Shown in pieces: positions 1 to 29,306 of a DNA stretch of 29,306 nucleotides. Under the pieces are notes generated by a model. It searched no databases, had not been told where the DNA came from, and was given only the letters and a program-made list of their open reading frames with translations. Within the stretch, counting starts at the first letter, position 1; each line of letters starts with the position of its first letter. Position numbers and translations under genes: made by a program. The DNA comes from a virus: IMG/VR virus record IMGVR_UViG_3300045051_000067, positions 1-29,306 of that record; one strand, given 5' to 3'.

Positions 1-87
1 CAGTGCTGTGGAGTTAAGGTTGAGTATTATACTAAACCTGATAAAGTAAAAGAAACAAAGTATGGAAACACAGAGGTGGAAATTTAA
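1..87 (+). CDS. 3' end of an upstream gene (partial, unknown)
   Basis: Frame 1 is open from the window edge to a TAA at 85-87. The 28 visible residues include a Cys-Cys pair at the very start (QCCGV) and then a lysine-rich tail. The other two forward frames hit stops within the first 50 bases, so this is the only frame that could be the end of a gene entering the window. It would overlap the next start at 62 by 26 bases, longer than the 4-base overlaps typical here but comparable to the 14-base overlap at 865-878. The function cannot be told from this tail. The Cys pair could be the end of a zinc-binding motif, but that is a guess. Confidence 0.5.
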   Translation, partial: QCCGVKVEYYTKPDKVKETKYGNTEVEI

Positions 88-253
88 AAGGTTAGGTAAT
101 AACTGGTATCTTCTAAAAATAGAATCTATTGAACTATTTGAGGAACTATCTGAGTTAGAAGATAGGACCATACTAGAAGATGAGTTTGATGAATATATGA
201 TTGATAGTATTGAAGATTATGAGTTTGAGTTTCCTTTAAAGATTAAATTATGA
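62..253 (+). CDS. Small acidic protein, unknown function
   Basis: This encodes 63 residues. A short basic N-terminus (ETQRWKFKRLG) is followed by a very acidic body rich in Glu, Asp, Ile and Leu (ELSELEDRT, EDEFDEYM). There are no cysteines and no membrane segment. The stop overlaps the next start in an ATGA, so the two are probably translationally coupled. It belongs to the string of small genes upstream of the packaging block. I do not recognise a family. The charge makes it look like a small partner or regulatory protein, but nothing in the sequence fixes a role. Confidence 0.7.
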   Translation: METQRWKFKRLGNNWYLLKIESIELFEELSELEDRTILEDEFDEYMIDSIEDYEFEFPLKIKL

Positions 254-483
254 CAGACAAAATAAATTATAATAAAGTACCAGTTTTTTACTGTAAGAAG
301 TGTTTATCTTTATCAGTGTTTTCAGAAGATGCTGAGGAACCTTCAGAGGAAGGTAGAACTACAGATGAATTTAAATACTGTTTAAACTGTGGGGAACACC
401 ACATAGGAATAACAACTATATCTGTCTGGGATACAATGTATCAGGAGAAATATGGTATAAAATACTTGAATGAAACATTATGA
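250..483 (+). CDS. Zinc-ribbon-like small protein
   Basis: This is a 77-residue protein with two CxxC knuckles: Cys15-Lys-Lys-Cys18 and Cys44-Leu-Asn-Cys47-Gly, separated by an acidic, Ser/Glu-rich loop of about 25 residues. This is the layout of a zinc ribbon. Two histidines (H50, H51) follow the second knuckle. Zinc ribbons in small phage proteins usually act in nucleic-acid or protein binding, but the family is not specific enough to name a role. The gene starts inside an ATGA overlap with its predecessor and ends in another ATGA overlap with the next gene, so it sits inside one operon. The four-cysteine pattern is seen directly; metal binding is inferred. Confidence 0.75.
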   Translation: MTDKINYNKVPVFYCKKCLSLSVFSEDAEEPSEEGRTTDEFKYCLNCGEHHIGITTISVWDTMYQEKYGIKYLNETL

Positions 484-878
484 CAAACAATATTAAATGG
501 GTAAAAAGGGTAGTTACAAATGACTTTGATTTCTTTAAGGAATGGTTAAAGATAATTATATCTTATAGTCCACTTACAGATGCAGAGGCTAAGTTTGTAG
601 CAGCACTTCTTACCAAGAGACAGGAACTCAGGAAGGTTATATTGGATGAAGCAATATTAACTAAATTCTTATTTTCAAAGGAAGTAAAACATGAGATTAT
701 TAAAATGATTGAAATGAAGGATATACAACAATTTGAAAATATGGCATCTAATCTTAGAGGGAAGGGTGTAATTGGGGAAGGTAATATTATTAACCCTGCT
801 TATATCCCACCAATAGAAAATGATTTTAAAGAGTTTTCAATAGGATTTAGAATAATTAAGACAGATGATAAGGGATAA
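480..878 (+). CDS. Possible winged-helix-type small phage protein
   Basis: This encodes 132 residues, mostly helical in character. The stretch from about residue 33 to 97 reads as 'LTDAEAKFVAALL... FLFSKEVKHEII... ENMASNLRGKGVI'. A helical LT..E..... start, a short [FL]FS.EV...I turn and a final N.....L..KGVI helix resemble winged helix-turn-helix proteins that are common in Bacteroidota phages. If that is right, it binds DNA and could regulate transcription or take part in initiation. The C-terminal 35 residues (INPAYIPP...) are likely extended. The gene starts in an ATGA overlap and its end overlaps the next gene by 14 bases. The HTH reading comes from pattern only and could be wrong; a plain helical structural protein is the alternative. 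Confidence 0.6.
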   Translation: MTNNIKWVKRVVTNDFDFFKEWLKIIISYSPLTDAEAKFVAALLTKRQELRKVILDEAILTKFLFSKEVKHEIIKMIEMKDIQQFENMASNLRGKGVIGEGNIINPAYIPPIENDFKEFSIGFRIIKTDDKG

Positions 879-1116
879 TAGAATTGATAAGTTAGTTAAT
901 CAAGTAGCTACTGAGTTTAATGTATCTGAGAAAGAGATAGAAGATATAGTAGATGCTGAAGGGTATTTTATTAGAAAGACTATTCAGGCTATCCCTTATA
1001 AAGAAATGTCATTAGAAGAATATAGAAATACTAAAAAGAACTTTAACTTACCAGGATTGTGTAAGTTATATACCTCAGAAAGAGGATTTATTAATATAAA
1101 CAAATTAGGAGAATGA
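865..1116 (+). CDS. Small conserved phage protein, unknown function
   Basis: This encodes 83 residues. The N-terminal half (IDKLVNQVATEFNVSEKEIEDIV...FIRKTI) has the look of a widespread small phage protein in Bacteroidota phages: a helix, a 'FN(V/I)S..E.E.IV' turn and a second helix, then a 'LP.L.KLY' segment near the C-terminus (residues 62-69 here, LPGLCKLY). I recognise the pattern but not an established function. The start at 865 lies 14 bases inside the previous gene; no later ATG would keep the helical N-terminus, so this start is preferred. The stop overlaps the next start by ATGA. Confidence 0.7.
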   Translation: MIRDNRIDKLVNQVATEFNVSEKEIEDIVDAEGYFIRKTIQAIPYKEMSLEEYRNTKKNFNLPGLCKLYTSERGFININKLGE

Positions 1117-1541
1117 AAAAAGAAATTAATGCAATTCCACTATATGATGGAATATTTGTAACAGCTTTAAAAAAGAAAGTAACTGAAGGTGGTGTAATTA
1201 CAGATGCTTTAAATGAATATCAAGAAAGACAGAGGGTTATTATTACAGGTACACAGTGCCCTCCAGAAATCATGAAGGATGATATTGTAGTGCTTAATTT
1301 AGAACCAGGAATTTCTAGGTTTGTGAGATTAAAATATAATAAGGACAGTTTAAAGTCTGATATTAATGGAATTATACCTATTGAATATGTCTTTCCAATA
1401 AAGATATTTAATGGTGTTGAATATATGTTGATTACTCCTAGGGATATTGACTTTATTATTCCTGTTAATGATGAACACTTTACTTTGGAGGAAAGACTAG
1501 AAAATAAAGATATTATAACTGGTATTCCTATTGTTAAATAA
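1113..1541 (+). CDS. GroES/gp31-like co-chaperonin (probable)
   Basis: This 142-residue protein has the strand order of the GroES family. 'IPLYDGIFVTAL' (residues 8-19) matches the opening PL.D.i.V strand. 'VTEGGVIT' (23-30) occupies the position of the mobile loop that docks into GroEL and keeps the Gly-Gly-hydrophobic core. 'RVIITGT' (41-47) matches the GEVLAVG strand, 'MKDDIVVLNLEPG' (54-66) matches the vkvGD.V strand, and 'GVEYMLITPRDIDFII' (101-116) matches the closing eyl.i...DI.a strand. About 35 extra residues sit between the last two elements, and a 25-residue tail follows, so it is longer than host GroES (about 95 residues), as phage gp31-type proteins are. It would cap host GroEL, probably to fold the capsid or another large virion protein. 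It is followed 14 bases later by an Hsp20-like gene. The fold call is by eye; a lid-less beta-barrel is the alternative. Confidence 0.68.
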   Translation: MKKEINAIPLYDGIFVTALKKKVTEGGVITDALNEYQERQRVIITGTQCPPEIMKDDIVVLNLEPGISRFVRLKYNKDSLKSDINGIIPIEYVFPIKIFNGVEYMLITPRDIDFIIPVNDEHFTLEERLENKDIITGIPIVK

Positions 1542-1555
1542 TTAAAAGAAGAGTT

Positions 1556-1843
1556 ATGGATTTTTATTTTAATGCTATAAATTATTCAATTGAGGAAAAT
1601 GATAGGGTTATTATTTATCACTACCCAATTCCAGGTGTAGATGCCAAAGATATTATAATAAAAGTAAAAAATACTAAATTTACCGTAGACATTCCTACTT
1701 CAGAATTTATGCACGCAAGGGGTTTTTGTACTCCACTAAGTTTTAAAATTACTAAAGATAGTGTAAAAGTATGGGTAGAAAATGGAGTATTATTTGTTGA
1801 AGTAACAAAACCAGAAGATTATGAATTTGAAATTAAATTATAA
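1556..1843 (+). CDS. Hsp20-like small heat-shock protein
   Basis: This 95-residue protein is almost only an alpha-crystallin domain. 'YHYPIPGVDAKDIIIKVKN' (21-39) corresponds to the 'PGv.keDI.v.ve.' opening strands. 'PLSFKITKDSVKVWVENGVLFVEV' (60-83) corresponds to the '.F.lp..vd...i.A...NGVL.v..' closing strands, with the diagnostic NGVL at 76-79. The C-terminal Ile-Lys-Leu recalls the I-x-I/V anchor of small heat-shock proteins. It lacks the long N-terminal arm, so it may form small oligomers. The family holds unfolding proteins in a refoldable state without ATP. A TTAAAAGAAGAG leader sits 2 bases before the start, and the stop overlaps the next gene as TAATG. Position beside the GroES-like gene points to a phage folding module. 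A generic p23/CS-fold protein is the alternative. Confidence 0.7.
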   Translation: MDFYFNAINYSIEENDRVIIYHYPIPGVDAKDIIIKVKNTKFTVDIPTSEFMHARGFCTPLSFKITKDSVKVWVENGVLFVEVTKPEDYEFEIKL

Positions 1844-2124
1844 TGGCAAAGTATAGAGGTAAACCAATAGAAATTGATGCCTGGTTAGTAGAGGATATTC
1901 TCTGGGCAGCAGAACATTCTTGGAATAGTCTTCCAGAAGAAATAGTTAATGCTTATAATAAAGGTGGTTGGGTGTTTTTAACAGATGGTACAATCCACAT
2001 TCCAACACCAGAAGGAGTAGTTGTAGCATATTCAGGAGATTTTATTATCAGAGATATTCATGGCAAGTTTAAACCAATTAGCCCAGATAGATTCTGGGAG
2101 TTATATGAGAGGGTTGAGGAGTAA
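1843..2124 (+). CDS. PGDYG-like conserved phage protein
   Basis: This 93-residue protein follows a pattern found in many unrelated phages: an N-terminal 'YR.KP..I.A' (here YRGKPIEIDAW, residues 4-14), a middle 'IPTPEG...A..GDFIIR' (IHIPTPEGVVVAYSGDFIIRD) and an end 'G.F.P..PD.FW..YE.VE'. The core [PSY]GD[YFW]I[IV] motif is what names the PGDYG-type family; here it reads SGDFII. The family is common in phage genomes and has no settled function that I know. The gene is locked into the operon by a TAATG overlap on both sides. Confidence 0.75.
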   Translation: MAKYRGKPIEIDAWLVEDILWAAEHSWNSLPEEIVNAYNKGGWVFLTDGTIHIPTPEGVVVAYSGDFIIRDIHGKFKPISPDRFWELYERVEE

Positions 2125-2384
2125 TGGTAGAAATAGTAAGATCATATAATAAACGCATTAAAGGGAAGCTTAATCACTTTCAAAAGGATGATTTTGTGAG
2201 ACTAGGGTTAGGTGAGTACTACTGGTGTCCAAAAGATAAACTAGATATTGAGGAATTAAAGGGGAAACTTGTAGAAATAATGCGTAAAGAAGGGTTTATA
2301 TTCTTTGATAATATTGAGTATAAGGTGAAGTTTAAGTTTGGATGCTTACATGAGTTTGCTGTGCAATTTCACCACATCCTTTGA
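2124..2384 (+). CDS. Hypothetical protein
   Basis: This encodes 86 residues, basic at the N-terminus (RSYNKRIKGK) and rich in Phe, Tyr and Lys throughout. It carries single Cys residues at about 35 and 74 and a His-rich C-terminus (HEFAVQFHH). No membrane segment is evident and I recognise no family. It is the last gene of the first operon: a new Bacteroidota-type promoter begins at its 3' end, with the -33 TTTG overlapping the final codons and the stop. Confidence 0.65.
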   Translation: MVEIVRSYNKRIKGKLNHFQKDDFVRLGLGEYYWCPKDKLDIEELKGKLVEIMRKEGFIFFDNIEYKVKFKFGCLHEFAVQFHHIL

Positions 2385-2410
2385 ATTCAATAATTTATTT
2401 AGTATATTTG
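2380..2410 (+). promoter_or_regulatory. Bacteroidota-type promoter (best match in window)
   Basis: TTTG at 2380-2383, a 19-base spacer, then TATATTTG at 2403-2410 match the TTTG-N19-TAnnTTTG consensus of the primary sigma factor in Bacteroides. Transcription would begin near 2417 and read through the 98-residue gene and the tRNA. A 7-base inverted repeat (TTATTTA 2395-2401, TAAATAA 2421-2427) flanks the -7 box and may be chance in AT-rich DNA. Confidence 0.75.
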
Positions 2411-2426
2411 CAAAAAATAGTAAATA

Positions 2427-2723
2427 ATGTTATTAGAAGAAGATATATTAGACTTGGGATTTACAAAGGAAGATTATAGTACTGCCGCAATCCAGTACTA
2501 TATCTTCATTGTAAGTAGAGCTACGGATATACAGTCTGATGCTCATAATGATTACATATTAAAAGTAGATAATGCTGATGATAATCCTCATCAATTATCT
2601 GCCAAATTAAGACTAGGAAGTCATTACAATTTAAATACTAATGGTTGGATGGGTACATTTACTGATAAAGATCATTTGTATGATGTACTTATGAAGATGA
2701 TTAGATGGGATATAACACATTAA
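2427..2723 (+). CDS. Small protein under its own promoter, unknown function
   Basis: This encodes 98 residues. The N-terminus (LLEEDILDLGFTKEDYS) is acidic and helical; the rest is rich in Asp, Asn and Tyr and ends 'HLYDVLMKMIRWDITH'. The opening 'L.EEDIL.LGF' and the closing 'L..VL' helix recall small phage and bacterial proteins that pair a short acidic helix with a beta-sheet, but I cannot name the family. It has its own strong promoter about 20 bases upstream and is followed by the tRNA, so the three form one transcription unit, perhaps continuing into the nuclease and terminase genes. Confidence 0.65.
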   Translation: MLLEEDILDLGFTKEDYSTAAIQYYIFIVSRATDIQSDAHNDYILKVDNADDNPHQLSAKLRLGSHYNLNTNGWMGTFTDKDHLYDVLMKMIRWDITH

Positions 2724-2761
2724 TAAGTTACCACCTCAGGCAAGTATTAATTAAAAGGTTT

Positions 2762-2787
2762 TATAGGTTGTACCTTAACAGCCTATA
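2762..2787 (+). other. 9-bp hairpin just 5' of the tRNA
   Basis: TATAGGTTG (2762-2770) pairs with CAGCCTATA (2779-2787) over nine positions, with one G-U wobble and an 8-base loop. It ends one base before the tRNA acceptor stem. There is no U run behind it, so it is not a classical terminator. A processing signal for tRNA 5' maturation is the likelier role, by inference. Confidence 0.5.
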
Positions 2788-2788
2788 T

Positions 2789-2875
2789 GGAGGGTAGGTA
2801 AATATTGGGTTGTTACGGTAACCTGCTAAGTTATTCTGTGTAAAAGCAGTTAGAGTTCAATTCTCTAATCCTCCG
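2789..2875 (+). tRNA. tRNA-Ser(GCU)
   Basis: All arms can be folded by hand. The acceptor is GGAGGGT (2789-2795) with ATCCTCC (2868-2874), one G-U pair included. The D arm is GTAA/TTAC around an 11-base loop holding GGG. The anticodon stem is GTAAC/GTTAT around the loop CTGCTAA, with GCT at 2825-2827. A long variable arm CTGT/GCAG (2836-2849) marks a class II tRNA. The T arm TAGAG/CTCTA surrounds TTCAATT. Discriminator G2875 is the serine identity base. CCA is not encoded. Odd points: the base after the acceptor stem (normally U8) is A, and the D arm is short. It would decode AGU and AGC, both common in the fibre genes of this window. Confidence 0.85.
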
Positions 2876-2895
2876 CAATATTAAAAGAAGAAGAT

Positions 2896-3282
2896 ATGGG
2901 TTTAATGTATGGAATTATAATTTTATTAGCTTTAGTTGTTGGAGTTTTAGTTGGTAAGATCTCAGTTGATAAATCAAAAAATACTAATAAGATAAAGGAA
3001 CTTACAGATAACTACTCAAAATTACTATCCCAGAAAAAATCTTCTGAAGTAAGATTAGGCCAAATATCGGAAAACTTAGCACCATTCTTAAAAGATTTTA
3101 AATATAATCCTAAAGAAGCACACTTTATTGGGATGCCTATTGATTATATCATATTTGAAGAGGATAAAGTTGTTTTCCTTGAAGTAAAATCTGGGGGATC
3201 TAGATTAAGTTCAAAACAATCTAATATTAAAAGGTTGATTAAAGAGGGTAAAATACTTTGGGATGAAATGAGAGTTAATTAA
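2896..3282 (+). CDS. Membrane-anchored PD-(D/E)xK nuclease, Holliday-junction-resolvase-related
   Basis: This encodes 128 residues. Residues 3-20 form one hydrophobic membrane segment (LMYGIIILLALVVGVLVG), followed by a Lys-rich linker with coiled-coil character (25-50). The C-terminal nuclease part holds 'RLGQISENLAPFL' (53-65), 'FIGMPIDYIIF' with D83, and 'VVFLEVKSG' with E96 and K98, the D...ExK signature. 'SSKQSNIKRLI' follows. This layout matches Endonuc_Holl (COG4741), described as predicted secreted or anchored endonucleases distantly related to archaeal Holliday-junction resolvase. It would cut branched DNA, perhaps at the inner membrane face, either to clear junctions before packaging or to attack host DNA. 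A TTAAAAGAAGAAG leader precedes the start. The terminase genes follow directly. Confidence 0.75.
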   Translation: MGLMYGIIILLALVVGVLVGKISVDKSKNTNKIKELTDNYSKLLSQKKSSEVRLGQISENLAPFLKDFKYNPKEAHFIGMPIDYIIFEEDKVVFLEVKSGGSRLSSKQSNIKRLIKEGKILWDEMRVN

Positions 3283-3293
3283 AAGAAGAAGAG

Positions 3294-3848
3294 ATGAATT
3301 TATTTGAATTTGATAAAATTAAATATATGGTACACCCAACCGAAGAGGCTTTATTACTTAAAGTCTTTTCTGATATATGGAAGAGAGATAAATCTAAAGA
3401 TAAAGTTATAGCACTTAGGGAATTGGGATTTGTGTGGTTTTATTGTGATGTTAAATCACCACATTTAACTATGGAAGAACCTGATAAAACTAAGGAGATT
3501 ATAAAGGATTTAGACCTACCTAAAGAGTGGAAGAAGGATAAAGTTATTGATGCTGCCATAAACTACTATAACTCACATAAGAGTAAGATAGAGGAAATGT
3601 ATGAAGGGGCTTTAATGGTGGCTCAAACTATTACTGAGGTTTGTAAGAACTCCAGGGAGTATATTACAACTTCTGAAGATAAAATAGCAGCAGCACAGAA
3701 ATTAAATGCTATGTTGAAGGAGCTTCCTACTTCTATGGAGAAGTTGAAGGCTGCTGAACAACAACACTTAAAAGAAATAGATGATAAATCTGGTAAGAAG
3801 AAGGGTAGCCAGACTTACAATACTTATGAGGATATGCAACTAACATAA
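3294..3848 (+). CDS. Terminase-adjacent protein, possible small terminase subunit
   Basis: This encodes 184 residues, mostly helical. An N-terminal hydrophobic/aromatic part (residues 1-60, with 'LRELGFVWFYCD') is followed by helices rich in Lys and Glu (75-165) and a basic, polar tail (KSGKKKGSQ). Its stop overlaps the start of the large terminase as TAATG, so both are made together. Small terminase subunits are commonly encoded just upstream of the large one and are helical and oligomeric, which makes this the natural candidate. I see no clear helix-turn-helix, and small subunits are poorly conserved in crAss-like phages, so the role is inference from position. The start has a TTAAAAGAAGAAGAG leader directly before the ATG. 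Confidence 0.55.
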   Translation: MNLFEFDKIKYMVHPTEEALLLKVFSDIWKRDKSKDKVIALRELGFVWFYCDVKSPHLTMEEPDKTKEIIKDLDLPKEWKKDKVIDAAINYYNSHKSKIEEMYEGALMVAQTITEVCKNSREYITTSEDKIAAAQKLNAMLKELPTSMEKLKAAEQQHLKEIDDKSGKKKGSQTYNTYEDMQLT

Positions 3849-6136
3849 TGGAAGTATTACACTTAAATACATATCAAACACCTTTAACTACTGAATTAAA
3901 AGAAACACTACCAAGAGAGGTCTGGGAAGAAATAACAGAACTACTTAGTAGTGTATTATTTATAAAAAATATTACATCTCCAGAGGAGGTTAGAGGTTTT
4001 GCTAAGGATAGACCTAAAGATAAAACAGGTAAAATAATTGTAGACTTATCTAATCCTCATATATTGGAGGATATGAATTTCTTTAGGGAAAGAGCTTTAT
4101 TTCATGAAAAGAATAAATGCTATACCTTACTAAGACCTAATCCTAACCCTAAATCAGAGTTTGGATTATTCTGGAAAGAGGAAATAAGGAGATGGAAAGA
4201 GGGATTAGTTAGACCTTCAGATGGGGAATGGATACCTGGATATTATTATTTTTACTTGAACTATTGTCCAATTTGGTTAAATGAGGTAGTAGAAGATAAT
4301 GGTACTAAGAAAAAAGCAGAAAGGTTAAGGGCATTTCCTAAAGTATGGTTAGGTGATTACTTATTTTTTCACTATTTTGATCAAGCCAGAACTAATGGTA
4401 ATCATGTTAAGATGTTGAAAACTAGAGGTATAGGCGCAAGTTTTAAATTTGCATCAATTACTCCATGCAATATGTTTACACAATCTGGATTACCAAACTT
4501 CCATTTAGCCTCAGATAAAACTTTCTTGGAGGGAGAGAAAGGTGTTTTTGGTAAGATACTAGATAACTTAGACTGGATTGGATCAGAGACTCCATTCCCT
4601 AGAATGCGCCTTATAAACAGACTTTCTGATATGGAGGTGCAATTAGGTTACTTAGATGAATATGGTAGGCGTAGAGGCTTAAAATCATCCGTATTTGGCA
4701 TATCCTTAAAGGATAACCCCGACAAAGCTAGGGGTGTAAGAGGTCCGCTAATTCACTATGAAGAAGATGGTTTATTTAAACAGTTAGAAAAAGCATGGAA
4801 TGTTAACAGAAAAGCTGTTGAGGATGGAGACAATGTCTACGGAATTTTGGCAGCAGCAGGAACAGGCGGGGTTGAAGGTGCTGATTTTGAGGGATCTGAG
4901 AAATTATTTAGGAACCCTTTAGCTTATAACATTTATGGAATTCCAAATGTTTTTGATAAAAACCAAGAGGGTAATGTTAAGTGTGGATTCTTCTGGGGGG
5001 CATACTTAAATAGAGCAAATTGTTATGATCCTGTTAATGGGGAGCCTGATGTAATTAAAGCACTAATTGAGATTTTGATGGACAGATACTTAGTAAAGTA
5101 TAATTCATCTGATCCAATGGCAATTACACAAAAAAAAGCAGAAGAATGTATAACTCCTGCTGAGGCAGTTATGAGAACCACAGGAACTATATTCCCAGTA
5201 TCCGAATTAAAAGATTATCTCGAAGATATTAAAATGCAAGGGGTTAGATTCTTTGATGGGCATTATGTTGGAGACTTAGTAAATAATAATGGAGAAATAA
5301 AATGGGAAGTTAATGCAAATAAATATCCCATTAGGACATATAGAGTACCTTCTGATAACTTAGAGGGGTGCTTAGAAATATTTGAGCAACCTAAACTTGG
5401 CAAAAATAATCTCCCAATACAAGGTAGATATGGGTTGGCAGTTGACCCTATTACAGATGATTCTGGAACCTCATTAGGATCAATATTAGTATTTGACTTT
5501 TTCCTTGATACAATTGTAGCAGAATACACAGGTAGACCAAAGTTCGCCAATGACTTCTATGAAATATGTAGGAGGTTAGGACTTTACTATAACGGTAAGA
5601 TATTATATGAAAACAACTTGAAGGGGTTATATACTTACTTTAGTCAACAGGGTTGTTTATACTTACTAGCAGCAAACCCAGAGATACTCAAGGATCAGGA
5701 TATGATGAGGAAGGGTAACTATGGTAATAAATCACTTGGAGTTCATGCTACTGCTGAAATAAACTCTTATGGTAGAAGGCTTATTAGAGACTGGTTACTA
5801 ACTATAGCTCACCCCAACTATCAAAAAACTGATGATGAGGGTAATATTGTTGGGGAAGTATTAAATATGCACCTAATAAGAAGTACTGCATTGGTAGAGG
5901 AGTTAATAGCCTGGAATGCTGATGGTAACTTTGATAGGGTAAGTGCACTTGGAATACTTATGATATTAAGAGAGGAGCATAAAAAGTTCATTGATAACTA
6001 CCTTGATGCAAGTAACACTACCAAATCAGTAGTAAATGATGATTATTTTACTAAAAACTATGATATAAAACATGGAAAGGGTTTTAGCTATGAGGAGACT
6101 CAGAGGCTTATGAAGCAATACTTTTCTAAACCATAA
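3848..6136 (+). CDS. terL: Terminase large subunit (DNA packaging ATPase-nuclease)
   Basis: This encodes 762 residues. It pumps the genome into the prohead through the portal and cuts concatemers. The ATPase part shows a Walker A-like loop 'KTRGIGASF' (191-199), a Walker B-like strand ending in acids 'LIHYEED' (301-307), and a following 'AAAGTGG' (335-341) in the place of the coupling motif. The RNase H-like nuclease shows 'AVDPITDDSGT' with D533, 'ILYENN' with E588, and 'DGNFDRVSALG' with D692 and D696 near the C-terminus: three acidic sites in the order expected for metal binding. The N-terminal 180 residues are a long extension before the ATPase. The length, at the long end for large terminases, fits crAss-like phages. 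It is followed by a new promoter and the portal gene, the usual order. Confidence 0.92.
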   Translation: MEVLHLNTYQTPLTTELKETLPREVWEEITELLSSVLFIKNITSPEEVRGFAKDRPKDKTGKIIVDLSNPHILEDMNFFRERALFHEKNKCYTLLRPNPNPKSEFGLFWKEEIRRWKEGLVRPSDGEWIPGYYYFYLNYCPIWLNEVVEDNGTKKKAERLRAFPKVWLGDYLFFHYFDQARTNGNHVKMLKTRGIGASFKFASITPCNMFTQSGLPNFHLASDKTFLEGEKGVFGKILDNLDWIGSETPFPRMRLINRLSDMEVQLGYLDEYGRRRGLKSSVFGISLKDNPDKARGVRGPLIHYEEDGLFKQLEKAWNVNRKAVEDGDNVYGILAAAGTGGVEGADFEGSEKLFRNPLAYNIYGIPNVFDKNQEGNVKCGFFWGAYLNRANCYDPVNGEPDVIKALIEILMDRYLVKYNSSDPMAITQKKAEECITPAEAVMRTTGTIFPVSELKDYLEDIKMQGVRFFDGHYVGDLVNNNGEIKWEVNANKYPIRTYRVPSDNLEGCLEIFEQPKLGKNNLPIQGRYGLAVDPITDDSGTSLGSILVFDFFLDTIVAEYTGRPKFANDFYEICRRLGLYYNGKILYENNLKGLYTYFSQQGCLYLLAANPEILKDQDMMRKGNYGNKSLGVHATAEINSYGRRLIRDWLLTIAHPNYQKTDDEGNIVGEVLNMHLIRSTALVEELIAWNADGNFDRVSALGILMILREEHKKFIDNYLDASNTTKSVVNDDYFTKNYDIKHGKGFSYEETQRLMKQYFSKP

Positions 6137-6144
6137 ATATTAAT

Positions 6145-6152
6145 TATCTTTG
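6145..6152 (+). promoter_or_regulatory. Promoter -7 box for the portal operon
   Basis: TATCTTTG fits the TAnnTTTG box and is followed by a short AT leader to the portal start at 6172. The expected -33 position (about 6122-6125) reads TTTT instead of TTTG, so the upstream element is weak and the promoter is less certain than the one at 2380. Confidence 0.55.
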
Positions 6153-6171
6153 CAAACTATACTATTACTAT

Positions 6172-8583
6172 ATGTATACAAACTTAACAACACAGTTTCC
6201 AAACCAGAGGCTTCCACTGACACAGAAAGGTAAAGAGTGGCGTGAGAGGCATCTAAAATGGGCTGAAAATGTAAGATATTCCAATAACGGAAAGATTAGA
6301 AAATCTCTATTAAATAAGAAAATTAACTTTGACTTATATGGGGGAAAGCTACATCTAAGTGATATTAAGATGTACTTAAACCCTTACAATAAAGTATCCT
6401 CATACATCCCAGATAAAATACAACATTACCCAGTAATGAACCAAGCTTTGGACCTACTTACTGGGGAGGAAGTTAATAGAAAATCTGAAATGACTGTTAA
6501 AGTTGCAAATGCAGAAGCTATCAGTCAGGTTGAGGAAACTAAAGCTAAACAAATAAGAGAACTTTTATTAGAATTTGTATCCAAGGATATACCAGAGGGG
6601 CAAGAACAACAAGAAGCCTCTGATCTAATAAAATATGCTAATTATAAATATCAAGATTTACGTGAGATACATGCTAACTGGGTACTGAATGATGCTATTA
6701 AATCAACTGATTTTTATAGGAAGTTACAGGAAGGTTTTAAGCATGTTACAATATGTGCTGAGGAAATTTACCTATTTGATATAGTATCTGGGGAACCTGT
6801 AATGGAATTATTAAACCCTAAAAAGGTTTATACATTCAGAGCTGGGCAATCAAGCAGAATAGAGGACTCTGACGTGATTATTATTGATGACTACTGGAGT
6901 ATAGGGAGGGTTCACGATACCTTCTATAACAAGCTAAAACCTGCCCATTTAGCATCATTAGACAGCATTACAGGGAATATGGCCAGTGGTTCTGGTAATC
7001 AGATTTGGATTGATGATACAAGGGGTTATATTTCCCTACCCTCAGATGATCCAAGTGAAAACTTAATTGATGGATTCTTAGGATATGCAAATGAACTAGG
7101 ATTACCACATTCAGATTATATTGATATGGATGGTAATGTTAGGGTTTTAAGGATATACTGGAAATCACAAAGGAAATTACTTAAATTAAAAAGATATGAT
7201 TTTGAAACTGGTGATACCATTGAAGAATTTGTATCTGAAAATTACACTCCAAATAAGACTTATGGGGAAGAAGTAGAAACTTACTGGGTTAATGAGTGGT
7301 GGCAAGGTACTAAGATTGGTAAAGATATTTATATTGAAATAAAACCTAAAGAATTACAATATAGAAGGAATAGTAATCCTTCAATATGTCATCCTGGAAT
7401 AGTTGGTCAGGTATATAATACTAACCAAATGAGGGCACAGTCAATGGTGGATAAGATGAAACCATTACAGTACTTCTATGATGCTACTATGGATAGGTTA
7501 AATAAGTTACTTGCTAATCATGTTGGTAAGGTAGCTGAGATTGATTTAGCTAAGGTTGCTTGGGATGATATGGATAAGTGGTTACATTTTATCCGTACAG
7601 AAAATATAGCTTATTTAAATAGTTTTAAAGAGTCTAATAAGGGGGTTGCTTCTGGACAGTTTAATACTGTTGGGGGGCACACTATTGATTTAGATCAAAG
7701 TGCCGCTATTGAATTTTACATGAATATGTTGGAGTACTTCCGTAGATCCATGTATGATATAGTAGGCATTACCCCACAGAGATTAGGTGAAGTTTCTAAT
7801 AGGGAAACTGTTGGTGGGGTAGAGAGATCTGTTACACAATCTAGCCATGTTACAGCAGAGTTATTTGCAGTACATGATAATGTTAAAAAGAGGTGTGCAG
7901 AGATATTAATGGAAACTGCTAAATATGCAGTAAAAGGTAATAAGTTTAAGGCACAATCAGTAAGTTCTGAAGGTGTTACAATATTTATGGATATAGATGG
8001 AGATGATCTATTAGAAAGGGATTATTCTATTTATGTTGAAAATGATTTGGATCTTAATGGATTACGTCAGAAAATAGAAGGTTTAGCTCAAGCATGGTCA
8101 CAACAAAGTGATATAGTTAGACCAAGTACATTATTAAGTATCTTTGAAGATAAATCAATTGGTTCTATCAGACAGAAATTACTTGATGATGAAAATGCTA
8201 AGATGAAGAGGGATAATGAACAATTCCAACAAAATCTTCAACAACAACAACAAGATTTACAAGCACGTAGTCAGAAGGAACAAGTAGATATTGAATTAAA
8301 ACAACAAGAACTTCAGTTGAAGGACCTAATGAACCAGAGGGATAATAGCACACTATTGCAGATTAAGATGATGGAAATGCAAGCTAATAGTGGGGAGAAT
8401 AATACTGGTGAAATTGAGAAATTACAACTACAAAAAGAGAAGTTAGATAAAGAAATTGAACTTAAACAAGAACAATTTAATAGAACTTTACAAGAAACAA
8501 TTAGAAGTAATAAGGCTAAGGAGCAGGAGGCTACAAGGCATAATCAGAAATTAGAATCAAAATCAACAAGTAAAACTAAATAA
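6172..8583 (+). CDS. Portal protein
   Basis: This encodes 803 residues. Portal proteins form the dodecameric ring at one capsid vertex through which DNA enters and leaves and on which the tail is built. Evidence is the position directly after the terminase, the size, and the mixed helical sequence with 'YPVMNQALDLLTGEE' (about 85-99) and 'IVGITPQRLGEVSNRETVGGVERSV' (about 528-552), a conserved-looking stem/clip pattern seen in portal proteins of crAss-like and T7-like phages. The last 125 residues (from about 678) are strongly coiled and Gln/Glu/Lys-rich, with runs such as QQQQQ, which would give a long C-terminal barrel or crown. Two small structural genes and the fibre genes follow within a few bases. 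Confidence 0.85.
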   Translation: MYTNLTTQFPNQRLPLTQKGKEWRERHLKWAENVRYSNNGKIRKSLLNKKINFDLYGGKLHLSDIKMYLNPYNKVSSYIPDKIQHYPVMNQALDLLTGEEVNRKSEMTVKVANAEAISQVEETKAKQIRELLLEFVSKDIPEGQEQQEASDLIKYANYKYQDLREIHANWVLNDAIKSTDFYRKLQEGFKHVTICAEEIYLFDIVSGEPVMELLNPKKVYTFRAGQSSRIEDSDVIIIDDYWSIGRVHDTFYNKLKPAHLASLDSITGNMASGSGNQIWIDDTRGYISLPSDDPSENLIDGFLGYANELGLPHSDYIDMDGNVRVLRIYWKSQRKLLKLKRYDFETGDTIEEFVSENYTPNKTYGEEVETYWVNEWWQGTKIGKDIYIEIKPKELQYRRNSNPSICHPGIVGQVYNTNQMRAQSMVDKMKPLQYFYDATMDRLNKLLANHVGKVAEIDLAKVAWDDMDKWLHFIRTENIAYLNSFKESNKGVASGQFNTVGGHTIDLDQSAAIEFYMNMLEYFRRSMYDIVGITPQRLGEVSNRETVGGVERSVTQSSHVTAELFAVHDNVKKRCAEILMETAKYAVKGNKFKAQSVSSEGVTIFMDIDGDDLLERDYSIYVENDLDLNGLRQKIEGLAQAWSQQSDIVRPSTLLSIFEDKSIGSIRQKLLDDENAKMKRDNEQFQQNLQQQQQDLQARSQKEQVDIELKQQELQLKDLMNQRDNSTLLQIKMMEMQANSGENNTGEIEKLQLQKEKLDKEIELKQEQFNRTLQETIRSNKAKEQEATRHNQKLESKSTSKTK

Positions 8584-8585
8584 TT

Positions 8586-8864
8586 ATGGGCAGTCATATA
8601 TCAAAAACAATACTAAGCGCAACTAGGAAAACATTTGGGGATGGGACTCAATATATTGTAGATGTAACTAATCCTTCTCCAACAGATGTTGTTATGGAGT
8701 GGTGTTACGCACTTACAGATATTACAGGGTTTGCTGCTTCAAGTAGTAGGCTTGATGGTTCTGGCGGAGCATTCCCAACAGAATTAAATGCTGGTATTGA
8801 ATTACCAAGTGGATTATCTGATATATCAGTAACATCTGGTAGTTTATTATGCTTTTATAAATAA
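8586..8864 (+). CDS. Small probable structural protein
   Basis: This encodes 92 residues, rich in Ser, Thr, Gly and beta-branched residues, so probably a beta-sandwich. It has no membrane segment and only two Cys. It starts 2 bases after the portal stop and lies ahead of the fibre genes. Small beta proteins at this place are often virion decoration or fibre-adaptor proteins, but the sequence alone does not prove it, and I recognise no family. Confidence 0.65.
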   Translation: MGSHISKTILSATRKTFGDGTQYIVDVTNPSPTDVVMEWCYALTDITGFAASSSRLDGSGGAFPTELNAGIELPSGLSDISVTSGSLLCFYK

Positions 8865-8869
8865 TAAGT

Positions 8870-9148
8870 ATGAAAACTGGATTTGGATTACCTCGTAGGG
8901 ATATTCTAGGTGGTGGTGGTGATGGTGGGCAAGTCCTTGTATGGATTTTAACACCAACAGGTTTAACTACCCCTAACAGTGTCCATATTTGGATGGATGA
9001 TAGAATTTTTGAGGACACGTGGATTTGGACAGAGGAAGTTATGCAATATAAATTCCCATTAACTACACATGGATTAACTCTTCCAGGGGTTACTTATAGG
9101 TGGGATGATACTAAACAATTTAAAGACAGCTTAATTTGGACCGACTAA
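8870..9148 (+). CDS. Small protein with a duplicated W-DD-F-D-IWT motif
   Basis: This encodes 92 residues. A Gly-rich stretch 'GGGGDGG' (14-20) is followed by a short beta-rich body. A motif occurs twice: 'IWMDDRIFEDTWIWTEE' at about 40-56 and 'YRWDDTKQFKDSLIWTD' at the C-terminus. Each copy has W, a DD pair, F, D and IWT in the same order. The duplicated aromatic/acidic repeat suggests two equal binding faces or two strands of a small repeat fold. It is probably virion-associated, given its place between the portal and the fibre genes. I do not know the family. Confidence 0.65.
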   Translation: MKTGFGLPRRDILGGGGDGGQVLVWILTPTGLTTPNSVHIWMDDRIFEDTWIWTEEVMQYKFPLTTHGLTLPGVTYRWDDTKQFKDSLIWTD

Positions 9149-9166
9149 TTTTAAAAATATAATATA

Positions 9167-9664
9167 ATGGCAAAGCAAACAATTGATAATCTTGACCTTG
9201 GATTAGAGGTTAGAACTAAAATAAATGAAAACTTTACGGAGTTATACAATACTCCATATAAAACAATTAAAAAAACAATTGGTGGAGTTGGTGTAGCAAG
9301 TTGTGATTTTAACTTTGTAACTGCTGAAGATCAAGTAGAGCAAGTAATTGATTTAGGGGCAATATTACCAGCTTTTGCAAGATTGGTAGATACATTTGTT
9401 GTAACAAATAATACTTTTACTGGGGCTGTATCTCTTGGAATAGAAGTTGGTACTACAAGTGGGGGAAATGAAGTTATTGCAACAGCAGATTTAATTACTG
9501 CTGGAGCTATTAATCAAATTGCAACAGGTAGCTCACCAAAACTAAATATTTCTGGAACTGCTGTACATATTTATGTAAGTGGTACTCCTGGAGCAAATTG
9601 GAGTTTAAATACTGCTGGTAAATTAACTATTTATATTTCTTATATAGATATTACAAACGTATAA
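9167..9664 (+). CDS. Short fibre protein sharing its N-terminal motif with the next gene
   Basis: This encodes 165 residues. Residues 1-27 contain 'LDLGLEVRTKINENFTELY', nearly the same as the start of the following 912-residue protein ('GLVVRTKLNENFTELY'). That G..VRTK.NENFTELY motif is common at the N-termini of phage fibre proteins and probably attaches them to the virion. The rest is a Thr/Val/Gly-rich beta protein (GTTSGGNEV, SGTAVHIYVSGTPG) without the repeats of the long fibre. It may be a short fibre, an adaptor for the long one, or a head-fibre subunit, since crAss-like phages carry head fibres near the portal gene. The name 'fibre' is inferred from the shared motif. Confidence 0.7.
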   Translation: MAKQTIDNLDLGLEVRTKINENFTELYNTPYKTIKKTIGGVGVASCDFNFVTAEDQVEQVIDLGAILPAFARLVDTFVVTNNTFTGAVSLGIEVGTTSGGNEVIATADLITAGAINQIATGSSPKLNISGTAVHIYVSGTPGANWSLNTAGKLTIYISYIDITNV

Positions 9665-9670
9665 TAGTCT

Positions 9671-12409
9671 ATGAGTCAACAACTTATAAATGCTGGGGAA
9701 ACTGGTTTAGTTGTCCGCACAAAATTAAATGAGAACTTTACTGAACTGTATGAAAAAAAGATTGATTTTTTCTATGGTTGGGGTTATCAGGACTTTGGTG
9801 CTGGAGTAATTAATAGTACAAGTGTAACTATTACTGCTAATAGTAATGGTACTGGTTATACTTTTGATTCCTCTAAACTAACAATTAGTAACTCAGCAGC
9901 TATAGTTAGAGTTGCAGATACAAATACAGTTCCTTATACTGGAACAACTACATTATTTTCCTCAAAAGTAAAGGCTACTGCACAGACAGGTGATTCAATT
10001 ACTTTATCTGGGATACCGCATGTTAATTGGGGAGCTTGTAGAATTTATTATTATTACAAGTATGAAGCAATACCTATAGGTTACCAAGCAGCACCACAGT
10101 TTATTTCTGCTCAGAAATTAGATGCTTTAGATGCTAGTTTTGTTACTGATGATGATGTTGCTACAAACTATGTTCCTTATACTGGAGCAAGTAAGAATTT
10201 AAATTTAGGTGTAAATTCAATTACTGCTGCTGTAGGAAAGTTTACTACTGGGGCAGCAGCTAGTACTATATTTTCTGGAGATGTCGATGGTCTAGGCAGT
10301 TGGAAAAGTTTGAGTGATGCTGGAATAGCCCCCTCTTCTGGCTCAGCTAACTATATTCAAAACCAAAGTAGTTCTGCCCAGACTGCTAATTTATGGATTA
10401 CTGGTGCAGCAACCTTCAACTCTACTATTCAAGCCACCACAGCCAAACTAACCAATCTAACAGACAATTTCTTACCAAAACACATCAACGATAGTGATGG
10501 ACTTGGTAATAGCGTATTTAAGGACGACGGCACAATAGCCACAATTGAGCAAAACTCAGTACAACCATTTACCTCAATAGCTGCTGGAGCTGTTGATAAT
10601 ACATTATATTTAATAGAGGGTAAGGTAGGAGTATTAGCCCCAGTCCCAACTAGTGAGCTACAAGTAAACGGGAGAATAAAAGCAGGCTATTCTTCGGTAG
10701 GTGGTGATATTGTTGGAATTGGAGGAAGTGGATATACGGGTGGCTTTCAAATGTGGAAAAACACAACTACGAGCAGGGCAAATATAGGCCTCACAGTGCC
10801 TGGCGGTTCCGCTGGAGACGATTGTGTTATTTCACGTTTTAATGGAAGCTGGATAAGCTCTATAACTATCCTAAATTCTAATGGAAACGTCGGCATAGGC
10901 ACAACTGCTCCTCCCTCCAAGATCACAGTGGCAGAAACAGGAACAGCATCCGTAAGAGGAATAACAAATTGGCAAGTATCAAACTCAACAGATGCTGCTA
11001 GGATGATATTCAGAAAAGACAGAGGTACAGTAGTAGGAACTCCTGCTGTTGTGCAGACTGGTGACAAGATGGCTATGCTTATTGGAGAGGCTTACGATGG
11101 GGCTAGTTATATACAATCAGCAGCTATTGAGATGGGTACAAGTGGTACTGTTGCAAGCACAAGAGTACCTAGTTACATTGCTTTTAGTACAAGCACAGAT
11201 GCAACTCCGAGTGTGTTGACCGAGGCTGTAAGAATTGATAATCAACAGAGAGTGGGGATTGGAACTAATAATCCAACCGCTAAAATGCAAATCGAGATTT
11301 CGTCTTTGGGAGGAACATCAACTGCTTTGAATACAAAATTTGTCTCAAACATAACAGGAAATAATATTAATATTGATAATATAGGAGATAGATCAACCAT
11401 TATAGCAACAAATGCAGATGCCGCATTTTGCTCATTCGATGCTTCAACTTCGACTTTTTCAAACTACAAAGTAAACCACATAGCAGGTTATCAGTCTAGA
11501 CAATCAATAGCTGCTACTGGCGGTTGTGGTTGGACTTGGGGGTTCTATGATGCTCCTGTAATTCAAAACGGACTAGTTGATTATAGATATGGAATTTCGT
11601 TGAGAAATCCAACTGTTAATAGCGGTGGATCACTTAACAATAATATCGCTGTACACATAGCTGATCAAACAACTGGCACAAATAACTACTCAATATACTC
11701 TGAGGGTGGATATAACTATTTTAAAGGTAACGTAGGAGTTGGTGCATTGCCTGTTGCTAGTTCGATATTTTTACTTAAAGGTAGTGACCCTAATGTTTTC
11801 CCCCTTACCTGTGAGTTAACAGGTACCGGTGCCAATAAATTTATTATCTATCCGTTTAGCGACGGTAATACATATTTGCAACATAACGGAAATGCTATAT
11901 TTTCAAATACTAGTAGTATTACTCCTCAGCTAGTAGTTGCAACTACTGGTAATGTTGGAATTACTACATCCTCACCAACTACCAAACTCTCCATATCAGA
12001 AAAAGCAGGTATTAATGAACTAGGTGGATACATGGTTAAGCTCACCAATAAGACAGGAGCAAACTCTATTAAAGGTACGGTTGTTTATGCTGATCCTGCT
12101 GTTGATAATGCTTTTGAGATTAATCCTATTGATGGAGATATGCCTATTGGAGTTGTTTATGAAAATGGTATTGCCGATGGGTCAGAATGTTGGGTAGTGG
12201 TATCTGGTATTGCTGAAGTATTACTAGTAGATGGACAAACCTCAACAAGAAGTTATGTAGCTTATTCAAGTAACTCTGTGGCTGGAAGGATAGATATTTC
12301 AGCTACAATACCAGCAGCAGCTACACATTTTAGGGAAATAGGTCATACTCTTGAGAGCAAAGCTTCGGGGACTTCTGTTCTTTGCAAATGTATTCTCCAT
12401 TTTAACTAA
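9671..12409 (+). CDS. Long fibre protein with VGIGT repeats
   Basis: This encodes 912 residues. The N-terminal attachment-like motif (about 11-27) is followed by two 'VPYTG' segments (about 92 and 165; the second reads NYVPYTGASKNLNLG), a hallmark of Bacteroidota phage fibres. Further on, five copies of a loose motif [KNR]-V-G-[IV]-x3-P-T-x-[KE]-[LMI] occur at residues 318, 406, 527, 687 and 761, about 75 to 160 residues apart, each starting a new beta unit ('VGIGTNNPTAKMQI', 'VGITTSSPTTKLSI'). The C-terminus (about 790-912) is a compact domain ending 'LCKCILHFN'. The protein should be a trimeric beta-structured fibre that contacts the host surface or decorates the head. The middle part, roughly nucleotides 10390 to 11800, uses visibly more C- and G-rich codons than its flanks, which suggests domain exchange. 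Confidence 0.82.
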   Translation: MSQQLINAGETGLVVRTKLNENFTELYEKKIDFFYGWGYQDFGAGVINSTSVTITANSNGTGYTFDSSKLTISNSAAIVRVADTNTVPYTGTTTLFSSKVKATAQTGDSITLSGIPHVNWGACRIYYYYKYEAIPIGYQAAPQFISAQKLDALDASFVTDDDVATNYVPYTGASKNLNLGVNSITAAVGKFTTGAAASTIFSGDVDGLGSWKSLSDAGIAPSSGSANYIQNQSSSAQTANLWITGAATFNSTIQATTAKLTNLTDNFLPKHINDSDGLGNSVFKDDGTIATIEQNSVQPFTSIAAGAVDNTLYLIEGKVGVLAPVPTSELQVNGRIKAGYSSVGGDIVGIGGSGYTGGFQMWKNTTTSRANIGLTVPGGSAGDDCVISRFNGSWISSITILNSNGNVGIGTTAPPSKITVAETGTASVRGITNWQVSNSTDAARMIFRKDRGTVVGTPAVVQTGDKMAMLIGEAYDGASYIQSAAIEMGTSGTVASTRVPSYIAFSTSTDATPSVLTEAVRIDNQQRVGIGTNNPTAKMQIEISSLGGTSTALNTKFVSNITGNNINIDNIGDRSTIIATNADAAFCSFDASTSTFSNYKVNHIAGYQSRQSIAATGGCGWTWGFYDAPVIQNGLVDYRYGISLRNPTVNSGGSLNNNIAVHIADQTTGTNNYSIYSEGGYNYFKGNVGVGALPVASSIFLLKGSDPNVFPLTCELTGTGANKFIIYPFSDGNTYLQHNGNAIFSNTSSITPQLVVATTGNVGITTSSPTTKLSISEKAGINELGGYMVKLTNKTGANSIKGTVVYADPAVDNAFEINPIDGDMPIGVVYENGIADGSECWVVVSGIAEVLLVDGQTSTRSYVAYSSNSVAGRIDISATIPAAATHFREIGHTLESKASGTSVLCKCILHFN

Positions 12410-12436
12410 ACTATAACTAAAATCAAATACTATAAA

Positions 12437-12467
12437 TTGTATAATTAACATTAAATATTTATTTTTG
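12437..12467 (+). promoter_or_regulatory. Promoter overlapping the start of the 131-residue gene
   Basis: TTG (12437-12439), a 20-base spacer and TATTTTTG (12460-12467) fit the Bacteroidota consensus. The first ATG of the next gene is at 12469, one base after the -7 box, so a transcript from this promoter would begin inside the open frame, near 12474. Confidence 0.6.
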
Positions 12468-12468
12468 T

Positions 12469-12864
12469 ATGGAACATAAAACCGGTTATACTATGGAAGA
12501 CTTTATGGACTCTGCTGGGCAGATATTAGAGAGTATAAAACAAGAACAAGACCATGCAAAAAAGATACAACTTGAAGCTAAGAAATTAATTTCAACTTTA
12601 AAAACGTTTTTTCTTGTGTTTGGACTTGCTGTAGTAGGTTGGGCAATAAGAATGGAAGTTAATGTAGCTAATAGACCAACATATAATGAGGTGGTTAGTA
12701 GAAAAGATGCTATTACAGTACATCAATTAAATACTACAAATATTGAAAGAATAGCTGCTGTGTTATCAGATACTACTACTAACATGGAATTGATAAAAAA
12801 ATACAATGATAATTATATGTGGATGGTAGAAAATATTTTTAATATAAACACCAGGGGAAATTAA
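12469..12864 (+). CDS. Single-pass membrane protein, unknown function
   Basis: This encodes 131 residues. A helical, charged N-terminus (10-45) leads to one hydrophobic segment at about 46-61 (KTFFLVFGLAVVGWAI), followed by a polar domain of about 70 residues likely outside the cytoplasm or in the virion. No Cys or lipobox is present. One transmembrane helix with a helical tail could fit a holin-, antiholin- or spanin-like role, or a membrane-interacting tail component. The promoter at 12437-12467 would place the mRNA start downstream of the first ATG; translation could then begin at Met9 (12493). Function is open. Confidence 0.65.
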   Translation: MEHKTGYTMEDFMDSAGQILESIKQEQDHAKKIQLEAKKLISTLKTFFLVFGLAVVGWAIRMEVNVANRPTYNEVVSRKDAITVHQLNTTNIERIAAVLSDTTTNMELIKKYNDNYMWMVENIFNINTRGN

Positions 12865-12865
12865 T

Positions 12866-13369
12866 ATGGCAACAACAATAACAATACAAGCAACAAGGTC
12901 TTTAGATCAGAGGAGTATTAATATTACCTCTGAAAGTTACCTAGACCTTATAACTTCAATAGATTTAAATATCTATACAACTACTTTAGCTACAGCAGAC
13001 GCAACTTATACATTTACTGCTGGGGAAGTTAGCACCTTTGTATCAACAGGAACTGTTACATTAACATTTGAACAGATATTTGGTACTGAGTTTATACAAG
13101 ATAATTGGTACATAGTTTATCTTACAGGTAATTCTGGTGATTATGTTTCTAACTATGATGGTTATGGAGTCTATACTTATGTTAAAACAAGGGTATTTGA
13201 GCAGGTAAATAGTCTCCATACACCAGAGTTTATTACTCAGACTATGGAGAGCCTATTTTTAAAAAAACTATGGCTAGAGGGCATGGAAGAATTAGATAAT
13301 AGTACAATAGTATCACGGGATATAAAGTTTAAAAAGAGACTGTCAGCACTTACTAAAATGTTAGCATAA
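12866..13369 (+). CDS. Probable structural protein with Ig-like N-terminus
   Basis: This encodes 167 residues. The first 105 residues are Thr/Ile/Val-rich alternating strands (TTITIQATR, TYTFTAGEVSTF, WYIVYLTGN), like a small Ig-type domain. The last 55 residues are helical and end basic (KFKKRLSALTKMLA). It starts one base after the previous stop and shares a TAATG overlap with the next gene. The beta-plus-helical layout and its place ahead of the giant fibre genes suggest an adaptor or baseplate-like role. I recognise no named family. Confidence 0.62.
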   Translation: MATTITIQATRSLDQRSINITSESYLDLITSIDLNIYTTTLATADATYTFTAGEVSTFVSTGTVTLTFEQIFGTEFIQDNWYIVYLTGNSGDYVSNYDGYGVYTYVKTRVFEQVNSLHTPEFITQTMESLFLKKLWLEGMEELDNSTIVSRDIKFKKRLSALTKMLA

Positions 13370-13971
13370 TGACACAAGATTATTTAAATAGTGAAATAGA
13401 ACTAACAAGTAAAATATTTCTTTATTATACTGAAAAAACATTAGACTATCTAAGGGTAAATAATGATAAGTATAAGAAGTGGTATAAGGATAGTTTACAA
13501 TTATCCTTTTTATTGTCTTTACTAAAATCTGTTGAAATAGTAGATATAGATACTAATGTAATTGGTTATAAAGAATTTACTGATAATATATTAGCTAAGA
13601 CTTTCTATAAAGTAAGGGAGTATTGGTTATCTGATATTGATGCTGAGTACTTTCCTGTTACTATTACTGATATTACAGTTACAGATATACAACCTCCTTA
13701 CTATCCATTTATACCAGATTGGAAAGAAGTCTATATTGACATTACTGAAGATAATACAACCGCCATAACACTACCATTTGTATATGCTAATATTGATCCA
13801 CAATCAATAATTATTTCTGTTGTAGGAGCTATGGATATAGTTAATATTGCTCCAGATAATGAGGAAGGTTGTAGGATTATTGATAATGTAATGTATTGGA
13901 ATTCCGGTAACTATTTCCATTTGGATTCTGGGGATAGAATATTTATTAAATATCTACAAATTACAGCATAA
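13369..13971 (+). CDS. Probable tail or adaptor structural protein
   Basis: This encodes 200 residues. The N-terminal 90 residues are helical and rich in Lys/Tyr (KYKKWYKDSLQLSFLLSLL). The C-terminal 110 residues are beta-type with Pro-rich turns (QPPYYPFIPDWKEVYI) and end 'GDRIFIKYLQITA'. It is joined by TAATG to genes on both sides, so it is made with the 1122-residue protein that follows. Such a helical-plus-beta protein could connect fibres to the tail, but this is inferred from position only. Confidence 0.6.
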   Translation: MTQDYLNSEIELTSKIFLYYTEKTLDYLRVNNDKYKKWYKDSLQLSFLLSLLKSVEIVDIDTNVIGYKEFTDNILAKTFYKVREYWLSDIDAEYFPVTITDITVTDIQPPYYPFIPDWKEVYIDITEDNTTAITLPFVYANIDPQSIIISVVGAMDIVNIAPDNEEGCRIIDNVMYWNSGNYFHLDSGDRIFIKYLQITA

Positions 13972-16900
13972 TGGATATAAGACATACAAGACAATTTAGT
14001 GAGATAGGTGGGGAAATAAGAAACCCTGCTTCTACTGAGGATGGTAAATTTCTTAAATATAATGATAGTTCTGAGAAATTTGATTATTCTTTAGTAGGGG
14101 AAGGTGATATTGACTTAACTTATTTTACTACTTTAATAGAAACTACTATTGGGGATACCACAGATGATTACTTGGAATCTGTAACACAGGCTCAGGTAGG
14201 AAGTCTGAATTCTGCATACTGGGCAAGCTTTAATATGCACAATAGTGCAGATAAACTATTGAAACTTGGGAGGTTAGCTTGGTTGGATGATTTTGATGTT
14301 CCAACACTACCAGGGGATCAAAAAGTATTATTTGATGAAAGTAATGCTATTGGTGGTAGATCTAATTTTAAATATAATTACAATACAAATAAGTTATTAC
14401 TCGATACTGTGCCATTAACCTTTAAATCTGTTGCAGAGGGTACTTATAAAGAAGGTATTAAATATCTTGGTAACTATAGTTTTAGTTTTGGGGGTGGAAT
14501 AGATTCCACTAAGGCTGGGGATTATAACTTATTTGCTGGATATAAAGCAGGGCATAATCTTGGAGCAAGTTCTTCAAGAAATACCATATATGGACCAAAT
14601 GCTGGTGAATTTACTGCATCCACTCTTACTGGGAGTGTGTTTCTTGGTGGATATGCTGGGAGATATGAGACTACTAATAATAAATTCTATTTAGATAATA
14701 CTGATTACTTAGACTTTGCTACTGCAAGATCAAGTAGTTTCCTATATGGGGACTTAGATGTTGAAAGAAGGTTATATGTTAGAGATAGTCTAGCATTAAC
14801 CAAAGAAATTAAAATAGGTGATTCTGGATTAGATGATGCTGCTGGAGCAAGTTTAGTTGCATCTGTTGGGGGAAGTTTAGTTCAAATTGTTGATGGTGGG
14901 GGTGGTGTATATAAGCCACAGTATCATAATGGGACAGTTTGGGTTGATTTTGCTGCTGGTCAGAACCACTATTTACAAGAAATATCAGAAGATCTTGGTA
15001 CAGAAGGATTGTGGCACTTTATAGTTAAAGACTCTACAGGTGTTACAACCATACAAGATTTAACATTACAGTTACCTTTACTTACAGATGTTGATGTACC
15101 AATAGCTTATACCCCTAGTTATCCTACTATAGGTGCTAGTGATTATGGGTATATCCAAATATCAAATTCAAGTACAGCTATTAATAATGGATTCTATTAT
15201 AAGAGCGGTTTTAAGTGGGATAATACATTAGTTGAACTCAATATACCTGGGGCAATTAAAATGGCCTCTAGGGGGCTATATAGTGCCTCAAATGGGGTAA
15301 TAAGATATGACTCTGCTCTGGGACATTTCTATGGTAGATTAGCGGGTGCTTGGAAGCAATTAGATAATACAGATTTTGATGAAATAACCGCTATTAATAT
15401 TGGTGGGGCAACTTATGAATTGTTTAAACAAAAGAATTCTGATGGGGAGATTGAATTAAGGACTGTTCAAAGTATGTCTATTGACCCACTATTAAACCCT
15501 AATGATAGGATTACATTTAAATATACTGCTGATGGGGATGCTATACTGGTAGGTACTACTGCTGAAAGAAACAGATTAAGTACTACAGTTGATGTACCTG
15601 CTACAGATAAAATGATAGATAAAGATAATGTAGGGGAAACTCTGCATATTAGAGCTTTACGTCAAGGTAGCGGAGTAGTGCTTACTCAAACAGAAAATTA
15701 CATACAGATTGATGCTGTTACTGAAGGTGGTGGTGGGGAGGTTAATACTGCTTCTAATATTGGGGATATTGATTTATTCTACCAAAAGAATGGAGTTGAT
15801 TTCGAGTTCTTTGGATTAACCACTGATGACGATAGAATTGTTATTACTCAGGCTACTAGTGATTTAGACCCAGATAATGCTTTTGAACTTGATTTAGAAA
15901 TAAAAGGTTCTAATGAAACTATTGTAACAAGTACAACTTATAGTGGTAATGTGTTTTCAACAGTTACTGATGCTGTAACTTCTGACCCTGTAGGTACTCA
16001 AACTAAACCTACATTATGGTTTAGACCGTTAATTAGTGATACTATCAGTATTACAGAAACAGTTAATGATGAGTTACAAATAGAACTTGCTGGATATGTT
16101 AATAACTTTGCTAATCAAGGTACTGGTGTTGAGGTTTATGATGAGACCTCTGTATCACCAGATTACTTATTTAGGACATTAACAGAAGGTGATCATATTA
16201 CTTTAACTCAAAGTGCTACAGAAATACTTGTAGATGTTGATGATATTACATTAACTGCATTAGGAGCTAATCCAAAATTAATCACCCAGGGAGTTGATAA
16301 ATTTGTATTTAGTCAAAAAGGTATTACTGGTACTAATGGGGTAACTGTAACACCTAGTACAAATGATATAGATTTTAGCATCCCTAACATAGAAAAGTTT
16401 GAGTTAAGTACTGGAGAGTTTGTAAGAACAATAGTTTACACAGGGGACTCTAATGCTGCTACACCTGATGGTAAGATTGAATTTCAATTAAGTCACGATG
16501 ATAATATTAATAATGGTAGTCCTTCTTACACTGATAGGACTATTGCAGAATTAAATATTGGTGGAGGATTGAGATACGATGCTTCTACTAATACCTTATG
16601 GAATGATGTTCCTCTAGGTGCTGGTGATGTTGATTATCATTTAAATGAGATAGAGGATGTTTCTACAGCTACAGATTATGTATTTAATTTTCATGTAGAG
16701 GATGATCTTGGTAATCCAACTTCAGAATCTCCATTAACACTTACAATACCTAAACCAGTTGCTGAGGATTTTAATGCTTTACTAGATGTAGATTTATCAG
16801 AAAGAACACATACTACAGGTTCATATAACTTAATGTCACTGGCGGAAGTTACTAGAACTGTAGGATTTGCTCAAGATCCTGTGTTATTTGAACCTCAAAA

Positions 16901-17339
16901 TTTACTTCATGATGCAGATAACTCTGGTGGTGAGAATGTCAAAAGAAGCCAAGCTAGGGCTAATATAGGTTCTGCTTATATAAATGGTAAATCAACTGAG
17001 GATTTTAACACTAAAGACTTAACTGCAACTGGTGTAATTACTGCATCATCTAGTTCTACACATAGAATAGGGGCAGTAAATGTTACAGGTTCTACTATTA
17101 ATGGACAATCTACACTAACATTAAAACCAAATGCAGCAGCTTCTACTAGTATAGTTGAAACAGGTACTTCAATAATAATGACAGTAGATACTACCTCTGG
17201 TACGAAAGCTGTAATTATTAGAAATGAATCTAATGTACCAATGTTTAAATTTGATGTATCAACAGGTAATTTATACGTTAAAGGTAAAATATATGCGGAT
17301 GATGACATTGAGGCTTTCACAGATGATGCAACAGTTTAA
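13971..17339 (+). CDS. Very large fibre-like structural protein
   Basis: This encodes 1122 residues. The N-terminus holds 'GKFLKYNDSSEKFDYS' (about 25-40), the 'G..L.Y......W/Y' strand motif of phage fibre proteins. Residues about 187-243 carry three spaced 'GYKAG', 'GPNAG', 'GGYAG' turns about 20 residues apart, as in left-handed beta-roll segments of Bacteroidota adhesins and fibres. A 'HLPDV'-like fibre strand pattern and long Thr/Asp-rich beta stretches fill the middle. The C-terminus (about 1000-1122) is again Ser/Thr-rich and ends 'GKIYADDDIEAFTDDATV'. It is probably a trimeric fibre or part of the tail tip that reaches the host. No enzymatic motif is visible. The next giant gene starts 2 bases after its stop. 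Confidence 0.75.
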   Translation: MDIRHTRQFSEIGGEIRNPASTEDGKFLKYNDSSEKFDYSLVGEGDIDLTYFTTLIETTIGDTTDDYLESVTQAQVGSLNSAYWASFNMHNSADKLLKLGRLAWLDDFDVPTLPGDQKVLFDESNAIGGRSNFKYNYNTNKLLLDTVPLTFKSVAEGTYKEGIKYLGNYSFSFGGGIDSTKAGDYNLFAGYKAGHNLGASSSRNTIYGPNAGEFTASTLTGSVFLGGYAGRYETTNNKFYLDNTDYLDFATARSSSFLYGDLDVERRLYVRDSLALTKEIKIGDSGLDDAAGASLVASVGGSLVQIVDGGGGVYKPQYHNGTVWVDFAAGQNHYLQEISEDLGTEGLWHFIVKDSTGVTTIQDLTLQLPLLTDVDVPIAYTPSYPTIGASDYGYIQISNSSTAINNGFYYKSGFKWDNTLVELNIPGAIKMASRGLYSASNGVIRYDSALGHFYGRLAGAWKQLDNTDFDEITAINIGGATYELFKQKNSDGEIELRTVQSMSIDPLLNPNDRITFKYTADGDAILVGTTAERNRLSTTVDVPATDKMIDKDNVGETLHIRALRQGSGVVLTQTENYIQIDAVTEGGGGEVNTASNIGDIDLFYQKNGVDFEFFGLTTDDDRIVITQATSDLDPDNAFELDLEIKGSNETIVTSTTYSGNVFSTVTDAVTSDPVGTQTKPTLWFRPLISDTISITETVNDELQIELAGYVNNFANQGTGVEVYDETSVSPDYLFRTLTEGDHITLTQSATEILVDVDDITLTALGANPKLITQGVDKFVFSQKGITGTNGVTVTPSTNDIDFSIPNIEKFELSTGEFVRTIVYTGDSNAATPDGKIEFQLSHDDNINNGSPSYTDRTIAELNIGGGLRYDASTNTLWNDVPLGAGDVDYHLNEIEDVSTATDYVFNFHVEDDLGNPTSESPLTLTIPKPVAEDFNALLDVDLSERTHTTGSYNLMSLAEVTRTVGFAQDPVLFEPQNLLHDADNSGGENVKRSQARANIGSAYINGKSTEDFNTKDLTATGVITASSSSTHRIGAVNVTGSTINGQSTLTLKPNAAASTSIVETGTSIIMTVDTTSGTKAVIIRNESNVPMFKFDVSTGNLYVKGKIYADDDIEAFTDDATV

Positions 17340-17341
17340 TT

Positions 17342-20300
17342 ATGGCAAGAAGTACAAGCAGGAAGGTAAGTTTAACTAATGTTTCAACTACAGAAATAAA
17401 GACTGTAACTGATTCAGATATAGCATATATTAAAGATACTGGTAGGAAGGCTTCAGAATTCTTTGAGGATACTACTAGTGAAAGCAATGATATATATAAT
17501 AACTTCATTGATGAAACTTATTGTCCTGCTGATGAAGGGGAAACTAAGAAGGATAAGCTAACTAGAGTCCCCTATAAATGGGGTCAATGGAGGAATTACG
17601 GGGGAGTTGAAGTTGGAGATGGTATACCAGAAATATATTGGAATAATGTTGTAACTTCTTCTAATGGGGAATGTATTCCTTCTGGTGATTTACTAACTTT
17701 CTTTGTAGAGAATAATTTATATCCTGAAATAAACATAACTCCAAACCAAGTTAGATTAGAGACAGAAATCAATTCTTCTGCCATAAATAACTTTAATTTA
17801 GCTGGATCTACTAGTTCATCCTATTACAGGGATAATACTACCCCAATTTATAACTCAAATTTAGCCACTAAAGTAGGGATTGATTATCCAGATGGTGCTG
17901 GTGATTTACCAGAATTTGAAGTAAAAGTTACACCAAGGCTTAAAGATATAGGAGTATCATTACCTTCTAGTGGGCCAAGTGCTTGTCCTGTAGGATATGG
18001 GTTTTTAGATCAAGCTGCTATGGGGAGTTATCTAGTTGCTTTAGGTGCTTTAGCTGGTAAGGTAATTGGTATAACTTTACAACAAGCTCCTGCCTTACCC
18101 TGGGCAGAAGTCGTAGTTTCGTTAGGAACAGTTACTTCTGGAGAATTATTTTCTGGAGTACAAATACCATGCTTTAGTAGTTCAACACAAGCAGCATCTA
18201 CAATTAATGGAGTAGACGGACTAACCTTGAGTAATATATTTACAATAAGTCCAGAACTAGCTGTAGCTTTAGGATATTTACAAGGAGTATCTGCATTCAT
18301 AGGTTTAATTATGTTTTCAGATGCTATATGGGATGCTGTTAATCAACCAGCTACTATAATAGATTATCCTTATCAATATCAGAATATGATATATGGAATA
18401 TATACTTTTGAAGATATTGCACAATCCTCTTATAAAATAGGAGCTGGAAATGCTAATCAGTTTAATAGAAATGTTGAAACTAAAAATATAGAAGAAACTG
18501 GAACAACTCATACTTATACATTAAATACTCCAAACTGGGGGGATGCTTATAATCAGGAAACTAATAATATAGCATTATTTCCTAATAGAGATTCTGCTTG
18601 GGATAAATGGTTAAACTTTGAGTTCTATCCAAGGGCTTTTCAATATGAATATAACACACCTCCTCCAATAATAGAATATGTTGTTGAGCTTGTTCCTATA
18701 AGAAACTGTGTATTATCTACCACAAAGATTACTAAGTTTGTAGTATCAATTGCACCAGATTTATATCTAGCACCAAATTTTAATATTATTACTTCCTCTA
18801 CAGGAAATGAATTATATACTAATTCAACAATTACTTTTAAAAATGCTAGGTTTGCAGACTTCTTATATTTACAGGATGCTACTAATAGAAATGATTCTGG
18901 TATATTTCAAGACTTATTTGGAACTTATTGGAATGTAACTATCAATTCTGATGGTAATGAAAAGTACCAAAGGAATAGAACATCTGTAGAAGTTGGTAAT
19001 GATATTACAATGAGTGGGGAAGAGATATTTGCAGTTGATGTTTTAGGCAGTAATTACTACCCACCAGAGGATAATTACACTGTTAATTTTATGTTAGAAG
19101 CTCAACCTAATATTATATATAATCCTTTTTTCAGGGTAGAGAAAACAACTCTATATAACAATTTAAAGAAGTTTTGGGCATATAATGAGTTTGTGTCTAT
19201 AGAAAAAGGTAAAGCTCAGTGTACTGGAGGTATTGGAATATTATATCAAACTATAGGTATTCCTTCAACACCTTCTGATAGTAGTTTCTATATACTTACA
19301 ATACAATGTTCTGGACAAGTTGAAATGCACACAGATGGTTATATTTTTGAACCTTATGTATATTCATGGGATGCTTTAGGCTCTGATAGGACTGCCTTAA
19401 CTCAAGAAGATATGGATACTGGGTTTGAAGGGGTTATTATACCAGTTCCCGCAACAAGTAGGATTGTATATAATGGTACTAAACTTCAATTTAATTCTGG
19501 CTATTATAAGGTTATAGTTAAAAGAAAGAATATATTAGGTACACCTACTAATGCACAAGTATATTTTACAATGCCTTCTGGCAGTTATATTACAAAATGC
19601 AAATTACAGTATTTACCTAATGCGGAAGCTGGTAAAACTAGTAGAGGTTGTTACAATGCTATTACTAGATATAATCAATTACCAAAAACATTCAGATGGA
19701 AAGATGGTTCACTTACTAGAAAAGAAATTAAAATAGATTATAATGGAAGTTCTCCAAACACTTTCACAATTAATTTAGGTCTTCCAGGAACTAATATAAC
19801 TAAGATAGAAGCTGTTTGGAAAGAAGGTTCTTTTACTGATACGGATGAATACTTATTAACTAACGAAACCTCCCTTGTAATAACTAAGAATGATGGTAGA
19901 TATTATACGGAGTGTAGACTATTAGTATACTTTGACAACATTACTATAAATACAACACTTACAAGTTTACAAATTAATGATAATAGAGTTACTTGGTTAT
20001 ATGATACTTTTGGGTTATTGGCGGATTCTGATATAGATTTATCAGGATGTAGTAATCTTGGTGGACTAGATAGGACTGAGGGTAGGAGAACTATTGTTAA
20101 TTGGGGCTTTGATGATATAACATTTAGAATTGGTTCACTTAATGTTTCTAATACTAATGTATACTCAAACACCTCAAATATAACTTCTATAACAGATTAT
20201 TTAAATGTAGATAATACTTATGTTGAGGGTTCTCTTGCTGCAATATTATCAATACCAGAGATAAGTGTTGTTAATACAAGAATTGTAGATGTTGGTAGTG

Positions 20301-21283
20301 GTCAACCTAATTACGCTTCAGGAACAGAACCTTCTATTATTTGGAAGAATAGTAAAACTCCAATACCGGTTGATCAATTAAATCTATTAGTTTATAAGTT
20401 AGATGAAACTCAAACTGAAAACGGTTACTTAGATATAGCAGGAGATAATCCAGAAATAACTGATTTGGCTGCCATTGGGTATATTAATAATTTGATTGGT
20501 AAAGGATGGACTGTTGAATATAATATTATGGATATTCCAGTAATAACATTAGTGGGCGGTAATCCACAAACTATAGAGGTCGGTAATCCTTATATAGAGT
20601 TGGGGGCAACTGCTGAGGATGGTAACGGTAATGATATTACAGAAGATATAATAATAGACTCCTCAGGTGTAGATATAAATACGATCGGAAGTTATGAAGT
20701 AACTTATAATGTTACTGATGGTTATGGACTTAGTGCTGAAGAGGTTGTTAGAATAGTTAATATTGAAGAAGTTATGGTAGACGAGGTTGTTATTGGCACT
20801 CAAACTTGGAGAACTAAAAATTTAGATATTGATGATCTAGGAGGCGGAATTTATGCTTATGATAATAATGAGGAAAATGTGTCCACTTATGGTAGGTTAT
20901 ATACTTATAGTGCGGCAGTTAGGATAGTAGCTTCTATTGCTGGATGGCATTTACCAACTCCAGCAGAATTAAACACCTTAGAAAACTATCTATCTGAAAC
21001 TTATGGTTTTACTAATATGGGCGGTTCTATGAAGAGTATTGATTTATGGCAAAGTCCTAATACAGGAGCAACCAATTTAACTGGGTTTACTGGTTTACCA
21101 TCAGGACAAAGAGATATGTCTGGTAATTTTGTACAGATGGGTACGCATTTTTATGGAATGACTTCTGTACTACCATCTCCAGAAACAGCTAATCAATATT
21201 TGGTATATAATTCTGGGTCATTTATTACAGGGTATGGGGGAGATAGTACTGTTGCTTATGCTGTTAGACTGATAAAAGACTAG
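17342..21283 (+). CDS. Giant tail/receptor-binding protein with LRR-like, Ig-like and FISUMP domains
   Basis: This encodes 1313 residues, the largest gene here. The first 220 residues are a polar N-terminal domain. About 220-337 is unusually hydrophobic, with stretches such as 'YLVALGALAGKVIGITL' and 'YLQGVSAFIGLIMF'. The middle is beta-rich. About 870-1056 shows LRR-like units ('LTSLQINDN', 'IDLSGCSNLGGLD', 'SLNVSNTNV'). About 1063-1140 fits an Ig-like DUF5011-type domain ('TIEVGNPYIELGATAEDGNG ... GSYEVTYNVTDGYGLSAEE'). The end, 1146-1313, fits FISUMP, a C-type-lectin-like domain: 'VVIGTQTWRTKNLD', 'GRLYTYSAAV', 'AGWHLPTPAELNTL', 'NLTGFTGLPSGQRD'. The C-terminal tip would bind the host surface. 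The gene ends in TAG, then a promoter. Confidence 0.78.
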   Translation: MARSTSRKVSLTNVSTTEIKTVTDSDIAYIKDTGRKASEFFEDTTSESNDIYNNFIDETYCPADEGETKKDKLTRVPYKWGQWRNYGGVEVGDGIPEIYWNNVVTSSNGECIPSGDLLTFFVENNLYPEINITPNQVRLETEINSSAINNFNLAGSTSSSYYRDNTTPIYNSNLATKVGIDYPDGAGDLPEFEVKVTPRLKDIGVSLPSSGPSACPVGYGFLDQAAMGSYLVALGALAGKVIGITLQQAPALPWAEVVVSLGTVTSGELFSGVQIPCFSSSTQAASTINGVDGLTLSNIFTISPELAVALGYLQGVSAFIGLIMFSDAIWDAVNQPATIIDYPYQYQNMIYGIYTFEDIAQSSYKIGAGNANQFNRNVETKNIEETGTTHTYTLNTPNWGDAYNQETNNIALFPNRDSAWDKWLNFEFYPRAFQYEYNTPPPIIEYVVELVPIRNCVLSTTKITKFVVSIAPDLYLAPNFNIITSSTGNELYTNSTITFKNARFADFLYLQDATNRNDSGIFQDLFGTYWNVTINSDGNEKYQRNRTSVEVGNDITMSGEEIFAVDVLGSNYYPPEDNYTVNFMLEAQPNIIYNPFFRVEKTTLYNNLKKFWAYNEFVSIEKGKAQCTGGIGILYQTIGIPSTPSDSSFYILTIQCSGQVEMHTDGYIFEPYVYSWDALGSDRTALTQEDMDTGFEGVIIPVPATSRIVYNGTKLQFNSGYYKVIVKRKNILGTPTNAQVYFTMPSGSYITKCKLQYLPNAEAGKTSRGCYNAITRYNQLPKTFRWKDGSLTRKEIKIDYNGSSPNTFTINLGLPGTNITKIEAVWKEGSFTDTDEYLLTNETSLVITKNDGRYYTECRLLVYFDNITINTTLTSLQINDNRVTWLYDTFGLLADSDIDLSGCSNLGGLDRTEGRRTIVNWGFDDITFRIGSLNVSNTNVYSNTSNITSITDYLNVDNTYVEGSLAAILSIPEISVVNTRIVDVGSGQPNYASGTEPSIIWKNSKTPIPVDQLNLLVYKLDETQTENGYLDIAGDNPEITDLAAIGYINNLIGKGWTVEYNIMDIPVITLVGGNPQTIEVGNPYIELGATAEDGNGNDITEDIIIDSSGVDINTIGSYEVTYNVTDGYGLSAEEVVRIVNIEEVMVDEVVIGTQTWRTKNLDIDDLGGGIYAYDNNEENVSTYGRLYTYSAAVRIVASIAGWHLPTPAELNTLENYLSETYGFTNMGGSMKSIDLWQSPNTGATNLTGFTGLPSGQRDMSGNFVQMGTHFYGMTSVLPSPETANQYLVYNSGSFITGYGGDSTVAYAVRLIKD

Positions 21284-21315
21284 CTTGCATTTATAAATTA
21301 TTTTACTTATTTTTG
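21284..21315 (+). promoter_or_regulatory. Promoter for the lysis cassette
   Basis: CTTG (21284-21287), a 20-base spacer and TATTTTTG (21308-21315) match the Bacteroidota consensus. An 8-base inverted repeat, TATTTTAC (21299-21306) and GTAAAATA (21315-21322), flanks the -7 box so that most of it lies in the loop. The repeat could be an operator or a hairpin at the end of the fibre transcript. Confidence 0.6.
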
Positions 21316-21342
21316 TAAAATATTAATTTTAATTTAAAGTAT

Positions 21343-21495
21343 ATGAAAGAAGAAATCACATTGGACAAAGCTTATGTAGTAGCTAGGATGGAGGAATTAA
21401 CTAAACATCCAATCATGCAGGAGTATATTTATTTACAGAATAAACTAAAAGCTTCTGAGGGAGCTGTTCCTCCAGAAGGTAAACCTGAAGAATAA
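21343..21495 (+). CDS. 50-residue protein preceding the lysozyme
   Basis: This open frame encodes a 50-residue, mostly helical protein (KEEITLDKAYVVARMEELTKHP then IMQEYIYLQNKL) with an acidic, Pro-rich tail (VPPEGKPEE). Its stop overlaps the lysozyme start as TAATG, and a promoter lies about 30 bases upstream, so it is the first gene of the lysis operon. There is no membrane segment. It may regulate lysis or bind the lysozyme, or be unrelated; the sequence does not say. Confidence 0.7.
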   Translation: MKEEITLDKAYVVARMEELTKHPIMQEYIYLQNKLKASEGAVPPEGKPEE

Positions 21496-21986
21496 TGAAA
21501 ACTGGATATAAAGGTCAAGAACTTATTAAGTCATTTGAGTCTCTCAAATTAAAACCCTATTTGTGCAAATCTAATATTGCAACAATCGGATGGGGACATT
21601 TAATATTAGATCCTGTCACAGGAGGTAGATTAAAGGGGCCTGAAGGACTTAAAAAAGCAATTGAGTTATATCCTAAGATAACAGAGAAACAAGCCTTAGA
21701 ATGGCTTAAAAGTGACCTCTATGAGGCAGAGACAGAAGTTAACAGACTTATTAAAGTTACACTAAGTCAAAATCAGTTTGATGCTTTGGTAAGTTTTGTA
21801 TTTAATTGTGGGGTGTCTGAGACACTGTTTAAATATATCAATACAAAACCACTTGATGATCCTGAAATTGGAGCATGGTGGAGAACACATTATATTACTG
21901 GTAATGGTGTCAAATTAAATGGTTTAATTAGACGCAGAAAAGCTGAGTATGAATTATTTAGTACTGGTAGATTAAATTTAGTATAA
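21495..21986 (+). CDS. Phage lysozyme (endolysin, GH24)
   Basis: This 163-residue enzyme hydrolyses the glycan of peptidoglycan at the end of infection. The GH24 active-site block is clear: 'FESLKLKPYLCKSNIATIGWGH' spans 14-35 with E15 as the catalytic acid, C24 in the place of T4 Asp20 and T30 in the place of Thr26. The Cys variant is common among lambdoid R21- and P1-type endolysins. 'LSQNQFDALVSFVFNCG' (about 91-107) and 'LNGLIRRRKAEYELF' (about 142-156) are the matching C-terminal helices. No N-terminal signal anchor is present, so release to the wall should depend on a holin, and a probable holin gene follows with a TAATG overlap. Confidence 0.9.
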   Translation: MKTGYKGQELIKSFESLKLKPYLCKSNIATIGWGHLILDPVTGGRLKGPEGLKKAIELYPKITEKQALEWLKSDLYEAETEVNRLIKVTLSQNQFDALVSFVFNCGVSETLFKYINTKPLDDPEIGAWWRTHYITGNGVKLNGLIRRRKAEYELFSTGRLNLV

Positions 21987-22240
21987 TGAGTGAAATTTCT
22001 GCAATTCCTAGTGGTATCTGGAACAAGATAAGTTTCAGGTTATCTAGTAGTAATATTTCTAAAGGTTGGAAGATAACCAGGAATATTGCTGGTGGTATAT
22101 TTGTTATTGGTAGTTTATTGACTGGACCTGTGTGTCCAATAGTATTCTCAGCAGAAGTATCATTGTGGATAGGATGGATTACACTGGTCAGCGGGGTTGT
22201 ATCAGGTAGAGCACAGTTAGATACTTCAAAAAAGAAATAA
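21986..22240 (+). CDS. Probable holin
   Basis: This 84-residue protein has two hydrophobic segments, about 30-54 (TRNIAGGIFVIGSLLTGPVCPIVF) and about 58-74 (VSLWIGWITLVSGVVSG), with a short polar turn and a basic C-terminus (QLDTSKKK). Two transmembrane helices and the position directly after the lysozyme fit a class II-type holin that opens the inner membrane for the endolysin. Holins share little sequence, so the call rests on topology and neighbourhood. Confidence 0.68.
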   Translation: MSEISAIPSGIWNKISFRLSSSNISKGWKITRNIAGGIFVIGSLLTGPVCPIVFSAEVSLWIGWITLVSGVVSGRAQLDTSKKK

Positions 22241-22265
22241 TTTATTAATTAATAATTTAAGTTTT

Positions 22266-22487
22266 ATGACAGATGTAAGAAAAGGTATTTTGACTCCAGA
22301 ACAGGAAGTTAAGGTTGATACCATTATTAAATTGAAGAATCCGGTATTGGAAATGGTTGATGGTCCTATTATCCGCACTGTGGATAATGTATTTCTAGAA
22401 AAACTAATGACATACTTAGAAGAGAAATATCCTGAGTATGTGCAATATGTGTATGAAGGCGTAGATGCTGTTATTGAATCCCTATAA
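22266..22487 (+). CDS. Small hypothetical protein, last gene of the lysis operon
   Basis: This encodes 73 residues: 'LTPEQEVKVDTIIKLKNPVLEMVDGPIIRTVDN' followed by a helical end 'LEKLMTYLEEKYPEYVQYVYEGVDAVIESL'. It is acidic and soluble. The terminator at 22515-22560 ends this transcript. It is not a recognised holin or spanin. In crAss-like phages a small protein of this shape commonly sits ahead of the capsid genes; I remember the pattern but know no function. Confidence 0.65.
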   Translation: MTDVRKGILTPEQEVKVDTIIKLKNPVLEMVDGPIIRTVDNVFLEKLMTYLEEKYPEYVQYVYEGVDAVIESL

Positions 22488-22514
22488 GGGTTTTAGCTAT
22501 ACGTTTAGGCTTGT

Positions 22515-22560
22515 AATACCCTTCTGAGTGTAGTATTACTATTGACGGAGGGTATTTTTT
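22515..22560 (+). terminator. Rho-independent terminator after the lysis operon
   Basis: AATACCCTTC (22515-22524) pairs with GGAGGGTATT (22547-22556), a 10-base stem with one G-U, followed by a T run to 22560. The 22-base loop includes the -33 TTG of the next promoter. Confidence 0.7.
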
Positions 22561-22572
22561 ATATTAACTTTG
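22542..22572 (+). promoter_or_regulatory. Promoter for the capsid operon
   Basis: TTG (22542-22544), a 20-base spacer and TAACTTTG (22565-22572) fit the Bacteroidota consensus. The scaffold start is at 22588 behind a TTAAAAGAAG leader. It should drive the scaffold and major capsid genes at high level. Confidence 0.68.
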
Positions 22573-22587
22573 TATTATTAAAAGAAG

Positions 22588-23676
22588 ATGGCAGATGAAA
22601 TGAATATCTTCTTGGAAGATTCAATGGAGGATTTTTTAATTCCTTCAGATGATTTCAAGATTGAAGATATGCAACCAATAAAACAGGAAGAAACAGATGA
22701 AGTAATTACAGAAGAAATTAAAGAGGTTCAGGAAAAGAATAACATCCCTCCCGATGTATCTATTAAAAAAGATAACGAACCTTCTTCTTCTAATATACTT
22801 TCACAGTTAGTTTCAACGATGCAAGAGGAGGGATGGTTTGAATTAAAGGACGGTGAGGTCCTAGACATAAAAACACCACAAGATTTTGAACAGGTTCTAG
22901 AGAAGATTAGAGAAACTGCTTTAGAAACTGAACAGTCTGAGTGGAGTGACGTTCAGAAAGAATACTTTAATGCTTTAAGAAATGGAGTACCTCATGAAGA
23001 GATTGTACAACATCAACAGATGCAACAAACATTTGCATCAATTACTGATGGTGCAATTGAAGAAGAGGGTAATGAAGTTCTTAGGAAAAATATCTTAACT
23101 GCTTATTATACCAACACAGGTCTTGATAAAGAAGAGGCTGAAGAAATGGTAGAAAAAATAATCAAGGATGGTGAGGATATTGATAAGGCAAAGAAGTTTC
23201 GTGATAAACTAAAAGTAATTGAAGCTAATAACTTCAAGAAACAAGAGGAGGCTAATGCTGAGGCCAAGAAACAAGAAGCTGTAAAATTTGCAGCACAGCA
23301 GAAAGAGTTCAAAGCATATATTGAAAAACTTGATGAGGTAATTCCAGGTGAGAAATTAACCCCTAAATTGAAAAAGGAAGTTAATGATTTGCTGATTAAA
23401 CCTGTATCCTATGATGAAGCTGGTAATCCAAGGAATATTATTGGAGATTTCTTTGCTAAAGAAGGGAATAAGGGAGCTTTTAAATTAGCTTATTTATTAA
23501 AGATTACAGAGGGATTTACCAAGATGGATAATCTCTCAGTAAGTAAGGCAAAGAAAGATGTTACAAGTAAAGTTGCCAAATTGCTGCAAACTCCATCAAG
23601 TGCAATGTCATTCACTAAAGAAGATTCAACTAATATTATTGATGACATTGACTGGGATAAGATCCTGGAAATGTAG
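22588..23676 (+). CDS. Head scaffold protein (probable)
   Basis: This encodes 362 residues, strongly acidic at the N-terminus (MNIFLEDSMEDFLIPSDD, then Glu-rich to about residue 60) and helical with many Glu/Lys/Gln in the middle (about 100-270). The middle includes a coiled 'NNFKKQEEANAEAKKQEAVKFAAQQKEF' stretch (about 212-239). The C-terminus ends 'SFTKEDSTNIIDDIDWDKILEM'. A highly charged helical protein directly upstream of the major capsid gene, with its own strong promoter, is the standard scaffold layout. It would guide capsid assembly and leave or be cleaved during maturation. I see no protease motif. The gene ends in TAG, 29 bases before the capsid start. Confidence 0.72.
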   Translation: MADEMNIFLEDSMEDFLIPSDDFKIEDMQPIKQEETDEVITEEIKEVQEKNNIPPDVSIKKDNEPSSSNILSQLVSTMQEEGWFELKDGEVLDIKTPQDFEQVLEKIRETALETEQSEWSDVQKEYFNALRNGVPHEEIVQHQQMQQTFASITDGAIEEEGNEVLRKNILTAYYTNTGLDKEEAEEMVEKIIKDGEDIDKAKKFRDKLKVIEANNFKKQEEANAEAKKQEAVKFAAQQKEFKAYIEKLDEVIPGEKLTPKLKKEVNDLLIKPVSYDEAGNPRNIIGDFFAKEGNKGAFKLAYLLKITEGFTKMDNLSVSKAKKDVTSKVAKLLQTPSSAMSFTKEDSTNIIDDIDWDKILEM

Positions 23677-23705
23677 AATTTTAATTTAAAACATAGAAAG
23701 CTTAT

Positions 23706-25262
23706 ATGGCACAAATGATTAACCCGTTCCAGATCCTGGAACAGCAAAGTTGGCAGGGGATGACAACTCCTTATAACCTTGGAGCACTATGGCAGAAAGA
23801 TCCTGTAAAGGCTTATGCTTTTGTAACTAAGGTTTTGTCAGCTAATAATATTCCCGATAGAGCACGGGAAATGGAAAAATATCCAGTTATGCTTGTAGAT
23901 ACTCCTGACTCTGAATTCTATTGGGATTTGGTAGGAACTGCCTACAAGAACATTCAACTTATTGAAGCCCGTCAAGGTGCTTCTGTAGTTACTACTGCAA
24001 CCACAGCCGTTGGTATTGGGGGTGCAAGGTTTAAACTTGTCTTTGATGAAAACTATTTCTTCAATGGTGAAGTTATTGTAGGTGAACTCAATGAGTTTTA
24101 TCTTATCCGTATTATTGGTGATCCTGTACCAGAAGGAATGTTCTGGGTATATGATGTACAGTTAATGGGTTCTGCTTTTAATAGTGGTATGCCAGGTTCT
24201 CAGTTAGTAGCTGGTAAAAGGTTTAGTTCTGAAAATTACAATCCTGCAACTCTTATCCGTAGTGATATTAAGGGTGGGGTACGTGGTTCTAGCCCATTTG
24301 CTATGAAACAGGAAATGTCTTTTGTTCGTAAAGACTATAGTGTTGCTGGTATTGAACTTTCTCGTAAGCTTAATATTGCAATGCCTGTAACAGGTACTGA
24401 TCCTAAAGATGGTCAAGTAAAACAAATTGCAACTACTGTTCCTTATAAAGATTGGATGTTTGAAATGGAATTCAATCAAGGTATTGGTAATGCTTTATTA
24501 TTTGGACGTTCTAATCGTGACTCTAATGGTTACTACCATGATAAAGATACCAATGGTGAACTTATTAAAACTGGTGCTGGTATTCGTGAACAAATGCAGG
24601 TATCTAATACTTATGTATATGACACATTCAAACTTTCTTGGTTGGATGATGCTCTGTATAACATGAGTGCTGGTAAGATTGCAATGGGTCAACGTAAATT
24701 CCGTCTGGTTACTGGGGAAAAGGGAGCTATCCAATTCCACAGGGCAGCTATGGATGTAGCTTCTGGGTGGCAGTCTAGTAATGCTAACTTTAACATGAAT
24801 GCTAACTTGAATACCATGAAACAGGTATCAAGTCCTATTCACCAGAATGCATTCAGTATGGGTTATCAAATTGTAGAATGGATTGGTCCTAATAATACTC
24901 ATGTTACTTTGGAAGTAGATCCTAGCTATGATGATCAGACCCGTAACAAGATTTACAAGAATAATAACCCTAATGATGGTGTTGCTGAATCTTACCGTTA
25001 TGATATTTTCTTTGAAGGTATTGTAGATGGTGAAAAGAATAACATCCAGTTGGTTAAGGTTAAAGGACAGGAACAAGGCTTACGTGGTTATGTTAATGGT
25101 CCTTTTGGTAAACTTTGGGAAGATGCTCGTGTAGGTAACTACAATGCTGCTACTACTAAAGATGAATATTCTTGTCATAAGATTATGTCCTTTGGAGCAA
25201 TTGTTAGAGATCCTTCTCGTACAATTACCCTATTACCGCAAGAGATTTCTCACATGCAGTAA
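23706..25262 (+). CDS. Major capsid protein
   Basis: This encodes 518 residues. The opening 'MAQMINPFQILEQQSWQGM' and 'DPVKAYAFVTKVLSANNIPDRAREMEKYPV' (about 33-62) are typical of crAss-like major capsid proteins, which adopt the HK97 fold. It would form the icosahedral shell. Arg codons are mostly CGT (for example around 24300-24900), while most other genes use AGA/AGG. That is the mark of a very highly expressed gene. The AT-rich leader TTTTAATTTAAAACAT stands 12 bases before the ATG. A scaffold gene precedes it and a strong terminator follows. No proteolytic delta domain is obvious. Confidence 0.85.
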   Translation: MAQMINPFQILEQQSWQGMTTPYNLGALWQKDPVKAYAFVTKVLSANNIPDRAREMEKYPVMLVDTPDSEFYWDLVGTAYKNIQLIEARQGASVVTTATTAVGIGGARFKLVFDENYFFNGEVIVGELNEFYLIRIIGDPVPEGMFWVYDVQLMGSAFNSGMPGSQLVAGKRFSSENYNPATLIRSDIKGGVRGSSPFAMKQEMSFVRKDYSVAGIELSRKLNIAMPVTGTDPKDGQVKQIATTVPYKDWMFEMEFNQGIGNALLFGRSNRDSNGYYHDKDTNGELIKTGAGIREQMQVSNTYVYDTFKLSWLDDALYNMSAGKIAMGQRKFRLVTGEKGAIQFHRAAMDVASGWQSSNANFNMNANLNTMKQVSSPIHQNAFSMGYQIVEWIGPNNTHVTLEVDPSYDDQTRNKIYKNNNPNDGVAESYRYDIFFEGIVDGEKNNIQLVKVKGQEQGLRGYVNGPFGKLWEDARVGNYNAATTKDEYSCHKIMSFGAIVRDPSRTITLLPQEISHMQ

Positions 25263-25270
25263 AATATTTC

Positions 25271-25316
25271 AAGTAAGTGGGGTTTTAGAAGGCTCCACTT
25301 ACTTTATTTTTAATTT
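25271..25316 (+). terminator. Rho-independent terminator after the major capsid gene
   Basis: AAGTAAGTGGGG (25271-25282) pairs with CTCCACTTACTT (25293-25304) over 12 positions with one G-U, then a T-rich tail. It should cut most transcripts after the capsid gene and leave fewer for the connector genes downstream, which have no recognisable promoter. Confidence 0.78.
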
Positions 25317-25330
25317 TTAGAAGAAGTATA

Positions 25331-26179
25331 ATGGAAGAAGTAAAAAGTGTATTAAAGGATGAAATTGTAATTATAAGATTCATCCCTAAAAATGACAGGT
25401 ACAATAGTAAGCATATCCTCAAAGGAGGGATGCACAGAGATGGGAAACAAGTATTAACACCTTGGAGATTAAATGGTAGGATCAGGGAATATAATTCAGA
25501 TGGCACAGTATTCTTGAGTAAAGAAGAACTTGAATCACTTGGACAAACCCTAGGATACCCAATCCCATATAGTAATGAACAATTTTGGTCAAGCCCCAAC
25601 TTACAATTAACACTTGTTAATGGGGACACTAAATTAGATTTGAAAAACCCTTTTGATTACATAAAGTTAAAAATAGCCTACAGTTATGATTTAAAGATAG
25701 CTAAGTCCTGGGCAGAGAGAGATGACCAGTTAACTTTTAAATGGGCTATTATTAGAAACAATGAAGATGTAGATGAAAGTTTGAAGAATATTAATGTTAA
25801 CAAAACTGCCTACATGCTTTATGGGAAATATGAAAATGATAAGAGGATTCTGTCCTACTTATATTACAAACTAGAATTTAAACACGTTGACCCAAATATC
25901 AAAGTAAAGACCTTACAGGCTTGGTTTGATGAGATACTGGAAAAGAAAACAAGATTGTTTGTTAAGTATTGTGAAGATCCGCTATTAGAGGAAAAAGCTT
26001 TGGTTTATCATGCTGCCAGAAATGGGCTGCTGATTGCTGGAGGAAACAACATCCTGTTTTATGGGGATACAAAATTAACAGATGATTCAGAAGGTGGTGA
26101 GGATGTTGCTGCTGCTTTTATAGCAAAGACTCGGAACCAACAGATTAAGTTAGAATTAATGGGTAAAATGAACTCATAA
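25331..26179 (+). CDS. Probable head or connector structural protein
   Basis: This encodes 282 residues. The N-terminal 110 residues are beta-type and contain 'ILKGGMHRDGKQVLTPWRLNGR' (about 29-50). The middle has mixed helices ('FDYIKLKIAYSYDLKIAKSWAERDD'). The C-terminus contains 'AFIAKTRNQQIKLELMGKM'. In crAss-like phages the genes after the capsid encode head-completion and connector proteins, and this one shares a TAATG with a connector-type gene, so it is probably one of them. I cannot assign a specific subunit. The start has a TTAGAAGAAG leader. Confidence 0.62.
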   Translation: MEEVKSVLKDEIVIIRFIPKNDRYNSKHILKGGMHRDGKQVLTPWRLNGRIREYNSDGTVFLSKEELESLGQTLGYPIPYSNEQFWSSPNLQLTLVNGDTKLDLKNPFDYIKLKIAYSYDLKIAKSWAERDDQLTFKWAIIRNNEDVDESLKNINVNKTAYMLYGKYENDKRILSYLYYKLEFKHVDPNIKVKTLQAWFDEILEKKTRLFVKYCEDPLLEEKALVYHAARNGLLIAGGNNILFYGDTKLTDDSEGGEDVAAAFIAKTRNQQIKLELMGKMNS

Positions 26180-26895
26180 TGACATTAGCAGAATTCAATA
26201 ATAATTTTGATTTACTTTATAATAATAGTTTCAGCTTTAGTGCTCCACCTATAAATATGTATGAGAAATCATTATATTTAACTCAGGCTCAAGAAGATAT
26301 TGTAAAAGACCTTTATAATAACTATGATAAGAATGAGAGAAGTAGAGAGCAATTAAGAAATGTTACTGTTAATAAAAAGATAGACTTTAATCCAACATTA
26401 AATTCAAATTTAGTAGGGTTGAAATTTAATCAAAATTCCAAGTTCTTTGCAGTACCGAGTGATGTATGGTTTATGTTAGCTGAGTATATCAATGATAACA
26501 TTATTGTTATACCAACACCAATAGATGAATACAATATTAACATCAAGAACCCTTATAAATGGCCTCAAGTAAATACAAGGGCATGGAGATTGGATGTTGG
26601 TAATATTGTAGGAAATACTATGGGATTGGATAATATACGTGAGATTGTATACCCAGCAACAATAAGTACTTATACTATTAGGTATATTAAGAAACCTGGA
26701 CCAATCATTCTTGAAAGTTTATCTTCTATAAATAAAACAATAGAAGGATTAACAGCAGCAACAACTTGTAAACTTTCAGATGAGCTACATAGTAATATTA
26801 TTGAATTGGCTGTAAAGAAAGCTAAGTTAACTTATGAAGAAAACAGTCTGGCTAACAGAATTCAGTCAGACATAACAACAAATAGAGATAAATAA
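26179..26895 (+). CDS. Head-tail connector (ring) protein, crAss-like
   Basis: This encodes 238 residues. The N-terminus 'TLAEFNNNFDLLYNN...INMYEKSLYLTQAQEDIVKDLY' (2-47) matches the pattern of crAss-like connector proteins ('L.EF.N.FD.L', then 'YEKS.FLT.AQE.IV..LY'). The following 'NSKFFAVPSDVWFMLAEYIND' (about 83-103) and 'NIREIVYPATISTYTIRYIKKPGP' (about 154-177) also fit. Such proteins form a ring between the portal and the tail and close the head. The C-terminal helix is 'ELHSNIIELAVKKAKLTYEE'. The assignment is from pattern memory rather than search. Confidence 0.72.
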   Translation: MTLAEFNNNFDLLYNNSFSFSAPPINMYEKSLYLTQAQEDIVKDLYNNYDKNERSREQLRNVTVNKKIDFNPTLNSNLVGLKFNQNSKFFAVPSDVWFMLAEYINDNIIVIPTPIDEYNINIKNPYKWPQVNTRAWRLDVGNIVGNTMGLDNIREIVYPATISTYTIRYIKKPGPIILESLSSINKTIEGLTAATTCKLSDELHSNIIELAVKKAKLTYEENSLANRIQSDITTNRDK

Positions 26896-26927
26896 TTATT
26901 AAGTTTTAAATTTAAAACATTTAAGAA

Positions 26928-28244
26928 ATGGCAATGCATTTTGATGCTAGTGTAAAAGACCTGTTGGTAAGTGAAGCAATTGCTTCTGAAGTTACCGCAC
27001 CAACCTTTTTTGCAACAGCAAGTACAAAAGAAATCCAAATCCTTAAAGAGGATGGGTCAGGTGTTCCTACAGATACCTGCAAGTTTTATTTCCTAAATAA
27101 GAAAGCTGATGGTACTATCGTGCGTTCAGATGTTATTGACGGGACTAAGATTAAATATCTGGACTCAACTGCTCCTGCAACCCCAGTACCGGCACATAGC
27201 TACTTTACTGTAGTTAATACTGGTTTGGCAGTAGGTGATGTAGTTGAAACTATTTTGAAGAAAGTCAATTTCTCTTTAGGAGATTGGACTATGAAAACTG
27301 TTCCTTATGTATTGACTAGTACTACTGTACTTACAATGGCTCAAGGAATTGCTAAACAGATCATCCGTAACTTACAGGAAGATTATTACTTGAACAACAG
27401 GCCACAGGTGGTATGGAATAATGCTGGTTATAAAGGCATCTATGCTACCGAAGCTGCTGCTGAAAGTGCTGTAGGTGGACTTACTGATGGTGATCTTGTG
27501 TGGGTTATTGCTAATGAAAAAGCTTATACTGTAGCTAAATCTGGTGGTACTGATTTTGCAGATGACTTTGATGAAAAGACTGATTGGTCAAGTGAAATTA
27601 CTGCTGGTACTGCTGAGTATATTAATGATCCTAAGTACTATCATGTACTTATCCGTACAGTAAGTGCTGTACCTACTATTTGGATTATTGACAAAAAGTT
27701 GACAGGTGTTCTTGAGAAATTTGACAATAAGGCAGCTTATACTGATATTGGTGTAATTACACGTGATGTATCCAGTATGGATGCTATTGCAGAATGGACT
27801 GTAACTAAAGTTGGTAGAGTGCTTGATCCTTGTGATCCACAGCAACTTGCTAATCTTGAATATCACTTGGATAAGAAAATCCGTCAATATGGTAAATTCA
27901 ACTACAAAGAATTCCCATTTGTACCTACTGTAGACACAACCAAACAATATTGGATTATTGATTTGGTGTATGAAGAAGCTGATATTTATAACAGCCTATC
28001 TCGTCCAATTGCAGGTAAACCTGAAATTTCACAGATTAAGATTGCTCTTGATGCTTCTGCTGATGCTACTACTATCCTTGGGTTGATTAATCTTGCGAAA
28101 AATGGTGCCGCCCTTGCAATTGGAGATTTACCTGCTATCACACTTAACGCATTATCTGATGTTGTTATTACAAGTGGTACTACTGGTGATGTTATTCAAC
28201 TTGCTTCTGATGGACTTTGGAAGAATGTTGCTTCTGATACCTAA
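26928..28244 (+). CDS. Abundant structural protein with fibre-like insert and C-terminal tip
   Basis: This encodes 438 residues. It shares two traits with the capsid gene: CGT-rich Arg codons and an ATTTAAAACAT leader just upstream. Both suggest high expression. The N- and middle parts look globular (ASEVTAPTFFATASTKEIQI; QLANLEYHLDKKIRQYGKFNYKEF). About residues 167-230 hold 'GIYATEAAAESAVGGLTDGDLVWVIANEKAYTV', similar to the 'Y.T..A......L..G.LAWV...K.Y' units of phage fibres. The C-terminus 'ALSDVVITSGTTGDVIQLASDGLWKNV' fits the 'L.DV.....G..L......W.N' strand found at fibre bases and tips. It could be an auxiliary capsid or tail-sheath-like shell protein that carries a small fibre module. 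The exact role is open. Confidence 0.65.
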   Translation: MAMHFDASVKDLLVSEAIASEVTAPTFFATASTKEIQILKEDGSGVPTDTCKFYFLNKKADGTIVRSDVIDGTKIKYLDSTAPATPVPAHSYFTVVNTGLAVGDVVETILKKVNFSLGDWTMKTVPYVLTSTTVLTMAQGIAKQIIRNLQEDYYLNNRPQVVWNNAGYKGIYATEAAAESAVGGLTDGDLVWVIANEKAYTVAKSGGTDFADDFDEKTDWSSEITAGTAEYINDPKYYHVLIRTVSAVPTIWIIDKKLTGVLEKFDNKAAYTDIGVITRDVSSMDAIAEWTVTKVGRVLDPCDPQQLANLEYHLDKKIRQYGKFNYKEFPFVPTVDTTKQYWIIDLVYEEADIYNSLSRPIAGKPEISQIKIALDASADATTILGLINLAKNGAALAIGDLPAITLNALSDVVITSGTTGDVIQLASDGLWKNVASDT

Positions 28245-28268
28245 TATTAGGTAAACAACTTTATAGCT

Positions 28269-28302
28269 AAAAAGGGGAGATTTTTATATTTCCCCTTTTT
28301 TT
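28269..28302 (+). terminator. Rho-independent terminator after the structural block
   Basis: AAAAAGGGGAGA (28269-28280) pairs with TTTCCCCTTTTT (28289-28300), with A/T arms around a GGGG/CCCC core and an 8-base loop. The downstream arm doubles as the U tail. It separates the structural operon from the gene at 28353 and is the strongest terminator in the window. Confidence 0.82.
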
Positions 28303-28318
28303 ATTGAAAAATAATTAA

Positions 28319-28326
28319 TACCTTTG
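28319..28326 (+). promoter_or_regulatory. Promoter -7 box for the metallophosphoesterase
   Basis: TACCTTTG fits TAnnTTTG. The -33 position (about 28296-28299) reads TTTT and falls in the terminator's T tract, as at the portal promoter. The start codon is 27 bases downstream. Confidence 0.55.
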
Positions 28327-28352
28327 TACTTAGAAACAAAAATTAATATAGC

Positions 28353-29306
28353 ATGACATTTGAAGAAGCAGTAGAAAAATTTGTAGAAAGTCCTTGTAGA
28401 TTAACAACAGGAGTGCCTTCCTTAGCTAAAAGATGGGACATTGATTTAGACACTTTATATGCAGCTAAAGCTAGTGCAAAAGACATTTTAAAAAATAAAG
28501 AACAGTTTGGTACAGAGTATAATCCTAGTGATATTGCTCTTAGAAATTTAGAAGAAATAAATAATTTATACTTACCCAATATAGAGGATAAAATTATAGA
28601 GGATTTATCTTTTAAAGGAGGTACACTAGTTAAGAAATGGGGTAGAGAAGGTAAGTGGAACTTTAGTTATGATTACAGTAAAAAAGAGACCTCTCAGATC
28701 AATTTTGAAGAGATACTAAGTAAAGTATTTAATTCACCAGAGAAAGTACCTGTAGAGGTCTGTAATGTGCCTCAAAATAGCTCTGAGTATTGTTTAAATA
28801 CATATCTTGCCGATCAGCACATAGGAGCTTCTGTAGAACATAGTTTATATTCAAACTATTTTGACAAGAGAGTCTACGTAGATAGGATGAATAAAGTGTT
28901 TAGTGAAATAGTAACTAAAGCACAATTATTCAAATTTAAAACAATTAATGTATTCTTTCTTGGAGATACTTTTGATGGTCAAGATGGTTTTACAGTAAAG
29001 AGAACCCATAACTTGCCACAAAACATGTCTAATGCAGAATGCTTTGAAGTAGGATTACATACAAATAAAGTATTCTTAGAAAGATTATTTAACTCAGGAT
29101 TAGCTGAAAATTACAATGTATTCTTTGTAAGGGAATCTAATCATGGTGGGGATATGGATTTATACTTATTTCAGTCTCTTAAAATGTGGATTGAAACTTG
29201 TTACAAGCAAAATGTAACTGCAAGAATAGCTCATAGTTTTATTGATCATGTTAAGATTGGTGAACGTACATTTATATATACACATGGTAAAGATAATAAG
29301 GATATG
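28353..29306 (+). CDS. Metallophosphoesterase with N-terminal helical domain (3' cut by window edge)
   Basis: 318 residues are visible and the frame is still open at the edge. The first 130 residues are helical; 'GVPSLAKRWDIDLDTLYAAKASA' (20-42) resembles a helix-turn-helix. The calcineurin-like phosphoesterase motifs then appear in order: 'ADQHIG' (D154, H156), 'LGDTFDG' (D205, D208), 'SNHGGD' (N263, H264, in the place of GNHE) and 'THGKDN' (H311). These ligands bind two metals. The family covers Mre11/SbcD-type DNA nucleases and protein or nucleotide phosphatases. The HTH-like start suggests action on DNA, perhaps repair or recombination, but the substrate is not shown. Own promoter and preceding terminator set it apart from the structural block. 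Confidence 0.8.
   Translation, partial: MTFEEAVEKFVESPCRLTTGVPSLAKRWDIDLDTLYAAKASAKDILKNKEQFGTEYNPSDIALRNLEEINNLYLPNIEDKIIEDLSFKGGTLVKKWGREGKWNFSYDYSKKETSQINFEEILSKVFNSPEKVPVEVCNVPQNSSEYCLNTYLADQHIGASVEHSLYSNYFDKRVYVDRMNKVFSEIVTKAQLFKFKTINVFFLGDTFDGQDGFTVKRTHNLPQNMSNAECFEVGLHTNKVFLERLFNSGLAENYNVFFVRESNHGGDMDLYLFQSLKMWIETCYKQNVTARIAHSFIDHVKIGERTFIYTHGKDNKDM

Follow-up and report, generated by a model that had tools for sequence, protein, structure and literature searches.

The window, i.e., the whole stretch of DNA analysed, is a 29-kb fragment deposited as a virus record of 29,306 bases. Its terminase shares about 40-44 % identity with terminases of Steigviridae/Asinivirinae, e.g., crAss001, and 55-66 % with those of a set of IMG/VR contigs. 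The plus strand carries homologues of the VpsT-like protein crAss001 gp13 (480..878) and of the HU-like protein crAss001 gp14 (865..1116), both conserved neighbours of the locus, followed by an ORF of 142 aa (1113..1541, 16.3 kDa, ATG start) and an ORF of 95 aa (1556..1843, 11.1 kDa, ATG start). The start of the 142-aa ORF overlaps the stop of the HU gene, and 14 bp separate it from the 95-aa ORF on the same strand. A genome-specific insertion of ~1.74 kb (1542..3293, plus strand) then leads to a homologue of gp16 (phrog_16390, 3294..3848), the normal successor of gp15, and to the large terminase subunit (3848..6136). Further downstream on the plus strand lies the gene of the major head protein (23706..25262, 518 aa, 58.1 kDa), which matches phrog_11589 with an E value of 5e-86. 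Single-protein scans with the portal and with the gp16 homologue of the window yielded zero matches. A first-pass annotation had placed the two ORFs side by side at these positions and lengths, and had read them as a GroES/gp31-like co-chaperonin and an alpha-crystallin protein acting as one folding module. The positions were found as given; the readings fared differently.

ORF 1113-1541 belongs to the already annotated crAss001 gp15 co-chaperonin family, within which it is divergent. By itself the protein reached a single PHROG family, phrog_3188 (GroES), at an E value of 0.003; it did not reach phrog_931, and Pfam Cpn10 gave zero matches at E values up to 1. Searching phrog_3188 directly against the six-frame translation of the window returned nothing, and neither did a single-protein search of IMG/VR, a type of scan that reaches only close relatives. 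Weak tblastn matches were obtained to proteins of cr116_1 and cr85_1 labelled "putative 10kDa chaperonin", a naming after crAss001, and to a bajarodcaudo virus 1 homologue that carries no label beyond hypothetical protein. The assignment was carried by profiles: a profile of eight crAss001-gp15 homologues, with the window protein left out, matched the 142-aa protein at an E value of 6.7e-11, and hhalign gave a probability of 96.9 against the gp15 family. Scanning IMG/VR with the gp15 homologue alignment revealed 80 family loci, and 63 family members were combined into an alignment (A3). Among these, 49 of 63 matched phrog_931 (best E value 5e-9), 41 matched phrog_3188 and 26 matched Pfam Cpn10 at E values up to 0.1, the best being 3.4e-6. 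Phrog_931 is the family of T4 gp31, which itself scores an E value of 3.7e-50 against it. In a comparison of the A3 profile with PDB sequences, Cpn10/GroES chains ranked first. Matches of the 142-aa protein to CobA/BtuR and MshL were partial, weak and at odds with the structure model, and were rejected. The identity to crAss001 gp15 is low (~20-32 %), and, unlike in crAss001, gp16 is displaced by the accessory insertion behind gp15. The gene is nevertheless of a known kind, core to its clade and previously annotated in the crAss-like phage group.

A structure model calculated by AlphaFold2 with A3 had a mean pLDDT of 80 and a pTM of 0.71, with poor confidence for the C-terminal residues 131-142. 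The first 31 rows of a Foldseek search were all GroES, Cpn10 or gp31 chains. VIA-align Z values reached 8.9 for Cpn10 and 8.1 for the GroES of 1aon; T4 gp31 scored 7.0 (2cgt) and 6.2 (1g31), and unrelated families ranged from 5.6 down. Viral models with a matching fold were predominantly GroES proteins of phages, among them proteins of cr108_1 and phi14:2 that lack a name. According to the model the 142-aa protein has the beta-barrel fold of GroES, and the GroES/gp31-like call of the first-pass annotation is borne out by both the gp15 profile and the predicted fold.

The GroES-type mobile loop that had also been claimed was recovered in alignments with GroES and gp31, in which residues 20-31 (KKKVTEGGVITD, 1170..1205, plus strand) form the loop. 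At sequence level, GGVI at residues 26-29 aligns with GGIVL of GroES and ESGLII of T4 gp31, and hhalign pairs the mobile loops of the window protein and gp31. The counterparts are GGII or GGLI in the gp15 family, GGI in human Cpn10 and SGLI in gp31; most gp15-family members, crAss001 gp15 among them, keep the hydrophobic motif. The site of the GroES roof hairpin, from G46 to V59 (1248..1289, plus strand), spans only 14 residues, with 12-14 in the family, hence the roof hairpin is absent, as it is in crAss001 gp15 and T4 gp31. Compared with GroES/Cpn10 (PF00166), the protein thus appears to share the beta-barrel and the hydrophobic mobile loop, whereas it lacks the roof hairpin and falls below Pfam recognition. 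From T4 gp31 it differs by an identity of only ~11 % in the fold match and by an extra segment of ~30 residues in its second half.

A barrel of this type could also serve another oligomeric or a DNA-associated function, since some family members weakly match GroES-like domains of alcohol dehydrogenases and the flanking genes encode an HU-like protein and packaging functions. The retention of the hydrophobic loop motif by most members, the co-chaperonins as top fold matches, gp31 (phrog_931) as best phage family and a GroEL gene in the vicinity in three relatives all argue against it, and we consider a barrel without co-chaperonin role improbable.

The gene order Zn protein, VpsT-like, HU, gp15, gp16, terminase places gp15 at the same position in 90 other loci. 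The comparison comprised 91 loci with both gp15 and terminase, the window included, and the order gp15 - gp16 - terminase was kept wherever gp16 was detected. Of the 54 loci of the closest terminase clade with 2.5 kb or more of sequence ahead of the terminase, 46 carried a GroES-like gene. In cr111_1, cr108_1 and phi14:2, the VpsT-HU-GroES-terminase block is preceded at short distance by a phage GroEL gene; these Asinivirinae have a complete phage chaperonin pair. There was no GroEL gene within the 29-kb window, which ends shortly upstream of the block and may miss one lying directly before position 1, nor in 50 relatives from the gp15 set. In two other genomes, cr85_1 and crAss001, a Dps-like gene (DpsA) was observed upstream of this block, embedded in a long cluster of tRNAs.

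T4 gp31, which folds the ~56-kDa gp23, has no roof loops, a lack believed to assist GroEL in this folding (PMC6318259). A virion-assembly chaperone has been named among the late genes of crAss001 (PMC8375218). Gp15 of crAss001 and its homologues carry the annotation 'putative 10kDa chaperonin'. For the product of ORF 1113-1541, assembly into a GroES/gp31-like ring is most likely; its mobile loops would close a GroEL cage, which for most of these phages would be that of the host. Inside the capped cage a large virion protein would be folded. The most plausible candidate is the 58-kDa major head protein, which is similar in size to the T4 head protein and presumably the main client. The absence of the roof hairpin, shared with T4 gp31, would provide extra room.

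ORF 1556-1843 is read from its sequence as a minimal, divergent Hsp20, and the homology is well supported. The best profile match was the NCBIfam model of archaeal Hsp20, NF041800 (E value 2.3e-6, residues 13-90); Pfam HSP20 (PF00011) matched residues 24-88 with an E value of 0.0039. Both scores are below the curated cut-offs, with 27.3 bits against 140 for the equivalog NF041800 and 17.7 bits against 20.8 for PF00011. PDB sequence matches were mostly small heat-shock protein chains; the PCNA chain in the top row was a tripled chance match, and a p23/CS reading was rejected, as HSP20 models matched and CS models did not. The motif ENGVL occupies residues 75-79 of the protein, and its C-terminus is formed by IKL (93-95). 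With the Hsp20 of the lytic cyanophage S-ShM2 (HspSP-ShM2) it shares the alpha-crystallin domain, the NGxL signature and a C-terminal I/L-x-I/V/L-like motif, at ~20 % identity. Its N-terminal arm is much shorter, with 25 residues ahead of the PG motif versus 64 ahead of the PG/AG motif in cyanophage small heat-shock proteins, and the long N-terminal arm of the archaeal type is missing as well. The distance from PG to NGVL is 50 residues versus 60-64 in four reference proteins (10-12 fewer than from PG/AG to NGxL in the S-ShM2 protein); therefore the beta5-beta7 region carrying the beta6 loop is shortened. A single-sequence structure model was mostly beta with a pLDDT of only 42, and Foldseek found no informative fold match for this poor model. 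Thus, of the two folds expected by the first-pass annotation, the GroES barrel was recovered, while the alpha-crystallin sandwich is unconfirmed by structure and the alpha-crystallin call is upheld by profile, motifs and PDB matches. Single-protein searches with the 95-aa ORF in IMG/VR and in bacterial and archaeal genomes, which reach only close relatives, returned nothing. Tblastn in phage records gave matches at chance level only, mostly to nucleases of staphylococcal phages.

The scores below the cut-offs, the lack of confidence in the model and the shortened beta5-beta7 region would fit a different beta-sandwich phage protein, structural or inhibitory, with a chance or co-opted likeness to the alpha-crystallin profile and no chaperone activity. 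We regard this as unlikely in view of the NCBIfam match across the whole domain, the predominance of small heat-shock proteins among the PDB matches and the correct placement of NGVL and IKL. Moreover, PF00011 had no background matches in many related phage genomes; its absence across ~120 related phage records served as an empirical null for the Hsp20 match. As an Hsp20-like protein, the 95-aa product would most likely act as an ATP-independent holdase on new phage proteins or stressed host proteins.

The insertion 1542..3293 contains the Hsp20-like gene, three small ORFs, a tRNA-Ser and a nuclease related to Holliday junction resolvases. The small protein encoded at 1843-2124 belongs to phrog_419 (E value 2e-18), and its start overlaps the stop of the Hsp20-like gene. 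The tRNA-Ser with anticodon GCT is located at 2789-2876. The endonuclease at 2896-3282 is related to archaeal Holliday junction resolvases (PF10107, E value 1.9e-23) and has an N-terminal membrane-like segment. The gap between gp15 and gp16 homologues measures 1741 nt in the window compared to at most 654 nt elsewhere. At the insertion site, other loci have homing-endonuclease-like or unrelated genes. The Hsp20-like gene, a known kind of protein, is an acquisition of this single lineage and was probably inserted together with accessory genes directly behind the co-chaperonin gene.

Such a setting may indicate that the Hsp20-like protein is a stand-alone accessory factor in host stress or host takeover, brought next to the co-chaperonin by chance in an insertion hotspot. 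The unique insertion of 1741 nt with its tRNA-Ser, nuclease and uncharacterised ORFs, the homing-endonuclease-like and unrelated genes at the same site elsewhere and the precedent of cyanophage small heat-shock proteins point in this direction, but the close packing with the co-chaperonin gene suggests co-expression. We consider this explanation possible, though less likely than not.

The folding module claimed by the first-pass annotation did not hold up in the locus comparison. PF00011 had 0 matches in 20 records of gut, marine and Flavobacterium phages, 0 in 50 gp15-bearing records and 0 in 50 records of the closest terminase clade; many of the records are fragments. In phmmer searches, no additional ORF located between gp15 and terminase in the 90 other loci resembled the Hsp20-like protein. 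Within this sample, the pair did not recur in other crAss-like genomes and the Hsp20-like gene was confined to the genome of the window. The co-chaperonin is thus a core gene, the Hsp20-like gene a singleton; their pairing is a rare local addition and no established folding module. In the open-access literature, we found neither a report of Hsp20 in crAss-like phages nor a description of a phage carrying both Hsp20 and a co-chaperonin. All results agree with the view of the first-pass annotation that such a pair is not known to be described for crAss-like phages. Four T4-like cyanophages had Hsp20 without a detected gp31/GroES and T4 has gp31 without Hsp20, so that a phage with both is unusual within this small T4/cyanophage comparison.

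Transfer of clients from small heat-shock proteins to ATP-dependent chaperones is common. On this ground, and as both genes are adjacent on the same strand with only 14 bp between them, a two-step module was considered, in which phage clients are first bound by the Hsp20-like protein and then transferred to a GroEL cage with the phage co-chaperonin as its lid. Cooperation with ATP-dependent chaperones has also been suggested for a phage small heat-shock protein (PMC5028025). Adjacency without conservation, however, gives no support for a client hand-over between the two proteins. Hsp20 was absent from all ~120 related records, the cyanophages and T4 each had one partner and not the other, and the Hsp20-like gene is packed just as well against three further accessory ORFs. 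A joint function of the two proteins is possible, with no support lent by conservation, and the two-step module is an unlikely one. About as improbable is its more specific form, a private folding relay in which a small heat-shock protein reduced nearly to its domain, with a shortened beta6 loop, feeds the phage-capped cage. If true, no phage genome before this one would have been shown to combine Hsp20 with its own co-chaperonin in a working unit.

The best overall explanation is a GroEL lid of the gp15 family combined with a lineage-specific Hsp20-like holdase, without evidence of a joint relay; we assign it a probability of roughly 0.68. The co-chaperonin is of value mainly for its breadth: a gp31-like lid beside the terminase recurs in crAss-like phages of gut, environmental and marine origin, many of whose genes still have no assigned function. 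The prediction follows that head assembly in crAss-like phages depends on a swapped GroEL lid, with the capsid protein as the probable client. The Hsp20-like gene is rather a curiosity, as its alpha-crystallin product is very small and shortened and was found in one phage lineage only. Such a protein offers a simple case for asking how small a working small heat-shock protein can be.

Two further features of these genomes were observed. The terminases of L001, one of the compared loci (5746-9060), and of cr111_1, DAC15 and cr118_1 have an insertion of ~330 aa, which in L001 resembles an intein with a homing domain. In the window, TTAAAAGAAGA occurs in four exact copies on the plus strand, at 1542-1552, 2881-2891, 3279-3289 and 22578-22588. 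The first three immediately precede the gene starts at 1556, 2896 and 3294, and the copy ending at 22588 abuts the start of its gene. With one mismatch allowed, eight matches were counted versus 2.7 expected. Judged from sequence and position, TTAAAAGAAGA is possibly a ribosome-binding or leader element.
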